This document shows positions 1 through 64,000 of a DNA stretch of 64,000 bases, in pieces. The translations under genes and the position numbers were made by a program. Origin of the DNA: Ramlibacter sp. Leaf400 (lineage in GTDB: Bacteria; Pseudomonadota; Gammaproteobacteria; Burkholderiales; Burkholderiaceae_C). How positions within the stretch are numbered: position 1 is the first letter of the stretch; each line of letters opens with the position of its first letter. The stretch is from contig NZ_LMQL01000009.1 of the NCBI RefSeq assembly GCF_001424545.1, positions 248,001-312,000 of the forward strand, read 5' to 3'. The notes below the pieces were generated by a model that was not told the DNA's origin, did no database searches, and saw nothing but the letters and a program-made list of their open reading frames with translations.

Positions 1-41
1 GTCATCTGCAGCAATGGCCGACGCCCTTGCAGGAGCCATGC

Positions 42-476
42 ATGAACAAGTCGTTGTCAGGACGCCTCCTCCCAAGGCTCCTCGGCCGTGCTTGGCGGGT
101 AGGAGTCGTCGGGATCATATTGACATGGGTAGTGAGTACCCAGTTTCGGCCGCTCTCGCCCCTCGGTTCCGGCGCGGCTGCCGCGGTCCCGGGGCAGTCG
201 CTGGAAGACGGACGACGCCACTTCGACAGCCTCGACCCACTGCGTGTTGATGCTTGGCTCGGAAACCTGCACGCCAGCGCAGAACTGGCGCAGCACCTCG
301 TCGCGCGCTTCGAGGCGTCGGGTCAACAGGAGGACCTGCACGAGGCCTTCCAGTGGATCGCGCGGGGCTGGGACCAATCGGGCTACCCGGGCCCTGCGCT
401 TGTCCAGCACGTTGTCCTGGGACATTGCACACGTGCCGTCTTGCGGTGGCACCCGCTGTGCGTGTCAGGGGAATAG
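42..476 (+). CDS. small membrane-anchored hypothetical protein
   Basis: About 144 residues, family not recognised. A basic N-terminus (MNKSLSGRLLPRLLGRAWR) precedes one hydrophobic stretch at roughly residues 20-32, so it is probably a single-pass inner-membrane or signal-anchored protein with a soluble C-terminal part. An in-frame TTG lies 15 bases upstream, but the ATG at 42 is preceded by AGGAG at good spacing and is preferred. The stop codon is two bases before the next start, so it is probably co-transcribed with the PQ-loop gene. No function can be assigned. Confidence 0.55.
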   Translation: MNKSLSGRLLPRLLGRAWRVGVVGIILTWVVSTQFRPLSPLGSGAAAAVPGQSLEDGRRHFDSLDPLRVDAWLGNLHASAELAQHLVARFEASGQQEDLHEAFQWIARGWDQSGYPGPALVQHVVLGHCTRAVLRWHPLCVSGE

Positions 477-478
477 GC

Positions 479-931
479 ATGCACACCGAGCAGGCCATCT
501 GGCTGGTCGGCTGGGCCTACGTGCTGGTCAACACCGGTCGCGTAGCCAGTTACGTGCCGCAGATCTTGGCCGTCTGGCGTTGCCGGGACGGTGCGCGGTC
601 CATCTCGCTGGTGACCTGGAGCTACTGGACCGTCGCCCACCTCACGGCCGTCCTGTACGCGGGCCTGGTGATCGCCGACGCAAAGCTGCTGGCAGTGTCC
701 ATCGGCAACCTCGCCAGTTGCGCGATCGTGGTCGCTCTCATCGTGGTGCGCCGCCGCGGAGACGATGTCCTGCAGCATCGCTGCAAGCGTTCCGGAGGCG
801 GCCAACCCGCCACACCGCACAGGTCCGGACGCGGACCTCAAATGTGGCGAGGGGCGGCACGGGCTGGCCAAGAGGCCGGACGGAGCCCGGGCTCGCATCC
901 GCCGGCACCGGCCAGGAGGTCCGCTCTTTGA
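479..931 (+). CDS. PQ-loop repeat (SemiSWEET-like) membrane protein
   Basis: The first ~95 residues form three hydrophobic segments with a proline-glutamine motif (SYVPQILAVW) followed by RSISLVTWSYW, the signature of a single PQ-loop/MtN3 repeat. Family members with three helices (SemiSWEETs) dimerise and let small sugars pass; the substrate here is unknown. AGGGG precedes the ATG at 479, and a longer in-frame ORF from 254 is rejected because it would cover the preceding gene. The last ~55 residues are arginine-, proline- and glycine-rich and unlike a normal SemiSWEET, which usually ends after the third helix at ~90-100 residues. This tail may be a read-through of a decayed 3' end. Confidence 0.65.
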   Translation: MHTEQAIWLVGWAYVLVNTGRVASYVPQILAVWRCRDGARSISLVTWSYWTVAHLTAVLYAGLVIADAKLLAVSIGNLASCAIVVALIVVRRRGDDVLQHRCKRSGGGQPATPHRSGRGPQMWRGAARAGQEAGRSPGSHPPAPARRSAL

Positions 932-965
932 GTTCATGCGCGGGCGCGTTGGCGCCAGCCGCCAC

Positions 966-1418
966 TTACTTCGGCAGCACGACGCTGTCGATCACGTGGA
1001 TCACGCCATTGTCGGCCACGATGTCGGTCTTGACGACGTTGGCACCGTCCACCTTCACGCCGCCGGACGTGCTCACCGTCAGCGGGCTGCCCTGCACGGT
1101 CTTGACCGGGCCGGCCTTGACGTCCTTGGCCAGCACCTTGCCGGGAACGACGTGGTAGGTCAGCACCTGCGTGAGTTTGTCCTTGTCCGCGAGCAGTGCG
1201 TCCAGTTGATCCTTGGGCACCTTGGCGAACGCGGCATCGGTCGGCGCGAAAACGGTGAACGGGCCCGGCCCCTTGAGCGTGTCGACCAGCCCCGCCTTCT
1301 GTAGCGCCGCGGCCAAGGTCTTGAATTCGCCGGCCGACGTGGCGGTGTCAACGATGTCCTTGGCCTGGACGCTTGCGGCTGCGAGGGCGATGGCGGTGAT
1401 GAGCAGGTATCTCTTCAT
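966..1418 (-). CDS. secreted fasciclin (FAS1) domain protein
   Basis: Residues 1-19 form a signal peptide ([19 protein letters not shown]) and residues ~22-148 one FAS1 domain. The H1 motif [14 protein letters not shown] (about 55-68), the central [10 protein letters not shown] (87-96) and the closing [13 protein letters not shown] are all present. FAS1 proteins act outside the cytoplasm, usually in adhesion or surface interaction. The length is normal for a one-domain bacterial member. AAGGA lies upstream of the start. The gene is divergent from a CarH/LitR-type regulator. A TTGACG-17-TATTCT promoter points at it from between two matching palindromes, so it is the likely direct target of that regulator. 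Confidence 0.93.
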
Positions 1419-1478
1419 GACGTAGTCCTTTGGTGTGAAAGGTGGGTGGGTGGCGGGGAATCAAGGGGCGAGCAGCAA

Positions 1479-1493
1479 TTTGTCTAGGACAAA
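1479..1493. promoter_or_regulatory. palindromic operator O1 (TTTGTC-N3-GACAAA)
   Basis: TTTGTCTAGGACAAA is a 6-bp perfect dyad with a 3-bp centre. It differs from the second copy at 1541-1555 only in the central base. It lies just downstream of the predicted start of the fasciclin transcript (about 1502, minus strand), where a bound repressor would block elongation or initiation. The assignment to the adjacent B12-binding regulator is inferred from position and duplication. Confidence 0.7.
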
Positions 1494-1508
1494 ACTCGGA
1501 TGAAGGCG

Positions 1509-1537
1509 AGAATAGGCGGAGTGCCTCAAGCCGTCAA
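1509..1537 (-). promoter_or_regulatory. sigma70-like promoter for the fasciclin gene
   Basis: On the minus strand, TTGACG (1537-1532) is followed after 17 bases by TATTCT (1514-1509), a near-consensus housekeeping promoter reading toward the fasciclin start at 1418. The expected transcript start is about 1502, giving a leader of roughly 84 bases. One palindrome sits directly upstream of the -35 and the other just past +1. Confidence 0.65.
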
Positions 1538-1540
1538 CGC

Positions 1541-1555
1541 TTTGTCTTGGACAAA
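1541..1555. promoter_or_regulatory. palindromic operator O2 (TTTGTC-N3-GACAAA)
   Basis: TTTGTCTTGGACAAA is the second copy of the dyad, 62 bp centre-to-centre from O1, about six helical turns. It ends one base before the ATG at 1557 and begins three bases upstream of the fasciclin -35 element. It could therefore serve both autoregulation and control of the divergent gene. Confidence 0.7.
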
Positions 1556-1556
1556 A

Positions 1557-2489
1557 ATGAAAGAATCTGTTCCGGATCTCACCATCGCGGCCGTTGAACG
1601 AGAGGTGGGGCTGTCCAAGGACGTGCTTCGCGTCTGGGAGCGCCGCTACGGTTTTCCCTCCCCATCGCGCGACACGCACGGCGAGCGGCGCTACCCCGGC
1701 GAGCAGGTGCAGCGGCTCCGCGTCATCAAGCGCCTTCTCGACCAGGGATTGCGTCCCGGCCGGCTGCTGGGGAGTTCTGCGGAAGAGCTGGCCGTCCTGG
1801 CAGCCGACATGCCGCGCGAAGCTCCGGTGACGAGCCTCGAGGACGGGGGTCCTGCCGAGGCGGCCGGGTTGCTGGACTGCGTCCGCTCCCATGACGCGGC
1901 GCGGCTCCACCACATGCTGCAGCAGCGACTGACGCAATTCGGCCTGGCTGCTTTTGTCCAGGACACGATCGCGCCCTTGGCGGTAGAGGTCGGAAACGAG
2001 TGGGCGCGCGGCGGGCTGCAGGTGTTCGATGAGCACCTGTTCACCGAGGTGGCCACCCGCCTGCTGCGCCACGCCATCCTGGCCGTCCCACCGGGACAAG
2101 GGCCGCTCGTGCTGCTCACGACCGTTCCCGAGGAGGCGCATGGCATGGGCTTGCTCATGGCCGAGGCCATGTTGTCCCTGCGCGGGGCGCGCTGCATCAA
2201 TCTGGGCACGCAGATGCCGCTGATGGACATCGCACGCGCGGCGGACGCCTACCGCGTCGAGGTGGTGGCGCTGTCCTTCTCGGCGGCCTTCACCCCGCGC
2301 CGCATCCCTGGGCTGTTGCAGCAGTTGCGAAACGAACTGGGCGCTCACGTCCGGCTGTGGGCGGCCGGGGCGGCCGTGCACCGAGTGGCGGCGATGGATG
2401 GCGTGGTCGTGCTGGGATCGATGGAGGACGCCGTGGCTGCGCTCGACGCCTGCGCGCCCGCCACTCAGCGGGGGCCCGTGCAGGCCTGA
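1557..2489 (+). CDS. MerR-family B12-binding regulator, CarH/LitR-type photoreceptor
   Basis: About 310 residues in the three-part CarH layout. A MerR helix-turn-helix spans ~8-72 (LTIAAVEREVGLSKDVLRVW), a helical cap ~100-175, and a Rossmann-like cobalamin domain ~182-300. The cap carries W149-x9-E159-H160 and the B12 domain E193-A-H195-G-M-G198. These match the W-x9-EH and E-x-H-x-x-G motifs of adenosylcobalamin light sensors, which repress in the dark and fall apart in light. An alternative ATG at 1500 would add 19 residues, with a GACAAA hexamer at -12 to -7. I prefer 1557 because MerR proteins normally begin close to the HTH. The gene is divergent from the fasciclin gene with two shared operators. 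Function is strong by motif; light response is inferred. Confidence 0.88.
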   Translation: MKESVPDLTIAAVEREVGLSKDVLRVWERRYGFPSPSRDTHGERRYPGEQVQRLRVIKRLLDQGLRPGRLLGSSAEELAVLAADMPREAPVTSLEDGGPAEAAGLLDCVRSHDAARLHHMLQQRLTQFGLAAFVQDTIAPLAVEVGNEWARGGLQVFDEHLFTEVATRLLRHAILAVPPGQGPLVLLTTVPEEAHGMGLLMAEAMLSLRGARCINLGTQMPLMDIARAADAYRVEVVALSFSAAFTPRRIPGLLQQLRNELGAHVRLWAAGAAVHRVAAMDGVVVLGSMEDAVAALDACAPATQRGPVQA

Positions 2490-2556
2490 GGACGTACCGG
2501 TTGATCGGGAGCGCGGCGACCGCCCCTGGCCGGAAGCAGCCGTGACAACCCCTTTC

Positions 2557-3483
2557 TCAAGTGGCCGGCTGTGCTTCGCGCCAGACCCAATCGACCACCG
2601 CTTGGGCGGAACGGAATTCGTCGATCGAGCGCGCCGGGATGCGCGGGTGCGCCGCGCGCCACATCGTCGACAAGGTGGCGCCCGGGCCGATCTCCAGCAC
2701 GCAGCGGACATTGCGCTCCGCCACGCTCTCGAGGCAGCTGTCCCACAGCACGGGGCTCGCGATCTGCGTGCTGAGGCAGCGCGCGAGATCGGCGGGGGCG
2801 CGCGCGGCGGAGCCGGTGACGTTGCAGACGAGGGTGGACCGCGGGGCCTGCAGGCGCAGGCTCTCCAGCTGCGCAGCGAACTCCTGCACGGCCGCCTGCA
2901 TCCACGGCGTGTGCGAGGCGATGCGCACGCCGATGTCGGTGACGCGCCCGCTGCCCGCGGCCGGATCGTCGGCCGCCGCTTCCAACGCGGTGGCGAGCCC
3001 GCCCACGATGGCCCGGTCCGGTCCCAGCCGGATCGCGATCGCGAGACCGTGGCGCCCGCACCAGGCCTCGATGGCCGCCATCGGCAGGTCGCGGACGGCC
3101 AGCAGACCGGTCGCCAGGCCCTGGACGCTGCGGTCCATCGCCTGCGCGCGCAGGACGGCGAGCGACAAGGCCGTGCGCGGTTCGAACACGCCTGCCGCGG
3201 CAAAGGCCGCGAGCTCGCCCACGCTGTAGCCGGCCACCACGCTGGCCGGTGGCAGCAGCGGGGCGAGAACGCTCCAGGCCGCAAGCTCCACGCCCACGAG
3301 CAGCGGTTGCGCCACCGCGTTCGAGCGTGCCCACTGCGCATCGGCCAGGCGCTCGCGCCAGTCCGGACCGACGAGGGTTGCAAGCTCGTCGAGCAGCGGG
3401 CGTGCCGCCGGCGATTGCTCCAGCCAGGGCAGCATCTGCGCATGCTGCGTGCCCTGCCCCGGGAACAGCAGTGCCAGGCCCAC
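2557..3483 (-). CDS. mdcH: malonate decarboxylase, malonyl-CoA:ACP malonyltransferase subunit MdcH
   Basis: The acyltransferase fold starts at residue 1 with LALLFPGQGTQ, has the nucleophile elbow GYSVGE (S87), and the catalytic histidine region SHTPWM (H191). In malonate decarboxylase, MdcH loads malonate onto the acyl carrier subunit to prime the enzyme. The start chosen is GTG at 3483, five bases after the mdcB stop; the longer ORF would run into mdcB. At 308 residues it is normal for the family. It is the last gene of the mdc operon. Confidence 0.9.
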   Translation of the reverse strand: MGLALLFPGQGTQHAQMLPWLEQSPAARPLLDELATLVGPDWRERLADAQWARSNAVAQPLLVGVELAAWSVLAPLLPPASVVAGYSVGELAAFAAAGVFEPRTALSLAVLRAQAMDRSVQGLATGLLAVRDLPMAAIEAWCGRHGLAIAIRLGPDRAIVGGLATALEAAADDPAAGSGRVTDIGVRIASHTPWMQAAVQEFAAQLESLRLQAPRSTLVCNVTGSAARAPADLARCLSTQIASPVLWDSCLESVAERNVRCVLEIGPGATLSTMWRAAHPRIPARSIDEFRSAQAVVDWVWREAQPAT

Positions 3484-3487
3484 GGCG

Positions 3488-4351
3488 TCAGTCCGCCGCG
3501 GTGACCCGCTGCAGCCAGCAGGCCGCCGCCAGCACGTCGGCCGCACCGCCGGGCGACAGGTTGGCGGCCACGAAGGCGCGGTGGATCGCCAGCGCGTGCG
3601 CCTGGGCGTCGGGCCGGTCGCCGCCGCCGCGCTGCAGGAAGTCGCGCGCCGCCTTCTGCGCGAAGCGCAGGCCGGCCAGGCCGCCGCGATGCACGAGGTT
3701 GGTGTCGTCCAGCACGGCCATGGCGGCGAACAGCGCCTCGAGCCGGGCGCGATGCGGCGGCAGCCCGCGCGCGAGCGCGCCGCTCAGGCGCGGCCAGACC
3801 ACCTCGAACAGCAGCGGGAACCCTTCGGCCGCTTCGACGCCGACGCTGCGCAGGCCGTAGGCCCGGGCCGCCCGCGAGCCGTGCGAATCCCGGCTTCGTG
3901 ACGCTCGCTGCGCCAGCGCCGGGCCCCACAGCGCCAGCAGCGTGTGGCGCAGGCCGTCGGCGCCGACCTCCTCGCCCTGCGACACCCGATGCCCCGCGGC
4001 AGCGCACAGCAGCCCCAGCGTGAAGATGGCGCCGCGGTGGGTGTTGACGCCCCCTGTCGCGCGCAGCATCTGCCCCTCCGCGGCGATGCCCTGCGCCTCC
4101 AGCGCGGCGAACGGCGCGCCCGCCGCACCCAGCCGGGCCAGCGCAGGGAAGGCGTGGCGCAGCGCGAAGAGGCTGCGCATGAAGGTGCGCGCGTCCATGT
4201 CGCGATGGCTGCCGGCGTCCTGGAACGAGACCAGGCCGGGCTTGGGCGCGAGTTCCAGCTCGTCGTACAGGGCGACCACGGCCCGCTGGCCGAGCCGCGC
4301 GACGCGAGCCGGGTCGGCCTGCCAGGCCTTGGCGCGGAAGGCGAGCTTCAT
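3488..4351 (-). CDS. mdcB: triphosphoribosyl-dephospho-CoA synthase MdcB
   Basis: This is a CitG/MdcB-family protein of 287 residues. It makes 2'-(5''-triphosphoribosyl)-3'-dephospho-CoA, the precursor of the MdcC prosthetic group. Diagnostic segments are KPGLVS near the N-terminus, GSHRDM, NTHRGAIF and DTNLVHRGG. The ATG at 4351 overlaps the mdcG stop in an ATGA junction, indicating translational coupling. In many species mdcB follows mdcA; here it has moved next to mdcG and mdcH, grouping the cofactor-assembly genes together. Confidence 0.92.
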   Translation of the reverse strand: MKLAFRAKAWQADPARVARLGQRAVVALYDELELAPKPGLVSFQDAGSHRDMDARTFMRSLFALRHAFPALARLGAAGAPFAALEAQGIAAEGQMLRATGGVNTHRGAIFTLGLLCAAAGHRVSQGEEVGADGLRHTLLALWGPALAQRASRSRDSHGSRAARAYGLRSVGVEAAEGFPLLFEVVWPRLSGALARGLPPHRARLEALFAAMAVLDDTNLVHRGGLAGLRFAQKAARDFLQRGGGDRPDAQAHALAIHRAFVAANLSPGGAADVLAAACWLQRVTAAD

Positions 4352-5004
4352 GCCGCCACCGCCTCGCACCACGGCGGCAGGGCCAGGGCGTGTTCCACGT
4401 CCACCGAATCCAGGCGCTTGACCAGCAGGCCCCGGGTGCGGCCGGCGCGCCAGGCCGCGTATTCGCGCCACGCCACGGCGGCACCGCCGGGGAACATCAG
4501 CTCGCCGTCGATGCGGGCGCCCAGCGACTGCGAAGCCTGCAGCAGGCCGACGGCCGCATCGGCATCCCGTTCGCTGCCCACCGACAGCCACAGGTCGAGG
4601 TCCGAGGCGGGGTGCACATAGTCCAGGCCGGTCAGCAACTGCCAACCGTAGCTGCCGTAGACCCGCGGGCTGGACCCCAGGCGCTCCAGTGCCTTCAGCA
4701 GCGCGCGCACCGCGCACCGGCTGTCCTGCGGCAGCAGGGGCACGGCGGCACGGGCCGCCGGGAATTCGTCGTACCAGGCCACCCCCTTGGCATCGAGCTG
4801 CAGCGACAGGCGCAGCCGGCCGCAGGACAGCGGCGCCGGCCAGCCCAGCGTGATCCGGCCCGGCCCGCCGCACTGCCGGGTCACCACCAGCGGCAGGCGG
4901 CGTTCCGCCCAGGTCCGCAGGGCAAGTTGCGTGTGCGCCCCCAGGACCTCGGCCCAGCCCCGGGTTGTCAGGTACGCCAGCTGGTGCCGCCGCAGGCGCG
5001 TCAC
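4348..5004 (-). CDS. mdcG: malonate decarboxylase holo-ACP synthase MdcG
   Basis: A phosphoribosyl-dephospho-CoA transferase of 218 residues that attaches the MdcB product to the serine of MdcC. The nucleotidyltransferase signature is visible as GSYGW (117-121) followed by ASDLDLW with aspartates at 135 and 137. Length is typical for the family. Nine bases separate it from mdcE upstream, and its stop overlaps the mdcB start. Confidence 0.92.
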   Translation of the reverse strand: MTRLRRHQLAYLTTRGWAEVLGAHTQLALRTWAERRLPLVVTRQCGGPGRITLGWPAPLSCGRLRLSLQLDAKGVAWYDEFPAARAAVPLLPQDSRCAVRALLKALERLGSSPRVYGSYGWQLLTGLDYVHPASDLDLWLSVGSERDADAAVGLLQASQSLGARIDGELMFPGGAAVAWREYAAWRAGRTRGLLVKRLDSVDVEHALALPPWCEAVAA

Positions 5005-5013
5005 GGCTGGCCC

Positions 5014-5715
5014 TCAGGCGGCGTCGAGGACACGTTGCACCGTGGCGGCAGCCAGTTTCCGGCCGCCCCGCGCCACGCCGTCGAGCATGCGCCGGTCTTC
5101 GGCCGGCAGTTGCGCCAGCGAACGGCGCAAGGCCTCGGCCAGGTCGCCCCGCCACAGCGACGCCACGCCGCCCATGGCGACGTAGTTCTCCACGCCCGGC
5201 GCGAACACGGGGTTGGCCACCGAAAGCTGCTCCAGCAGTTCCTGCGGCAGCTTCGTCACGCGCGCCATTGCCGGCAGTCGCATGACGCGGATCTCGGCCT
5301 CGGGCAAGGCATGGCAGGCGTCCGCCAGCAGGCCCGAGGTGATGAAGCCACCGGACAGCGCCTGGTCGTAGACCAGGCCCAGCACCCGGTGGCCGCGACG
5401 GCGCGCCAGGTCGACCGTGCACCCCAGGTGCGCCATCGCGCGGTGGATGCCCAGCAACTCGTCGTGCCGGCGCAGCCGCTGCCCCTGGGTGTCGACCAGC
5501 AGCAGGAGGGTGCGGCCGGGGCTGCGCTGCACCGTGTCGAGGACCGCACGCGCCTGCCGCAGCGCCATGGCGTAGCCGATGGCCGCATGGTGGGTGGTGC
5601 CCAGCACGTCCAGCGGCTCGCCGTCGAACACGGCGCTGCCCCGCAGCAGTTCGTCCTGCTCCACGATGCCGTGGTCGGGCCCGAACAGGGCTTCACAAAC
5701 GTCCTGCCACTTCAT
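5014..5715 (-). CDS. mdcE: malonate decarboxylase gamma subunit MdcE
   Basis: The gamma subunit belongs to the carboxyltransferase/crotonase-like superfamily and works with MdcD to decarboxylate malonyl-S-ACP. Visible features are HHAAIGYAMALRQAR, LLLLVDTQGQRLRRHDE and the glycine-rich SGGFITSGLLAD segment that forms an oxyanion-type turn. The start at 5715 overlaps the mdcD stop (ATGA). At 233 residues it is normal. No biotin carboxylase or biotin carrier gene is present, in keeping with the biotin-independent soluble enzyme. Confidence 0.92.
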   Translation of the reverse strand: MKWQDVCEALFGPDHGIVEQDELLRGSAVFDGEPLDVLGTTHHAAIGYAMALRQARAVLDTVQRSPGRTLLLLVDTQGQRLRRHDELLGIHRAMAHLGCTVDLARRRGHRVLGLVYDQALSGGFITSGLLADACHALPEAEIRVMRLPAMARVTKLPQELLEQLSVANPVFAPGVENYVAMGGVASLWRGDLAEALRRSLAQLPAEDRRMLDGVARGGRKLAAATVQRVLDAA

Positions 5716-6608
5716 GCCGGCTGCTCCTGCGGGTTGGGGCGCATCGCCCGGATCTGCGGCACCCGCGCATCGGGCACCTGCTCGGCGCCGGTGATGCCGA
5801 GCCGGCGCCACAGCGCCAGCGCGTCGACCTCCCCCTGGGCCAGCGCGAGGCGTGCCGCCAGCAACGCGTGTTCCGCTTCCAGCGCTTGCAGCGTCAGCGG
5901 GCGGGAGCTGCCCAGCGCCCGGATGGCGGCGGCGCGGAACGCCGCGACGTCGTCCTCCACCAGCTGGTCGCAGTCGCCCAGCAGGTAGCGGTGCTTGCCG
6001 CCCGTGGTGCGCCACACCAGGCCGCGGTCGCGCGAGTCGAACTCCTCGACGCCGGACGACGCTTCGATCACCTCCGGCCCCGACATGGCGTGGCGGCCGA
6101 GGTCGCTGATCACGATGTGGTCGGCGCACGCGGCCACGATGCCCATGCCGCCGAAGCAGCCGTTGGCGCCGCCGATCAGCACGATGACCGGAATGCCCGC
6201 GGCCCGCACGTCGAGCAATGCGCGCATCACTTCGCTCACCGCGATCAGGCCGGCGTTGGCCTCGTGCAGGCGCACGCCGCCGGATTCGGCCAGCAGCAGC
6301 ACGGCATCGGGCCGGTCCCGCAGCGCGCGCCGCAGGAGGCCGACGAGCTTGGCGCCGTGCACTTCCCCCACGCCGCCGCCCATGAAGGCGCCCTCCTGCG
6401 CGGCGACGAACACCTCGCGGCCGTCCAGGCCCGCGCGCCCGACCGCGACGCCATCGTCGAAGGAGGTGGGCACGCCGAGCTGCGCCAGGTGCGGGCTGGT
6501 GACCCGCTCGGCCGGCGGCAGCCACTCGTGGAAGCTGCCTTCGTCGAGCAGCCTGGCCAGCCGCTCGCGCGCGCTGCACTCGGCATAGCTGATTCGCCGG
6601 GGGTTCAT
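5712..6608 (-). CDS. mdcD: malonate decarboxylase beta subunit MdcD
   Basis: Carboxyltransferase-fold subunit of 298 residues. Typical acyl-CoA carboxylase beta features are present: EGAFMGGGVGEVHGAK, LLLAESGGVRLHEANAG and the oxyanion loop GGANGCFGGMGI. Together with MdcE it releases CO2 from malonyl-S-ACP, leaving acetyl-S-ACP. The start overlaps the mdcC stop by four bases and its stop overlaps the mdcE start, so C, D and E are translationally coupled and probably made in equal amounts. Confidence 0.93.
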   Translation of the reverse strand: MNPRRISYAECSARERLARLLDEGSFHEWLPPAERVTSPHLAQLGVPTSFDDGVAVGRAGLDGREVFVAAQEGAFMGGGVGEVHGAKLVGLLRRALRDRPDAVLLLAESGGVRLHEANAGLIAVSEVMRALLDVRAAGIPVIVLIGGANGCFGGMGIVAACADHIVISDLGRHAMSGPEVIEASSGVEEFDSRDRGLVWRTTGGKHRYLLGDCDQLVEDDVAAFRAAAIRALGSSRPLTLQALEAEHALLAARLALAQGEVDALALWRRLGITGAEQVPDARVPQIRAMRPNPQEQPA

Positions 6609-6937
6609 GGCTGTCCTCCGGGCAGCTCCGCGACCGCTTGCGCCAGCCGCAGGCTGACGACCGCGGGCGTGGCGCCCATGTCGTGGATCGAGACCTGCAC
6701 GCCCGCGAGGTCGTGCCGCTGATGGAAGTCGCGCACCACCGCCTCCCAGATCGCGCCGAAGCCGCGCGCCGAGGTTTCGACGTGGAATCGGCAGGTCGCG
6801 CCGGGGCGGGACTCGAGCAGGACCTCGAGATTGCCGGAGCCGACCACGCCGACCAGGATGGGGGCGAACGCGCCGGGCGACCTGGCGCCGGGCAGCTCGT
6901 AGTCGAGGGATTCGATGCCGGGGGGCATTGCGGTCAT
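6605..6937 (-). CDS. mdcC: malonate decarboxylase acyl carrier protein MdcC
   Basis: Delta subunit of 110 residues that carries the acetyl or malonyl thioester on a phosphoribosyl-dephospho-CoA arm. The modification site is the serine of VVGSGNLEVL (S34 from this start). GGAG lies seven bases before the ATG at 6937; a second in-frame ATG at 6928 would also give a normal protein. It sits nine bases after mdcA and overlaps mdcD. Confidence 0.93.
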   Translation of the reverse strand: MTAMPPGIESLDYELPGARSPGAFAPILVGVVGSGNLEVLLESRPGATCRFHVETSARGFGAIWEAVVRDFHQRHDLAGVQVSIHDMGATPAVVSLRLAQAVAELPGGQP

Positions 6938-6946
6938 GCCGGTCTC

Positions 6947-8638
6947 CTACCAGTTGCGAAAGCGCGCCGGCGGCCGGTACAGGCCGCCCGAGGCGTCGAC
7001 CAGGTCCCGCATGGACCGGGCCGCCAGCAGGTTGCGGGTGGCCAGTCGGGCGTCGACGCCCAGGTCCTCGGGCCGCTGGATCACGCCGCGGTCGCGCAGG
7101 TTCTCCACCATGCGGTGGTCGCGCGCCATGCCCACCGGCGTGTAGCCGGCGACGCCGCGAACGGCCTGCTCGCGCTCCTCCTCGTCGCGCACGAGCAGCA
7201 GGTTGGCCAGCCCTTCCTCGGTGAGGATGTGCGTCACGTCGTCGCCGTAGATCATCACGGGCGGCAGTTCCATCCCGGCCTGCTCGGCCAGGCGCCACGC
7301 ATCGAGCCTCTCGACGAAGGCCGGCTGCATGTGCTCGCGGAACGTCTCGACCATCTGCACCACCAGCTTCTGTCCCCGCGGCGCGGCCCCGGCGTGGCCG
7401 CTGGCCTGCTGCTTCTGCCGGCCGGCCTTCAGCCAGGCGGGGCTGGCGTGGCGGCGGCCGCGCGCGTCGGCTCCCATGTTGGGCGCGCCGCCGAAGCCGG
7501 CGATGCGCCCGAGCGTCGCGGTGGAGCTGTTGGCGGCCAGGTCGACCTGCAGTGTCGAGCCGATGAACAGGTCGCAGGCGTAATGGCCCGCCGCCTGGCA
7601 GAACGCGCGATTGCTGCGCATGCTGCCGTCCGGCCCGGTGAAGAACACGTCGCTGCGGGCGCGCAGGTAGTTCTCCATGCCCACCTCGGAGCCGAAGGAA
7701 TGCACCGATTCCACCCAGCCGGCCTCGATGGCGGGGATCAGCGCCGGATGCGGGTTGAGCGCCCAGTGCCTGCAGATCTTCCCCTTCAGGCCCAGCGACT
7801 CGCCGTACGTGGGCAGCAGCAGCTCGATCGCCGCGGTGTCGAAGCCGATGCCGTGGTTCAGGCGCTGCACGCCGTATTCGGCGTAGATGCCCTTGATCGC
7901 CATCATGGCCATCAGCACCTGGATCTCGGAGATCTGCGCCGGGTCGCGGGTGAACAGCGGCTCGATGAAGTGCGGACGCGGACTGGGGATCACGAAGTCG
8001 ACCCAGCCGCCCGGGATGTCGACGCGCGGCACGGTGTCGACCAGCTCGTTGACCTGCGCGATCACGATGCCGCCGCGGAAGGCCGTGGCCTCGACGATGG
8101 CAGGCGTGTCCTCCGTGTTCGGGCCGGTGTAGAGGTTGCCGTCCCTGTCGGCGGCCTGGGCGCAGACCAGCGCGACGTTCGGCGTCAGGTCGACAAAGTA
8201 GCGCGCGAACAGCTCCAGGTAGGTGTGGATCGCGCCGATCCGGATCTGGCCCGCGGCGACCATGCGCGCCAGCCGGGCGCTCTGCGGGCCGGAGAAGGAA
8301 AAATCCAGCCGCGAGGCGATGCCGTTCTCGAACACGTCGAGGTGCTGCGGCAGCGCCAGGACCGACTGCACCAGGTGCAGGTCGTGCACCCGTGCCGGGT
8401 CCAGCCTGGCCAGCGCCTCGGCCAGGAAGTCGGCCTGCTTCTGGTTGTTGCCTTCCAGGCAGACGCGGTCGCCGGGCTCGATGGCGGACTCGAGCAGGTC
8501 GACCACCAGGTCCGCCGGCACCACCTTGCCGGCGGCGTGGCCCGCCAGGCGCTCGCCGGCGCGCAGCAGCCGGCTCTGGCGGTTGCGCGCGCGGGTGTCC
8601 CAGGCGCTGGTGGGCATGGTGCTCGTCAGGGCGTCCAT
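6947..8638 (-). CDS. mdcA: malonate decarboxylase alpha subunit MdcA (acetyl-S-ACP:malonate ACP transferase)
   Basis: A 563-residue CoA-transferase-fold protein that exchanges acetyl for malonyl on the carrier protein, the first step of each catalytic turn. Recognisable segments include GDRVCLEGNNQKQADFLAEAL near the N-terminus and GFGGAPNMGADARGRRHASPAW in the middle. Length matches family members (~550). Its ATG directly follows the stop of the Bug receptor gene (TGAATG), tying solute capture to the enzyme in one transcript. Confidence 0.95.
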   Translation of the reverse strand: MDALTSTMPTSAWDTRARNRQSRLLRAGERLAGHAAGKVVPADLVVDLLESAIEPGDRVCLEGNNQKQADFLAEALARLDPARVHDLHLVQSVLALPQHLDVFENGIASRLDFSFSGPQSARLARMVAAGQIRIGAIHTYLELFARYFVDLTPNVALVCAQAADRDGNLYTGPNTEDTPAIVEATAFRGGIVIAQVNELVDTVPRVDIPGGWVDFVIPSPRPHFIEPLFTRDPAQISEIQVLMAMMAIKGIYAEYGVQRLNHGIGFDTAAIELLLPTYGESLGLKGKICRHWALNPHPALIPAIEAGWVESVHSFGSEVGMENYLRARSDVFFTGPDGSMRSNRAFCQAAGHYACDLFIGSTLQVDLAANSSTATLGRIAGFGGAPNMGADARGRRHASPAWLKAGRQKQQASGHAGAAPRGQKLVVQMVETFREHMQPAFVERLDAWRLAEQAGMELPPVMIYGDDVTHILTEEGLANLLLVRDEEEREQAVRGVAGYTPVGMARDHRMVENLRDRGVIQRPEDLGVDARLATRNLLAARSMRDLVDASGGLYRPPARFRNW

Positions 8639-9604
8639 TCAGTCGATCTTGATCTGCGCCGTGCGGGCCACGTCGGCCCAGCGCTTCGTCTCGCCCGCCA
8701 CGAACTCGCCGAAGGCCGGGCCGTACAGGCTGGGGGCTTCGGCCCCGAGGCCGGCCCAGGTCTTCACCAGGTCCGCGCCCGCGAACGCCTTCTTCATCTC
8801 GTCCACCATCCGGTCCACCACCGGCTTGGGCGTGTTCTTGGGCGCCCACAGGCCGTACCAGGTGGACACCTGGTAGTCCGGGACGCCGGCTTCGACGGTG
8901 GTGGGGATGTCGGGGAAGCCGGGCGCGCGGCGGGTGCTCGCCACCGCCAGCGCCTTGAGCTTGCCGCCGCGGATGTGGTTGGCCGAGGAGCCCAGGCCAT
9001 CGAACATCAGGTCGACCTGGCCGCCGATCAGGTCCTGCAGCGCGGGGCCCGCGCCCTTGTACGGCACGTGGCCCATGGTCGTCTTGGTCTGGATCTTGAA
9101 CAGCTCGCCGGCCAGGTGGTGCGACGTGCCGTTGCCGGCCGAAGCGTAGTTCAGCTTCCCGGCCTGCGCCTGCGCCAGCAGGGCCTTGAGGTCCCGGCCC
9201 GGCACGCGTTGCGGGTTGACGATGACCACCTGCGGCACGCTGGCGATCAGGGCCACGGGGACGAAGTCGTTGGCCAGGCTGTAGTCGAGCTTGGGGTAGA
9301 CGGAGGGGGCGATCGCGTGGTGCACCGCGCCCATGAACCAGGTGTAGCCGTCCGGTGCCGCCCGTGCGGCCAGGGTCGCGCCGATGTTGCCGCCGGCGCC
9401 GCCGCGGTTGTCGACGATCACCTGCTGGCCCAGCTGCTTCGTGAGCTGCGCGAACAGCGGACGCGCGAAGGCGTCGGTGCCGCCGCCCGCCGGGAACGGG
9501 ACCACGACCGTGATCGGCTTGGTCGGCCAGGCCTGCGCCGCGGCCGGCGCCTGAGCCAGGGCGGCGCAGGCCGCGGTGGCGATGATGGTCAGAGCTTTTC
9601 GCAT
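8639..9604 (-). CDS. Bug-type TTT periplasmic receptor heading the malonate decarboxylase operon
   Basis: 321 residues with a signal peptide (MRKALTIIATAACAALAQAPAAAQA) and the Bug fold: PITVVVPFPAGGGTD, GQQVIVDNRGGAGG, APDGYTW and HVPYKGAGPALQDLIGG. Such proteins bind small carboxylates for tripartite tricarboxylate transporters. GGAGA precedes the ATG at 9604. As the first gene of the mdc operon it probably binds malonate or a related dicarboxylate. No TctA/TctB membrane genes and no mdcF, mdcL or mdcM lie nearby. The ligand is inferred from context only. Confidence 0.9.
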   Translation of the reverse strand: MRKALTIIATAACAALAQAPAAAQAWPTKPITVVVPFPAGGGTDAFARPLFAQLTKQLGQQVIVDNRGGAGGNIGATLAARAAPDGYTWFMGAVHHAIAPSVYPKLDYSLANDFVPVALIASVPQVVIVNPQRVPGRDLKALLAQAQAGKLNYASAGNGTSHHLAGELFKIQTKTTMGHVPYKGAGPALQDLIGGQVDLMFDGLGSSANHIRGGKLKALAVASTRRAPGFPDIPTTVEAGVPDYQVSTWYGLWAPKNTPKPVVDRMVDEMKKAFAGADLVKTWAGLGAEAPSLYGPAFGEFVAGETKRWADVARTAQIKID

Positions 9605-9709
9605 CGGCTGTCTCCTCGAAAGGGGTTCGGTGGTCAAATCTTCGGCCAGGCCCCCGGCGAAAGCCATTCGCATTGGGTTGAGGCGCCTTCACCCTGCATT
9701 GAGGACAGC

Positions 9710-10621
9710 TTGGTCAACCTGAACCGCTTCGATCTCGTGACCCTGCGCCTGCTGGTCGCCGTCATCGACGCCGGCAGCCTGACCGCGGGAGCGGACCGGT
9801 TCGGCATCTCGCTCGCGGCGGCGAGCAAGCGCATCAGCGAGCTGGAGCAGCACTGCGGCGTCACGCTGCTGCAGCGCAGCCAGCGCGGGGTGACGGCGAC
9901 GGCGGCGGGCCAGACGGTGCACCGCCACGCCATCGAGGTGATCGCCCGGCTGGAGCAGCTGGCGCAGGCGGTCGACGACCTGCAGTCCGGCGCCGCCGGC
10001 CACCTGCGGCTGTGCGCCAACCCTTCGGCCCTGGGCGGCTTCCTGCCCGGCCTGCTGGCGCGGTATGCCGAGCGCTATCCGAGCGTGCGGATCGACCTGG
10101 AGGACACGCTCAGCGAGGACGGCGTGCGTGCGGTGCAGAGCGGCGCCGCCGAACTGGCCGTGGTCGGCGACAACGTCCCGCACGAGGGGCTGGAGACCTT
10201 CGTCTGCGACGTGGACGAGCTGGTCCTGCTCGCGCCGCAGGGCCACCCGCTGGCCGGGCTGTCGTCGGTGCCGATGGAGCAGGCGCTGTCCTTCGACCTG
10301 GTGGCCCTGGCCCGCAGTGCCTCGCTCACGCGCCGGGTGATCTCGGCGGCGGAAGCCGCGGGGAAGACGGTGCGCATCCGCGTCCAGGTGCGCAGCTTCG
10401 ACTCGATGTGCCGCATGGTGGCGCGCGGTCTCGGCATCGCGATCCTGCCGCGGGCCGCGGCGGCGCTCTATGCGGATGCGCTGGGCTTGTCCGTGGCGCC
10501 GCTGGCGGGCGCCGACGTGCAGCGACGGCTGCTGCTGGCGATGCGCCAGCGATCGCAGCTGGCGCCCTCGGCCCTGGCGCTGGTGGAGATGATCGAGGCT
10601 GGACGCGGCTCATCCATGTAA
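9710..10621 (+). CDS. LysR-family regulator divergent from the mdc operon
   Basis: 303 residues with an N-terminal winged HTH (~4-62; GSLTAGADRFGISLAAASKRISELE) and a LysR substrate-binding domain (~88-295). The start is the TTG at 9710 with GAGGA five bases upstream; the same frame is open far upstream but lies antisense to mdc genes. Divergent placement 105 bases from the Bug/mdc operon argues for control of malonate use, the role of MdcR elsewhere, probably with malonate or acetyl derivatives as effector. I could not identify a convincing T-N11-A site in the spacer. Confidence 0.88.
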   Translation: MVNLNRFDLVTLRLLVAVIDAGSLTAGADRFGISLAAASKRISELEQHCGVTLLQRSQRGVTATAAGQTVHRHAIEVIARLEQLAQAVDDLQSGAAGHLRLCANPSALGGFLPGLLARYAERYPSVRIDLEDTLSEDGVRAVQSGAAELAVVGDNVPHEGLETFVCDVDELVLLAPQGHPLAGLSSVPMEQALSFDLVALARSASLTRRVISAAEAAGKTVRIRVQVRSFDSMCRMVARGLGIAILPRAAAALYADALGLSVAPLAGADVQRRLLLAMRQRSQLAPSALALVEMIEAGRGSSM

Positions 10622-10642
10622 TGGCTGCTGGACCACCGCTCC

Positions 10643-11620
10643 TCACTCCACCGTCACCTTCGCATCCCGGATCACCTTTCGCCAGCGGGCAGTCTCGCCC
10701 CGGATGAAGCGCGACGCGGCATCGGGTGCGCTGGCCACTGCCGACAGGCCGAGCTCAACGAAGCGGCTGCCGACGTCCGGCTGGCGGATGGCGGCGACCA
10801 GCGACTCATTGAGCGCGTTGACGACTTCGGGCGGCGTGCCGGGCGGCGCGACGACCGCGTACCAGGTCACGGCCTGCATCTGCGGCAATCCGATCTCGGC
10901 GAAGGTGGGAACGTCGGGCAGCGAACCCGCACGCCTGGCGTCCGCGACGGCCAGGATCCGGACCTTGCCGGCCTTGTGCAGCGCCATGGTCGCGCTGAGG
11001 TTGGTGAAGAACACGTCGACCTGGCCCGCCGCCAGGTCCGCCATCGCCGGGGTGTCGCCGCGGTAGGGGACGTGGATCATCTCGGCGCCCGCCGCGGTCT
11101 CGAACAGCTTGGCCGTCAGGTGCGAGGTGGTGCCGTTGCCCTGGGACGCGTAGCTCACCTTGCCTGCGTTCGCCTTCGCGTAGGAGACGAATTCCTGGGC
11201 CGTGCGGACCGGCAGCTTCGGGCCGGTGACCAGGGCGTTCGGGACCTCGGCGATCACCGTCACCGGCACCCACTTGTCCGGGTCGAACGCCAGCTTGGGA
11301 TAGAGGCTCTGGTTGACCGAAACAGGCCCCGGTGACGACAGCAGCAGCGTGTGGCCGTCCGCTTCGGACTTGAACACCGAATCGGCACCGACATTGCCGC
11401 CGGCGCCGGTGCGGTTCTCGACCAGCACGCCCTGCGGGAAACGGGTCCGCAGCTTGTCGGCCAGCACGCGCGCGAGCACATCGGCTGTTCCGCCAGCCGC
11501 GAACGGCACGACGACACGCAGCGGCCTGGTGCCGAGCTCGGCCGCGGCCGCGCCGTTGCAGGCGAGGGACAGCAGCATCGCGCCAAGCGCCGCGCGGCGG
11601 CCGATCGATCCGGTTTTCAT
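10643..11620 (-). CDS. Bug-type TTT periplasmic receptor
   Basis: 325 residues; signal peptide ends near AAAAELG (~residue 27). Bug hallmarks are VVVPFAAGGTADVLAR, VLVENRTGAGGNVGADSVFKSEADGHTLLLSSPG and HVPYRGDTPAMADLAAGQVDVFF. AAGGAAAG precedes the start. It is convergent with the LysR gene at 9710 and has no enzyme partner on its strand, so the ligand cannot be guessed. It is more divergent from the other six receptors here in its PDGYT segment (EADGHTL). Confidence 0.9.
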   Translation of the reverse strand: MKTGSIGRRAALGAMLLSLACNGAAAAELGTRPLRVVVPFAAGGTADVLARVLADKLRTRFPQGVLVENRTGAGGNVGADSVFKSEADGHTLLLSSPGPVSVNQSLYPKLAFDPDKWVPVTVIAEVPNALVTGPKLPVRTAQEFVSYAKANAGKVSYASQGNGTTSHLTAKLFETAAGAEMIHVPYRGDTPAMADLAAGQVDVFFTNLSATMALHKAGKVRILAVADARRAGSLPDVPTFAEIGLPQMQAVTWYAVVAPPGTPPEVVNALNESLVAAIRQPDVGSRFVELGLSAVASAPDAASRFIRGETARWRKVIRDAKVTVE

Positions 11621-11718
11621 GGAGCTTTCCTTCAGGGGTCCGACATCGAAAAGGCGCCGGGTGCCCGCAGGTTATCCGACCGCCGGGGAGCAGCCGTCCA
11701 CCCAGGGACAATGCGTGC

Positions 11719-12738
11719 ATGTCGAACGCCGCCCTGCAGTCGCTGCAGATCCAGCCTTGCGCCACCGACCCCGTGCTGGCGCAGCAGCAGACGCGCTTCA
11801 ACGCCCTGGTGCGACAGCTCGAGCTTGGGCGTGCTGCACTCGCCGGGTGGAAGGAGCGGATCGACCGCTACCACCAGGCCGTCGAGCCTGTCCGTCGAGA
11901 GCTGCATGCGGCCTGGCGGCAATGGGCGTTCGCGCTCGACCACGCCGGCCTGCAGCCTGGGCTGACGCGCGCCGAACGTGCGCAGCTGGACGAGCTGCTG
12001 CGGGAAGCGACGACGGCCCTCCTGGAGGTGGAGGACGATGCCGGGCTCGAGGAACTCGCGCGCCGGCATGAGGAAGGTTCGTCTTGCGCGCAGTCGGGCC
12101 GGGAAGATGCCGCTGATGAAGCCGGCGATGAAGAACTTCCCGAAGAGGACCCGGCGCAGGACTGGGAGCAACAGGCTGCCCGCGCCTCGGCCCAGCGAGC
12201 GGAATGGGCGGCGAAGCGACGCACCGCCAGTGCACGGAAGCGGCGCCAGCAGGCGGCGCAGGAGGTGTCCCGGTCGCTGCGCGACGTGTACCGCCGGCTC
12301 GCCAGTGCCCTCCACCCGGACCGCGAGCCGGATGCACGGCAGCGTGGGCGCAAGACGGCGCTCATGCAGCAGGCCAACCAGGCGTACGCGGAAGGGAACC
12401 TGCTGGCCCTGCTGGAGTTGCAGTTGCAGGCCGAAGAGGTCGACGCGGCGCACCTGGCCGGCGTGGACCCGCGGCGCCTGCAGCACTACGTCACCGTGCT
12501 GCAGGAGCAATTGACGGACCTGCAGTCGGAGACGCGGCGGCTGGAGACCGGATTTCGTGCCGCCGTGGGCGTCGCGCCCGGATGGGGGCTTCAGCCGCGG
12601 CGGGCCGATCGGCTCATCTCGTCGGAGGCCCAGAGGTTGCGGGGCGAGTTGCAACTGCTGCAGCGCCAGACCAGGTTGCTGGGGGACCTGGAGGCGACGA
12701 AAACCTGGCTGCGGGAGGTCCGCAGCGCCAGGCACTAG
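11719..12738 (+). CDS. J-domain-like coiled-coil protein
   Basis: 339 residues. The middle (about 193-240) resembles a J domain: SLRDVYRRLASALHPDREPD contains the HPD tripeptide, followed by KTALMQQANQAYAEGNLLALLEL. Flanking regions are predicted coiled coil, with an acidic linker around 120-155 (EDAADEAGDEELPEEDP). J proteins stimulate DnaK ATPase, but here the domain is internal, so it is probably a specialised co-chaperone. A GACAAT hexamer lies exactly -12 to -7 of the ATG and there is no Shine-Dalgarno sequence, suggesting a leaderless mRNA. Confidence 0.75.
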   Translation: MSNAALQSLQIQPCATDPVLAQQQTRFNALVRQLELGRAALAGWKERIDRYHQAVEPVRRELHAAWRQWAFALDHAGLQPGLTRAERAQLDELLREATTALLEVEDDAGLEELARRHEEGSSCAQSGREDAADEAGDEELPEEDPAQDWEQQAARASAQRAEWAAKRRTASARKRRQQAAQEVSRSLRDVYRRLASALHPDREPDARQRGRKTALMQQANQAYAEGNLLALLELQLQAEEVDAAHLAGVDPRRLQHYVTVLQEQLTDLQSETRRLETGFRAAVGVAPGWGLQPRRADRLISSEAQRLRGELQLLQRQTRLLGDLEATKTWLREVRSARH

Positions 12739-12775
12739 GCACCAGGCGCACGGCCACCCCAGCAGCACCGGGGCC

Positions 12776-13663
12776 TTACGTGCTCGATGCCTGGTAGATG
12801 CTGGCGATGGACGCGTCCAGCGTCCGGTTGAACTCCTCCTCGCCCTGCTGCGCCGTGAGCCCCTCGGTCAGCGCCCGCGAAAAGCTCGCGATCACGCCAG
12901 GGTTGCGCGCCAGCAGCCTGTTCGCCTCCTCGCGCGAATAGCCCCCGGAGAGCGCGACCACTCGCAGCACTTTCGGATGCGCCACGAGATCCGAATAGAA
13001 ATCGTCGACGGAGGGGATGGTCAGCTTCAGCATCACCTGCTGCTGCGGCCCGAGCGTGTCCAGGTGCTTGAGCAGGGCCGCCTTGAGCAGCCGCTCCGCG
13101 CCCGGCTTGTCCGGCGCATGGATGTCGACCTCCGGCTCCAGGATCGGCATGAGGCCGGCCGCCAGGATCTGCTGGCCGATGTTGAACTGCTGCCTGACCA
13201 CGTCCTCGATGCCCCGGGCGTCGGCCTGCTTCACGACCGATCGCATCTTGGTCCCGAAGATTCCTTTGCCCTTGGCGCGCGCGAGCAGGGCGTCGAGGTT
13301 GGGCATCGCCTTCATCACCTGCACGCCGTTGGCCTCGTCGGCCAGGCCCCTGTCGACCTTCAGGAACGGAACGACCTGCCTGGCGGACCAGAGGTAGTCG
13401 GCGCTTGCGCGCCCCTCGATCTCGCGGTCCATGGTCTGTTCGAACAGGATCACGCCCAGGATGCGGTCGCCGGTGAACGCCGGGCTCGTGATGATGCGGG
13501 CGCGCATCGCGTGCACCAGGTCGAACATCTGCTGGTCGCCCGCATAGGCCTCGGGCTTGATGCCGTACAGGCTCAGCGCCTTGGGCGTGCTGCCCCCGCT
13601 CTGGTCGAGCGCGGCAATGAAGCCCTTGGCGGATCGGACCTTCTCAAGCTGCTGCGGATTCAT
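12776..13663 (-). CDS. class I fructose-bisphosphate aldolase
   Basis: 295 residues; Schiff-base aldolase splitting fructose 1,6-bisphosphate into DHAP and glyceraldehyde 3-phosphate. The N-terminus has [17 protein letters not shown], then [22 protein letters not shown], and [13 protein letters not shown] with the likely active-site lysine, then [14 protein letters not shown] binding phosphate. The ATG at 13663 is preceded by CGGAG and leaves a family-normal length; the ORF continues upstream without coding character. It is monocistronic and convergent with the J-domain gene. Confidence 0.93.
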
Positions 13664-13782
13664 GGGCGGTCTCCGGAGTGAGTGAAAAGCCGGTCCATTT
13701 TGCGCACGAATCCGGTGCCGGTGCGCTGCCGGTTCCATCGATGAGCTCGGGCACCAGCGGGTCCGGGTTTAACCTGCACGCC

Positions 13783-14532
13783 ATGAACATCGCCATCACG
13801 GATGCGGACGGCCTGCGCCTGCTGCAATTGGGAGGCACGCCATGGTGCCAGGGGGCGATGCGGCTGGATGCACCGGACCAGCTGGAGCTGGAGTACGCGG
13901 TGCACATGTTCGGCTGGCTGCTCTTCCACGACGTCGACCGTCTGGAAGGCAAGCGCCTCGTCACCCTGGGCCTGGGCGCCGGCTCGCTGACGCGCTTCGC
14001 GCATCGCGTGCTGGGGATGCCGTCGGTGGCCGTGGAGATCGACGCGGACGTGATCGACGCCTGCCGCACGCACTTCCTGCTGCCGCCGGACGGCGACGGC
14101 CTGCGCGTGGTGCACGCGGACGCGCGCGACTTCGTCCGGCAGGCGCGCAACCGCCGCCGCTTCGACGTGCTGCAGGTGGACGCTTACGACGCCTGGGTGG
14201 ACAGGCCCGTCCTGGACACCGAAGCCTTCCACAGGGACTGCCGCGCCTGCCTGCGCGAGGGCGGCACGGTCGCGGTCAACCTGATCGGCCACGCGCTGGA
14301 CCTGCAGGCCAGCGTGGCCCGCATCCGCGCCGGCCTGCAGCCAGGCACCGTCTGGCAGTTCCCCCCCGTGGATGGAGGCAATGTGGTCGTCATCGCGCAC
14401 TGCGGGGACACGCCAGGCGAAGACGTGCTGGCCGCACGCGCCGCGACGATCGAGCGGCGCTGGGGGCTGGCGGCGTCGGAATGGCTGGCCATGGCCCGGC
14501 GGTCGCCGGGCGCCCTTCAGGCAAACGGGTAA
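13783..14532 (+). CDS. spermidine-synthase-like methyltransferase-fold protein
   Basis: 249 residues with a spermidine synthase fold: LVTLGLGAGSLTRFAHRV (nucleotide loop), VAVEIDADVIDACR, VVHADARDFV and FDVLQVDAYDA. It lacks the N-terminal tetramerisation strands of true SpeE, and many such proteins in this order have unknown substrates. Starts are possible at 13678 (GTG), 13741 and 13783. I choose 13783 because the upstream segment looks non-coding and a TAACCT hexamer sits at -13 to -8, as in other genes here without a Shine-Dalgarno. Confidence 0.8.
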   Translation: MNIAITDADGLRLLQLGGTPWCQGAMRLDAPDQLELEYAVHMFGWLLFHDVDRLEGKRLVTLGLGAGSLTRFAHRVLGMPSVAVEIDADVIDACRTHFLLPPDGDGLRVVHADARDFVRQARNRRRFDVLQVDAYDAWVDRPVLDTEAFHRDCRACLREGGTVAVNLIGHALDLQASVARIRAGLQPGTVWQFPPVDGGNVVVIAHCGDTPGEDVLAARAATIERRWGLAASEWLAMARRSPGALQANG

Positions 14533-14565
14533 CGGCGCCGGGTCCCCTCCGCCCGGATCGGGCTG

Positions 14566-15837
14566 CTAGCCGCCGCTGCCCTGCGGACCGTCGCCCTGCT
14601 TCGCCGCCGCGGCGCGCAGCTTGTCCTTCTTGCTCGGCCGCTTGCCCTTGATGCCGCCGGCGCCTGCGTCCGCCCGCTCGGGCGGCTCCACCTGCACGGG
14701 CTCGAAGCCGGCGACCTGCTCGCGCGCCAGGCGCACCTCCTGGCGCTTCTCGATCAGGCGCATGTGCGCCTCGGTGGCGGCGCTGACGAAGCTGACCGCG
14801 ATGCCGTTCGCGCCCGCGCGTGCCGTGCGGCCGATGCGGTGCACGTAGTCGTCGGGGGAGCGCGGCAGGTCGTAGTTGACCACCACGGAAAGCCCGGGCA
14901 CGTCGATGCCGCGGGCGGCCAGGTCGGTCGTCACGAGCACGTCCACGGCGCCTTCGCGCAGGTCCTGCAGTACGCGCGTGCGCAGCGACTGGCTCATCTC
15001 GCCGTGGAACGCCGCCGCCGGGACGCCCCGGCTGGCCAGCTTGTGCGCGACGTGCTCGGTGGCGTAGCGGGTCGCGACGAACACCAGCACGCGGCGCCAG
15101 GCGCCCTGCAGCACGAGGTGGCGCAACAGCTCGGCCCGGCGGGAGGCGTCGACCGCGATCGTCCTCTGTTCGATCTCCGGTACGGCCTCGACCTGCGAAG
15201 CGGCCGCCACGCGCACCGCGTCGTGCAGCAGGGTGTCGGCCAGGGCCTGCACGTCCGGCGGGAACGTCGCGGAAAACAGCAGGTTCTGGCGCTGCGCCGG
15301 CAGCGCGGCCAGCACGCGTTCGCGCTCGGCGGCGAAGCCCAGGTCCAGCAGGCGATCGGCCTCGTCGAGCACCAGCGCCTGGACGCCGTCCAGGCGCACC
15401 GCATTGCGATCGAGAAGGTCGAGCAGGCGCCCCGGCGTCGCGACGACGATGTCGGCGCCGCCGCGCAGCCGCAACATCTGCACGTTCACCGACACGCCGC
15501 CGTGGACCACCGCGATCTTCAGGGGCCGCGCCGGGGAACCGCCCAGGCGCAGGAACACCTCGCCGACCTGCGCCGCCAGTTCGCGCGTGGGCACCAGCAC
15601 GAGCACGCGCACGCGCCGGAACCCCTGGCCCCGGGCCAGGAACCGCTGCAGCAGCGGCAGCGCGAAGGCCGCGGTCTTGCCCGAGCCGGTGGGCGCCAGG
15701 CCGAGCAGGTCCTGCCCGCGCAGCAGCGGCGGGATGGCCTCCACCTGGATCGGCGAAGGCGTGGTGAAGCCCGCCTGCGCGCACACCTGCGCGAGCGCTG
15801 GGGACAGACCCAGGGACGCAAACGTCGGGGCGCTCAT
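14566..15837 (-). CDS. DEAD-box ATP-dependent RNA helicase (RhlE-like)
   Basis: 423 residues with the full motif set: Q motif region FTTPSPIQ, Walker A APTGSGKT (48-55), PTRELA, ATPGRLLD, DEAD (158-161), SATF, TDLAARGID and HRIGRTAR. The C-terminal tail is short and lysine-rich (KGKRPSKKDKLRAAAAK), typical of RhlE-type enzymes that remodel RNA in ribosome assembly or decay. The ATG at 15837 opens MSAPTFASLGLSP; the 35 residues upstream in frame look non-native. Confidence 0.95.
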   Translation of the reverse strand: MSAPTFASLGLSPALAQVCAQAGFTTPSPIQVEAIPPLLRGQDLLGLAPTGSGKTAAFALPLLQRFLARGQGFRRVRVLVLVPTRELAAQVGEVFLRLGGSPARPLKIAVVHGGVSVNVQMLRLRGGADIVVATPGRLLDLLDRNAVRLDGVQALVLDEADRLLDLGFAAERERVLAALPAQRQNLLFSATFPPDVQALADTLLHDAVRVAAASQVEAVPEIEQRTIAVDASRRAELLRHLVLQGAWRRVLVFVATRYATEHVAHKLASRGVPAAAFHGEMSQSLRTRVLQDLREGAVDVLVTTDLAARGIDVPGLSVVVNYDLPRSPDDYVHRIGRTARAGANGIAVSFVSAATEAHMRLIEKRQEVRLAREQVAGFEPVQVEPPERADAGAGGIKGKRPSKKDKLRAAAAKQGDGPQGSGG

Positions 15838-16012
15838 GGTGAACGGTGCAGCGAGGGGCCGGCCAAGGGAGTCCTTCACGGAGGCGGTGAATTGCGCATT
15901 GTCATGGCTGAGTCTCGCTGTCCCTGGCCCCGCGAGCGGCACCTACAACGGTCCTGCGTCTTCGTCGCACGCGGGATCGCACTCTTCATGTCACTGGAAC
16001 CGACTTGTCCGT

Positions 16013-16363
16013 TCAGGATTCCTGGAACATCCGCAAGTCGAGCGGCCACTCGTTGCCCAGCCAGTAGGCGTGGTCGGTGTGGTCCTTGAGTTCGTCTCCG
16101 CTCAGCCCGTGAACGAACACGTCGAGGCCGCCGCGGTGTTCGTCGAGCCAGGGCACCACGCGATCGAACTCGGCCGCCGAGAAGGCAAGCTGGCAACTCC
16201 ACCGCGGATGCGGCCCCACCAGCTTCTCGTGCACGCGGCCCACCGCCACCTTGAACAGGCGGCCAGCCTCTTCGCACAGGGCACGCGCCTGCCCGACCGT
16301 GCCGGCGTCGAAGTACACATGCGCGTGGTAGGCCGGGTGGAGGTTGACGGGGCGGCGCGGCAT
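16013..16363 (-). CDS. DOPA 4,5-dioxygenase family protein
   Basis: 116 residues matching the small DOPA 4,5-dioxygenase-like family: NLHPAYHAHVYFD at the start, GRVHEKLVGPHPRWSCQLAF, then a C-terminal FVHGLSGDELKDHTDHAYWLG. The histidines in YHAH and VGPHP are the probable metal ligands. Physiological substrate in bacteria is not known. An upstream in-frame ATG at 16429 exists. I prefer 16363 because CACAAT sits at -13 to -8 and the conserved N-terminus begins there. Confidence 0.85.
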   Translation of the reverse strand: MPRRPVNLHPAYHAHVYFDAGTVGQARALCEEAGRLFKVAVGRVHEKLVGPHPRWSCQLAFSAAEFDRVVPWLDEHRGGLDVFVHGLSGDELKDHTDHAYWLGNEWPLDLRMFQES

Positions 16364-16443
16364 GCACGCGATTGTGGCCCGTCGATCCTCCTGCTGTTGC
16401 AAGTGCAAACACGACAGGACCTGCGCCATGACAAAGTCGGCTT

Positions 16444-16998
16444 ATGGATGAGACAGCCGTTTACCTGGGACTGGGCGCCGGTGGCGCCCTGGTCGCGACC
16501 GTTTTCCTCATGACGCTCAAGGACCTGTGGGTGCATGACGTGCTGCCGCTGTTGCGGCATTGGAGGTATCGAGGAGTAAACATTTCCGGCGGTTGGACGG
16601 GATTGGGCAATGCATCGGCCCCGACCGCGGGCGAATGGACCGAGATCGGCCTGAGCCTCGAGCAGCAGGCGAGCGACCTGCGCGGGCTGCTCTGGATCCG
16701 GCACTGCTCCGGCGACCACAGCACGAAGCTGCAGGTGCCCCTGGAAGGCAGGATCTCGGACGGGTATGTCACGCTGGGACCGACGCCCGGCCGTGACGCG
16801 CCCGTGCTGCTGGCGACCGCACTGCTGGAAATCCAGGACGGCGGTTCGTCCCTGAACGGCCGGCTCGTCTACCGCGACGCCGGTACGCACGCCATCCACG
16901 GCATCCACATGTCCGTGCATCGAACGGCCTCCATGGCCTTGCCATGGATGCGCCCCCTGGCGGCGATTCCCGCGACCCCGGAATCCACTCCGGCGTAG
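16444..16998 (+). CDS. single-pass membrane protein of unknown function
   Basis: 184 residues, not recognised. One N-terminal hydrophobic helix (VYLGLGAGGALVATVFLMTL, about 6-25) is followed by a soluble domain rich in beta-strand-like segments (GGWTGLGNASAPTAGEWTEIGLSLEQ). This suggests an inner-membrane anchor with a small beta-rich exposed domain. It is divergent from the DOPA-dioxygenase-like gene and convergent with the hydratase gene. Codon use matches neighbours, so it is probably real. Confidence 0.6.
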   Translation: MDETAVYLGLGAGGALVATVFLMTLKDLWVHDVLPLLRHWRYRGVNISGGWTGLGNASAPTAGEWTEIGLSLEQQASDLRGLLWIRHCSGDHSTKLQVPLEGRISDGYVTLGPTPGRDAPVLLATALLEIQDGGSSLNGRLVYRDAGTHAIHGIHMSVHRTASMALPWMRPLAAIPATPESTPA

Positions 16999-17031
16999 TC
17001 GCGGGACGCGGGACAAGGCGCCGGCATCCGG

Positions 17032-17838
17032 TCAGGCGAACGTGACCTGGACTTTTCCGAGTCCGGAGAACTCCATCGCCGCTTCATCGCCCGCGTCGAG
17101 CCAGAGGGTCTTGACGAGGCTGCCGGTCATCACGATCTCGCCGGCACGCAACCCGGCGCCCTGGCTCGCCAGATGGTTGGCCAGCCAGGCCAATGCATTG
17201 TGCGGATGGCCGAGCACATCGGCCGCGGTCCCCCGGCCCACCTCCTGGCCATTGACCAGGGCCCGGCCTTCCACATGGACAAGGTCCGCGACCGCGGATC
17301 GGGCCACCGGTTTTCCGAGAACGATGCCGGCGGCGAAGAAATCGTCGGCGATCAGCGTCGGCGCGCCCAGCGTCTCCCACTTCGCGTAGCGGTCGTCCAC
17401 GATCTCGATCGCCGGCAGGTAGCACTCGATGCTGTCCGCCACCGAATCCGGGGTGAAGGGGGCGCCACCGGGACCGAGATCCTTTCCAAGACGGACCGCG
17501 ATCTCGCACTCGACACCCACGCGAACGAAGTCCTTGGCGTTCAGCACCACCCCACTCTGATGCACTCCGCGTGCATGGACGCCACCTGCGCACGGGTGGG
17601 GGATGGCAAGGTACTTCTGCATGACCTCGCTGGTACAGCCGATCTTGTAGCCGACCCTCGGACCCAGTTCGGTGGCCAGGAGCCGGTGAACTTCGGACTG
17701 GGCCCGGTAGCCGTCCTCGATGCTCTTCGGAACGATCGGTTGCGGCAGGGCCGGCAGCGGCGCCAGGCTTTTCCGTGCTGCCGCGATGGTGTGCGCTGCC
17801 TGCCGCAAGTCTTCTGGAGTGGAATGCTGATCCGTCAT
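17032..17838 (-). CDS. 2-keto-4-pentenoate hydratase-family enzyme
   Basis: 268 residues of the MhpD/hydratase-decarboxylase family, which add water to 2-oxo-pent-4-enoates in meta-cleavage pathways. Motifs include GYKIGCTSEVMQKYL, VGVECEIAVRLGKDLG (likely metal-binding glutamates), AIEIVDDRYA and GEIVMTGSLVKTLWLDAGD. The ATG at 17838 is preceded by GAGGAAG. No dioxygenase or aldolase of a meta pathway adjoins it, so its pathway is open. Confidence 0.88.
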   Translation of the reverse strand: MTDQHSTPEDLRQAAHTIAAARKSLAPLPALPQPIVPKSIEDGYRAQSEVHRLLATELGPRVGYKIGCTSEVMQKYLAIPHPCAGGVHARGVHQSGVVLNAKDFVRVGVECEIAVRLGKDLGPGGAPFTPDSVADSIECYLPAIEIVDDRYAKWETLGAPTLIADDFFAAGIVLGKPVARSAVADLVHVEGRALVNGQEVGRGTAADVLGHPHNALAWLANHLASQGAGLRAGEIVMTGSLVKTLWLDAGDEAAMEFSGLGKVQVTFA

Positions 17839-17888
17839 GTCGGTCTTCCTCGAGGAATGTGGTTTCTGCTGGAGACGCCGCAGCCGCT

Positions 17889-18281
17889 TCAACCCTGGCC
17901 CAGGCGCCCCCATTCCGGCAGGCAATGCCGCGCCAGGGCCGTCACCCAGAAGGGCTCCGAAGGGTCGAAGGCCAAACCCCACTGCCGGCTGATCACGAAG
18001 CCTGCGCGCTCGAAGGCCTCGGGGTCGTTCGCGCGGATGAAAACGGCGAGGCTGGCGAAGGGGATGGCGACGTTGCCGATGCTCACCACCTCGGCCTGCA
18101 GCGTGATCTCCTCCAGGCGCCCGCAGTCCTGGAAGCGAAACACCACGTCGCCGTAGTCCATCTCATGGAGGCCTACGCCGTTGCGCAGCGCGCGCCAGGG
18201 TTCACCGCGCCTGCGCAGCAGCTCCTGGCTGGACAGTGAAAACGGAATGTCGTCGACCTGCACGTAAGGATCGAGCTTCAT
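17889..18281 (-). CDS. conserved hypothetical protein
   Basis: 130 residues, no signal peptide or membrane segment, family not recognised. It has a mixed sequence with an SLSSQELLRRRGEPWRA segment that could be a small helical motif. TAGCAT lies about nine bases before the ATG and there is no Shine-Dalgarno, so the transcript may be nearly leaderless. It stands alone between the hydratase and the NlpC/P60 gene on the same strand. Confidence 0.6.
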   Translation of the reverse strand: MKLDPYVQVDDIPFSLSSQELLRRRGEPWRALRNGVGLHEMDYGDVVFRFQDCGRLEEITLQAEVVSIGNVAIPFASLAVFIRANDPEAFERAGFVISRQWGLAFDPSEPFWVTALARHCLPEWGRLGQG

Positions 18282-18323
18282 CCGGCCGGATGCTAACCAA
18301 CGGGAGTCGACGGCGCCAAAAAC

Positions 18324-18824
18324 TCAGGCCCGGCGGTAATCCAGCAGCCGGGTCTTCCAGTAACGCTCATGGATGTTGTTCAGGCGAACGGTGCCGCCGG
18401 TGCTTGGCGCGTGCACGAAGCGCGACTCGCCCGCGTGGATGGCCGCGTGCGACGGTGAACCGTCGCTGCCGAAGATCACCAGATCCCCTGCGCGCAAGTC
18501 ACCGGCGCCCACGGACTGGCCCCAGCGGCTGATCTGCGCGACCGTTCGCGGCGGCGAGATCCCGGCCGATCGCCAGTACACGTAGCCGATCAGGCCGCTG
18601 CAATCGAACCCGCCCTCCGGCGTGTTGCCGCCATACCGGTACGGGGTCCCCACCAGGCCCAGGGCCAGGAACGCGGCTTCGGCGGCCTCGGGGTCGGACA
18701 TCGGGGAGGGCCGGGGAAAGGTGGCGCCCTGGCGGCCCTCGTTCGCCGTGGTGCCGCAGCCGGCCAGGCTGGCCAGGGCAAGCCAGCCCGCGCCGGCGAC
18801 GAGTCCCCGCCTTCTGGCATCCAT
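18324..18824 (-). CDS. NlpC/P60 peptidoglycan endopeptidase lipoprotein
   Basis: 166 residues. A lipobox LAGC places the acylated cysteine at 23. The NlpC/P60 domain spans ~47-160 with catalytic C75 in FDCSGLIGYVY and histidines H126 (SPSHAAIHAG) and H138 (RFVHAPSTGG). Enzymes of this type cut D-glutamyl-diaminopimelate bonds in wall peptides. It follows the Bug receptor gene by nine bases on the same strand and may share its transcript. Confidence 0.9.
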   Translation of the reverse strand: MDARRRGLVAGAGWLALASLAGCGTTANEGRQGATFPRPSPMSDPEAAEAAFLALGLVGTPYRYGGNTPEGGFDCSGLIGYVYWRSAGISPPRTVAQISRWGQSVGAGDLRAGDLVIFGSDGSPSHAAIHAGESRFVHAPSTGGTVRLNNIHERYWKTRLLDYRRA

Positions 18825-18833
18825 CCCGCCGCC

Positions 18834-19793
18834 CTAGTCCAGCTGAAGCTTGCGGTCGCGGATCAGGCGGGCCCATTTCTCGTTGTCGGCCTTCACGAAG
18901 TTGGCGAACTCCACCGGGCCCTGGAAGTGGGCCTCCGAGCCCGAAGCAGCGAATTTCGACCTGAGCTCCGGCTGCGCGAGAACCCGGTTCAACTCCGTGG
19001 CCAGCTTCTCGACCACCTCCCGCGGCAGGCCCGCGGGTCCCACGAGCCCCTGGAATCCGGTGGACTCCATCGCCACGAGTCCCAACTCGCGCACGGTGGG
19101 CACATCCGGCAGCTGCGGGTCCCGCTTCGCCCCGGTGACCGCCAGGGCCTTCAGCTTGCCGCCCTTGATCTGCGGGAGCAGCACCGTGCCCGCGTCGATC
19201 AACAGATGCGTCTGTCCGCCGATGAGGTCCTGCACGGCAGGAGCGCTGCCCTTGTACGGCACGTGCGTCATGTCCAGGCCGGTCGCCTGGTTCATCAGCT
19301 CGCCATTGAGGTGCGTGGAGGTGCCCGCACCGCCGGAGGCGTAATTGACCTTGCCGGCATTCGCCTTGGCCCAGGCGACGAATTCACGCATGTCCCTGGC
19401 GGGGTGGTCCGGCCGTGTCACCGCGACATAGCTGCCCTGGCTGATCTGTCCGATGTAGGTGAACTGGCGGACCGGATCGTATGGAAGCCTGGACTGCAGG
19501 TAGGGGGCGATGGCGAAAGGCCCGGTGTTGGCCAGCAGCAGCGTGTAGCCGTCGGGCACCGCGCGGGTGAGTTCGCCTGCGGCCAGCATCCCGCCCGCGC
19601 CCGGCTTGTAGTCGATGACCACCTGTTGCTTCAGCGCTTCCTGCAGCGGTTGCTGGAGGGTCCGCGCAGTGAAGTCGACACCGCCGCCCGGCGGGTAGCC
19701 GACGATGAGGCGGATCGGCTTGGTGGGATAGGACTGGGCAAGGCTGGCGACGCAGGCGACGCCGAGCAAGAGTGCGATGACGTTCTTCTTCAT
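18834..19793 (-). CDS. Bug-type TTT periplasmic receptor
   Basis: 319 residues with signal peptide MKKNVIALLLGVACVASLAQS and Bug motifs PIRLIVGYPPGGGVDFTAR, VVIDYKPGAGGMLAAGE, VPDGYTLLLAN and HVPYKGSAPAVQDLIGGQTHLLID. The glutamine and tyrosine substitutions near the binding loop (YPPGGGVD) are common in the family. The NlpC/P60 gene lies nine bases downstream. No linked regulator or enzyme hints at the ligand. Confidence 0.9.
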   Translation of the reverse strand: MKKNVIALLLGVACVASLAQSYPTKPIRLIVGYPPGGGVDFTARTLQQPLQEALKQQVVIDYKPGAGGMLAAGELTRAVPDGYTLLLANTGPFAIAPYLQSRLPYDPVRQFTYIGQISQGSYVAVTRPDHPARDMREFVAWAKANAGKVNYASGGAGTSTHLNGELMNQATGLDMTHVPYKGSAPAVQDLIGGQTHLLIDAGTVLLPQIKGGKLKALAVTGAKRDPQLPDVPTVRELGLVAMESTGFQGLVGPAGLPREVVEKLATELNRVLAQPELRSKFAASGSEAHFQGPVEFANFVKADNEKWARLIRDRKLQLD

Positions 19794-19844
19794 GACGACG
19801 TGGGCTCCTGGGCGGGTCGCCCATGCTAACGGAACGCTGGCGGC

Positions 19845-22061
19845 TCAAACCTGCAGCAGGGGCTGGCCCGCGGTGCAGGCGTCGAGAGCGTCGAGAAGGT
19901 CCTCGATGGCGTAGGGCTTGCGCAGCACCTTGCAGACGCCCCCGGCGGGGCGGGCGGAGTAGCCGGTCGCCACCAGAGCCGGCAGCCCGGGGCGGTTCTC
20001 CCTGCACCACGCGACCAGTTCCAGGCCCGTCATCGAGCCCGGCATCATCACGTCGGTGAACAGCACGTCGACGCACTGCCCCTGTTCGAGCAGGGCCCGC
20101 GCCTCGTCGGCTGTCCGGCACAGGACCACGGAATGGGAGGCGTGTTCCAGCGCGGCCACGACGACCGAAGCGACGAGGACGTCGTCCTCCACCATCAGCA
20201 CGCGCAGCACCTTGTCGCTGCGCCGCGCGTGCTGCACGGCGGTCGGGGGCGCGACGGCCTCCAGCGCGGCCACCGGCAGGAAAAGGGACACGCACGTCCC
20301 TGCCCCCGGCGTGCTGGCGATGCGGACGTCGCCCCGCGATTGCCGCGCGAACGCCTGAACCTGCGGCAGTCCCAGGCCCGTCCCGGCGCCGACGGGTTTG
20401 GTCGTGAAATAGGGTTCGAACACGCGCGCCAGGGTGGCTGCATCCATGCCCGGGCCGTCGTCTTCCACGTCGATCCGCAGCAACCGGGGGGCATCGGGAA
20501 CGGCAGGATCTCCGTCCACGACCGACGCGCGCAGCGTCACCGTGCCGCCGCGGTCGCGCATCGCATCCCGGGCGTTGAAGACCAGGTTGAGCAGGGCAAG
20601 TTCGAGCTGGATCGGGTCCGCCATCAGCGCCGGAAGACCCGGATCCAGTTGCGCCACGAGCCGGACGCGCTCGCCCAACGCCTTGTCGGTCAGGTCCTGG
20701 CTGCGCAGCAGCAGGTCGGCCAGGTTGATGGGCTGCGGACGCAACTGCTGCGTGCGGCCGAAGGCGAGCATCTGCCGGATCTGGTCGGCTGCGCGTCCGG
20801 AAGCAGCCAGCGCGGCCTGGAGCGGCCGGGTGTGCCTGCCTTCGGGAACGGAGCGGGACACCACCTGCAGGCCCATCGAGATGGTCTGCAGCAGATTGTT
20901 GAAGTCATGAGCGATCGCTCCGGTCAGGCGCCCGATCGCCTCGTGCTTGCGGGCCTCGAACAGGCTGGCCTCCGCTTTCCTGGCCTCTTCGGAGGCTTCC
21001 CGGACACGTGCCTCGAGCACGCGTCCCGATTCGTGCGCGCGTTGACCGGCGTGATGCAGCACCTCGCCCACCCGGTCGATCTCGGACAGGCCGGTGGCCA
21101 GGGGCGCGGGGACCCGCTGGTCCAGCAGCGCCCCGGCAGCCTGCTCCAGCAACTTCACCGGCTGGCTGATGCGGCGAGCCGCGACGATGGCCAGGCCCAG
21201 CCCGATGAAGAGCAGGACCGCGGACGAAGCCACCGCACGCAGCGCAAGCTCCGACGCGGCGTTGGTCAGCGCCTGCTCGGGAAGCGCGACGACGACCGCC
21301 CATCCGTACCGCCCGGGCGGCGACAGGTACGTGAGGCTCGCCACCCGGTCCAGCGTCTGCGTCGAAAGGAAGCCCGAGCCGCCCCGCACCGCCATCTCCA
21401 GCAGCGCCGGATAGCTCGCGCGCTGCCCGATCCAGCGCTCCGGATCGCGGCTGCGCCCCATCACGCGCTGCTGCGAATCGATCACCGAAGTCACCGTGGC
21501 GGCACGCGGCCGCTGTTGCTGGATCAGCTGCTGCACGCGCGCCGGCGGGAAAGGCACGCCCACGTTGAACTGCGGCGGGGTCCGCCCGCTCTCGGGGACC
21601 AGCACGGCCATCAACGGCGCCGGCGTCAGCGGGCCGTGGGGCACGAACGAGATGCCCATCCCGGAGGTCACGAACAGCGCGCCAGGGTGTCGCGCAACGA
21701 CGGCGGCGACCGGCGCACCGGTGTTGAAGTACTGTCGCTCGCGGTCGAGTAGCACCACCCTCTCGTCGGACTCCTTGACCGCCGCGCGCGCTGCGCGCTC
21801 GAAGGTCGCCAGATCACGCGCCTCGAGCGAAGGGAGCGCGGCCATCGCCCGCGCGAGCGTCAGGCGGCGTTCGATCTCGGTGTCGATGCCGAAGCGCAGC
21901 GCCATGGCCTGCTGCTGCATCTCCTCCAGCATGCTTTGCTTCTGGCTGCTGTAGCCGCTATACGCTTGCAGCCCGAGACCCGCGACAGCGGGAATCCACA
22001 ATGCCAGGACCAGCAGGAACAGTCGTCCGCGAATGCTGGTCTGGGGCATGGAAAAAGCCAT
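19845..22061 (-). CDS. membrane hybrid sensor histidine kinase with C-terminal receiver
   Basis: About 738 residues: first membrane helix 12-33, a periplasmic sensor region ~35-280, second helix ~286-306, a linker with HAMP-like features to ~370, phosphoacceptor H385 in GAIAHDFNNLL, then an ATPase domain with DDGPGMD and GTGLGLPQVQAF. The receiver domain at ~610-738 has phosphoacceptor D670 (FTDVMMPG). No separate response regulator adjoins it, so output is unclear. Starts at 22061 and 22049 compete. TAGACT upstream fits a near-leaderless start at 22061. Confidence 0.9.
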   Translation of the reverse strand: MAFSMPQTSIRGRLFLLVLALWIPAVAGLGLQAYSGYSSQKQSMLEEMQQQAMALRFGIDTEIERRLTLARAMAALPSLEARDLATFERAARAAVKESDERVVLLDRERQYFNTGAPVAAVVARHPGALFVTSGMGISFVPHGPLTPAPLMAVLVPESGRTPPQFNVGVPFPPARVQQLIQQQRPRAATVTSVIDSQQRVMGRSRDPERWIGQRASYPALLEMAVRGGSGFLSTQTLDRVASLTYLSPPGRYGWAVVVALPEQALTNAASELALRAVASSAVLLFIGLGLAIVAARRISQPVKLLEQAAGALLDQRVPAPLATGLSEIDRVGEVLHHAGQRAHESGRVLEARVREASEEARKAEASLFEARKHEAIGRLTGAIAHDFNNLLQTISMGLQVVSRSVPEGRHTRPLQAALAASGRAADQIRQMLAFGRTQQLRPQPINLADLLLRSQDLTDKALGERVRLVAQLDPGLPALMADPIQLELALLNLVFNARDAMRDRGGTVTLRASVVDGDPAVPDAPRLLRIDVEDDGPGMDAATLARVFEPYFTTKPVGAGTGLGLPQVQAFARQSRGDVRIASTPGAGTCVSLFLPVAALEAVAPPTAVQHARRSDKVLRVLMVEDDVLVASVVVAALEHASHSVVLCRTADEARALLEQGQCVDVLFTDVMMPGSMTGLELVAWCRENRPGLPALVATGYSARPAGGVCKVLRKPYAIEDLLDALDACTAGQPLLQV

Positions 22062-22224
22062 TCCCGAGTCTAGCCCGGCCGGTCTGCGCACATGCGGTTC
22101 ACACGGGAGAAGCACACCCCCGACGACTCGTGTGTCGGCCCTCGATCAAGCCTTCCCCAAGACGTCGCCGGCACGCGCGCCAGCTCTGCGGACCGCCCCC
22201 CTGCCCGCAGGCTAAAGTGCGGCC

Positions 22225-23628
22225 ATGAGCCGACCGCTAGCCCTGCAGCGCGCGCAGGAAGTCCTGGATTCGGGCGCGCTGGCCGCCACGCTGGCGCGGC
22301 GCGTGCGCTACGCCTCCGAGAGCGAGGAGCCGCAGGCCGCCCCGGTGCTGCGCGCCTACCTCGAGGAGGAGATGGCCGCTTCGCTGGCGCCGCTCGGGTT
22401 CCATTGCCGCCTGCACGAGAACCCGGCCGCCGCCGGGCTGCCCTTCCTGGTGGCCGAGCGCATCGAGTCCGCGGGGCTGCCCACGGTGCTCATGTACGCG
22501 CACGGCGACGTGGTGCGCGGCCAGGCGCCGCAGTGGCGAGAGGGCCTCGCGCCGTGGGAGCTGCGCATCGAGGGCGAGCGCTGGTACGGGCGCGGCACGG
22601 CCGACAACAAGGGCCAGCACACCATCAACCTGGCCGCGCTCGAGCAGGTGATCGTGGCGCGCCAGGGCCGGCTGGGCTTCAACGTGAAACTGCTGGTGGA
22701 GACCGGCGAGGAAGCCGGCTCGCCGGGCCTGGCCGAGTTCTGCGCCCGCGAGCGGCAGGCGCTGGCTGCCGACCTGTTCCTGGCCAGCGACGGCCCGCGC
22801 CTGCACGCGCAGCGGCCCACGCTCTTCCTGGGCTCGCGCGGCGCGCTCAACTTCGAGCTGCGCCTGCAATGCCGCGAGCGCGCCTACCACTCGGGCAACT
22901 GGGGCGGCCTGCTGGCCAACCCCGGCATCGTGCTGGCGCATGCGGTGGCGTCGCTGGTCGACGCACGCGGCCGCCTGCTCGTGGACGCGCTGCGTCCGCG
23001 CGAAGTGCCGGCCGCGGTGCGCCGGGCGCTGGCCGACATCGAGGTCGGCGGCGGCGGGGACGATCCGGCCATCGACGCCGACTGGGGCGAACCGGGGCTG
23101 ACGCCGTCCGAGCGCGTGATCGGCTGGAACAGCCTGGAGGTCCTGGCCATGGTGGCGGGCAACCCGGCCCAGCCGGTGGGCGCCATCCCGCCGGGCGCGC
23201 GGGTGTTCTGCCAGTTGCGCTTCGTCGTCGGCACCGAACTCGATGCCATCGTGCCCGCGCTGCGCGCGCACCTGGACGCGCATGGCTTCCAGGCGGTGCA
23301 GATCCATCCCGGCGCCAGCGGCGCGGCCACCCGGCTCGACCCGCAGGACCCGTGGGTGCACTGGGCGCTCGACTCCATGGAGCGCAGCACCGGCAAGCGC
23401 CCGGCGCTGCTGCCCAACCTGGGCGGCTCGCTGCCCAACGACATCTTCGCCAACACGCTGGGCCTGCCCACGCTGTGGGTGCCGCACTCCTATCCCGCGT
23501 GCGCGCAGCACGCGCCCAACGAGCACCTGCTGGCGCCCGTGGCCCGCGAGGGCCTCGCCATCATGGCCGGCCTGTTCTGGGACCTGGGCGACAGCGCGGC
23601 CGCCGTGCGTGCGGCGCGCGCCGCGTGA
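22225..23628 (+). CDS. M20-family metallopeptidase
   Basis: 467 residues of the ArgE/DapE/carboxypeptidase family: zinc ligand motifs YAHGDVV, GRGTADNKGQH, the catalytic glutamates in ETGEEAGSPGL, and a C-terminal PHSYP with the last histidine. It probably hydrolyses an N-acyl amino acid or dipeptide. No Shine-Dalgarno is seen, but TAAAGT lies exactly -12 to -7. A Bug receptor gene starts 25 bases downstream, suggesting import of the substrate that this enzyme cleaves. Confidence 0.92.
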   Translation: MSRPLALQRAQEVLDSGALAATLARRVRYASESEEPQAAPVLRAYLEEEMAASLAPLGFHCRLHENPAAAGLPFLVAERIESAGLPTVLMYAHGDVVRGQAPQWREGLAPWELRIEGERWYGRGTADNKGQHTINLAALEQVIVARQGRLGFNVKLLVETGEEAGSPGLAEFCARERQALAADLFLASDGPRLHAQRPTLFLGSRGALNFELRLQCRERAYHSGNWGGLLANPGIVLAHAVASLVDARGRLLVDALRPREVPAAVRRALADIEVGGGGDDPAIDADWGEPGLTPSERVIGWNSLEVLAMVAGNPAQPVGAIPPGARVFCQLRFVVGTELDAIVPALRAHLDAHGFQAVQIHPGASGAATRLDPQDPWVHWALDSMERSTGKRPALLPNLGGSLPNDIFANTLGLPTLWVPHSYPACAQHAPNEHLLAPVAREGLAIMAGLFWDLGDSAAAVRAARAA

Positions 23629-23653
23629 ACCGATTCACTTTCCTTCCCGACCG

Positions 23654-24625
23654 ATGAAACCGCTTCGCTCCCTGCTGGCCCTGGCCGCCACGTGCCTGGC
23701 CTTGGCCGCCCCCGCTTTCGCGCAGGAGTGGCCCACGCGCCCTGTCACCCTGGTGGTGCCGTTCCCGCCCGGCGGCGGCACCGACATCGTCGCCCGCCTG
23801 GTCGCCAACCGGCTCTCGCCGCGGCTGGGCCAGCCCGTGGTCATCGACAACCGGCCCGGGGCGGCCACCGCCATCGGTGCGGCCGCCGTGGCGCGGGCCG
23901 CGCCCGATGGGCACACGCTGCTGCTCTCGGGCTCCTCCACCTATTCGATCCTGCCCGCGCTCAAGCCCGGGCTGCCCTATGACCCGATCGACAGCTTCTC
24001 CCACGTGGCCGTGGTGGCCAGGGCGCCGCTGGTGCTGGTGACCGGCCCCTCGACGCAGATCACGTCGGTGGCCGACCTGCTGCAGCGCGCGCGGGCCGAT
24101 GCCAACGGCCTGATGTACGCCACCTTCGGCAGCGGTTCCGGCCCGCACCTGGCGGGCGCGATGCTGGCCGAGACGGCCCAGGCCCGGATGACGGCCGTGC
24201 CGTACAAGGGCAGCGCACCGGCGCTGACGGCGCTGATCTCCGGCGAGGTGCCGATCGGCTTCGACACCGTCGCCGCCGCGGCGCCGCAGATCCGGGCGGG
24301 CAAGCTGCGCGCACTGGCCGTCACCGGCGAGCAGCGGGCCGCGCTGCTGCCCGACGTGCCGACCTATGTCGAGGCGAAGATCCCGAAGGCGTCCTTGGTG
24401 AGCTGGTATGCGCTGGCGGCGCCGGCGCGCACGCCGGAGCCGGTGCTGGCCCGACTGAACCGCGAGCTGTCCGCGGTGATGGCCGAGCCCGAGGTGCGCA
24501 AGACGCTGGAGGGCGCGGGCCTGGAGCCGGTGCTGCTCGGCCCGCAGGCCTTCCGCCGCCTGATCCGCGACGAGGTCGACGCCTTCAAGGCCATCGCGCG
24601 CAGGGCGCAGATCAGCATCGAGTGA
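23654..24625 (+). CDS. Bug-type TTT periplasmic receptor linked to M20 peptidase
   Basis: 323 residues with signal peptide ending ALAAPAFAQ and motifs VTLVVPFPPGGGTDIVARL, VVIDNRPGAATAIGAAAVARAAPDGHTLLLSGSS and AVPYKGSAPALTALISGE. It follows the M20 peptidase gene by 25 bases on the same strand. An amide or N-acyl amino acid would suit both proteins as ligand, but this is inference from linkage. Confidence 0.9.
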   Translation: MKPLRSLLALAATCLALAAPAFAQEWPTRPVTLVVPFPPGGGTDIVARLVANRLSPRLGQPVVIDNRPGAATAIGAAAVARAAPDGHTLLLSGSSTYSILPALKPGLPYDPIDSFSHVAVVARAPLVLVTGPSTQITSVADLLQRARADANGLMYATFGSGSGPHLAGAMLAETAQARMTAVPYKGSAPALTALISGEVPIGFDTVAAAAPQIRAGKLRALAVTGEQRAALLPDVPTYVEAKIPKASLVSWYALAAPARTPEPVLARLNRELSAVMAEPEVRKTLEGAGLEPVLLGPQAFRRLIRDEVDAFKAIARRAQISIE

Positions 24626-24862
24626 GCGCCGGGCATGGCGGCCGGCCCGGCCTCCTGCCCGCGACCAATGACAAGTTGATACCCGCTGCTGAGAGCCGCG
24701 CTCCGATGTCCGCGAAGACAATGCATTAGCGCCTTTCGAAGGCCGTATCGGCAGCGCCATCGGCGCTCGCCTTCTCCCACCTGGGTGTTCTTCCTCCGGC
24801 TGTTTCTGGCAGCCGGACCGGCACCGCTCGTCTTTTCCTTTTTCCTTTGGAGGAAGTCCGCG

Positions 24863-25756
24863 ATGAACCCGTCGAATCCAGAAATCCACGACAGCCCAAC
24901 CGGCATGCCCGCCGTGCTCGAAAGAACCGCGACCGCGGACGCCGCGTCATCGAAGGCGGGTGGGGGCGACCGCATCCACCGCGCCGCCGGCAGGCTGCAC
25001 AAGGCCATCGACAGCCTGGAGCAGGGCCTGACATCGAAGAGCCGCGGCGTGATGTCCAGCCAGGCGAAGTACGGCGAGCAGGCTCGCCAATATGGCGACA
25101 AGGTGCGCGACCAGATCAACGCCCGACCGCTGCAGGCGGCGGGCCTCGCCGTGGGCGCGGGCGTGATCCTCGACCGGATGTTCTCGCGTTCGCCGAAGGT
25201 GCGGGTGGTCAACGTTCCCGTGCGTGCGCGTCCCGTCTGGGATGCGGACCTCCATCCCGAGCGACGCGCCAACCGCTGGCTGCACGCAGCCGGTTCGCGC
25301 ATGCACGGCATCGGCGAAACGGGGCAGGAAGCCATGGGGAAGGTGGGGGCGGCCGCGGCGCTCGGCCTGGCCAGCACCAAGGCCATCGCGTCCGACCTGG
25401 CGCGCACGGCCAGCACCTTGCCGCTCCAGGTGCGGATGGGCACGCAGCGGCTGCTGGCCCGGTCGCACGAGTACGGCAGTGCGGCGCGCACGGGCGTTCA
25501 GGCGCACCCGTACGCGGGCGTCGGCGCCTTCCTCGGTGTCGGGGCGCTGCTGGCGACGGTCCTGATGCAACGCATGCGCCCGCAGCCCGGCACGACGTTC
25601 GTCGGGGCCGATGAGCGCGACGCGACCGCCTGGCAGCGCGATCGGTACGACGTGCAACCCGGCTACCGCGAGACGATTGCGTCGCATCCGGTAGCGTCCG
25701 CCGCGGTGGTGCTGGGGCTCGGTGCGCTCGTCACCGCCCTGCTGGCGCGACGCTAG
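24863..25756 (+). CDS. DUF883/ElaB-like envelope or stress protein (uncertain)
   Basis: 297 residues, not firmly recognised. The N-terminal third is helical and polar. Around 90-115 a segment NARPLQAAGLAVGAGVILDRMFSRSP resembles the membrane-anchor end of DUF883/ElaB proteins, and the C-terminus (HPVASAAVVLGLGALVTALLARR) repeats that pattern, with another hydrophobic patch near 225. ElaB-like proteins tether ribosomes or membranes under stress. GGAGGAAG precedes the ATG at 24863, ruling out the upstream start at 24785. It is convergent with a glycine-zipper protein gene across a strong hairpin. Confidence 0.65.
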   Translation: MNPSNPEIHDSPTGMPAVLERTATADAASSKAGGGDRIHRAAGRLHKAIDSLEQGLTSKSRGVMSSQAKYGEQARQYGDKVRDQINARPLQAAGLAVGAGVILDRMFSRSPKVRVVNVPVRARPVWDADLHPERRANRWLHAAGSRMHGIGETGQEAMGKVGAAAALGLASTKAIASDLARTASTLPLQVRMGTQRLLARSHEYGSAARTGVQAHPYAGVGAFLGVGALLATVLMQRMRPQPGTTFVGADERDATAWQRDRYDVQPGYRETIASHPVASAAVVLGLGALVTALLARR

Positions 25757-25772
25757 GCGCGCACGCCGAAAA

Positions 25773-25798
25773 GCCGCGTCGCCCGAGGGCGACGCGGC
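25773..25798. terminator. intrinsic terminator hairpin between convergent genes
   Basis: GCCGCGTCGCCC and GGGCGACGCGGC form a perfect 12-bp GC stem around a very short loop. Read on the minus strand, it is followed by CTTTTC, giving a standard rho-independent terminator for the gene at 25828-26328. Read on the plus strand it lacks a U-tract but could still pause transcription from 24863-25756. Confidence 0.8.
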
Positions 25799-25827
25799 GA
25801 TCAGGTCAGCGACCGGTCAACGACCGT

Positions 25828-26328
25828 TCAGCGGCCGTCCTTGTCGGAGTCTCCGGGGATCACACGCTCGGCAGCATTGCTCACGCGGTCCCAGGCGTCG
25901 CGCGCCGCGGGGCGGGCATGTTCCCACTCCAGCGACGAGCTGCCTCGTGCCCTGCCCCAGTCGCGGCTGAGCTCGGGCTCGACATCGTCGAAGGAGCGGT
26001 CCGGATTGCGGTTGTACGACTCCACGCCGGCGCGGTAGGCGGGTTGGTAGTGGTCCCAGCCGACTTCCTTGCGGGCATACGGGCGGCTCGAGTGGTTCTC
26101 GCGCCAGTACTTGTCTTCGATGGCCGGATCAGCCGCCTTCTTGCCCATCAATGCGCCCGCGACCGCGCCCACGGCAGCGCCGACCGCGGCACCCACGGGA
26201 CCCGTCACGCCGCCCGCCAGGGCGCCGGTCGTGGCGCCGGCGGCCACGCCACCGATAGCTGCCCCTGCCACGGCGCCCGTACCAGTAGCGGCGGCCTTCT
26301 TCTTCGCGTCGGGATTGTCCTTGTCCAT
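25828..26328 (-). CDS. glycine-zipper protein of unknown function
   Basis: 166 residues. Positions ~14-62 are a run of small residues with GxxxG spacing (AVAGAAIGGVAAGATTG, then GAAVGAAVGAVAGALMG), a glycine zipper that packs tightly in membranes. No cleavable signal precedes it. The rest is polar and aromatic (YWRENHSSRPYARKEVGWDHY). The GGAGATCGAC before the ATG is a good ribosome site. Proteins of this make-up occur as general stress proteins in this order; that role here is inference. Confidence 0.7.
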   Translation of the reverse strand: MDKDNPDAKKKAAATGTGAVAGAAIGGVAAGATTGALAGGVTGPVGAAVGAAVGAVAGALMGKKAADPAIEDKYWRENHSSRPYARKEVGWDHYQPAYRAGVESYNRNPDRSFDDVEPELSRDWGRARGSSSLEWEHARPAARDAWDRVSNAAERVIPGDSDKDGR

Positions 26329-26601
26329 GTCGATCTCCTTGGTTGGAAAAACCCAAGGTACCCCAACGCAACGGGAGGCTGCTTAGGCAGGCGACGCATG
26401 TTGGCAGCCACCCTCGCCTAACGGCTTGTCATCCAGTGCAGACAGAGCAGCACCACCCCGCCAAGCCTCATCCGTTGGATCCGGAGCCGGCCTGCGCCCC
26501 CGCTGCTGTTGAACAAGAGTGCGGCCTGCTCGAGTTCGTCCGGCAGTCGACGAGTCCGGTTTCTCCGCCCATCATGACCCTTGCCGATCGATACTGAAAG
26601 A

Positions 26602-26811
26602 ATGGCTCTCGTCCCCCCGCATCGCGGTCAGCTCTTCGTCGATCCGGAGGGCAGGCGCTGGCATGTCGATGGCGTCGTCCACCTCCCGAAGACCCAGCAA
26701 GGCGGGCACTTCATCGTGAGCCTGAAGCACGGCGAAAACGAACTTGTCCTGAGTTCAGCCGACTTCCACTCGCTCGTCCGGCGCGGCACGTTGCGACCGG
26801 TCGTGCATTAG
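26602..26811 (+). CDS. small conserved hypothetical protein
   Basis: 69 residues, probably a small beta-barrel-like fold: GQLFVDPEGRRWHVDGVVHL then HFIVSLKHGENELVLSS resembles tiny domains that bind nucleic acid or protein, but no family is certain. GATACT stands exactly -12 to -7 of the ATG and there is no Shine-Dalgarno. The upstream 273 bases (26329-26601) hold no convincing gene or element. Confidence 0.55.
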   Translation: MALVPPHRGQLFVDPEGRRWHVDGVVHLPKTQQGGHFIVSLKHGENELVLSSADFHSLVRRGTLRPVVH

Positions 26812-26962
26812 GAGTACGGGAGTACCAGCCACGCCGCTCAGACAGCTTCGTCATATCGAACGGCACGGGGGCTTCGGCATTCCCATGGCAGGGCTCTTTC
26901 ACCGAGGAGCGTTTTCCCGGAGTTCGCAACTCAGGCGTCGCACGGATGGCTACGATGACTTC

Positions 26963-28501
26963 GTGAGTTCCGCAAGCGACGACATCAGCAGGCGCAGAGG
27001 CGAGAAGGATTTCCGCCGCCGCATGCGGGCGCGTGTCAACCCCGAGGTGGTGCCGCCGAATGGGCGCACCCCGTCCAGTTCCGATCCCGCCACGCCGCCC
27101 GCGCGCCCGTCGGCACCGCCGGGCACTTCCACCGTGCAGGACCGCAGCCAGTTCCAGTTCGCCGAGCTGGACAACTGGCTCAACGAACACCGCGTCACGG
27201 AGATCGAATGCCTCGTGCCGGACCTCACCGGCGTCGCGCGGGGAAAGATCCTGCCGCGCGAGAAGTTCACGGAGGACCGCGGCATGCGGCTCCCCGAAGT
27301 GGTGGTGGCCATGAGCGTCACCGGTGAACATCCGGACGAGGGGCCCTACTTCGACGTCGTCAGCCGCAACGACGCCGACATGCACCTCGTCGCCGACCCC
27401 ACCACCGTGCGGATCGTCCCCTGGGCCACCGACCCGACGGCGCAGGTGATCCACGACTGCTACGACCGCCACGGCAAGCTGGTGCCTTTCGCCCCGCGGG
27501 CGGTGCTGCGCCGCGTCTGCGAGCTGTTCGACCGCCGGGGGTGGACGCCCGTGGTCGCGCCGGAGCTGGAGTTCTACCTGGTGGCCCGCAACACCGACCC
27601 CGACCTGCCATTGAAGGCCCCCATCGGCCGCAGCGGCCGCGCCGAGACTTCGCGCCAGGCGTACTCCATCGACGCCGTCAACGAGTTCGACCCGCTTTTC
27701 GAGGACGTCTACGACTACTGCGAGAAGATGGAGCTGAACGTGGACACGCTGATCCACGAGGTGGGCGCCGGCCAGATGGAGATCAACTTCTTCCATTCGG
27801 CGCCGATGGCCCTGGCCGACGAAGTCTTCCTGTTCAAGCGCACGGTCCGCGAGGCGGCGCTGCGGCACGACATGTACGCCACCTTCATGGCCAAGCCGAT
27901 CGCGGGCGAGCCGGGCAGCGCCATGCACGTGCACCAGAGCCTGGTGAGCCAGGACGGGGAACGCAACCTGTTCAGCAACGAGGACGGCACGCCCAGCCGC
28001 GAGTTCTACTGGTACATCGGCGGCCTGCAGAGGTACATCCCGGCCGCCACGGCGCTCTTCGCGCCCTACGTCAACAGCTACCGGCGCCTGGCACGCTTCA
28101 CCGCCGCGCCGATCAACATCCAGTGGGGTGTCGACAACCGGACGGTCGGCATCCGTTCACCCGTTTCCACGCCGCGGGCCCGCCGGGTCGAGAACCGGGT
28201 CATCGGCGCGGACGCCAACCCCTACGTGGCGCTGGCGGCCACGCTGGCCTGCGGCCTGCTGGGCATCGAGCAGCGCATCGAGCCGACGGCGGAATGCAAG
28301 GGCAACGCCTACCAGAGTGCCTTCGAGCTCCCCCGCAGCCTCGGCGAAGCGGTGTCGCTGCTGCGCGCCGAAAGGGACCTGGCGGAGATTCTCGGCAAGG
28401 AGTTCCTGACCGTGTACACGGAGATCAAGGACCTGGAGCACGAGGAATTCATGCGGGTGATCTCCCCCTGGGAGCGCGAGCACCTGCTGCTCCACGTCTG
28501 A
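26963..28501 (+). CDS. glutamine synthetase-like enzyme (gamma-glutamyl-polyamine synthetase type)
   Basis: 512 residues from the GTG at 26963. The beta-grasp N-terminal domain (~70-170) contains ECLVPDLTGVARGKILP and the catalytic domain includes PELEFYLV, GAGQMEINFFHS, AMHVHQSL, NIQWGVDNRTVGIR and NRVIGADANPYVALAA. This matches the PuuA/GlnA-III group that ligates glutamate to amines, not GlnA proper. TACGAT sits exactly -12 to -7 of the GTG. An ATG at 27023 would give 492 residues, and the first ~65 residues are poorly ordered. The aminotransferase gene begins 13 bases later. Confidence 0.88.
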   Translation: MSSASDDISRRRGEKDFRRRMRARVNPEVVPPNGRTPSSSDPATPPARPSAPPGTSTVQDRSQFQFAELDNWLNEHRVTEIECLVPDLTGVARGKILPREKFTEDRGMRLPEVVVAMSVTGEHPDEGPYFDVVSRNDADMHLVADPTTVRIVPWATDPTAQVIHDCYDRHGKLVPFAPRAVLRRVCELFDRRGWTPVVAPELEFYLVARNTDPDLPLKAPIGRSGRAETSRQAYSIDAVNEFDPLFEDVYDYCEKMELNVDTLIHEVGAGQMEINFFHSAPMALADEVFLFKRTVREAALRHDMYATFMAKPIAGEPGSAMHVHQSLVSQDGERNLFSNEDGTPSREFYWYIGGLQRYIPAATALFAPYVNSYRRLARFTAAPINIQWGVDNRTVGIRSPVSTPRARRVENRVIGADANPYVALAATLACGLLGIEQRIEPTAECKGNAYQSAFELPRSLGEAVSLLRAERDLAEILGKEFLTVYTEIKDLEHEEFMRVISPWEREHLLLHV

Positions 28502-28514
28502 CCGCGGACGCGCC

Positions 28515-29960
28515 ATGACCGCCAACACGCCGGCCTTCAACATGGACCTGCCGCCTTTCGCGCGGCGCAGCACGCAGGAGTGGCAGGCCGCGGACGCGTC
28601 GCATTTCCTGCACCCCTTCACGGACCACCAGGCGCTCGCCACCAAGGGGGTGCGCGTGATCACGCGCGGCGACGGCGTGTACGTGTGGGACAGCGAGGGC
28701 CAGCGGATCTTCGACGCCATGTCGGGGCTGTGGTGCGTGAACGTCGGCTATGGCCAGGGGGCCCTCATCGAGGCGGCCGCGCAGCAGATGCGCACGCTGC
28801 CCTACTACAACGCCTTCTTCCAGACCACGACGCCCCCGGCCACCGCCCTGGCCGAGCGGCTGGCCGCGGTGACACCGTCGCAATTCCGGCACGTGTTCTT
28901 CAGCAGCTCCGGTTCGGAAGCCAACGACACCGTCATCCGGCTGGTACGCCGCTACTGGGACCTGATGGGGCAGCCGCAGCGCAAGGTGATCGTCTCGCGG
29001 CTCAACGCCTACCACGGCTCCACGATGGCGGCGGCGTCGCTCGGCGGCATGGCGGCGATGCACACCCAGGGAGGTTTGCCCATCCCGGGCATCGCCCACA
29101 TCGACCAGCCGCATTACTGGGCCCATCGCCACGGCGCGGCGAAAGGCCTGAGCCGCGAGGAGTTCGGCGTCGTCGCCGCCCGCTGGCTGGAAGACAAGAT
29201 CGCCGAGATCGGCCCCGACCAGGTCGCCGCCTTCATCGGCGAGCCGGTGCAGGGCGCTGGCGGCGTGGTCGTGCCGCCCTCCACCTACTGGCCGGAGATC
29301 CAGCGCATCTGCGACCGCCACGGCATCCTGCTGGTGAGCGACGAGGTCGTCTGCGGCTTCGGGCGCACGGGCCAGTGGTGGGGCTGCGAAACCTTCGGGA
29401 CCCGGCCGGACCTGATGACCTTCGCGAAAGGCGTGACCAGCGGGTATGTGCCGCTGGGGGGCGTGATGGTCGGGGAGCGGGTCGCGCGCCTGCTGATCGA
29501 GCGCGGCGGCGAGTTCGAACACGGCTACACCTACTCGGGCCACCCGGTGGCCTGCGCGGTGGCCCTGGCGAACCTGGACCTGATCGAGCAGCAGGGGCTG
29601 GTGCAGCGGGTGCGCGAGGAGACCGGCCCCTACCTGGCGGAGCAGCTCGCGAAACTGCAGGACCACCCGATGGTGGGGGAGGTGCAGAGCTGCGGGCTGA
29701 TGGCCGCCATCCAGCTGTGCCGCGACGTCCCCCTGCGGGAGGCGTTCGCCCCGGAGATCGCCATTGGCATGGCCTGCCGCAGGCACTGTTTCGACAACGG
29801 CCTGGTGATGCGGGCGGTGGGCGACCGGATGATCGTCGCGCCTCCGCTCATCATGACGCGCGCGCAGGTGGACGAGATGTTCGGGCTGGTGCGGCGAGCC
29901 CTGGATCGCACCCACGCGGAGGCCCGCACGGCGGGGTGGTTGGCGCCGGCAGGCTCCTGA
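28515..29960 (+). CDS. class III PLP-dependent aminotransferase (omega-amine type)
   Basis: 481 residues with SSSGSEAND, NAYHGSTMAAASLGGM, SDEVVCGFGRTG (D276) and the PLP lysine K305 in TFAKGVTSGYVPLGG. Closest known roles are putrescine/cadaverine:pyruvate or beta-alanine:pyruvate transamination. The spacing of 13 bases after the glutamine-synthetase-like gene indicates one operon. The pair suggests polyamine or monoamine nitrogen use, with either a glutamylation branch or direct transamination. No dehydrogenase follows. Confidence 0.92.
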   Translation: MTANTPAFNMDLPPFARRSTQEWQAADASHFLHPFTDHQALATKGVRVITRGDGVYVWDSEGQRIFDAMSGLWCVNVGYGQGALIEAAAQQMRTLPYYNAFFQTTTPPATALAERLAAVTPSQFRHVFFSSSGSEANDTVIRLVRRYWDLMGQPQRKVIVSRLNAYHGSTMAAASLGGMAAMHTQGGLPIPGIAHIDQPHYWAHRHGAAKGLSREEFGVVAARWLEDKIAEIGPDQVAAFIGEPVQGAGGVVVPPSTYWPEIQRICDRHGILLVSDEVVCGFGRTGQWWGCETFGTRPDLMTFAKGVTSGYVPLGGVMVGERVARLLIERGGEFEHGYTYSGHPVACAVALANLDLIEQQGLVQRVREETGPYLAEQLAKLQDHPMVGEVQSCGLMAAIQLCRDVPLREAFAPEIAIGMACRRHCFDNGLVMRAVGDRMIVAPPLIMTRAQVDEMFGLVRRALDRTHAEARTAGWLAPAGS

Positions 29961-30011
29961 CCCGATGACGGCCGCGGCAACCCGCGCCGCGTGGGCTGCA
30001 ACAATCGGGGC

Positions 30012-30506
30012 ATGAGCGATTTCGAGAGCGGCAACGAACAAGAGGCCATCCGCGAGGCCCGCCTGTGGCGCGACAACGGTTGGACGGCCCAGGTCATCAA
30101 GAACGAAGACGATGACGGCTGGGCGGTGGCGATGACGCCCCAGGGCCAGACGGAGCCGGCGCTCGTCGGGCCCTGGACGATGGGGCGCGACAAGAAGAAT
30201 CCCAAGCCGCTCGACACGGCGGCTTTCAACACGCTGGTGAAGACCGCCGCCGAGTTCGTTCGCCGGCACGAGCAGCAGTTGCACGCGGCGCTGCACCAGC
30301 AGCTCGACATCCCGCACGCCGGCGGGCGCGTGACGGTCACGCTGGACATCGAGCCGGACGACGAGAGTCCTTCTGCCCTGCTGCGCGCAACGACCGCCGC
30401 GGGCGAAGTGCTGGGCCAGGCGAGCGTGTCACCCGGCTTCAAGCTGACGCGCGCCCGTGCGCAGGCCTGGGCCGAGGCAGGCTTCAGCGCCGACGCGGTG
30501 CGCTGA
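30012..30506 (+). CDS. conserved hypothetical protein
   Basis: 164 residues, cytosolic, not recognised. The first half (EAIREARLWRDNGWTAQVIKNEDDDGWAVAM) looks like a small alpha/beta domain; the second half (GRVTVTLDIEPDDESPSALLRATTAAGEVLGQASVSPGFKLT) is strand-rich. AACAAT lies exactly -12 to -7 of the ATG, with no Shine-Dalgarno. An upstream in-frame start at 29991 is less likely. It is transcribed toward the class V aminotransferase gene. Confidence 0.65.
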   Translation: MSDFESGNEQEAIREARLWRDNGWTAQVIKNEDDDGWAVAMTPQGQTEPALVGPWTMGRDKKNPKPLDTAAFNTLVKTAAEFVRRHEQQLHAALHQQLDIPHAGGRVTVTLDIEPDDESPSALLRATTAAGEVLGQASVSPGFKLTRARAQAWAEAGFSADAVR

Positions 30507-30539
30507 GCGGCCAGCCCGGCGCCGGTCCGGACCTGGCGC

Positions 30540-31823
30540 CTAGCGGCCGAACCCGGCGCAGATCTCCCGCGTGACTTCCAGGAAGCGATCGACGTCGGTG
30601 AACGTATGGCAGTGCAGCGGCGACACCCGCACCGCGCCGTCCATGCCGAAGGACTCCAGCATGCGCCGCGAGTAGATGCTGGAAGCGACCCGCTCGTAGA
30701 CGATCACGCCGCGCTTTTCGTACTCGCGCACGGCCTGCGTGTGCTCCAGGCCCTGCAGCGCGATGGCCAGGATCAGGTCGCGCCGGGGCAGGTCGTCGTG
30801 GTCCAGCAGCACGGTCACGCCCGGAATGCCGCGCAGGCCGGGCCCACGGTCCGAGCCTTGCAGCAGGCGCGCCAGCAGCGCGCGTTCGTGCAGGCCGATC
30901 TGCTCCATGCCGCGGGCGAACAGGGTGCGGCGGTCGCCCTGCGCGCCGAACTGGCTGCCGATCCAGCAGACGTAGTCCACGATCTCGGTCACGACGGCGA
31001 ACTGCCACGGCGCCACGCTGCCCAGGTCCCAGTACGGGGCGGGCTTGCCGGCGAGCTTGTGGTGCGGCAACACGGCCAGCCGCCCGGAGATCCACGAGAA
31101 GCCCGAGCCGCGGCAGCCGAAGAACTTGTACGGGGCGATGTTGATGCCGTCCACCGGCGTCTTGTGCAGGTCGATGAGCCCGTGGGGAGCGTGCTGCACC
31201 GCGTCCACCACCACGTACAGGTCGGGCTTGATCTCGCGGGCCCGCCGGACGATCTGCTCGAGTTCGAGCTTCGCGCCGGAGATGTTGGACGCGTAGATCA
31301 GCACCAGCAGGCAGGTGCGCCCGTCCACGAGGCGAAGGATCTCTTCGACATCGATCCCGCCGGTCACCTGGTTGCTGCGCGCGACGCGCAGCTCCTTGCC
31401 CAGCCGCTGCGCGTAGAGCGAAGCGGCGTCGTACGAGGACGGGTGCTCCAGCACGGTCGTGACGATGTTGTCGCCGGGCACGTTCTCGGCCACCGCCCGC
31501 ACCATGTCGAACATGGCGGCGGAGGCCGTGAGGGAGGCGTGCACGGTGCCGCCCGTCGCATTGAACAGCAGGCGCACGTCGTCGGTGCCCCGCGTCTGCA
31601 CCTGCTTGAGCCAGGCCGCGACCTCGTGGATGCGCTCGGCGGAATCCGGCACGGCGTCCACCTTGGCCATCGCCTCGAGGGCGGCCTTCAGGCGCAGCGA
31701 GCCGCCGGCGTTCTCGAAGAAAAGCCGCGGACGCCCCGTGAAGTCCTGGTCGACATGGTGGAAGCGGTCCTTGATCTGGCGCGAGAGTTCCGCGGGGAAG
31801 GCCTGGCCCGGATCGATGGTCAT
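30540..31823 (-). CDS. class V PLP-dependent aminotransferase
   Basis: 427 residues of the cysteine desulfurase/isopenicillin-epimerase-like group. D207 and H211 (VVDAVQHAPH) bind the cofactor ring and K233 in APYKFFGCRGSGF is the Schiff-base lysine; NAGGSLRLKAAL (38-49) begins the fold. No mobile-loop cysteine typical of NifS/SufS is evident, so a lyase or aminotransferase reaction on a small amino acid is more likely. The ATG at 31823 follows the Bug receptor stop by five bases. Confidence 0.88.
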   Translation of the reverse strand: MTIDPGQAFPAELSRQIKDRFHHVDQDFTGRPRLFFENAGGSLRLKAALEAMAKVDAVPDSAERIHEVAAWLKQVQTRGTDDVRLLFNATGGTVHASLTASAAMFDMVRAVAENVPGDNIVTTVLEHPSSYDAASLYAQRLGKELRVARSNQVTGGIDVEEILRLVDGRTCLLVLIYASNISGAKLELEQIVRRAREIKPDLYVVVDAVQHAPHGLIDLHKTPVDGINIAPYKFFGCRGSGFSWISGRLAVLPHHKLAGKPAPYWDLGSVAPWQFAVVTEIVDYVCWIGSQFGAQGDRRTLFARGMEQIGLHERALLARLLQGSDRGPGLRGIPGVTVLLDHDDLPRRDLILAIALQGLEHTQAVREYEKRGVIVYERVASSIYSRRMLESFGMDGAVRVSPLHCHTFTDVDRFLEVTREICAGFGR

Positions 31824-31828
31824 GCGGG

Positions 31829-32800
31829 TCACTCGGCCTTCACGTTGGCCTGCTTGATGACGCGGCCCCACTTGGCCTTGTCGGCCGCGAGGAACTCGCG
31901 GAACTGCTCCGGCGTGCTGCCCACGGGCTCCAGGCCGTCCTGCACCAGCTTGCGCGAGATCTCCGGCATCGCCAGCACCTTGGCGATGTCGGCCTGCAGG
32001 CGGGCGACCGCCGCGGGCGGCGTGTTCTTCGGTGCGCAGATGCCGGTCCAGGTCACGGGGTCGAAGTTCGGCACGCCGGCTTCGTGGATGGTGGGCAGGT
32101 CCGGGAAGGCGCCAAGGCGCTTGAGGCTGCCCACGCCCAGGGCACGGAGCTGGCCGCTGCGCGCGTACTGCATCGAGCTGACCGGCTGGTCGAAGATGAC
32201 CTGGACCTGGCCGCTCAGGAGATCGGTGATGGCCTGGCTGGTGCCCTTGTACGGCACGTGCACCAGGTTCACGCCGGCCAGCGACTTGAACATCTCGCCC
32301 GCCAGGTGCCCGCCGGTGGCATTGCCGGAGGAAGCGAAGTTGATCTTGCCCGGGTTCTGCTTCGCGTAGGCCACGAACTCCCTGACGTTCTTGGCCGGCA
32401 GGCTGGAGTGCACCATCAGCACGTAAGGCGCGTTGGCGATCTGCGTGACCGGGACCAGGTCGGTCTCGGGGTTGAAGGGCATGGGGCCCAGGTGCGGCTG
32501 GATCGAGGACGTGCCGGTCGTGCACATGGACAGCGTGTGGCCGTCCGCCGGGGCGGCCAGCACCGAGGAGATCGCGATCGCGCCGCCGGCGCCCGTCCTG
32601 TTCTCCACCACCACCTGCTGGCCCAGCAGTTCGCCGAGCTTGGGCGCGATCAGGCGCGCGATGATGTCGTTGGACCCGCCGGGCGAGAAGCCGACCACGA
32701 TGCGGACCGGCTTGGACGGGAACGTCTGGGCGAGGACGGGGCTGCAGGCGAAGGCGAGAGCAGCAGCCCCCGCGGCGAACGTCTTGAGAAGGGGGGTCAT
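31829..32800 (-). CDS. Bug-type TTT periplasmic receptor linked to class V aminotransferase
   Basis: 323 residues with signal peptide MTPLLKTFAAGAAALAFACSPVLA, then PVRIVVGFSPGGSNDIIARL, VVVENRTGAGGAIAISSVLAAPADGHTLSMCTTG and HVPYKGTSQAITDLLSGQVQVIFD. It shares a transcript with the aminotransferase gene and is divergent from a LysR gene 142 bases away. The first start considered (32857) lacks signal-peptide character. Confidence 0.9.
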   Translation of the reverse strand: MTPLLKTFAAGAAALAFACSPVLAQTFPSKPVRIVVGFSPGGSNDIIARLIAPKLGELLGQQVVVENRTGAGGAIAISSVLAAPADGHTLSMCTTGTSSIQPHLGPMPFNPETDLVPVTQIANAPYVLMVHSSLPAKNVREFVAYAKQNPGKINFASSGNATGGHLAGEMFKSLAGVNLVHVPYKGTSQAITDLLSGQVQVIFDQPVSSMQYARSGQLRALGVGSLKRLGAFPDLPTIHEAGVPNFDPVTWTGICAPKNTPPAAVARLQADIAKVLAMPEISRKLVQDGLEPVGSTPEQFREFLAADKAKWGRVIKQANVKAE

Positions 32801-32942
32801 GGTCGGGAAGGTGGTGTGGACCGGACCGAGTCTAGGAAGCCGCCGCCCCGGCAACAAGCGAAGAAAGCTCGCGGCGGGCCATTCCGTTTTTTCCTGCCGC
32901 CCTGGCCGACCCTATACTCGATTGGACTGAGCAGGCCGGCCC

Positions 32943-33884
32943 ATGAACTTCACTTTCAGGCAGCTGGAAACGTTCCTGTACAGCGCCAGGCTGCGCAGCT
33001 TCAACGCCGCGGCCGTGCAGCTGCACACGACGCAATCGGCGGTGTCCAAGCGCGTCGCCGAGCTCGAGCAGCAGGTGGGAAGTCCCCTGCTCCTGCGGTC
33101 CGCGCGCGGGCTGCAGCTCACGCAGACGGGCCGGCGCCTGCTGCCGCTGGCCGAACAGGCCCTGGCCCTGTGGACCCGGATCGACCAGGAGTTCGCGGCG
33201 GGCGAGACCCTGCGCGGGAACTTCCGGGTCGGCGTGACGGAGTTCATCGCGTTGACCTGGCTCACGCGCCTGATCCAGCGCGTGCAGGAAAACCACCCCG
33301 ACGTGACGCTCGAGCCGGTGGTCGATGTCGGCGTGAGGCTGTTCGACCGGCTGGCCGCCCAGCAGATCGACGTCTGCATCATGCCCGGGACCTTCTGGGG
33401 ATCGGACTACAGCACCGTGAAGGTCGGCCAGGTCGAGGAGCTCTGGGTCGTGAGCCCGCGCCTGCAGGTGCCCCGCGCGCTGGAGCCGCACGAATTCGCG
33501 GACTACCCCGTGATCGAGGAATCCACCGGCGCTTCCAAGAAGATGTTCTACGAGGAATGGCGCGCGCGGCAGGGGTACCGCTTCGGCAAGGTGCTCCACA
33601 TCAACAGCACCACGCTGCTGCGCGACCTGACCGTGCGGGGCTTCGGCATCAGCCAGCTGTCGCGCGAATACGTGGGAGAGGACCTGAAGGCGGGCCGGCT
33701 GCGGGTGGTGAAGACCGAGAAACTGCCGCCCATGGTCTACAGCGCCGTGTACCGCACGGACACCGCCACGCCGGCACTGCGGCGCATCGTGGAACTCGCG
33801 GTGGAGTCCTGCGACTTCGCGCGTTCGGGCAGCGAGCACACCGTGGTCGTCGGGAAAGGGAGAGCCGGCGCCCGCAGGCGCTGA
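32943..33884 (+). CDS. LysR-family regulator divergent from Bug/aminotransferase operon
   Basis: 313 residues. HTH at ~5-64 (SFNAAAVQLHTTQSAVSKRVAELE) and effector domain ~93-295. TATACT at 32913-32918 is a plausible -10 for this gene, and GAGCAGG precedes the ATG. The facing position to the receptor/aminotransferase genes argues that it controls them, with a substrate of that pathway as effector. Confidence 0.9.
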   Translation: MNFTFRQLETFLYSARLRSFNAAAVQLHTTQSAVSKRVAELEQQVGSPLLLRSARGLQLTQTGRRLLPLAEQALALWTRIDQEFAAGETLRGNFRVGVTEFIALTWLTRLIQRVQENHPDVTLEPVVDVGVRLFDRLAAQQIDVCIMPGTFWGSDYSTVKVGQVEELWVVSPRLQVPRALEPHEFADYPVIEESTGASKKMFYEEWRARQGYRFGKVLHINSTTLLRDLTVRGFGISQLSREYVGEDLKAGRLRVVKTEKLPPMVYSAVYRTDTATPALRRIVELAVESCDFARSGSEHTVVVGKGRAGARRR

Positions 33885-34001
33885 AACACGCCGCGCCCGT
33901 CGCCCGCGTTGGTCCGCCCCCACGCGCAGGGTCCGCCCTCATTGCCTGCAGATGAGTTGACCGGTAGCTTCCACTGGCTTTTTTTCTGACTTGAGGAGCG
34001 G

Positions 34002-35123
34002 ATGAAAAACTCTGGAAGCCGGCGGTTGGCCGCCATTCTTGCCCTGTCCCTGGGCGTCGCGATCCCCGCCACCAGCTGGGCGGACATTCTCCTGGGCCAC
34101 TCCGGCGACCTGTCCGGAACCTCGGCGGCGCTGACCCGGGACTACCTGCGCGGAATGACCGCGTATTTCGACGACCTGAACAAGAAGGGCGGCATCCGCG
34201 GCGAGAAGATCAAGCTGGTCAGCCTCGACGACGGCTTCAATCCCGACAAGACCATGGAGAACACCAAGGCGCTGATCGACCAGAACGCCCTGGCGCTCGT
34301 CGGCTACCGGGGCACCGCCAACGTCCTCAAGATCATGCCGGTGGTGCAGGCCGCGGGCATCGCGCAGGTCGGCAACACCAGTGGCGCGAAGTCGCTTCGC
34401 GACCCCTTCGTCCAGAACGTCTTCCATGTCCGCGCGAGCACCACCGACGAGATCGAAGCGGCCGTCGGCCACGCCTGGACGGTGGGCGTGACGCGGATCG
34501 GCGCGGTCTACCAGGACGACGCCTTCGGCAAGGAGGGGCTCGAAGCCCTGAATGCCGCGCTCAAGAAGCGCGGCGGAGCAGCCGCGGCCGTCGCACCGGT
34601 GCCGCGCGGCACCGTGGAGGTTGCGGCTGCCGCCGACGCGATGGTCGCGGCCAAACCCCAGGCAGTCCTTTTCATCGGCCAGTCCAAGCCGGCGGCCGCG
34701 CTGATCAAGGCGGTGCGGGGGAAAGGCGTGAACCCGCAGTTCTTCGTGCTGAGCGTCGCTTCCGGCCTGCACGCCGACCTGGGCGAGGCAGCCGCGGGCG
34801 TGGTCGCCAGCCAGGTCGTGCCCTACCCCTTCACCGAGCTGGGCAACCCCGTGGTGCGCGAGTACCAGACCATCATCACCAAGACGCCCGAGACGAAGTT
34901 CAGCTACAACAGCATGGAGGGGTTCCTGAACGCGAAGCTGATCGCCCGCGCCATCTCCAAGACCCCGGCGCCGGTGACCCGGGCCAAGCTTCTCTCGACC
35001 CTCGAGGCGCTCAACGCCGAAGACCTGGGCGGGTTTGCGGTCAGCTATGGAAAGCAGAGCAACCTCGGATCGCGCTTCGTGGCGCTGACCATGATCCGCA
35101 AGGACGGTACGTTCGCTCGCTGA
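34002..35123 (+). CDS. ABC transporter periplasmic binding protein, branched-chain amino acid type
   Basis: 373 residues with signal peptide ending TSWADI (~28). A type I periplasmic-binding fold: LLGHSGDLSGTSAALTRDYLRGMTAYFDDLNKKGGIRG is the classic LivJ-family N-terminus, then VGYRGTANVLKIMPV and VYQDDAFGKEGLEAL. GAGGAGCGG precedes the start. No permease or ATPase is adjacent, so it is an orphan receptor or serves a sensory role. The ligand may be an amino acid, amide or aromatic acid. Confidence 0.9.
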   Translation: MKNSGSRRLAAILALSLGVAIPATSWADILLGHSGDLSGTSAALTRDYLRGMTAYFDDLNKKGGIRGEKIKLVSLDDGFNPDKTMENTKALIDQNALALVGYRGTANVLKIMPVVQAAGIAQVGNTSGAKSLRDPFVQNVFHVRASTTDEIEAAVGHAWTVGVTRIGAVYQDDAFGKEGLEALNAALKKRGGAAAAVAPVPRGTVEVAAAADAMVAAKPQAVLFIGQSKPAAALIKAVRGKGVNPQFFVLSVASGLHADLGEAAAGVVASQVVPYPFTELGNPVVREYQTIITKTPETKFSYNSMEGFLNAKLIARAISKTPAPVTRAKLLSTLEALNAEDLGGFAVSYGKQSNLGSRFVALTMIRKDGTFAR

Positions 35124-35195
35124 GAGGCCGAGGCAGGCCCCGGCGACGGGCGTCGGATGCGGGCCTGGAATCCCATCGTCTCCACTGCACCAGAC

Positions 35196-35447
35196 ATGCT
35201 GCAACTGCGTCCTTCCTGCGAGTGCTGCGACCGGGACCTGCCGGCCGATTCGCCGCAAGCCATGATCTGCTCGTTCGAGTGCACCTTCTGCTCGGACTGC
35301 GCGGACCGCAAGCTGGCGGGCAAGTGCCCGAATTGCGGCGGAGAGCTGGTGCGCCGGCCGATCCGGCCGGCCTCGAAGCTTGACCGCTTTCCCGCTTCCA
35401 CCACGAGGGTGTTCAAGCCGGAAGGTTGCGCGCGTCCGGTCGATTGA
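35196..35447 (+). CDS. DUF1272 zinc-ribbon-like small protein
   Basis: 83 residues. The cysteine pattern CECCDRDL, CSFECTFCSDC and CPNCGGELVRRPIRP is that of DUF1272, probably binding two zinc ions. Family function is unknown. The conserved N-terminus MLQLRPSCECC starts at 35196; the longer in-frame ATG at 35157 adds residues absent from family members. It lies about 70 bases after the binding-protein gene. Confidence 0.88.
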   Translation: MLQLRPSCECCDRDLPADSPQAMICSFECTFCSDCADRKLAGKCPNCGGELVRRPIRPASKLDRFPASTTRVFKPEGCARPVD

Positions 35448-35498
35448 GTCTGCTGGCTGGCGCCGCGGGCTGGGCCTGCATGCGCGCACAATCCAGCC

Positions 35499-36029
35499 AT
35501 GTCGATCATCGTCACCCCGCTGCGCCGCCGCCTCGTGATGGCCGTGCTGCTGGCCCTGGCCTGCGCGGGCGGCGTGATCCGGTACCAGGCGCCTGACCCG
35601 TCCACCCTGCGGGACGTCGGCACGCTGCTGCTGGTGTTGTGGCTGCCGGCCGTCGGCAATCTCGTGGCGTACCTGATCCGCAAGATCCCCGCGCGCAAGC
35701 CGCCGCCTTCGGCTTTCCCGCCCGGCGCGCCGTTCGCCGCGCAGCTGAGCGCGCGCATCGACACCGTGGAGCCGCCCGCCGGCTGGCTGGCGGCTCTCGA
35801 TCCGTCCGAGCAGCGCTGCACGGTCCTCGTCGGCCGCCGCGGCTTCACCGTGCGATCGGCGTCGCCGCTCTCGCAGTGGCTCGCCGAGGCGCCGCAGACG
35901 CTGGCGCTGGAGTGCCTGGTGCCTTCAGCGGCGTTGCGCCAACTCGTCCCCGGCACGGCGTTCCACCTGCTGGTCGGGACGACCCCGGTCGCGCAGGGCT
36001 GCGTGGTGGAGCAGGTCGGGGGGCGTTAA
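35499..36029 (+). CDS. membrane protein of unknown function
   Basis: 176 residues. Two hydrophobic helices near 12-27 and 42-60 (DVGTLLLVLWLPAVGNLVAYLI) are followed by a cytosolic domain of ~110 residues with alternating strands (EQRCTVLVGRRGFTVRS). CACAAT lies exactly -12 to -7 of the ATG. It is not recognised, and is convergent with the HEPN-like gene. Confidence 0.65.
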   Translation: MSIIVTPLRRRLVMAVLLALACAGGVIRYQAPDPSTLRDVGTLLLVLWLPAVGNLVAYLIRKIPARKPPPSAFPPGAPFAAQLSARIDTVEPPAGWLAALDPSEQRCTVLVGRRGFTVRSASPLSQWLAEAPQTLALECLVPSAALRQLVPGTAFHLLVGTTPVAQGCVVEQVGGR

Positions 36030-36045
36030 GGGACCGCCGGGATCC

Positions 36046-36528
36046 TCAGGCCTGCGCCGCGACCAGCCGGGGAAGCCCCCCGGCGACGACCAGCCCCTCC
36101 AGCACCCGCTCGGAGGCTGCGATCAGCGCGGCGTACTTGTCCTGGCCGAGGTAGGTGCATTCATGCACCACCAGATTGCGGTACTTGTGTGCGAGCTCGA
36201 ACAGCTGCCACGTTTCGTCGCCGTACCGCTGGGCGGCCGGATCGGACCCATGGAGCCGCAGCGCCTCTTCCACCAGTTCCAGCGGAGCCTTCTGGCGGAC
36301 CTGCTGGTAGCGGAAGTGCGAACTCGAAGCCGGCCGGCCGGGCGCGTGGACCACGAGGGACCGGGCCAGCGCCTCGACCGCGGACACCACCGCCACCAGC
36401 CGGGTCGGGCCGATCTCCGCCTGCGTGCGCGCAAGTCCCTGGCGGATGACGCCGAGCCGGGCGGCCGGTCGGGACGACGCGTACGTCTTGCGCAGTTGCT
36501 CCAGTTCCTCTCGCAGCCCATCAATCAT
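36046..36528 (-). CDS. HEPN-like helical protein (tentative)
   Basis: 160 residues, all-helical by appearance. Near the C-terminus R117-x4-H122 in YRNLVVHE matches the R-x4-6-H core of HEPN domains, which include RNA-cutting toxins and accessory domains. No MNT-type antitoxin or other partner gene adjoins it, so a toxin-antitoxin role is not supported. TACACT stands exactly -12 to -7 of the ATG. The HEPN identity rests on one motif and general helical composition. Confidence 0.55.
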   Translation of the reverse strand: MIDGLREELEQLRKTYASSRPAARLGVIRQGLARTQAEIGPTRLVAVVSAVEALARSLVVHAPGRPASSSHFRYQQVRQKAPLELVEEALRLHGSDPAAQRYGDETWQLFELAHKYRNLVVHECTYLGQDKYAALIAASERVLEGLVVAGGLPRLVAAQA

Positions 36529-36621
36529 TCATGCAGTGTAGGAGCGAACCCCGCCGCCCATGATGTCTGCACGCCCTCCCGGCGCACCCCCTGTCGCGAA
36601 GCAGAGACACGCCTTGCTGCG

Positions 36622-37893
36622 TCAGGGCCGGGTTGACTGCTTGGCAGTCCTGTGGGTGAGGAAGCTGGCATCCAGCTGGTCCAGTGCCGTCACGCCCAGC
36701 AGCCCCATGTTGCGGGAGACTTCCTGCTTGAGCAGCTCGATGCCCTTGAGCACCCCGGCTTCGCCCGCGACCGACGCCGCGAAGCTGAAGGGCCGGCCGA
36801 CGAAGACGAACTTCGCGCCGAGCGCGATCGCCTTCAGCACGTCGCTGCCCCGGCGCACGCCGCTGTCCAGCATCACGGGCACATCGGGACAGGCGGCCAC
36901 GATCGCCGGCAGGACGCGCAGGGGCGCGGCCGCGCCATCGAGCTGGCGGCCGCCGTGGTTGGAGACGATCACCCCGTCCGCGCCCGCGTCCACCGCCATG
37001 CGCGCATCGCGCGGGTCGAGCACGCCCTTGATCACCAGCCGGCCGGGCCAGAGCTTGCGGACCAGGGCGAAGTGGCGCCAGTTCAGGTGGCCGCGGTCGG
37101 AGAAGTCGCGCTCCACGTCGGGCGACAGGATGGGCGCGCCGCGGGTGGCGTAGCTGTTCTCGAAATGGGGCATCCCGTGCTGCGCCAGCGTGCGCAGGAA
37201 GGTGCCGAAAAGCCAGCGCGGATGCGAGATCCCCTGCCACGCCAGCCGCAGCGAAGGCCGCAGCGGGATGGAGAAGCCGGCCCGCACGTTGTTCTCGCGG
37301 TTGGCGCCGACCGCCGTGTCCACCGTCACCACCAGCGTCCTGTACCCGGCGGCCTGCACGCGCTGCAGCAGCGCGGCGATGGCCGCGTCGTCGCCGGGCA
37401 GGTAGGCCTGGAACCAGGCGTCGGGATTGGCCTGCGCCACGTCCTCCAGCGGGATGAGGGAGGAGCCGCTCATGACGAACGGGATGTTCTCCCGCGCGGC
37501 CGCCCGGGCCAGCACCAGGTCGCCGCGGTAGGCCGAAAGCGCGGCCAGGCCCATGGGCGCGATGCCGAACGGCGCATCGTGGTGCCGCCCGAACAGCGGG
37601 GTCGCCATGCTGCGGCGGCTGATGTCCACCAGCACGCGCGTGGCGAAACCGTAGTCCTGGAACACCGCGCGGTTGTCGCTGAACGACTGGTTGGTCTCGG
37701 CCGCGCCGGCGATGTAGTTGTAGACGGGCCAGGGCAGGTGCCGCCGGGCCGCCCGCTCGAAGTCGTCGAGGCACAGGATTCCGGCGTGGCGGGCGGCCAG
37801 CACCGGTCGCGCCGCCGCCGCGTCGCGGCGCTGCCGCGGATCCGGCTGACGCACGACATCCACCGGCCCGGCGTTCTGCTGGACTTGCTGCAC
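36622..37893 (-). CDS. FMN-dependent alpha-hydroxy-acid oxidase/dehydrogenase (LldD-like)
   Basis: 423 residues. FMN-barrel features: PVYNYIAGAAETNQSFSDN, VDISRRSMATPLFG, PFGIAPMGLAAL, VIKGVLDPRDARMA, and SNHGGRQLDG with the catalytic histidine. Family members oxidise L-lactate, glycolate or mandelate. No ATG fits; GTG at 37893 has AGGAAG nine bases upstream and starts just after the dehydrogenase gene. As third gene of the Bug/dehydrogenase operon it probably oxidises a 2-hydroxy acid taken up by that system. Confidence 0.92.
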   Translation of the reverse strand: MQQVQQNAGPVDVVRQPDPRQRRDAAAARPVLAARHAGILCLDDFERAARRHLPWPVYNYIAGAAETNQSFSDNRAVFQDYGFATRVLVDISRRSMATPLFGRHHDAPFGIAPMGLAALSAYRGDLVLARAAARENIPFVMSGSSLIPLEDVAQANPDAWFQAYLPGDDAAIAALLQRVQAAGYRTLVVTVDTAVGANRENNVRAGFSIPLRPSLRLAWQGISHPRWLFGTFLRTLAQHGMPHFENSYATRGAPILSPDVERDFSDRGHLNWRHFALVRKLWPGRLVIKGVLDPRDARMAVDAGADGVIVSNHGGRQLDGAAAPLRVLPAIVAACPDVPVMLDSGVRRGSDVLKAIALGAKFVFVGRPFSFAASVAGEAGVLKGIELLKQEVSRNMGLLGVTALDQLDASFLTHRTAKQSTRP

Positions 37894-37912
37894 TCGCACT
37901 GCTTCCTGTCCT

Positions 37913-38842
37913 TCAGTCCGGCTCGGGCGATGCCGGAATCGACATGCCGCTGCGCCGCTGCACCTCGAGGGCCGCCGCGCTCCAGTCCCAGTCGGCGCGG
38001 CCGCCTTCGCACAGCGCATCGAGCAGCTGTTCGGCGAGCGCGGCCGTCGGCAGGACGGCATCGGCCGCCCGCGCCGCGTCGAGCGCCAGGCGCAGGTCCT
38101 TGCGCATCAACGCCGCGCGGAACCCGGGCCTGAACTCGCTCGCGATGATGCGCGGCCCGTGCTTCTCCAGAGAGAAGCTCCGGGCGGAGCCGCCCATCAG
38201 CACCTCGCGCATCACGGCCAGGTCCACGCCTTCGGCCCTGGCCAGCGCGAAGGCGTCGGCCACGCCCAGCAGCGCGCCCGCCACGGCGACCTGGTTGCAG
38301 GCCTTCACGGCCTGCCCGGCCCCCAGCGCACCGACATGCGTGATCGTCTTGCAGAACGAATCCATCACCTCACGGCAGGCGGCAACGGCCTCGACGGGAC
38401 CGCCGACCATGCAGCCGAGCGTGCCGGCTTCGGCGCCCTGCTGGCCGCCGCTCACGGGCGCATCGAGCAGCCACACGCCGCTCTCCTGCAGCCGCCGTCC
38501 GAACTCGCGCGCCGACGTCGGGGCGATGGTGCTGGTGTCCACGACGATGCTGCCGGGCGCGAGCGTCCCGGCCAGACCGTCCGGCCCGAACAGCACGGCC
38601 TCGACCGCGGCCGCATCCGGCAGGCTCAGGAACACCAGCGCGCAGCCGCGTCCGAGCGCCGCGGGCGAGTCGGCAGCCACTGCACCCGCTTCCACGAAAG
38701 CGCGTCTCGCGCCGGCCTTGCGCGCGAACACCTGGAGGCGCCAGCCCTTGCGCAGCAGGCAGGCGGCCATGCCGCCGCCCATCACGCCGAGGCCGACGAA
38801 ACCGATGGTGGTGTCAGGCCCCACGGGCCGCGGGTTCGCCAT
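37913..38842 (-). CDS. beta-hydroxyacid dehydrogenase (3-hydroxyisobutyrate/tartronate-semialdehyde type)
   Basis: 309 residues. The NAD(P) loop GFVGLGVMGGGMA opens the protein; DAPVSGGQQGAEAGTLGCMVGG is the substrate motif and GQAVKACNQ contains the catalytic lysine. This family reduces or oxidises small 3-hydroxyacids and semialdehydes. The start overlaps the Bug stop by one base (TGATG). Together with the FMN oxidase it suggests breakdown of a branched or short hydroxyacid. Confidence 0.92.
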   Translation of the reverse strand: MANPRPVGPDTTIGFVGLGVMGGGMAACLLRKGWRLQVFARKAGARRAFVEAGAVAADSPAALGRGCALVFLSLPDAAAVEAVLFGPDGLAGTLAPGSIVVDTSTIAPTSAREFGRRLQESGVWLLDAPVSGGQQGAEAGTLGCMVGGPVEAVAACREVMDSFCKTITHVGALGAGQAVKACNQVAVAGALLGVADAFALARAEGVDLAVMREVLMGGSARSFSLEKHGPRIIASEFRPGFRAALMRKDLRLALDAARAADAVLPTAALAEQLLDALCEGGRADWDWSAAALEVQRRSGMSIPASPEPD

Positions 38843-39804
38843 CACTTGCCGATCGCCTTGCCGATGGTGTCGTAGGCCTCGACGTATTCCTTCTGGAAGG
38901 CGGCCCCGTCGGCATAGTCCTGCGTGAGGCCGGACTTGGCGACGTACTCCTTCCATTCCGCCGTCTGCATGGCCTTGCGGAAGGCGTCGTGCAGGTAGCG
39001 CACCACCGGCGCGGGCATGCCGGCCGGGCCCATCAGGCCCTTCATGTTGTCCAGCGCCACGGGAACGCCCAGCTCCGTCATCGTGGGCACGCTGGGCAGC
39101 GCGGGCAGCCGCGTGCGCGAGAACAGGGCCAGGGGCCGGACGCGGCCCGCGTCGATCATGGGCTTCATCTCCTCGTACGCGCCGAAGGCCGAATCCACCT
39201 GCCCGCCCAGCAGCGCATTCATCGAATCGGCCGCGCCCTTGTACGGCACGTGCAGCAGCTTGATGCCGGCCGCCTTCTCCCACACCAGGCCGGTCGCATG
39301 GAAGATGCCGCCCTCGCCGGTGGAGCCGTACGAGACCTTCTCGGCGCCCTGCCGGGCTTCGGCCAGCAGCGCCTTCATGTCGGCGAACTTCGAGTCGGCC
39401 TTGACGGCCAGGACGCTGGGGGCGCGCGAGACCTTGATCACCGGCGTGAACGACTTGCGCGGGTCGTAGGGCAGCGGCTTGAAATGGCCCACGGCGGTGG
39501 TTTCGCTGCCGCCCCCCACGAACAGCGTGTAGCCGTCCGCCTTGGCTTCCGCCACCGCCTGTGCCGCGATCGCCCCGGCGGCGCCGACCTTGTTCTGCAC
39601 GACCACGGGAACGGGCAGGATGCCCTTGGCGGCGAACGAGAGCTGGCGCGCGATCTGGTCGGCCGAGCCGCCGGGGGCGAAGCCCACCAGGATGGTGATC
39701 GGTTGCGACGGCACCCACTCCTGCGCCCAGGCGGGCAGGGCAAGCGACGACAGGCCGAGGATGCCGAGCTGGCGGCGGTTGAGCAGGGGCGTGGGTACGG
39801 TCAT
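38842..39804 (-). CDS. Bug-type TTT periplasmic receptor of the hydroxyacid operon
   Basis: 320 residues with signal peptide MTVPTPLLNRRQLGILGLSSLALPAWAQ, which has a paired-arginine look (NRRQLGI) that may direct Tat export. Core motifs: PITILVGFAPGGSADQIARQL, VVVQNKVGAAGAIAAQAVAEAKADGYTLFVGGGS and HVPYKGAADSMNALLGGQVDSAFG. It heads the operon with a dehydrogenase and FMN oxidase and faces a LysR gene 87 bases away. Confidence 0.9.
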   Translation of the reverse strand: MTVPTPLLNRRQLGILGLSSLALPAWAQEWVPSQPITILVGFAPGGSADQIARQLSFAAKGILPVPVVVQNKVGAAGAIAAQAVAEAKADGYTLFVGGGSETTAVGHFKPLPYDPRKSFTPVIKVSRAPSVLAVKADSKFADMKALLAEARQGAEKVSYGSTGEGGIFHATGLVWEKAAGIKLLHVPYKGAADSMNALLGGQVDSAFGAYEEMKPMIDAGRVRPLALFSRTRLPALPSVPTMTELGVPVALDNMKGLMGPAGMPAPVVRYLHDAFRKAMQTAEWKEYVAKSGLTQDYADGAAFQKEYVEAYDTIGKAIGK

Positions 39805-39891
39805 GGTGGGGTCTCCTGCATCGATTCTGGCGGCAGGCGCCATGGAAGAAAAGTGATAAAACTCGACGACGCTTCTCCACTTTCCTGAAAC

Positions 39892-40791
39892 ATGACGCTC
39901 AAGCAGCTGGAGGCTTTCTACTGGGCCGCCAGCGCCTCCAGCTTCGCGGTGGCGTCGGACCGGCTGCACGTGTCGCCGTCCACGCTGTCCAAGCGCATCG
40001 CCGAGCTGGAAGGACAGCTGGGCACGCCGCTGTTCGACCGCGGCGGCCACCGCGCGGTGCTGACCGAAGCGGGACAGCAGCTCCTGCCGCTGGCGCGCCG
40101 GATGCTCGGGCTGGCGGACGACATGCGCAACGTGGGGGCCGGGAGCAGCGGTGTTCGCGGGCACTGCCGCTTCGGCGTCGGCGAACTGGCCGGCCTGACC
40201 TGGCTCCCCGACCTGGTGGCGCACGCGCGCGCGACCTACCCCGAGCTGGTGCTCGAGCCCCACGTGGACCTGGGGTCGGCGCTCGAGCAGCGCCTGGAAA
40301 GCCGCGAACTCGACTTCGCCGTGGTGGCGGGTTATTCCTCGCGCAGCGCGATCGCCAGCGAGGCGATCGCCCAGGTGCGTTTCGCCTGGGCCGCGGCGCC
40401 GGCCCTCGTCGGTCGACAGCGGTCGATCAGCGCCTCGCTGCTGCAGGGCACCGCGCTCATCACGATGCCCGCGGCCGCGGGTCCCACGCGCATGCTGGAA
40501 CACTGGCTGGCCGTGAACAACCTGGAAGCGGGCCGGCGCCTGACCTGCAACAACCTGGCGGCCATCGCCGGCCTGGTCGCCGCGGGCGTGGGCATCGGGC
40601 TCTTTCCCACCGGCTGGCTCAAGCAGATGGCCCAGCGCGAGGCGGTCGTGGAGCTCAGGAGCAAGCCCGCGCTGCCGGCGCTGGAGTACACCTTCCAGTG
40701 GCGTCGCGACGACACGCGTCCCCTGCTCGGGAAGATGCGCGAGGCGGTGGACCGGACGGTGGACTTCACCAAGCCGAGCCCGCTTTGGTGA
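39892..40791 (+). CDS. LysR-family regulator divergent from hydroxyacid operon
   Basis: 299 residues with HTH ~3-62 (SSFAVASDRLHVSPSTLSKRIAELE) and an effector domain from ~92. The 87-base spacer to the Bug gene is AT-rich for this genome and has 6-bp inverted arms AAAGTG (39850-39855) and CACTTT (39878-39883), which could be part of a LysR operator. No Shine-Dalgarno is evident. It probably regulates the operon on the other strand. Confidence 0.9.
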   Translation: MTLKQLEAFYWAASASSFAVASDRLHVSPSTLSKRIAELEGQLGTPLFDRGGHRAVLTEAGQQLLPLARRMLGLADDMRNVGAGSSGVRGHCRFGVGELAGLTWLPDLVAHARATYPELVLEPHVDLGSALEQRLESRELDFAVVAGYSSRSAIASEAIAQVRFAWAAAPALVGRQRSISASLLQGTALITMPAAAGPTRMLEHWLAVNNLEAGRRLTCNNLAAIAGLVAAGVGIGLFPTGWLKQMAQREAVVELRSKPALPALEYTFQWRRDDTRPLLGKMREAVDRTVDFTKPSPLW

Positions 40792-40832
40792 CGCAGCGCT
40801 ACGCCGACGCAGGCCCTCTGTACCATCACCCG

Positions 40833-41243
40833 ATGGACCGCCCGCTGCCCCCCTCGGATCCCTGTCCCTGCGGCCGCACCGACGACAACGGCCGATCCGT
40901 GTCGCTCGCCGACTGCTGCGGCCGCTGGATCGGCGGCGAGCCGGCGCCCGATGCGCAGGCGCTCATGCGCTCGCGCTACACGGCCCACGTGCTGCGCGAC
41001 GGGGCCTACCTGCTGGCCACCTGGCACCCGAGCACCCGGCCGGACGACGCCAGCCCCGATCCCGCCACCCGGTGGCTGGGGCTGGAAGTGCACGACCACA
41101 AGATCGTCGACGGCTCGCACGCGGAGGTCGAATTCGTCGCGCGCTACCGCATCCAGGGTCGCGGTGGGCGCCTGCGCGAGCGAAGCCGCTTCGTGCGCGA
41201 GGACGACGGGCGCTGGTACTACGTGGACGGCGAGATCCGCTGA
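40833..41243 (+). CDS. YchJ-family SEC-C-type protein
   Basis: 136 residues. The N-terminal zinc site has C11-P-C13 and C28-C29; then ALMRSRYTAHVLRDGAYLLATWHPSTRP and FVREDDGRWYYVDGEI give the NTF2-like YchJ domain. Function is not known; SEC-C motifs often mediate protein or metal binding. TACCAT lies exactly -12 to -7 of the ATG, which favours this start over one within the LysR gene. Confidence 0.88.
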   Translation: MDRPLPPSDPCPCGRTDDNGRSVSLADCCGRWIGGEPAPDAQALMRSRYTAHVLRDGAYLLATWHPSTRPDDASPDPATRWLGLEVHDHKIVDGSHAEVEFVARYRIQGRGGRLRERSRFVREDDGRWYYVDGEIR

Positions 41244-41249
41244 GCCGGG

Positions 41250-41825
41250 TCAGGCCTGCACGTCGATGTGGTAAAGGCCCCAGGGGCAGAGGGCGAAGCG
41301 CTGGTCCACCGGCTTGGCCGCCATGTCCGGGAACTTGTCCGCTTCGTAGACCGCCCAGAGCGGCCCGAGTCCGCCCAGCGGCATGGGGCGGCCGTCGAGG
41401 TGGGTCGCCACGATGAAGCGCTGCCTTTGCGCGTCCGCCAGGGCGATGGCGGGGGCATAACCGTCGATCGCACGCATCACCAGCTTGCTGCCGGTGGCAC
41501 CGCAGGCCCGCAGGACGGTGGCGAGCAGGGGTCCCGACAGCGCGTGCTGCTTCTGGTCGTATTCCAGCGTCGGCTTGATCGTGACCGCGGGAAGGCCGGC
41601 GAGCTGCCCGAAGTCGAACGTGCGTGCCTTGTCGAAAGCCAGCTTCTGCTTGGCCATCATCTGGTCGAGCACGGGATCCAGCGGTCCCCGATTGGCCTTC
41701 TGGATGCGACCGGTGACGGTGAGCAGCGCCGGGCCCGCCGCAGCCTTCGCCGGTTGGGCGAGGCCCGCGAGTGGAAGGCTTGCGCTGCCGCCAGCGAGCG
41801 CACCGAGGAATAGTCGTTTCTTCAT
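41250..41825 (-). CDS. molybdopterin-oxidoreductase-like domain protein, probably without cofactor cysteine
   Basis: 191 residues with signal peptide ending AGLAQPA. The body resembles a single sulfite-oxidase-type Moco domain: LLTVTGRI, ALSGPLLATVLRACGATG, AIDGYAPAIALAD and VATHLDGRPMPLGGLGPLWAVY. The cysteine that holds molybdenum in full-length enzymes should sit before the GPLLATVL segment, but that stretch (LEYDQKQHAL) has none. It may therefore be a non-catalytic or ligand-binding relative. It follows the small exported protein gene on the same strand. Confidence 0.75.
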   Translation of the reverse strand: MKKRLFLGALAGGSASLPLAGLAQPAKAAAGPALLTVTGRIQKANRGPLDPVLDQMMAKQKLAFDKARTFDFGQLAGLPAVTIKPTLEYDQKQHALSGPLLATVLRACGATGSKLVMRAIDGYAPAIALADAQRQRFIVATHLDGRPMPLGGLGPLWAVYEADKFPDMAAKPVDQRFALCPWGLYHIDVQA

Positions 41826-41859
41826 GGGTGTTCGTGTCGTGGAAAAGATCGGCTCGCCC

Positions 41860-42336
41860 CTAGAGCTGCGTGTCGGAGGCCACCCGGCGGTAGTGGATCT
41901 CGTTGCCGTGGATGTGGTCGACGCCGCGGAATTCCCGCGGCGAGTCGAACGAGATCTGGAAGGTGGCGAAGGGAAGGTTCAGCCGTGACGGAGGCTGCCC
42001 GTTCACCGACGTGTACTTGCGCTTGAGGTTGGTGCCGTCGTAGAGCCAAGTGCCTTCGTGCGCGTAGTCCGCCGTGCGCCCGGTGGCATCCACCACGCGC
42101 ACCGCCTCGCGAAAGCGGTGGTCCGCACCGAGCACCAGGATGCGCCGGGTGGTGACGCCTTCGGCCTTCGACTCGCGCAGCCAGGTGCCCGGCAGCAGGC
42201 TTTCGGGATCGCCGACGAAACCGGTCGCGCTCGTCACCTCGATGCCGGTCCCGGGGGCCTGGCAGGTCGAGACCAGTGCGCCCGCGGCCAGCAGCGCCGC
42301 GGGCAGCCAGACCTTCACGCCCTGGCGGGCTGGCAC
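41860..42336 (-). CDS. exported protein of unknown function
   Basis: 158 residues with an N-terminal signal (VWLPAALLAAGALVSTCQAPG). The site VSTC is a poor lipobox because threonine precedes cysteine, so lipidation is doubtful. The mature part is beta-rich, with paired segments RILVLGADHRFREAVRVVD and GTWLYDGTNLKRKYTSV reminiscent of lipocalin-like META or small barrel proteins. It begins nine bases after the Bug gene. Confidence 0.6.
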   Translation of the reverse strand: MPARQGVKVWLPAALLAAGALVSTCQAPGTGIEVTSATGFVGDPESLLPGTWLRESKAEGVTTRRILVLGADHRFREAVRVVDATGRTADYAHEGTWLYDGTNLKRKYTSVNGQPPSRLNLPFATFQISFDSPREFRGVDHIHGNEIHYRRVASDTQL

Positions 42337-42345
42337 GGGGCGCCC

Positions 42346-43326
42346 TCAGTCGATCTGGATCTTCAGGTCGCGGATCAGCCCGCCCCAGATCCGTGCTTCG
42401 TTCTCGGCGCGCTTCTGGATGTCCGCCGGCGTGCCGGGGATGGGGAACAGGAACTGGTCGATGAGCTTCTGCTTCATCGCGGGGTCGGCCAGGAAGCGGT
42501 TGACCGACGCGGCGAGCTTCTGCGTCGCGTTGCCGTCCATCTTCGCGGGACCCACCAGCGCGTACCAGCCCGGCAGCGCCGGCACGTTGGGCGTCAGTTC
42601 CTTGAGCAGCGGCAGTTCGGGCAGTTGCGGCGAGCGCGCTTCGCCGGACTGCGCGAGGCCGACCACCTTGCCGGCCTTGATCTGCGCCAGCGCGGTGGCG
42701 GTGGTCGACGTCATCACGTCGGCCTCGCCCGCCACCACGGCCATCAACGCCGGACCCGAGCTCTTGTACGGGATGTGGCGCAGCTTGAAGCCCGAGCGCA
42801 GTCCGATCATCTCCGTATACAGGTGCGTGGAGTTGCCCAGGCCCGCGCTCGCGAACGTCAGGCCTTCGGGCTGCGCCTTGGCGCGCTTGACCAGCTCGTC
42901 CCACGACTTGATGCCGCTGTTGGTGCTGGCGACCACGACGAAGCCTGCATCGGCCACCGGCGCGACGAAGGTGAAGTCCTTGAGCGGGTCGTACGGCACG
43001 TTCTTGTAGAGGAACTGGTTGAAGCTCACCAGCGACACGCTGGTGAGCAGCACCGTGTGGCCATCCGGCGCCTCGCGCTGCACGAGTTGCGACGCGATGA
43101 TGCCGTTCGCGCCGGGCTTGTTGTCCACCACGACCGACTGCTTGAGGTCCTTCGCCATGAAGTCGGCCAGCATGCGGCCCACCACGTCGGCGCCCGAGCC
43201 GGGCGCCTGCGGGATCACCAGCTTGATGGGCCGCGAGGGGAAGTCCTGGGCGGTGGCGACACCGCAGGTGGAAGCCAGGACGAGCGAGGCAAGGGAGCCG
43301 AGAAGGAGGCGACGCGTCGGGCGCAT
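42346..43326 (-). CDS. Bug-type TTT periplasmic receptor
   Basis: 326 residues with signal peptide MRPTRRLLLGSLASLVLASTCGVATAQ. Motifs: PIKLVIPQAPGSGADVVGRML, VVVDNKPGANGIIASQLVQREAPDGHTVLLTS and HIPYKSSGPALMAVVAGEADVMTS. The usual PxGGG loop is altered to APGSGAD. It leads a same-strand group with an exported protein and a Moco-like protein, and is divergent from a CocE-type hydrolase. Confidence 0.9.
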   Translation of the reverse strand: MRPTRRLLLGSLASLVLASTCGVATAQDFPSRPIKLVIPQAPGSGADVVGRMLADFMAKDLKQSVVVDNKPGANGIIASQLVQREAPDGHTVLLTSVSLVSFNQFLYKNVPYDPLKDFTFVAPVADAGFVVVASTNSGIKSWDELVKRAKAQPEGLTFASAGLGNSTHLYTEMIGLRSGFKLRHIPYKSSGPALMAVVAGEADVMTSTTATALAQIKAGKVVGLAQSGEARSPQLPELPLLKELTPNVPALPGWYALVGPAKMDGNATQKLAASVNRFLADPAMKQKLIDQFLFPIPGTPADIQKRAENEARIWGGLIRDLKIQID

Positions 43327-43408
43327 GATGGCGATTCCTGAAGGTGTGAAACGGTGCGGATGCACAATGTCCGCGGCCAGTTTAAGCGGCCTCAACACAA
43401 GCGAACCA

Positions 43409-45229
43409 ATGTCTGACAGAGACGATTCCGGCCAAGCCTGGCTCATCCCTCCCTCCGAATACCTCAAGCGTCGCCCCGCCACCCATGCGGTGGGCCGGCC
43501 GACCTCCTGCTACGTCACCATGCCCGACGGTGTGCGGCTGGCGGTCGATGTCTACCTGCCCGAAGGCGAGCGCCCGGCGCGCATCCCGGCCGTCGCGGTG
43601 CTCACGCCGTACTACCGTCGCTTCAAGGTCGAGGGCCAGGGCGCCGAGCCCTCGCCCAACATCGCGATCTACCGCGACTTCTTCGTGCCGCGCGGCTATG
43701 CGCTGGTGACCGTGGACGTGCGCGGCTGTGGCGCCAGCTTCGGCACGCGCGACTGCTTCCGTTCGCCGCGCGAGCGCGACGACCACCGCCGCATCGCCGA
43801 CTGGATCGTGGCCCAGCCCTGGTCCAGCGGCGTGATCGGCTCCACCGGTATCTCGTACCTGGGTGCGGCGGCCTGCTTCCTGGCGAGCACCGGCCATCCC
43901 GCGGTGAAGGCCGTCGCGCCGCTGTTCGCGGTGCACGACACCTACAGCGACCACGTGTTCCCCGGCGGCATCAAGTGCACCACCGTCACGGAGAACTACG
44001 ACGAACTGGTGCAGGCCCTGGACCTGGACCTGCGCGAGAAGCTCGCGCCCTATCCCTACTTCAACGACAAGCGCTACGCCGGCCCCGCGCCGGTCGACGA
44101 GGACGTGGAGGGGAAGCTGGTCGCCGCCGCGATCGACGAGCACCACGACAGCTTCAAGATGCGCGACCTCGCGCCGGAGTTCGCCTTCCGCGAGGAAGCG
44201 GCCTCGCACGATCCGCAGCTGCACAGCGGCGCCTTCAGCCCGTACTGGTACCTGGAGAAGATCCCGGGCCAGGTCCACATCTACTCGGTCTCGGGCTGGT
44301 ACGACGGCAGCGCGTTCGCCAACGGCTCCATCGCGCGCTTCCTGAGCAACCCCGGCGCGGACAACCGCCTGCTGCTGGGCCCGTGGGACCACGGCGCGCG
44401 GACGAACGGATCGCCCTTCCGCGACAGCGCGCCGCAGCCGCAGTTCCCCGTGCTGGGCGAAGTGCTGCGCTTCTTCGACGAGCACCTGGCCGGCATGGAC
44501 ACCGGCCTGCGCAAGGAAGCCCCCGTGCACTTCCACACCGTGCGCGAGGAGAAGTGGCAGGCGGCCAACACCTGGCCGCCGCACGCTTCCAGCACGCGGC
44601 TCTACCTGGCCGAGGACGCACGCCTCTCGGCGAATCCGCCGCCCAAGTCGTCGGTCGCGCAGTACAAGGCCAGGTTCACGACCGGCACCGGCACCTCCAG
44701 CCGCTTCGAACGACTGGGCGCGCTGGCGGTGCTGGACTACTACCCGGACTGGGACGGCCGCGAAGACCGGATGCTCACATTCGCCAGCGAGCCTTTCGAG
44801 CGGCAGACCGAGCTGTCCGGCCACGCCACCGTGCAGCTGCACGTGTCGACCTCCGAGCAGGACGCCGGCCTCTTCGTGTACCTGTCGGAGGTCGATGCGG
44901 ACGGCCGTTCCTGGTACGTCACCGAAGGCCTGCTGCGGCTGCTGCACCGTGCGCAGGCCGAGCCGCCGCCCAGCTACCGCGCCACCTGGCCCTTCCGCAA
45001 CTTCCGGCGCGAACAGGCCAGGCCCATGAAGCCCGGCGTGCCCGAGACGGTGCGCTTCGCGCTGCTGCCGGTCTCGTGGACGCTGAAGGCCGGCAGCCGC
45101 CTGCGCGTGGCGATCGCGGGCGGGGATGCGGACCATTTCGCGCAGGTGCCCGCCGGCCGGCCGCCGGTGCTGGGGTTCACGCTGGGGGGCGGGGACGCCT
45201 CGTTCATCGACCTGCCGTTGCGGCGCTGA
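43409..45229 (+). CDS. CocE/NonD-family alpha/beta hydrolase
   Basis: 606 residues. The hydrolase core (~30-340) includes TPYYRRF, VTVDVRGCGASFGT, the nucleophile S149 in GISYLGAAA, YSVSGWYDGSAF with the acid, and GPWDHG with the histidine. The C-terminal jelly-roll domain (~370-605) is typical of X-Pro dipeptidyl/cocaine-esterase proteins. Substrates are esters or amides of unknown identity. No signal peptide is seen. It is divergent from the Bug gene. Confidence 0.92.
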   Translation: MSDRDDSGQAWLIPPSEYLKRRPATHAVGRPTSCYVTMPDGVRLAVDVYLPEGERPARIPAVAVLTPYYRRFKVEGQGAEPSPNIAIYRDFFVPRGYALVTVDVRGCGASFGTRDCFRSPRERDDHRRIADWIVAQPWSSGVIGSTGISYLGAAACFLASTGHPAVKAVAPLFAVHDTYSDHVFPGGIKCTTVTENYDELVQALDLDLREKLAPYPYFNDKRYAGPAPVDEDVEGKLVAAAIDEHHDSFKMRDLAPEFAFREEAASHDPQLHSGAFSPYWYLEKIPGQVHIYSVSGWYDGSAFANGSIARFLSNPGADNRLLLGPWDHGARTNGSPFRDSAPQPQFPVLGEVLRFFDEHLAGMDTGLRKEAPVHFHTVREEKWQAANTWPPHASSTRLYLAEDARLSANPPPKSSVAQYKARFTTGTGTSSRFERLGALAVLDYYPDWDGREDRMLTFASEPFERQTELSGHATVQLHVSTSEQDAGLFVYLSEVDADGRSWYVTEGLLRLLHRAQAEPPPSYRATWPFRNFRREQARPMKPGVPETVRFALLPVSWTLKAGSRLRVAIAGGDADHFAQVPAGRPPVLGFTLGGGDASFIDLPLRR

Positions 45230-45376
45230 CGGGCCCGCACTGGCGGACGGCGGCGCAGCCCGGCCGCACTCCGTTACGAACCGCTGACCTTGGCGAACCG
45301 CGCCGCGGATCTACATTCCAGCCCCGGATCGCAAGGCAGCGCGCCGGCCGGTCCGCCGTCGAGCAGGAGGCTGTCC

Positions 45377-45790
45377 ATGGGCACGAGTTCTTCCCCCCTG
45401 GAGGTGGTCCAGGCCGCGTACGCCGCGTTCGGCGCCGGCAACATCCCGGCGATCCTGGCGCTCGGGGCCGAAGACATCGACTGGACCTTCCGTGGCGCCA
45501 AGGGCCTGGCCTACACCGGCACTTTCCGCGGCAAGGGCGCGGTCGAGAAGTGGTTCGCCAGCGTCGTCCAGGCCGACGACATCCAGGCGTTCGAGCCGCG
45601 CGAGTTCCTCGTCGGGGCCGACCACGTCACCGTCCTCGGCTGGGAAAGGACACGGGCCCTGCCCGACGGCAAGGTCTTCGAAACCGAGTGGGTCCACGTC
45701 TTCACCGTCCGCGACGGTCGCGTCACGCGCTTCTGGGGCATGTACGACACGCAGGCCGCGGCGGCCGCCCGCTCCGGCGGCCCGCTGTGA
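45377..45790 (+). CDS. NTF2-like (SnoaL-type) protein
   Basis: 137 residues with AGGAGG before the ATG. VVQAAYAAFGAGNIPAILALGAEDIDWTF is the start of a SnoaL-like cone fold, followed by GKGAVEKWFASVV and HVFTVRDGRVTRFWGMYDT. These proteins are small-molecule isomerases or binding proteins; no substrate is evident. It ends 15 bases before the Mn riboswitch. Confidence 0.85.
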   Translation: MGTSSSPLEVVQAAYAAFGAGNIPAILALGAEDIDWTFRGAKGLAYTGTFRGKGAVEKWFASVVQADDIQAFEPREFLVGADHVTVLGWERTRALPDGKVFETEWVHVFTVRDGRVTRFWGMYDTQAAAAARSGGPL

Positions 45791-45804
45791 TCTAATCCGT
45801 TCCC

Positions 45805-45927
45805 AAGAAGGGGAGTAGCTCCCCGGCCTGCCGCGCCTGCGGCGGCCGATCGGCGTGTCGTCAATACGGAGCCCGCGAGGCTCCCGGCGCGCCGGGCCCG
45901 ACTTTCACCAAGCCGAGCAAGACCTTC
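45805..45927 (+). ncRNA. yybP-ykoY manganese riboswitch aptamer
   Basis: The leader of the TerC-family gene has the class hallmarks in order: GGGGAGTAGC (45810-45819), GTCGTCAATACGG in the second conserved loop, a GC-rich internal hairpin (GGAGCC/GGCTCC), and AGCAAGACCTTC at the 3' end. The basal stem P1 pairs GAAGG (45807-45811) with CCTTC (45923-45927). Known members sense Mn2+ at the two docked loops and switch on Mn exporters. The match is by eye to the consensus, but the conserved strings are long and ordered. Confidence 0.9.
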
Positions 45928-45960
45928 GAACAGCGGCCCTGCACCGGGCCCGTTCGAAGG
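45923..45960 (+). promoter_or_regulatory. alternative hairpin of the Mn riboswitch expression platform
   Basis: CCTTCGAAC (45923-45931) pairs perfectly with GTTCGAAGG (45952-45960), with an inner GGCCC/GGGCC arm. Its 5' strand is the same CCTTC that closes aptamer stem P1, so the two structures exclude each other: Mn binding would hold CCTTC in P1 and prevent this hairpin. No U-tract follows, so control may be by Rho, pausing or access to the downstream ribosome site. Confidence 0.7.
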
Positions 45961-46035
45961 CACAGCCGCATCGCTCGCTGGCCATCGTTCCCCCGGTGCC
46001 GGGTCCGTCCCTCAAAGACCTGACCTGGAGCTCAA

Positions 46036-46740
46036 ATGGAACTGTTCTCGACCGCCTGGTTCTCGGCGCTGCTGGCGATCATCCTGATCGACCTCGTGCT
46101 GGCCGGCGACAACGCCATCGTCATCGCGCTGGCGGCCCGCAACCTCCCCTCCCACCTGCGCCGCCGCGCCATCGTCTGGGGCACCTTCGGGGCCATCGCG
46201 GTTCGCTCGGTGATGACCATCGGGGTGGTCTGGCTGCTCAAGATCCCCGGCCTCATGCTCGTCGGCGGCCTGGGCCTGCTGTGGATCGCCTACAAGCTGC
46301 TGGAGCAGGGCGAGGACGAGGGCGAACACGGCCCCGGCGCCTCCACCTTCTGGGGCGCGATGAAGACCATCATCGTGGCCGACGCGCTGATGGGCGTGGA
46401 CAACGTGCTGGGCGTGGCCGGCGCGGCGCACGGCTCGTTCGACCTGGTGGTCATCGGCCTGCTGGTCAGCATCCCCATCGTGGTGTTCGGCAGCTCGCTG
46501 GTGCTGAAGCTGGTCGACCGCTTCCCGATGATCATCCAGGCGGGCGCCGCGGTCCTGGCCTTCACGGCGGCCAAGATGATCGTCGGCGAACCGCTGCTCG
46601 ACGCGGTGTTCGACGAGCCGGCGGCCTACAACACGGCGCTGCGCTGGGGCCTCTACACCGTGGCCGTCGCCGGCGTGCTGGGCGCGGGCTGGCTCAGCGC
46701 CCGGCGGCGCCAGCAGCAACTCGCGGCCCGCCAGGGCTGA
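46036..46740 (+). CDS. TerC-family membrane protein, probable manganese exporter
   Basis: 234 residues with seven hydrophobic segments. The family signatures are LAGDNAIVIALAARNLP in the first helices and ADALMGVDNVLGVAGAAHG in the middle, with conserved aspartate-asparagine pairs likely to bind metal. TerC proteins downstream of yybP-ykoY riboswitches export Mn2+ and help metallate secreted enzymes. GGAG is placed six bases before the ATG. Regulation by the riboswitch upstream is well supported. Confidence 0.92.
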   Translation: MELFSTAWFSALLAIILIDLVLAGDNAIVIALAARNLPSHLRRRAIVWGTFGAIAVRSVMTIGVVWLLKIPGLMLVGGLGLLWIAYKLLEQGEDEGEHGPGASTFWGAMKTIIVADALMGVDNVLGVAGAAHGSFDLVVIGLLVSIPIVVFGSSLVLKLVDRFPMIIQAGAAVLAFTAAKMIVGEPLLDAVFDEPAAYNTALRWGLYTVAVAGVLGAGWLSARRRQQQLAARQG

Positions 46741-46754
46741 GCTGGCTCCCGGCC

Positions 46755-46961
46755 CTACTTGCGCGGCTTCTTGCCGGCGGCCTTCTTCGCCGGCTTGCCC
46801 ATCCAGAAGTCGAGGACCTGGCGCGTGGCCTCGGCCTGGGTGGCGGCGACCTGCCGCTTCGCCGTGCGGGTCGCATGCCCGCGCGCGCTGCCCGCGGCGC
46901 TGTTGGCGGCGCTGAGCCACATGCTCATGAAAGGGTTCTTCTTGGCCCAGGGATTGCCCAT
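46755..46961 (-). CDS. small conserved hypothetical protein
   Basis: 68 residues, rich in alanine and lysine: MGNPWAKKNPFMSMWLSAAN then QAEATRQVLDFWMGKPAKKAAGKK. The amphipathic middle and basic tail resemble phasin-like or nucleoid-binding small proteins. The family is not certain. It is convergent with the TerC gene, 14 bases apart. Codon use is in keeping with neighbours. Confidence 0.55.
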   Translation of the reverse strand: MGNPWAKKNPFMSMWLSAANSAAGSARGHATRTAKRQVAATQAEATRQVLDFWMGKPAKKAAGKKPRK

Positions 46962-47147
46962 GCTGATCCGATCCGGGCGTAGCGCCCGACACCAGCATGG
47001 GGCCGGGCGAACTGCGGCTGCCTAGGGCCATCACCCGTTCCCCGGTGGCCGACCTCCTACGTGCCACGCAGCACAAGCGTTGGCAGTGTCGGGATCGCGA
47101 AAAGCGGTGCTTCCGGGTCCCTGCTCGACGGCATACTGACCGGCCCG

Positions 47148-48728
47148 ATGTCCTCCACCCACTCGCTCTGGTCGCCGCTTCGCCTGCCCGCCTTCCGCGG
47201 CCTGTGGACCGGCAGCGCCGTCTATTTCACCGGCAACGCCATGCAGTCGATGGCAGCGTCCTGGCTGATGGTGGAGCTCACGGGGTCGTCGTTCCTGGCC
47301 GCGCTGGTGCAGACGGCCGTGTTCTTCCCGATGTTCCTGCTGGCGCTGCCGGCGGGCGTGCTGGCCGACACCACCGACCGCCGTGCGCTGATCCTGCGGG
47401 CCCTCACCGTGCAGGTGGGCTTCATCGCCCTCCTCGCGCTGCTGGCGATGGCCGGCGTCGCCGGCCCGGCCAGCCTGCTGTTCTTCACCTTCGCCGCCGG
47501 ATGCTGCACGGCCCTGCTGTCGCCGGCATGGAACACAAGCGTGGCCGACACCGTGCCGCGCGAGGACATGCCGCAGGCCATCACCGCGATGTCGATCGCG
47601 TGGAACAGCGCCCGCGCCCTCGGCCCGTCCATCGCGGGGTTCATCTTCGCCGCGGCCGGCGCCGGGTGGGTGTTCGTCCTCGCCGGCATCAGCGCGCTGG
47701 TGATGATGCATGTGGTGCGCCGGTGGCCCCCGGCGCCGCACGCGAAGTCGCCCCTGCCCGCCGAGCGCCTCTGGAGCGGCACCCTCGCGGGCCTGCGCTA
47801 CGCCCGGCACTCGCCGCTGATCCTGGCGCAGCTGCTGCGCACCGTGGCCTACAGCGGCGCAGGGTCGGCCCTGTGGGGGCTGCTGCCCGCGATCGCGGCG
47901 CAGCAGCTCCAGCTGGGCGCCACCGGCTTCGGTTTCCTGATGGGGTGCCTGGGCACGGGCGCCGTCGCGGCCGGCCTGGTGCTGGGCCGGCTGCGGGCGC
48001 GGCTGGGGCTGGAGCGGCTGGTGGCGGTGGGCAGCGTGGTCTTCGCCGCCACCATGCTCATCGCGGCCTTCGTGCGCATCCCCGTCGTCGTCTTCGTCGC
48101 GCTCGCCCTGGGCGGCGCGGGCTGGATGGCCGTGATGGCCACGTTCAACACGGCCACGCAGTCGAGCGCGCCGCCCTGGGTTCGCTCGCGGGCCGTCGCC
48201 CTGCACACGGTGAGCGCGCTGGGCTCCTTCGCCATCGGATCGGCTTTCTGGGGCGCGGTCTCCGGCATCGCGGGGCTCTCGGCGGCGCTGGTGGCGGCCA
48301 GCCTGGCCATGGTGGCCGGGATCTTCCTGGCGCGCCGGTTTCCCCTGCGCATGGGCGATGCCCAGGAGGTCACGCCGGTCGCGCTGTGGGACGACGTGTT
48401 CATCAAGGAACAGCCGCTGCCCGACGACGGGCCGGTGTCGGTCGAAGTGGCCTACCGCATCCGCCCCGGCGAAGCCGAGGAGTTCCTGCAGGCCGTGAGC
48501 CAGCTGCGCTCTTCGCGCCGGCGGGATGGCGCGACGCTCTGGCGCGTCTACCGCGACCTTGCCGATCCTTCACGCTACGTCGAGCGCTTCATCGTCGCCT
48601 CCTGGGCCGACTACCTGCACCAGCGTGCGCGCGCGACGCTGGCGGACCGGGAACTGGAGGGCCGCGTGCGCGAGTTCCTGCAGGAGGGGGAGTCGGTGAC
48701 GACCCAGCACTACATCGCCGAGCGGTGA
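47148..48728 (+). CDS. MFS_3-type exporter with C-terminal ABM-like domain
   Basis: 526 residues. Residues ~12-405 form about 12 helices with the MFS_3/EntS-type pattern (AVYFTGNAMQSMAASWLMVELTG, AGVLADTTDRRALIL). Residues ~415-520 are soluble and look like an antibiotic-biosynthesis-monooxygenase ferredoxin-like fold (VEVAYRIRPGEAEEFLQAVSQLR, YVERFIVASWADYLHQ). This fusion is known in the family. Substrates may be siderophores or other metabolites. CATACT lies shortly upstream of the ATG and there is no clear ribosome site. Confidence 0.88.
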   Translation: MSSTHSLWSPLRLPAFRGLWTGSAVYFTGNAMQSMAASWLMVELTGSSFLAALVQTAVFFPMFLLALPAGVLADTTDRRALILRALTVQVGFIALLALLAMAGVAGPASLLFFTFAAGCCTALLSPAWNTSVADTVPREDMPQAITAMSIAWNSARALGPSIAGFIFAAAGAGWVFVLAGISALVMMHVVRRWPPAPHAKSPLPAERLWSGTLAGLRYARHSPLILAQLLRTVAYSGAGSALWGLLPAIAAQQLQLGATGFGFLMGCLGTGAVAAGLVLGRLRARLGLERLVAVGSVVFAATMLIAAFVRIPVVVFVALALGGAGWMAVMATFNTATQSSAPPWVRSRAVALHTVSALGSFAIGSAFWGAVSGIAGLSAALVAASLAMVAGIFLARRFPLRMGDAQEVTPVALWDDVFIKEQPLPDDGPVSVEVAYRIRPGEAEEFLQAVSQLRSSRRRDGATLWRVYRDLADPSRYVERFIVASWADYLHQRARATLADRELEGRVREFLQEGESVTTQHYIAER

Positions 48729-48758
48729 GGCCGCCCCGAAGCGGGTAGTGCCCGGGCC

Positions 48759-49301
48759 CTAGGCCGGCGGTGGCGGCGCCATCCCCGCAAACTGCGCCAG
48801 CGCCGGGCCGGTGAGGCGGTACCGGACCCATTCGTCCATCGGCACAGCCCCGATGGACCGGTAGAAGCGGATGGCCGGCTCGTTCCAGTCGAGCACGCTC
48901 CACTCGAAGCGGCCGCAGTCGTTGGCCACCGCGATCCGCGCCAGGTGCTGGAGCATCGCCTTGCCCGCCCCCATGCTGCGCCGGGCGGGCGACACGTACA
49001 GGTCTTCCAGGTAGAGGCCCTGCCGGCCCTGCCAGGTGGAGTAGTTGAAGAAGTAGACGGCGAACCCGGCCTCCACGCCGTCGACGCTGCAGACCAGCGC
49101 CCGGGCCCGGGCCTCCTCGCCGAACAGCGACTGGCGGATGTGGGCCTCGGTGGCCGTCACCTCCCGCTCCGCCTTTTCGTAGGCCGCCAGTTCCTTGATG
49201 AAGCCCAGGATCAACGGCACGTCGCCGACGCGGGCGGCGCGGATCTCGAGGGCGGGCGCTGCATTCTTCGGTTGGGCTTCCACGCCACCACTATTGCACA
49301 T
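48759..49301 (-). CDS. GNAT-family N-acetyltransferase (diamine acetyltransferase-like)
   Basis: 180 residues: EIRAARVGDVPLILGFIKELAAYEKAE resembles spermidine/diamine acetyltransferases, GLYLEDLYVSPARRSMGAGKAML is the acetyl-CoA-binding core, and RFEWSVLDWNEPAIRFYRSIGA closes the fold. The start at 49301 overlaps the end of the Mut7-C gene by 11 bases; a GTG at 49283 is an alternative. Both genes probably share a transcript. Confidence 0.9.
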   Translation of the reverse strand: MCNSGGVEAQPKNAAPALEIRAARVGDVPLILGFIKELAAYEKAEREVTATEAHIRQSLFGEEARARALVCSVDGVEAGFAVYFFNYSTWQGRQGLYLEDLYVSPARRSMGAGKAMLQHLARIAVANDCGRFEWSVLDWNEPAIRFYRSIGAVPMDEWVRYRLTGPALAQFAGMAPPPPA

Positions 49302-50022
49302 CGACCAGCGCGCGCATCGGCTCCCAATGCTCGCCCCTCCAGAACACGCGCCCGCAGGCCTCGCAGGCGCTGAAGCGGTGGTACAGCTCACGCACATGCG
49401 GTGGCAGCCGGTGCTCCACCTGGGCCTTGTCGACGGGGTGCAGCGCCGCGTTGCAGCCCGGGCACAGCGTGAAAGGCCGCGCGCTGCGTGCCAGGTCCAG
49501 GCGCTCGAAGACCTCGCGCAGCTGCTCCTGCGGCCGCAGCGCGCGCACGTAGCAGCCATGCGTGATGCCGCGCCGCTTGAGCAGGTCGCGGTCGCGCGTC
49601 AGCACGATGCGGCCCTGCGCCGCGGCGATGCGCTCGATCTGGTCGTCGGCGAAGCCGTTGTCGTGGAGCGTGTCGAAACCCATCCTGCGCAACAGGCGGG
49701 CCAGCGAGCCGAGGTGGACGTCGGCCACGAAGCGCGTGTCGCGCAGCGGCGCCTCGCGCACCCGCAGCAGCGGCGTGATGTCGAACGCCTCGAACTTGGG
49801 GTACACGGCGACGCGGTCGCCCTCGCGCAGGAGCGCGCCGAAGCCGACGGACGCGCCATTGACGAGGATCAGCTCGACCTCGGTGTGCGGCACGCCCAGC
49901 GCCTCGATCATGTGCTTGGCGGTGGCGGCGCGGGCGCAGGGCACGGTGAACTCGCGCCGCCGCCGCCCGGGCGCGAGGAAGTCGTTCAGCTCCTCGTAGA
50001 AACGGAAGGTCGCCGTCACCAT
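49291..50022 (-). CDS. Mut7-C RNase-like protein with ubiquitin-like N-terminus
   Basis: 243 residues. The first ~80 form a MoaD/ThiS-like ubiquitin domain (ATFRFYEELNDFL, VELILVNGASVGFGALLREGDRVAVYP). Residues ~95-175 are a PIN-like Mut7-C domain with acidic residues in FVADVHLGSLARLLRRMGF and IVLTRDRDLL. The C-terminal zinc ribbon has CPGCNAAL and CEACGRVFW. The family is predicted to cut RNA, but targets are unknown. The gene overlaps a GNAT gene. Confidence 0.9.
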   Translation of the reverse strand: MVTATFRFYEELNDFLAPGRRRREFTVPCARAATAKHMIEALGVPHTEVELILVNGASVGFGALLREGDRVAVYPKFEAFDITPLLRVREAPLRDTRFVADVHLGSLARLLRRMGFDTLHDNGFADDQIERIAAAQGRIVLTRDRDLLKRRGITHGCYVRALRPQEQLREVFERLDLARSARPFTLCPGCNAALHPVDKAQVEHRLPPHVRELYHRFSACEACGRVFWRGEHWEPMRALVDVQ

Positions 50023-50126
50023 GCGCGGACCCGCCTCAATGAAGGCTCAGCCGAGTCCCCCTGGCTCTTCTCACCACCCTCGAAACAGGTCTTGGGGTTC
50101 CCGCCAGAGCCCTGCCGGAAAGCATC

Positions 50127-50429
50127 TCAGCGTTTGCCCGCCTTCTCCGCCAGCACGGTCAGGCCCATGCCGACGAGGACAAGCACGGCCGATACGCCGA
50201 AGCCGACCGGCCCCTCCGGCACCAGCCAGGTCGGGTGCTGCGGATACGCTTGAGCGAGCGTGTACACGGGAGGCAATTTGGCTTGGGCCCTTTCCGAATT
50301 GGTGTTGACCAGCCCCGCCCGGGCGAACACGGCACCGACGACCAGGATGCTGCCCGCCAGGAGGAGCGCCTTTCCGACCACCAGGGCGCGTCTGGGGTAC
50401 TGGGCGACGAGGGCGCGGATCCATTGCAT
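50127..50429 (-). CDS. two-helix membrane protein of unknown function
   Basis: 100 residues with hydrophobic segments at ~14-38 (RALVVGKALLLAGSILVVGAVFARAGL) and ~73-92, joined by a polar loop rich in proline and glutamine. TAGAGT lies exactly -12 to -7 of the ATG. It is not recognised. It stands alone between the Mut7-C gene and the sensor kinase gene. Confidence 0.6.
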   Translation of the reverse strand: MQWIRALVAQYPRRALVVGKALLLAGSILVVGAVFARAGLVNTNSERAQAKLPPVYTLAQAYPQHPTWLVPEGPVGFGVSAVLVLVGMGLTVLAEKAGKR

Positions 50430-50492
50430 GCGCAGACTCTAGCCCACCCAGGACCTCTCGAGCGCCGCGGCGCATCGTCGGCAAGGCATGCC

Positions 50493-51827
50493 TCACGGTG
50501 GCGGCAGCGTGATCTCCACCCTTGCACCGCCGAGCTCGCCCCGGGTCAGCTTCAGCTGGCCGTGGTGGCTGAGGACGAGGTCGTCGACAACCGTCAGCCC
50601 CACGCCATGGCCGGGCACGCGCTCGTCCAGGCGAACGTGCATCTGCAGGACCGATCGCGTGTCGCTGAAACCCGGCCCGTCGTCCTCGACGACGAGCATC
50701 AGGCACCGATCCGACAGCGCGGCGGTGACCCTCACGCGCTGCCGGGCCCACTTGGCGGCGTTGTCCATCACGTTGCCGGCCATCTCGAACAGGTCACCCT
50801 CGTCGATGCGCCAGGCGAGGTCGGAGGGGCAATCGACGGACAGGGCGAGCCCCCGCTCCGCGTAGACCTTGCCCAGCGCGGCGGCGATGCGCTCCAGCAC
50901 CGCAGCGACCGACACCGGCGATGCGAACCGGGTGGCGCCGCCGGCGGCGGCCCGGCCCAGCTGGTGCTGCACGATGTCGTCCATGCGCCTGACCTGCTGC
51001 GCCACGGCGGCAGGCAGGTCCGCGGGTTCGGCCAGCGCATTGCGCAGCACGGCCAGCGGGGTCTTCAGGCTGTGGGCAAGGAAGCTCAGGGCTTCCTTGT
51101 AGCGGCCCTGCCGCACGCGTTCCTGCTGGATCAGCGTGTTCAGGTTGTCGGTGAGCGCGACGATCTCGTCCGGGTAGCGGCCCTCGATCCGGGCTTGCTC
51201 CCCGCGCTCGATCCGACCCACCTCCACGGCGACCCGGCGCAATGGCGCGAGGCCCCAGCCGAGGAGCAGCAGTTGCGCCAGCAGCAGCAGCCCCGCGGCC
51301 CCGCCGAGCCAGATCCACATCGTGCGCGCGAAGACGGCGACTTCGCGCTCGAAGGCCGCGCTGTCCTCCAGCACGGACAGCACGAGGGGCGCGTCGCGGC
51401 TGCCGGCCGCCCAGTTCACGCCGTACCGGACCGCATGGAAGGATCTGCTGCCCGCCGTGACCGACTCGCTGCGCCACTGCCCGGCCGGCACTTCCTCGCG
51501 CTGGAAGGGCGGCTCGACGCCCACGCTCGAGGCCGAGCGCCACTCTTCCCGGCGGGCCACGTTGTAGATGCTGGCGTACAGGCCCGACTGCGCCAGCGCC
51601 AGGCGCGGCTCCGCCAGCGTCGGCGGCATGACGAGCTCACCCTGCTCGTCCAGTTCGGCGCGCGCCAGCAGCAGGTAGACGGTGCCCTGCAGCCGGCTGT
51701 AGTGGGCGGCCCGTACGCTGTCGGCGTGCGCGCGCTGGACGGCGAGGCCGGCGCCGGCGACGAAGGCGACCAGGACCAGCGCGGCGCCCAGGAGCAGCCG
51801 GGCCCGGATCGAATAGCCGGACTTCAT
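50493..51827 (-). CDS. sensor histidine kinase (PhoQ-like)
   Basis: 444 residues: helix 1 ~9-30, periplasmic domain ~31-167 that is acidic in parts, helix 2 ~168-192, HAMP ~193-245, phosphoacceptor H252 in FLAHSLKTPLAVLRNA, and an ATPase domain with NVMDNAAKWA, VEDDGPGF and GHGVGLTVV. PhoQ-type kinases sense divalent cations, cationic peptides or acid. The start overlaps the response regulator stop by four bases, so the pair is translated together. Confidence 0.93.
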   Translation of the reverse strand: MKSGYSIRARLLLGAALVLVAFVAGAGLAVQRAHADSVRAAHYSRLQGTVYLLLARAELDEQGELVMPPTLAEPRLALAQSGLYASIYNVARREEWRSASSVGVEPPFQREEVPAGQWRSESVTAGSRSFHAVRYGVNWAAGSRDAPLVLSVLEDSAAFEREVAVFARTMWIWLGGAAGLLLLAQLLLLGWGLAPLRRVAVEVGRIERGEQARIEGRYPDEIVALTDNLNTLIQQERVRQGRYKEALSFLAHSLKTPLAVLRNALAEPADLPAAVAQQVRRMDDIVQHQLGRAAAGGATRFASPVSVAAVLERIAAALGKVYAERGLALSVDCPSDLAWRIDEGDLFEMAGNVMDNAAKWARQRVRVTAALSDRCLMLVVEDDGPGFSDTRSVLQMHVRLDERVPGHGVGLTVVDDLVLSHHGQLKLTRGELGGARVEITLPPP

Positions 51828-52495
51828 CCCAGCGTGAAGCGCAAGCCGCGGCCCCGGACCGTCTCAATCGGCGCCAGCGTGCCGTCCGGATCGAGCTTGC
51901 GCCGCAGGCGGCCGATGAGGACGTCGAGCACATTGCTTTCCCGGTCCTCGCCGTGGGGGTAGAGGTAGTCCGCCAGCTCCTGCTTGGGCACCACGCGCGC
52001 GCGTTCGCGCACCAGGAACTCCAGCAACCGGTACTCGAAGGCGGTCAGCTCCAGGGCCTTGCCCTTCACGCGCACCGCCTGCGCCCCGAGGTCGATGCTG
52101 ACCGGCCCCAGTTCCAGGGCCCCGGCCACCGCCTTGAGCGAACGGCGCAGCAGCGCCTTGACGCGGGCGGCTAGCTCCGGGTACTCGAACGGCTTGACCA
52201 GGTAGTCGTCGGCGCCGGCTTCCAGGCCCGCCACCTTGTCCTGCCATGTGCCGCGCGCGGTGAGGATCAGGATCGGCAAACCGCTGCCGTCGGCCCGCAG
52301 GCGCTGCACGATGGCCAGGCCACTGAGCTTGGGCAGGCCGAGGTCCACGATGGCCAGGTCGAACGGGTACTCGCGCAGCAGGAAGAGGCCCTCCTCGCCG
52401 TCGGCGGCCTGGTCCACGCGATAGCCTTCGGCTTCGAGCTGCCGGGCCAGGCCAAGGCGCAACGGGGCTTCGTCCTCGACCAGCAAGACGCGCAT
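51824..52495 (-). CDS. OmpR/PhoP-family response regulator
   Basis: 223 residues. Receiver domain 1-118 with D51 (IVDLGLPKLSG), T/K pair in ILTARG and LVKPFEYPEL; winged-helix DNA-binding domain ~128-220 (LTAFEYRLLEFLVRERARVV, SNVLDVLIGRLRRKLD). It lies 14 bases after the PepSY gene and overlaps the kinase gene. OmpR-family dimers bind direct repeats about 11 bp apart, and such repeats occur at 52831-52895 ahead of this operon. Confidence 0.95.
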   Translation of the reverse strand: MRVLLVEDEAPLRLGLARQLEAEGYRVDQAADGEEGLFLLREYPFDLAIVDLGLPKLSGLAIVQRLRADGSGLPILILTARGTWQDKVAGLEAGADDYLVKPFEYPELAARVKALLRRSLKAVAGALELGPVSIDLGAQAVRVKGKALELTAFEYRLLEFLVRERARVVPKQELADYLYPHGEDRESNVLDVLIGRLRRKLDPDGTLAPIETVRGRGLRFTLG

Positions 52496-52509
52496 GTCCG
52501 CACCTGCCC

Positions 52510-52749
52510 TCAGGGGCGCCTGCCTGATCCGGCGTCCACCAGCACGACGCGGACATCGCCACGCGGCGTCACCACCTTGACCCGCCAGACGGTGCGGCCG
52601 CCGGCATCGGCGAGATCCACGGCCAGGACGCGGCCGCCCGTCTGCTGCTGGGCCTGGGCCGCGGCCTGGTCGCGCGAGACCTGGGCCCACGCGGGCAGCG
52701 CGGCCCCGGCCAGGAGGGCGATGAGGAGCAGCCGGTGGAGAGCGTGCAC
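52510..52749 (-). CDS. secreted PepSY-domain protein, first gene of the two-component operon
   Basis: 79 residues. A signal peptide (VHALHRLLLIALLAGAALPAWA) precedes one PepSY domain (RDQAAAQAQQQTGGRVLAVDLADAGGRTVWRVKVVTPRGDVRVVLVDAGSG). The start is the GTG at 52749; no ATG is available. PepSY proteins often modulate peptidases or sensor kinases in the periplasm, so it may tune the kinase two genes downstream. Confidence 0.85.
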   Translation of the reverse strand: MHALHRLLLIALLAGAALPAWAQVSRDQAAAQAQQQTGGRVLAVDLADAGGRTVWRVKVVTPRGDVRVVLVDAGSGRRP

Positions 52750-52830
52750 GTGGGTAGGGGAAAAGTGGTTTCGTGATGGTACTGCCGCTCATCGGGCGGC
52801 AATCCCCGGGCCTGAAGGTACGGGCCGGTC

Positions 52831-52895
52831 CATGAACGAAACCTGAACGGAGGCACCAACGAAAAAATCTGCGTTCTGTTCAGGAAGCGTTCATG
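52831..52895. promoter_or_regulatory. symmetric double direct-repeat operator in the PepSY-TCS divergent spacer
   Basis: The left site is CATGAAC (52831-52837) and CCTGAAC (52842-52848): two TGAAC units 11 bp apart. The right site is GTTCAGG (52878-52884) and GTTCATG (52889-52895): two GTTCA units 11 bp apart. The right pair is the exact reverse complement of the left pair in order, with 29 bases between. An 11-bp tandem repeat is the usual site for an OmpR/PhoP-type dimer, and there is one site for each divergent gene. Confidence 0.75.
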
Positions 52896-52939
52896 CACGC
52901 CCGAGCAACATCCGTCCCATGTCAACCCCAGGAGCGTCC

Positions 52940-53359
52940 ATGAACCGTTTCATCTTCGCCAGGCGCGTTGCGGCCACCGCCCTCGGGCTGGCTGCGCTGG
53001 TGGCCACTGCAGCCTCCCATGCGCGAACCGACGTCCACCTGTCCATCGGCATTCCCGCGCAGGGCGTCTACGTCCAGCCCGCGCCGGTCTACGTGCAGCC
53101 CGAACCGGTGTACGTGCAGCCGCGTCCCGTGTACGTCCAGCCCCAACCCGTGTACATCCAGCCGCAGCCGGTTTACGGCCACCCCCGCCGCGGCCCCTGG
53201 GGTGATCGCGACGGTGACGGCATCCCCAACGCCCACGACCGCTGGGACAACCGCCACCACTGGAGCCATGCCCATCGCCACGGCCCTCGCGGCGACGCCG
53301 ACCGCGATGGGGTGCCGAACCGGCACGACCGCTTCCCGGGCCACCCCTACCGCCACTGA
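52940..53359 (+). CDS. secreted YVQPxPV-repeat protein with calcium-binding-like motifs
   Basis: 139 residues, probable target of the divergent two-component system. Signal peptide ~1-29 (MNRFIFARRVAATALGLAAL...ASHA). Residues 43-77 are five copies of VY(V/I)QPxP. The C-terminus has two acidic loops, DRDGDGIPNAHD (89-100) and DADRDGVPNRHD (119-130), like thrombospondin type 3 or dockerin calcium loops, separated by a histidine-rich stretch (NRHHWSHAHRHG) that could bind Zn or Cu. AGGAG precedes the ATG at 52940. Function is unknown. Confidence 0.8.
   Translation: MNRFIFARRVAATALGLAALVATAASHARTDVHLSIGIPAQGVYVQPAPVYVQPEPVYVQPRPVYVQPQPVYIQPQPVYGHPRRGPWGDRDGDGIPNAHDRWDNRHHWSHAHRHGPRGDADRDGVPNRHDRFPGHPYRH
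53066..53170 (+). repeat. five tandem 21-bp repeats encoding VYVQPxP
   Basis: The units read GTCTACGTGCAGCCCGAACCG with small variations, and the fourth to fifth copies change V to I. A partial sixth unit (VYGHP) follows. The sixth residue of each unit varies (A, E, R, Q, Q). The in-frame 21-bp period would permit copy-number change without a frameshift. Confidence 0.9.
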
Positions 53360-53365
53360 CGCCAG

Positions 53366-53728
53366 CTAGCCGCCAGCCTGCTTGACCTTGCGGCCCTGCC
53401 CGATGAGCAGCGAGGCGATCTTGTCGCGATGGTCGCCCTGCACTTCCACGGCGCCGTCCCTGACGGTGCCGCCGGAGCCGCACGCCGCCTTGAGTTGCCT
53501 GGCCAGTGTTTCCAGGGTGGCCGGGTCGCTGCCCAGGCCGCGGACCACGGTCACCGCTTTTCCTGCGCGCCCCTTGGTCTCGCGCGAGATCCGGACGATG
53601 CCATCGCCGGGCGCGGCGGGCGCCGGAATCGAGCAGGAGCATTGCGCGATGGCCTTGCGGCACACGGGACACATGCGGCCGGACTCGGTGGAGTAGACAA
53701 GGCCGCCGGTCGGCGAGCGGGACTTCAT
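53366..53728 (-). CDS. SUI1/YciH-family translation factor-like protein
   Basis: 120 residues. An N-terminal cysteine cluster C20-x2-C23 and C30-x-C32 (MCPVCRKAIAQCSC) is followed by the SUI1 domain (~45-118: VRISRETKGRAGKAVTVVRGL, LKAACGSGGTVRDGAVEVQGDHRDKI, LIGQGRKVK). Bacterial YciH affects start-site fidelity under stress. GACAAT lies at -13 to -8 with no Shine-Dalgarno, which is curious for a translation initiation protein. Confidence 0.93.
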   Translation of the reverse strand: MKSRSPTGGLVYSTESGRMCPVCRKAIAQCSCSIPAPAAPGDGIVRISRETKGRAGKAVTVVRGLGSDPATLETLARQLKAACGSGGTVRDGAVEVQGDHRDKIASLLIGQGRKVKQAGG

Positions 53729-53764
53729 GCCGCGGATTGTCCTCGGGTCCGGTCGACGTGGTCT

Positions 53765-54703
53765 TCAGCGCGGGCCCGTGGCAAATGAAAAGCGCGCAGA
53801 GCCGGGAGTGCCCGCGACGGCGTAGTCGATCGCCACCGCATAGCTCGTGCCGGGCTGCAGCACCTCCGGGATGACGGAGAACCAGCCGTCGGTGAAGGTC
53901 GCGTTGGGGTCGGCGGTCGCCCCCGAACCGTAGGTGACCAGGAGCGCCACGGGCCCGGACGGGCCGGTGATGGTGGCCGACGTGATGCGCAGCGACTCCG
54001 GCCCCGCGACGGTGATCGGCTGGCCCCATTGCGCGTCGGGGTTGGACGGGAAGGGAGAAGGCGATTCGTTGGCGTTGCGGGCCAGGGCATCGGTCGTGCC
54101 CGCGCAAGGGAAGGTGGCCACGCCCTGGGGCGACTGCAATTGGGCCGAAGCAGGCACGCCCAGGACGGCGGTCAGCGTGTCGAAGGAGGCCACGGCGTTC
54201 CACGCGAGGCCCACTTCGAGGAAGCCGGTCAGGAGCGACCTGGCGTGGTACGGGGCGGCCATCAGGCTGCGGACCGCATCGGCTGCCGTCGAGCCGCCGG
54301 ATGCGCCGGAGAGGTCCTCGCCGACGGCGCGCGGGGCGTAGCCGGCGGCCAGGGCCCGGTCGAGCACGGTCGCACCGGTGAAGCCGGGCTTGCCGGGATC
54401 CTCGCCGTGGCCCAGTTCACCGTTGAGGCTCATGTAGTTCGCATGGGCCGCCGCGGCCTGGTCGAGGGGCGCGGACTGCGCCAGAAGCCCGAAGCCGCAG
54501 CGCAGCCGGGCGGCATTGAGCTGGTCGTAGGCCAGCCGTTGCGGGCTGCCGGCGCCGTAGGTGGCGCTGTTGACCGAGATCGCCGGCGGCGCGGTCGGCG
54601 GAGCGTTGTCGCCGCCGCCGCCACCGCCACCACATCCGCTGGCGACCAGCGCGGCGACCCACGCGACCAGCGCGCCTGCCGCGCGTACATGTCTCGACAT
54701 CAT
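53765..54703 (-). CDS. CAP-domain (SCP/PR-1-like) lipoprotein
   Basis: 312 residues. Lipobox ASGC precedes a run of glycines, then a CAP domain ~60-200: LDQAAAAHANYMSLNGELGHGEDPGKPGFTG and AVGEDLSG contain the conserved histidine and glutamate. The C-terminal ~100 residues form a beta-rich Fn3-like part (PESLRITSATITGPSGPVALLVTYG). Bacterial CAP proteins are surface-exposed with unclear activity. Two adjacent ATGs at 54703 and 54700 are both possible. Confidence 0.88.
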   Translation of the reverse strand: MMSRHVRAAGALVAWVAALVASGCGGGGGGGDNAPPTAPPAISVNSATYGAGSPQRLAYDQLNAARLRCGFGLLAQSAPLDQAAAAHANYMSLNGELGHGEDPGKPGFTGATVLDRALAAGYAPRAVGEDLSGASGGSTAADAVRSLMAAPYHARSLLTGFLEVGLAWNAVASFDTLTAVLGVPASAQLQSPQGVATFPCAGTTDALARNANESPSPFPSNPDAQWGQPITVAGPESLRITSATITGPSGPVALLVTYGSGATADPNATFTDGWFSVIPEVLQPGTSYAVAIDYAVAGTPGSARFSFATGPR

Positions 54704-54783
54704 CCTGGGTGGACCCTGCAGCGCGCCCACGGTTCACCTCGTCCGTGCGCATGATGATCGGTCCACATCCAGCCGAGGCCCGC

Positions 54784-55398
54784 TCATCCGAGCGCCTGAA
54801 GCACCAGCCGCGCCGCACGGTCGTCGATGCCGTGGGCCAGGCCCGGCACGAGCTGCGCCGACGCGTCGGCGCCGAGTGAACGCAGCCGGTCCGCCGCTTC
54901 GACGCTGAACCTTGCGGGGATCACGGAATCGCTCTCGCCGTGGACGAAGCGGAACGTGACGCCCGCCGGGGCTTGCCGCGGCGGCTGCGCGAACCGCCCG
55001 GAGATCGCGACGACGCGGTGCGCGAGGTCCGCGGCCTGGGTGGCTTCCAGCGACATGATCGCGCCCTGCGAAAAGCCCACCAGGGCGGTTCCGGCAGGCG
55101 CCACCCCGGCCTCGGCTTGCCACTTGCGCACAGCGCTCTCGAAGGACGGCAGCGCGGCGGCGACGCGTTCCGGCCGGTTGGCCTCGGTGACGCCGGCCAC
55201 CGGGAACCATTCGCGGCCGGCGCCGAACGACGCGGGATGGGCGCCCTCGACGCTGACCACCCTCGCGTGCGGCTGCTGCCGTGCGATGAGCTGCGCGAGG
55301 GGAACCAGGTTGGCCGGCGACGAGCCGACCCCGTGGAACAGCAGCACCAGCGCGCGCGGCGCCTGCGGCCGTGCCACGACGACGGAGCCGTCGCTCAT
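54784..55398 (-). CDS. YpfH-type esterase (alpha/beta hydrolase)
   Basis: 204 residues of the phospholipase/carboxylesterase group: LLFHGVGSSPANL oxyanion loop, nucleophile S110 in LVGFSQGAIMSL, aspartate in HGESDSVIP and histidine in GLAHGID. YpfH cleaves short-chain esters. The start overlaps the dioxygenase stop by four bases, so the two are translated in tandem. Confidence 0.92.
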   Translation of the reverse strand: MSDGSVVVARPQAPRALVLLFHGVGSSPANLVPLAQLIARQQPHARVVSVEGAHPASFGAGREWFPVAGVTEANRPERVAAALPSFESAVRKWQAEAGVAPAGTALVGFSQGAIMSLEATQAADLAHRVVAISGRFAQPPRQAPAGVTFRFVHGESDSVIPARFSVEAADRLRSLGADASAQLVPGLAHGIDDRAARLVLQALG

Positions 55399-56207
55399 GC
55401 GGGGCTCCCGGCCGTGTCGATCCCGACCTGCGCGCCGAAGACGTACGACTCCATCGCCAGCACGCCGTGGCGGATGCCGCCGTCCAGCACCGTCGCCGGC
55501 AGGACGTCCTGCGCGGCGCCGAGCGCCACCAGCAAGGGCAGGAAGTGCTCCGACGTCGGATGGGCCCGGCGCGCGTGCGGCGCCCGCTCGAGCGTGGCGA
55601 CCAGGCGATCGCGGTCCCCCTCGACCACGGCCTGCCGCACCCACAGCGAGAACTCGCGCGCATACGCCGCTTCCTCGACGGCACCGGTGCGGAACTCGTA
55701 CAGGTTGTGCGTGAGGCTGCCGGAGCCGATGACCAGCACGTCTTCTCGCGCCAGCGCGGCCAGTCCGCGGCCCAGATCGAAGGCCTGCGCGGCGTCCAGG
55801 TCGACGGGCATCGACACCTGCACCACGGGCACGTCGGCGTCGGGGAACAGGTGCATCAGCGGCACCCATGCCCCGTGATCCAGTCCGTGCCGCTCGTTGA
55901 GCGAGGCCTGGATGCCGGCGTCGCCTAGCGCCTGCTGCACCCGGCGCGCCACGCCGGGCGCCCCGGGGGCGGGGTAGCGGATCTGGTACAGGGCGCTCGG
56001 AAAGCCGCCGAAGTCGTGGACCGTCCCGGGCTGCGACGCGGCGCCGATCTCGACGCCGCGCGTCTGCCAGTGCGGCGAGACGATGACCACGGCAAGGGGC
56101 TTGCGCAGGGCGCGACCGAGCGCGCCGAGCTGGGCACCCGCGACGCCCGGCTCCAGGGCGAACGTGGGCGCGCCGTGCGAGACGAACAACGCGGGTTGGG
56201 TCTTCAT
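55395..56207 (-). CDS. DODA-type extradiol ring-cleavage dioxygenase (YgiD-like)
   Basis: 270 residues of the LigB superfamily. Metal-binding positions lie in FVSHGAPTFAL, VIVSPHWQTRG, HGLDHGAWVPLMHLFP and GSGSLTHNL. E. coli YgiD cleaves L-DOPA at the 4,5 bond. This is the second gene in the window with a DOPA-dioxygenase-type label (the other at 16013 is unrelated in fold). It follows the DUF4148 gene by two bases. Confidence 0.93.
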   Translation of the reverse strand: MKTQPALFVSHGAPTFALEPGVAGAQLGALGRALRKPLAVVIVSPHWQTRGVEIGAASQPGTVHDFGGFPSALYQIRYPAPGAPGVARRVQQALGDAGIQASLNERHGLDHGAWVPLMHLFPDADVPVVQVSMPVDLDAAQAFDLGRGLAALAREDVLVIGSGSLTHNLYEFRTGAVEEAAYAREFSLWVRQAVVEGDRDRLVATLERAPHARRAHPTSEHFLPLLVALGAAQDVLPATVLDGGIRHGVLAMESYVFGAQVGIDTAGSPA

Positions 56208-56209
56208 GC

Positions 56210-56563
56210 TCAGGCTCCGTTGCGGACTTCGCCGACGACCTGCGTGGCCGGCACGGCGTCGGGCTGGCCGGCCAGGTAGGCCGAGCCGCTGTCCTCGCCG
56301 GTGAAGGCGGCGACCCGGTCGCGGGCCTGCACGTACTCGGCCTTCACCTGCGCGCGGCTGCGCTGGCTTGCGAAGTCGGCGATCGGGTTGTACTCCCGGG
56401 CCCAGGGGTCGCGGCCGGACGCTTCGAAGGCGGCCTGCTCGGCCTGGACTTCGGCACGGGTGGCCGTCGAGACGAACGGCGTCGGGTCGATGGTGATGTC
56501 GTCGGCGAAGGCGCCGGTGGCGGAGGCGGCGAAGGCGAGAGCGATGAGGGACTTGCGGTTCAT
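56210..56563 (-). CDS. DUF4148-domain exported protein
   Basis: 117 residues with signal peptide MNRKSLIALAFAASATGAFAD. The domain motif TRAEVQAEQAAFEASGRDPWAREYNP and SQRSRAQVKAEYVQARDRVAAFTGEDSGSAYLAG is a DUF4148 pair of helices, a family abundant in Burkholderiales with no known function. Its ribosome site is AAGGAG. It leads the operon with the dioxygenase and esterase, and is divergent from a LysR gene. Confidence 0.9.
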   Translation of the reverse strand: MNRKSLIALAFAASATGAFADDITIDPTPFVSTATRAEVQAEQAAFEASGRDPWAREYNPIADFASQRSRAQVKAEYVQARDRVAAFTGEDSGSAYLAGQPDAVPATQVVGEVRNGA

Positions 56564-56624
56564 GGGAACTCCTTGGGGTGGGTTTCAGGGCGACGTTGCT
56601 GCGTCGATGGAGGGACTTTAAGTG

Positions 56625-56637
56625 TTCCACCTGGGAA
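56625..56637. promoter_or_regulatory. candidate LysR T-N11-A site
   Basis: TTCCACCTGGGAA is a T-N11-A dyad with 4-bp arms. A further TTCCCA at 56666-56671 repeats one arm in inverted orientation to TGGGAA. It lies between the divergent DUF4148 operon and LysR gene, where a LysR dimer pair would bind. This is by pattern only. Confidence 0.4.
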
Positions 56638-56682
56638 GATAAACATGCTAAAACGAGAGAAATCATTCCCATAATCGAAACA

Positions 56683-57570
56683 ATGGACCGGTTCCAGGAG
56701 ATGCGTGTGTTTGCCGCCGTGGTCGATGCCGGCAGCTTCGTGGCGGCGGCCGATGCGCTGGAGATGTCCAAGCCGGCCGTCTCGCGCCACGTGGCCGAGC
56801 TGGAGCAGCGCCTGGGCGTTCGCCTCCTGCACCGCACCACCCGCCGCCTTTCGCTCACGGTGGAAGGCGAGGTCTTCCTCGCGCGGTGCCGCGACCTGCT
56901 GGCGGGCGTGGACGAAGCCGAGGCGGAAGTCAGCGCGCGCGGCGGCAGCGTGGTCGGCCTGCTGAAGGTGAGCGCGCCGGTGTCTTTCGGCGTGCTCAAC
57001 CTGGCGCCGCTGTGGGCGGACTTCATGGCGCAGCATCCGCAGCTGACGCTGGACCTCACCCTCACCGACCGCTTCATCGACCTGGTCGACGAGGGCTATG
57101 ACATGGCGGTGCGGGTCGCCCGGCTGCCGAGCTCGTCGCTGGTGAGCCGGCGGCTCGCGTCCACGCGCATGGTGCTGTGCGCGTCCCCCCGGTACCTGGA
57201 AAAGCGCGGCGCGCCGGCGCGGCCCTCGGACCTGTCGGCGCACGACGTGCTCGCCTACAACCTGCTCGCGACGGGCGACACCTGGGAGTTCGAAGGCCCG
57301 CAGGGCACGGTGGCCGTCAAGGTCAAGCCCCGGATGCAGACCAACAGCGGCGACACCTGCCGGGCCGTGGCCCTGGGCGGCGGCGGCATCGTGCTGCAGC
57401 CCACCTTCCTGGTGAGCGCCGACCTGCAGCGTGGGGACCTCGTCGAGGTCATGCCCGGGTACCGGTCGGCGGAGCTCGGCATCTACGCCGTCTACCCCAC
57501 CCGCAAGCACATGCCGCCCAAGGTGCGGCTGCTCATCGATTTCCTGGCCGCGCGGCTGCGGGAGGCCTGA
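56683..57570 (+). CDS. LysR-family regulator (CrgA-like subgroup)
   Basis: 295 residues with HTH ~5-62 (SFVAAADALEMSKPAVSRHVAELE) and an effector domain. The segment VGLLKVSAPVSFGVLNLAPLWADFMAQHPQL and DEGYDMAVRVARLPSSSLVSRRL is typical of the CrgA-like LysR group. CATAAT lies at -13 to -8 of the ATG, suggesting a leaderless mRNA and ruling out the ORF start at 56578. It probably controls the divergent DUF4148/dioxygenase/esterase operon. Confidence 0.92.
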   Translation: MDRFQEMRVFAAVVDAGSFVAAADALEMSKPAVSRHVAELEQRLGVRLLHRTTRRLSLTVEGEVFLARCRDLLAGVDEAEAEVSARGGSVVGLLKVSAPVSFGVLNLAPLWADFMAQHPQLTLDLTLTDRFIDLVDEGYDMAVRVARLPSSSLVSRRLASTRMVLCASPRYLEKRGAPARPSDLSAHDVLAYNLLATGDTWEFEGPQGTVAVKVKPRMQTNSGDTCRAVALGGGGIVLQPTFLVSADLQRGDLVEVMPGYRSAELGIYAVYPTRKHMPPKVRLLIDFLAARLREA

Positions 57571-57713
57571 CGACACCACCGGCCTCGCGGCCCGGTCGTC
57601 GATAGAATTTCGCGCTTGCGCACCGGGGAAGCGAGCAGACTCCCCGACCCCAAGACGCCACGCGTCCAAGTGCTGCTCCTGATCACGGACCCCGGTCCGA
57701 TTGGGAGACTGCC

Positions 57714-58955
57714 TTGCCGAACCTTCCCGACGACTTGCACACCCGGGCGCCGTGGCGAGGCGACACACGCCGCCTGCTTTTGGCCCGCGGCCTGCGCGCC
57801 TTCGGAGACGGCTTCGTCAGCCTGCTCCTGCCGGCCTACCTGCTGGAACTCGGGTGGACCCCGTTCCAGGTCGGGCTGGTCGCCACCGCCACCCTGCTCG
57901 GCTCGGGCCTGCTGACGCTGGCCGCCGGGCTGCTGGGCCAGCGCCTGGGCCACCGGCGCCTGCTGCTGGCGGCCACCGCCCTGATGGTGGCGACCGGGCT
58001 CGGTGTCGCATCGCTCAGCAGCTTCTGGCCGCTGATGCTGGTGGCATTCGTCGGCACGCTCAATCCGTCGGGGGGCGACACCAGCGTCTTCCTGCCGGCC
58101 GAGCACGCGTTGCTGGCCCAGGGTGCGCAGGGCAAGGCGCGCACGGCCGCGTTCGCGCGCTACAGCCTGGTCGGCAGCCTGTCGGCCGCCGTGGGCGCCC
58201 TGGCGGCGGCGCTGCCCGCGCTACTCGCTCGCCATGGCGAACTGGCGCCGCGCACGACCTTGCAAGGCATGTTCCTGCTCTACGCGCTGCTCGGCCTCGT
58301 GGTCGCCTTCCTGTACCGCGGCCTGCGCACCCCGGCGGGCGACGGACCGCAGGCCGGGCAGCCGGCGGGGCTGGGTCCCTCGCGCCGCCGGGTCTACCTG
58401 CTGTCCGCGCTGTTCAGCCTGGATGCTTTCGGCGGTGGCTTCGTCGTCCAGTCGCTGCTGGCGCTCTGGCTGTACCAGCGCTTCGGGCTCTCGCTGGAAG
58501 CCGCCGCCTCCATCTTCTTCTGGACCGGCGTGCTGACGGCCTGCTCCTACCTGGTCGCAGCGCGCATCGCGGACCGCATCGGCCTGGTGCGCACGATGGT
58601 CTACACGCACCTGCCGTCCAGCCTCTGCCTGATCGCCCTGCCGTTCTGCACCGGGCTCGGGTGGGCGATCGGCCTGCTGCTGGTGCGCAGTGCCCTCTCG
58701 CAGATGGATGTCCCCACCCGCAGCTCCTACGTGATGGCGATCGTCACGCCGGCCGAACGCAGCGCCGCGGCCAGCGTGACCGCCGTGCCGCGCAGCCTCG
58801 CCGCGACCGCCAGCCCTGCCCTGGCCGGCTACCTTCTGGGCGTGTCGAGCTTCGGTTGGCCCCTGGTCGTCGGCGGCGCACTGAAGATCGTCTACGACCT
58901 CCTGCTCCTGGCGATGTTCCGCCGCGTGCATCCGCCTGAGGAGCTGCGGGAGTGA
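57714..58955 (+). CDS. MFS transporter
   Basis: 413 residues starting at TTG with GGGAGA upstream. About 12 hydrophobic segments; between helices 2 and 3 lies AAGLLGQRLGHRRLLLAA, a variant of the GxxxDRxGRR motif. No drug or sugar class can be assigned from sequence. The 143-base leader holds TAGAAT near 57602 and a short GGGGAAGC/CTCCCC hairpin, without a match to a known riboswitch. Confidence 0.88.
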   Translation: MPNLPDDLHTRAPWRGDTRRLLLARGLRAFGDGFVSLLLPAYLLELGWTPFQVGLVATATLLGSGLLTLAAGLLGQRLGHRRLLLAATALMVATGLGVASLSSFWPLMLVAFVGTLNPSGGDTSVFLPAEHALLAQGAQGKARTAAFARYSLVGSLSAAVGALAAALPALLARHGELAPRTTLQGMFLLYALLGLVVAFLYRGLRTPAGDGPQAGQPAGLGPSRRRVYLLSALFSLDAFGGGFVVQSLLALWLYQRFGLSLEAAASIFFWTGVLTACSYLVAARIADRIGLVRTMVYTHLPSSLCLIALPFCTGLGWAIGLLLVRSALSQMDVPTRSSYVMAIVTPAERSAAASVTAVPRSLAATASPALAGYLLGVSSFGWPLVVGGALKIVYDLLLLAMFRRVHPPEELRE

Positions 58956-58998
58956 AAGGTCGAGGTGATGCCACCCGTCGGCCGCGGCCCTGCGCCGC

Positions 58999-59448
58999 TC
59001 AGCGGCCGGGGGCCACCATGCCGCTGGCCAGCGCGAAGGGTGACCCGCTCCCGTCCAAGGTTTGCAGCGTGCCTTCGACAAAGGCGAAGTGCCGCGCGGA
59101 CCGGGCCACGTGGGCACGAAAGGCCAGCGGCCGATCCGTGGCCGCAAGCGAGAGGAATTTCACCGAAAGCTCGAGGGTCACGACCACTTCCGGGTCGTAG
59201 TGGCCGAGGCCGGCCAGGACGAATGCGGCGTCGAAGCCCGCTGCGATGACGCCGCCGTTCACCGCCTGCGTGCCCCCGCCGCCCAGTGCGCCCTGCGGCA
59301 TGCGCGCGAACGTGATCAGCGCCTCGCCAGGGTCCTCGAACCGGCCGGCGAAGCCGAACCAGGCGATCTCGGCGCGCTGGTTGAACTGCCGCAGGTGTCC
59401 GGCGCGAGCAGCAGCGTTCAGGCGAAAAGGCAGGACGGTGGGCGACAT
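58999..59448 (-). CDS. PaaI-like hotdog thioesterase
   Basis: 149 residues of the hotdog fold. NGGVIAAGFDAAFVLAGLGHY corresponds to the HGGxxxxLxD active helix of PaaI-type thioesterases (here NGG replaces HGG), and VVTLELSVKFLSLAATDRPLAFRAHVARSARHFAFVEGTL is the long central strand region. It hydrolyses acyl-CoA esters if active. GGGGAGAG precedes the ATG. Confidence 0.82.
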   Translation of the reverse strand: MSPTVLPFRLNAAARAGHLRQFNQRAEIAWFGFAGRFEDPGEALITFARMPQGALGGGGTQAVNGGVIAAGFDAAFVLAGLGHYDPEVVVTLELSVKFLSLAATDRPLAFRAHVARSARHFAFVEGTLQTLDGSGSPFALASGMVAPGR

Positions 59449-59574
59449 GGCTCTCCCCGGTTGGGAAAGCGATCATCGCCGGATGCCGCCGCAGGCGGCT
59501 CCATTGCCCAGCACGACCACGACCGCGCCCACCCCACGCTGGAGAAATCCACCCGCGAGTTCTAGGATGGCGCC

Positions 59575-60423
59575 ATGGAAGCGGACTACACCACCCGCAC
59601 GATGAGCCGCGACGAGGTCGCGCTGGCGATCGACTGGGCGGCCCAGGAAGGCTGGAATCCCGGCCTGCATGACGCCGAGACCTTCCCCGCCGCCGATCCG
59701 CAAGGCTTCTTCGTCGGCACGCTCGAGGGCCAGCCGGTGGCCTCGGTCTCGGTCGTCAAGTACGAACCCGGCTTCGCGTTCCTGGGCCTGTACATCGTGC
59801 GGCCGGCCTGGCGCGGCCGGGGCCTGGGGTGGCGGCTGTGGCAGCACGGGATGGCTTCCGTCCGCGGGCGGCAGGTCGGGCTGGATGGCGTGGTCGCGCA
59901 GCAGCCCCACTACCGCAAGTCGGGCTTCGAACTGGCCTGGCGCAACGTGCGCTACGAAGGGCGCGGGGGGATGCCTGCCCCCGACGATGCGCGGCTGGTC
60001 GACCTGGCCAGCATCCCCTTCGACGTCGTGAACTCGTACGACCACGCGTACTTCCCCACCGAGCGCACGGCCTTCCTGCGCGCCTGGCTCGCCCAGCCCG
60101 ACGCCGCCGCGCGCGGCTGGATCGAGGACGGACGGCTGCAAGGCTGGGGGCTGGTGCGCCGCTGCCGCAGCGGCTGGAAGATCGGCCCCCTGTGCGCCGA
60201 ACGGGAGCGCATCGCCGAGTGCCTGTTCCTCGCGCTGTGCTCCCAGGCGAGCGCCGGAGAACCCGTGTACCTCGACCTGCCGGAAGCGAATTCGGCCGCC
60301 CTCGCGCTGGCGCAGCGCCACCACATGCACATGGTGTTCGAGACCGCGCGCATGTACACGGGGCGGCCGCCGGCCGTGAACATGCACGGCCTCTATGGCA
60401 TCACGACCTTCGAGCTGGGTTGA
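59575..60423 (+). CDS. two-domain GNAT acetyltransferase
   Basis: 282 residues. The N-terminal GNAT domain (~1-130) has FLGLYIVRPAWRGRGLGWRLW as the acetyl-CoA loop. Residues ~140-280 form a second GNAT-like half (VVNSYDHAYFPTERTAFLRAWL, GWGLVRRCRSGWKIGPL) as in YitH/Acetyltransf_18 proteins. TAGGAT lies exactly -12 to -7 of the ATG. The acceptor is unknown. Confidence 0.9.
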   Translation: MEADYTTRTMSRDEVALAIDWAAQEGWNPGLHDAETFPAADPQGFFVGTLEGQPVASVSVVKYEPGFAFLGLYIVRPAWRGRGLGWRLWQHGMASVRGRQVGLDGVVAQQPHYRKSGFELAWRNVRYEGRGGMPAPDDARLVDLASIPFDVVNSYDHAYFPTERTAFLRAWLAQPDAAARGWIEDGRLQGWGLVRRCRSGWKIGPLCAERERIAECLFLALCSQASAGEPVYLDLPEANSAALALAQRHHMHMVFETARMYTGRPPAVNMHGLYGITTFELG

Positions 60424-60455
60424 AGAACTCGATGCGGGGGCGGCGCACCTGACAG

Positions 60456-61229
60456 CTAGACCGGCTCGCCGTGGATGGGAGGAACCGACAGGAGCAGCCG
60501 GGTGAGGTCCGCCTGGCGCCGGACGCCGGCCTTCTCGAAGATTCCCCGGACCTGGGTGCGGATCGTGTGCAGCGAAACGTCGCGCTCGAAGGCGATCTCC
60601 TTCGGACTGAGGCCGTCGGCGAGCATGCAGGCGACATCCGCTTCCGCCTGCGTGAAGCGCAGCAGGCTGGCGAGCGTGCGCGACCGCACGGGATCGGCAT
60701 CCGGCGTGTTCGCGTAGACCAGCGCCGCACCGCAAGGCTCCTGCAGCGGCACGACACGCAACAGCCACAGGGTTGCGCGAACGGTGGCCGAGAAAGCGCT
60801 GCCCCGCTGCGAGGCGGCGGCGCGCAAGGCGCCCTCCAGCCGAGCGGCGATCGCCGGGTCGGGTGAGTGCAGCCTGTCCTGGCGAATCGCCAGCGGCGAG
60901 CCCTCGCGCAGCGATCGGTCGCCTGCGCTGTTGGCCATCAGGAGCGTGCCCGCGCGGTCGATGGCGAAGACCGGGAACTGCAAGGCGTCGAGCGCGGCGC
61001 CGGCCAGCCCGCGCGACAGCTGCTCGCGGCGCAGGTCCGCGCAGAGCGCGCCCACCCGGCCGATGTGGCTGTGCACCCTGCGAAAGACGATCGCTTTCGA
61101 CGGGTCGAACGGCAGGTGGAGCTGCGGGCGCCGCAGGCCCCGCAACGCGACCATCCTGCGGTCTTCGTGGACGTTGCCACCGGGGCATTCGATGGCGGGT
61201 TCGATGACCGCCTCGCTCGCTTCGCTCAT
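60456..61229 (-). CDS. LuxR-type HTH regulator with N-terminal sensor domain
   Basis: 257 residues from the ATG at 61229. The C-terminal LuxR/FixJ HTH (~195-250) is RFTQAEADVACMLADGLSPKEIAFERDVSLHTIRTQV. The N-terminal part contains ALDALQFPVFAIDRAGTLLMANSAGDR, a PAS-like start (~75-160). The longer ORF start at 61307 lacks a ribosome site; AGGTG precedes 61229. It is divergent from the multicopper oxidase/SCO genes and may regulate them. Confidence 0.88.
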   Translation of the reverse strand: MSEASEAVIEPAIECPGGNVHEDRRMVALRGLRRPQLHLPFDPSKAIVFRRVHSHIGRVGALCADLRREQLSRGLAGAALDALQFPVFAIDRAGTLLMANSAGDRSLREGSPLAIRQDRLHSPDPAIAARLEGALRAAASQRGSAFSATVRATLWLLRVVPLQEPCGAALVYANTPDADPVRSRTLASLLRFTQAEADVACMLADGLSPKEIAFERDVSLHTIRTQVRGIFEKAGVRRQADLTRLLLSVPPIHGEPV

Positions 61230-61623
61230 GGTGCACCTCGCCTGCCAGCCGCCGTTACCTGAGCAGAAATCTTGAAGCGAACGGCGCGGCGCCAATGGGC
61301 TGCCCATCTATGACTTCTGAGGAGGGTCTTGGCCTACGGCGCCTTCATCCGTGCGTGCGCGCACCTCGCGGCGCTGCGGCGGTCCAGGGCCATCCATGCG
61401 CAGCCCGCCCCAGCCGCAGGCGCCCTGCGGTTGCGCGACAGCCGAACCGGATGTGCGCGTGGTCACGTTTGATCGTGCCTTTGGCTGCTTGTCACCCGGA
61501 TGAGTGGCAGGCGCGCTGCCGCTTGCAGCCGTCACCAATTCTGGTGATTGCGAACGCACGAGTCGCTCGATGAAATGGGCCGCGCCATCCCCTGTCCACC
61601 CACAACTCGAAGTGGAGACTCGC
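61230..61623. other. intergenic region of 394 bases between LuxR and multicopper oxidase genes
   Basis: No ORF here has convincing coding character on either strand. The region holds one clean palindrome at 61532-61547. GGAGAC near 61614-61619 is the ribosome site of the oxidase gene. I see no intrinsic terminator, tRNA or known riboswitch. Confidence 0.6.
61532..61547. promoter_or_regulatory. palindrome upstream of multicopper oxidase
   Basis: TCACCA-ATTC-TGGTGA is a perfect 6-bp dyad with a 4-bp centre, 76 bases before the oxidase ATG. It is the only clear dyad in the 394-base spacer and is a candidate operator for the divergent LuxR-type regulator or for a copper-responsive regulator encoded elsewhere. 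Confidence 0.5.
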
Positions 61624-63297
61624 ATGCAAGTCCGACCCTCGTCGAGCACGGCCCTGCCGGCCAGCCGCCGCACCGCGTTGAAGACGGCCGGCGCCGCGGC
61701 CGCCGCCATCCTGGCGCCGCAGGTGGCCCGCAGCCAGCTGGTGATCGCCCCGGGACGCGTGCCCAGCCCGACCACGAGCCTGTGGGCCGAGCCGTTGCCG
61801 GTGCCCAAGCCCGCGTGGCCGATGGCGGCGCTCGACCCGGTGCCATCGCGCACGCCGTTCGCGGGCGAGGCCCGGCGGGCCGACCACCAGGGATGGTCGG
61901 ACGTCGCGCCCGATCTGTACGAACTCAAGGCCGAGCCGATCTGGCACGAGTTCCATCCCGACCTGCCACGGCAGGAGGTGTGGGGCTTCAACGGCCAGAC
62001 GCCGGGGCCGCTGATCCATGCGCGCTACGGCAAGCCGGTGATCGTCCGCTACCGCAACAACCTGCCCCGCCACGCGCGAGGCCCTGGCTCCCCGGAGATC
62101 TCCATCCACCTGCACAACTTCCACTCGCCGTCGGAGAGCGACGGCCATCCGGACGACTACTTCCCCTCGCATTCCCTGCCCGGCGCCTGGAAGGACAGCT
62201 GCTACCCGATGCGGTATGCCGGCGACGACCCGTGCGAGGCGCTGGGCACGATGTGGTACCACGACCACCGCCACCACTACACCGCGTCGAACGTCTACAA
62301 GGGACTGGCCGGCTTCTTCCTGGCCTTCGACGAACTCGACTCCGGGAACGAGAACGATGGCAATCCCAAGGCGCTGCGCCTGCCCAGCGGCGAGTTCGAC
62401 GTGCCGCTGATGGTGCAGGACAAGCAGTTCGACAGCAGCGGCTACGTGAGCTTCGACGCGCTCGACCCGGACGGCTTCGTGGGCGACAAGTTCCTGGTCA
62501 ACGGCAAGATCCAGCCGTTCTTCCACGTGCGGCCGCGCAAGTACCGCCTGCGGCTGCTGGACGGGTCGACCGCGCGGGTGCTCGACCTGCAGATCCGCCA
62601 CCAGAACCAGGCGCAGAAGTTCACCTACATCGCCAACGACGGCAACCTGCTGGAAGCGCCGCTGGAGATGAGCAGCGTCCATCTCGCGCCGGCCGAACGG
62701 GCCGACCTCGTGGTGGACTTCTCCAAGTACCCCGTCGGGGCCGAGCTGTTCCTGGTCAACCGCCTGCAGATGCTGGACGGCCGCAAGCCCGAGAAGGATT
62801 TCCTTCGCACGCCCATCCCGCTGCTGAAGTTCATCGTCGACCAGCCGTCCGTGCCGGACTACAGCCGGGTGCCCACCTGGCTGCGCAAGCTGCCGGAAGT
62901 CGATATCGACTACGCCAGGAGCGTGGCCGTCCGGCGCGAGGCGCGGCTGGGCCGCAGCAACGGCGGCTGGACGATCAACGACCGCATCTACAGCAGCAAG
63001 CCCGCCTTCAAGCCCAGGCAGGGCCAGTGGGAGCTCTGGACCGTCCGCAACGACAGCGGCGGCTGGGTCCACCCGGTGCACATCCACCTGGAGGAAGGCC
63101 GCCTGCTCAGCCGCAACGGCAGGCCCCCGCCGCCCCACGAGCGCGGACGCAAGAACGTGTTCTATGCCAACCCGAACGAGCGCCTGGAGATCCTGATCCG
63201 GTTCCGCGACTTCAAGGGCAAGTACGTCACCCACTGCCACAACACCCTGCACGAAGACCACGGAATGATGGAGAACTTCGAGGTCGTCGCTTCCTGA
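61624..63297 (+). CDS. multicopper oxidase, Tat-exported
   Basis: 557 residues. A twin-arginine signal (SRRTALK, 14-20) targets it folded to the periplasm. Copper ligands are complete: HLHNFH (H162, H164), WYHDHRHH (H213, H215), HPVHIHLE, and HCHNTLHEDHGMM with H537, C538, H539, H543 and axial M548. Substrates of such laccase-like enzymes include phenols, Cu+ and Mn2+. GGAGA precedes the ATG. A SCO1-like gene follows 23 bases later. Confidence 0.94.
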   Translation: MQVRPSSSTALPASRRTALKTAGAAAAAILAPQVARSQLVIAPGRVPSPTTSLWAEPLPVPKPAWPMAALDPVPSRTPFAGEARRADHQGWSDVAPDLYELKAEPIWHEFHPDLPRQEVWGFNGQTPGPLIHARYGKPVIVRYRNNLPRHARGPGSPEISIHLHNFHSPSESDGHPDDYFPSHSLPGAWKDSCYPMRYAGDDPCEALGTMWYHDHRHHYTASNVYKGLAGFFLAFDELDSGNENDGNPKALRLPSGEFDVPLMVQDKQFDSSGYVSFDALDPDGFVGDKFLVNGKIQPFFHVRPRKYRLRLLDGSTARVLDLQIRHQNQAQKFTYIANDGNLLEAPLEMSSVHLAPAERADLVVDFSKYPVGAELFLVNRLQMLDGRKPEKDFLRTPIPLLKFIVDQPSVPDYSRVPTWLRKLPEVDIDYARSVAVRREARLGRSNGGWTINDRIYSSKPAFKPRQGQWELWTVRNDSGGWVHPVHIHLEEGRLLSRNGRPPPPHERGRKNVFYANPNERLEILIRFRDFKGKYVTHCHNTLHEDHGMMENFEVVAS

Positions 63298-63320
63298 CCC
63301 CGATGCGAAGGAGAGCCCCC

Positions 63321-63977
63321 ATGGACCCGCAATCGTCTCCCCTGGGCCGGCGCGCCTGCGCCTTCGCCGGCGTGGCCGCGGTCGCCGGCCTTGCCGGCTT
63401 GCTGGGCAAGCCGGACAAACCGTCCCGCGCGGCGTCGCCCTCGCGTGCGGCGGGCAGTGGACGCTTTCCCGACCTGCCGCTGCTCACGCACGAGGGGCGC
63501 CAGGTCCGCTTCTACAGCGACCTGGTGCGCGGCCGCACGGTGCTGATCAACATGATGTACGCCCAGTGCAACGACCGCTGCCCGCCGATGACGCACAACC
63601 TCAAGCTCGTGCAGCAGGAACTGGCGCCGCGCCTGGGGCGCGACGTGTTCATGTACTCGCTCAGCCTGTTGCCCGAGCATGACCGGCCGGCCGACCTGGC
63701 CGCGTACCGGCGGCTGCACGGGGTGGGCCCGGGCTGGACCTTCCTCACGGGAGACAAGGCCGACGTGGAGGCGATCCGCTATGCCCTCGGCTTCTACAGC
63801 CGCGATCCGCAGCTGGACGCGGACATCGGCCAGCACACGGGCATGGTGCGGGTGGGCAACGAGGCGCTGGACCGCTGGTGCATGGTGCATGCCCTGCAGG
63901 AAACCGAGTCGATCCTGGAGGCGATGGCCGGCCTGGTGCCGCTGGCACGGGTGGACGGGCGCGTGCGGGTGGCGTGA
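63321..63977 (+). CDS. SCO1/SenC-family copper chaperone
   Basis: 218 residues. A membrane-anchor or signal-like N-terminus (ACAFAGVAAVAGLAGLLG) precedes a thioredoxin-fold domain with the copper motif C83-NDR-C87 in AQCNDRCPPMTH and the later histidine near DIGQHTGMV. SCO proteins deliver copper to cytochrome oxidases; here the neighbour suggests a role in loading the multicopper oxidase. GAAGGAGA precedes the ATG at 63321. Confidence 0.92.
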   Translation: MDPQSSPLGRRACAFAGVAAVAGLAGLLGKPDKPSRAASPSRAAGSGRFPDLPLLTHEGRQVRFYSDLVRGRTVLINMMYAQCNDRCPPMTHNLKLVQQELAPRLGRDVFMYSLSLLPEHDRPADLAAYRRLHGVGPGWTFLTGDKADVEAIRYALGFYSRDPQLDADIGQHTGMVRVGNEALDRWCMVHALQETESILEAMAGLVPLARVDGRVRVA

Positions 63978-64000
63978 GCGCCGCGCGCGGCGCAGCGGTG

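Follow-up and report, generated by a model that had tools for sequence, protein, structure and literature searches.

The closest described counterparts of the locus considered here are the CarH photoreceptors of Thermus thermophilus, Bacillus megaterium and the myxobacteria, for which the operators described consist of 11-bp units, nnnnTnnACAn, repeated in tandem, with the -35 element inside one of them (PMC9304148). In Thermus CarH, H132 turns into the upper cobalt ligand in light and the final light state requires oxygen; the H132A variant mostly remains tetrameric in light, whereas an earlier report has it disassemble (PMC10442372). Two further groups bear comparison. In the class II LitR systems, exemplified by PmlR2 of Pseudomonas mendocina and PplR of P. 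putida, one site overlaps the -35 element and the other lies between the transcript start and the start codon of the target, and the light-induced genes include folE and phrB (PMC9758184). CtMerR, SasPcob and AbDPcob lack the upper His, yet are reported to be light-responsive (PMC11796333).

The locus that we describe belongs to a bacterium whose genus we take to be Ramlibacter (Betaproteobacteria, Comamonadaceae). It lies in a window of 64,000 nucleotides (C9:248001-312000), the whole stretch analysed, from a genome of 4,585,682 bases in 15 contigs. A regulator gene (1557-2489, plus strand, 310 aa) and a fasciclin (FAS1) gene (966-1418, minus strand, 150 aa), its putative target, diverge from a spacer that holds two dyads and a minus-strand promoter; a second in-frame ATG for the regulator occurs at 1500, and the residue numbering used here fits the ATG at 1557. 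The initial annotation had described two 15-bp TTTGTC-N3-GACAAA sites differing at one central base, with starts 62 bp apart, and both are exact matches: O1 (TTTGTCTAGGACAAA, 1479-1493), spanning roughly +10 to +24 of the transcript predicted for fasciclin, and O2 (TTTGTCTTGGACAAA, 1541-1555) 3 bp from the -35 element and 1 bp before the regulator ATG. The promoter that it had placed between them, reading toward the fasciclin gene, was found again on the minus strand, with a -35 element (TTGACG, 1532-1537) and a -10 element (TATTCT, 1509-1514) that are 17 bp apart and together score 9 of 12. Allowing up to two mismatches, the dyad matches three times in the window (mean in shuffles 0.32, with 0 of 100 reaching three). 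In the 4.59-Mb genome, O1 and O2 are the only exact copies, and since the genome-wide count at up to two mismatches (28) is near that of a reversed control pattern (21), only this exact pair stands out. The best candidate with the right centre for another target in the same genome, C2:10415-10429, is a single site with two mismatches and was judged a chance match.

By Pfam, the regulator shows the class I CarH/LitR domain order, with a MerR helix-turn-helix (PF13411, MerR_1), a B12-binding four-helix bundle (PF02607, B12-binding_2) and a B12-binding Rossmann domain (PF02310, B12-binding). In PDB, the sequences that match it best are Thermus LitR/CarH (E 5e-27), with likeness over most of its length, and an AlphaFold model built on a 24-row alignment (pLDDT 89.0, pTM 0.70) returns Thermus CarH as its top Foldseek matches. 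Full-length superposition on Thermus CarH is poor (target TM 0.5-0.64, rmsd 11-21) because the domains are differently placed in the model; superposing just the B12 domain gives approximately 0.8 and 3 A. The two motifs on which a photoreceptor assignment had originally been based, W149-x9-E159-H160 and E193-x-H195-x-x-G198, bear closer inspection, as all six residues, among them H195 at the place of the lower-ligand His, are invariant in the 24 rows, and each of the 107 listed related loci retains both Wx9EH and ExHxxG/P. In domain order and in these two motifs, the protein thus resembles the described CarH proteins (PMC8156234, PMC9304148). The classic CarH motif continues x41 SxT/V x22-27 GG (PMC9304148), and here the spacing fits but the window protein reads S240-F-S242 and A270-G271; many alignment rows have GG. 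At the same time, it scores 115.2 bits against the NCBI CarH equivalog NF052513, for which the cut-off is 400, and is therefore not filed in that equivalog. Nor does it look like class II LitR, as PF02310 is present and reading the spacer reveals no TGTACA-N12-TGTACA site. The same genome carries a cobalamin adenosyltransferase gene and a cobalamin riboswitch.

Relatives of the regulator are widespread: of 399 genomes sampled from the order, 114 contain a match at E 1e-60 or better, although some of those counted are only some 40% identical. The 107 loci listed comprise the 30 best matches (L016-L045) and the best 80 of at least 556 relatives, minus three copies (L061, L070 and L073, which duplicate L018, L022 and L021, reducing 110 to 107), so that the set leans to close relatives. 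We scanned from -320 to +25 of each regulator start, with first-order Markov resampling, rather than exact dinucleotide shuffles, as the control. The consensus TTTGTCYWRGACAAA occurs with at most one mismatch at 125 sites in 79 of the 107 listed loci (resampled DNA, 0) and with at most three at 181 sites in 96 of them (resampled mean 1.75, largest 5), which answers the proposal of the initial annotation to look for the dyad upstream of homologues; eleven of the 107 lack any dyad, and a pair is absent from another 16. The remaining 80 have a pair, spaced by 61-64 bp (40 loci) or 72-76 bp (40 loci), or approximately six or seven helical turns. No spacing falls below 61 or at 65-71 bp, and the ten larger spacings (131-242 bp) are accounted for by five loci that have a further site far upstream. 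In L094, L103, L113, L129 and L139 an extra dyad stands beyond the pair, near -204 to -263 relative to the start of the regulator. Of 26 new loci held out, three hold exact copies of an earlier sequence, leaving 23 to be counted; ten of these have a pair, at 53 bp (1), 63-64 bp (5) or 74-75 bp (4), and thirteen have one site or none. The only 53-bp, five-turn pair among them (L177) faces a flavin oxidoreductase gene. The spacing classes track lineages on the tree, and the regularity therefore reflects few events rather than eighty; the step between classes is nonetheless one turn.

The promoter follows the same plan. A target-directed sigma70-like promoter scoring at least 9 of 12 lies between the sites in 72 of the 80 pair loci, as compared with 11% of single-base shuffles, and a regulator-directed one at the same threshold in only 2 of 80, below the shuffles (12.5%). 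The core of the initial annotation, a CarH/LitR-type regulator with a twin operator bracketing the promoter of its target, accordingly extends well beyond this window, with the pair travelling with the family in Betaproteobacteria at whole-turn spacings. In 60 genomes of the genus, exact TTGTCCWGGACAA is found at 14 places. Nine of these belong to regulators of the same clade (in G011, G024, G038, G047, G056 and G057) and one to a paralogue that faces a glutathione peroxidase gene (G052); four are single sites (in G022, G019, G008 and G031) with no such regulator or target within their 3-kb loci. Five loci of the same genus (L040-L044) carry more distant B12-type MerR paralogues on a separate branch, with no such dyad upstream. 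Neither the dyad, searched in several spellings and as the consensus, nor a report of an operator for a betaproteobacterial CarH photoreceptor was found in open-licence PMC texts.

One claim of the initial annotation, that the operator is unlike known CarH sites, finds no support in that form: the TnnACA half-site and the 11-bp step into the -35 element resemble those of published CarH operators, as excerpted from PMC9304148, and it is the inverted arrangement that differs. Measured from the ACA of the inner O2 half-site, a TnnAC follows at 11 bp, on the -35 element, in all 10 fasciclin loci and in 16 of the 30 remaining loci of the six-turn class. In the seven-turn class, +11 carries an extra half-site (31 of 40) and the -35 element is found at +22 (37 of 40). 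Because TTGACA itself reads TnnACA, it is the distance and the extra repeat that are informative. In the window both 11-bp units, on the minus strand, are imperfect CarH repeats, the one from the inner half of O2 reading AnnACA (1542-1552) and the adjoining one, which includes the -35 element, TnnACG (1531-1541); the conserved unit is the inverted dyad. With CarH-like half-sites and an 11-bp period, one imperfect repeat lying over the -35 element much as in the published operators (PMC9304148), set out as inverted dyads around a promoter, the operator is, as read here, a hybrid, and a variant of the CarH operator. Known CarH operators are, in the excerpts considered, tandem repeats only, and do not bracket the promoter with inverted dyads as here. 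In bracketing its promoter with two sites, the locus is like class II LitR, which differs in its TGTACA-N12-TGTACA site, in having no B12-binding Rossmann domain and in being relieved by a LOV protein, according to the excerpted account (PMC9758184). Further departures from CarH as excerpted are the absence of a His after the Trp of Wx9EH, targets that are non-carotenoid, and a probable operator within the regulator gene itself.

This last site, O3 (TTTGTCCAGGACACG, 1953-1967), is the third dyad of the window at up to two mismatches and does not appear in the initial annotation. It came to light through a control: coding DNA of the regulators served as the first one for the dyad scan, and in 110 windows it yielded 59 dyads at up to three mismatches, against 187 in upstream DNA. 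Tracing this excess led to O3, and resampled upstream DNA then became the control. O3 overlies the codons of F133-V134-Q135-D136-T137. Codon tests drew on 55 rows of at least 51% identity or on 51 rows matching the peptide pattern. In the 55 loci, excess synonymous conservation peaks at the FVQD window, which with 0.353 ranks first among 208 windows (mean 0.076, sd 0.078); across the 51 loci, the O3 peptide uses TTT 47 times (31% elsewhere in the genes) and GTC 44 times (46% elsewhere). The operator is spelled in 38 of 43 FV[QL]D rows, where codon usage predicts 4.33, and the rows with Leu for Gln (L020, L022, L106 and L135) use CTG, which preserves the A/T centre. A best internal dyad with at most two mismatches is present in 47 of the 107 listed genes, compared with 81 of 1070 synonymous shuffles; 46 of the 47 are at the O3 place and one (L029) is elsewhere. 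We believe that O3 is probably an intragenic operator kept by codon choice.

The alternative is that O3 is no operator, and that the codon bias of F133-D136 arises from translation, mRNA structure or shared descent. We regard this as somewhat doubtful but a serious possibility. Residues 165-169 are almost as constrained synonymously (excess 0.309), and as single columns F133, V134 and D136 rank only 7th, 8th and 11th of 168. One arm of O3 in the window carries two mismatches, and the strict pattern is limited to 45 of the 107 listed loci. O3 lies 388-444 bp from O2 in 44 loci, with 13 of them at 400 and seven at 404, and shows no clear helical phase to it. Against the alternative stand the top rank of the O3 window, the number of rows that spell the operator, the CTG codons of the Leu rows and the recurrence of O3 in 4 of 6 held-out loci with at least 54% identity, but in 0 of the other 17. 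The most biased codon of the regulator gene is in fact S20 (TCC in 37 of 50), and over S20-K21-D22, at 1613-1623 of the window, lies a dyad-like sequence, TGTCCAAGGAC, with a spacing one base longer, which we note without claiming it.

The lac operon offers a familiar parallel, in which an oligomeric repressor binds a main site and also an auxiliary one approximately 400 bp inside a coding region. The auxiliary site proposed here differs in lying in the regulator's own gene, and looping is likewise a proposal.

The divergent gene encodes a fasciclin (PF02469, E 2.9e-41), and its product has a single FAS1 domain behind an N-terminus that looks by eye like a signal peptide. Among the matches listed, an orthologue of 75-100% identity is present in 9 of 60 genomes of the genus, each time adjoining the regulator, and other fasciclins do not exceed 57% identity. 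A Burkholderiaceae locus (L067) supplies a tenth fasciclin-regulator pair; in one further genome of the genus (G007), the sites beside a relative of the regulator are degenerate and the neighbourhood contains no fasciclin. The ten fasciclin rows need two changes on a quick tree with SH-aLRT support only, which does not resolve a common branch for them. Two loci (L017 and L019) have a tandem fasciclin pair divergent from the regulator, the nearer one only 41-47% like that of the window. Elsewhere the same slot holds other genes: 20 neighbour proteins scanned from other loci comprise nine glutathione peroxidases, six flavin amine oxidoreductases, two FolE2 and three without a family. Grouping by similarity to the scanned representatives within 1.2 kb of the regulator places 82 of the 107 listed loci in the glutathione peroxidase, FolE2 or flavin oxidoreductase groups, ten with fasciclin and 15 in none.

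The initial annotation had supposed that a light-controlled, adhesin-type fasciclin would link light to attachment or aggregation. FAS1 proteins do act in adhesion in other organisms, and the domain and signal-peptide-like start of this one are in keeping with such a role; the proposed link of light to attachment is weakly supported. The antioxidant-type genes that occupy the slot in relatives favour photo-oxidative defence over adhesion. Fasciclins also stand in light- and stress-response tables elsewhere: that of Rhodobacter sphaeroides (RSP_1409) has raised expression, together with folE2, in a photo-oxidative stress table (PMC7074977), and read counts of two Mycobacterium kansasii fasciclin genes go from 6 to 36 and from 21 to 64 in a light-transcriptome table (PMC9861118). 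The window resembles both organisms in having a fasciclin in what is predicted to be such a setting, and differs from the latter in that the excerpted M. kansasii text has no CarH or MerR term (PMC9861118). Taken together, these targets and tables lead us to read the fasciclin most likely as part of a light-stress or photo-oxidative defence, and we consider an adhesin altering attachment or aggregation unlikely. In R. tataouinensis the cell cycle changes with light, and blue light inhibits growth via an unknown receptor (PMC6848086). The terms fasciclin and cobalamin are absent from the main text of the Ramlibacter papers searched, and no report of a fasciclin as the target of a CarH or other B12-dependent light regulator was found in open-licence PMC texts.

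Light sensing by the regulator through AdoCbl is likely, with a release step unlike that of Thermus. None of the 107 listed loci has a His after the Trp of Wx9EH, the equivalent of Thermus H132; the residue is E in 45, A in 22 (A150 in the window protein is of this kind), M in 21 and others in 19. Of the SignatureFinder motifs GxxW, EH, GxxH and GxxxP (PMC11796333), the regulator has the first two and the last, with E at the GxxH place, where only 14 of the 107 listed loci have G. The window protein is thus like CtMerR and the photocobilins in lacking the upper His, its own B12 sensing being predicted, and unlike them in that theirs have Arg, Gln or Tyr at the upper-His place and GxxH, going by the excerpted account, where it has E (PMC11796333). 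Since the motifs are kept and light-responsive precedents without the His exist in CtMerR, SasPcob and AbDPcob, we infer that the protein probably senses light and that its release step must differ from that of Thermus CarH. B12 binding, DNA binding and a light response are all predicted. The missing ligand could also mean that the regulator binds B12 here yet responds chiefly to oxygen, redox state or the supply of B12, light having little effect in vivo. The largely non-dissociating Thermus H132A, the oxygen needed for the final light state (PMC10442372) and the antioxidant-type targets of relatives would all agree with this. We nonetheless think it improbable, given the light-responsive proteins that also lack the His and the retention of the residues (Trp, Glu and His) by which the adenosyl group and the cobalt are held.

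Overall, we consider it likely that the regulator is a CarH/LitR-type, AdoCbl-dependent repressor that closes the fasciclin promoter in the dark and frees it in light. This reading draws on CarH likeness in sequence and predicted fold, the conserved motifs, the dyads with their spacing and 11-bp step, the promoter, the adenosyltransferase and riboswitch, and the co-occurrence of fasciclin and regulator in 9 of 60 genomes; against it count the missing upper His (present in 0 of 107), the E in GxxH, the equivalog score and the dyadless and pairless loci. That the dyads belong to another transcription factor, the B12 regulator acting elsewhere, is very improbable: the dyads follow the regulator family in 96 of 107 listed loci despite changing target genes, and their half-site and 11-bp period are CarH-like.

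For the repressor, then, the general course of events can be proposed. In the dark, an AdoCbl-bound oligomer, either a tetramer or two dimers, would hold O1 and O2, six turns apart on the same face of the DNA, and would cover the -35 element beside O2, closing the fasciclin promoter. Because O2 adjoins the regulator ATG, the regulator probably limits its own synthesis as well, and O3, approximately 400 bp into the gene, may serve as an auxiliary operator through looping or as a roadblock in this autoregulation. Light would break the Co-C bond and loosen the oligomer, and fasciclin would be made, probably for photo-oxidative defence. A broader model, which we offer tentatively and would place somewhat short of probable, is that betaproteobacterial CarH-type proteins use a phased, modular operator, with inverted dyads on one helix face at five, six or seven turns and 11-bp-repeat steps, together with an auxiliary operator in their own B12-domain codons; this would form a lac-type, light-opened clamp or loop, which in this genome would have passed from antioxidant genes to a secreted fasciclin and would let go in light without a bis-His switch.

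Regardless of the specific mechanism, three things appear new within the CarH/LitR kind: the operator follows a distinctive plan, one operator probably lies within the gene, and the putative target is a fasciclin, for which no report was found in the texts searched. The plan amounts to an operator code that can be put to the test in B12-type regulators, a widespread group, and would place a bacterial fasciclin under a defined, if predicted, signal. Without the Thermus upper His, the family offers a test of whether light release depends on a bis-His state, and it would be unusual, if true, for a regulator gene to carry an auxiliary operator of its own within conserved codons. Two neighbours complete the locus. 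On the 3' side of the regulator, 2557-3546 (minus strand) encodes an acyltransferase resembling the epsilon subunit of malonate decarboxylase (280.8 bits against a cut-off of 297.9), and convergent with the fasciclin gene, 479-931 (plus strand) encodes a small protein with weak likeness to SemiSWEET transporters (E 0.0015; 18.6 bits, cut-off 80).
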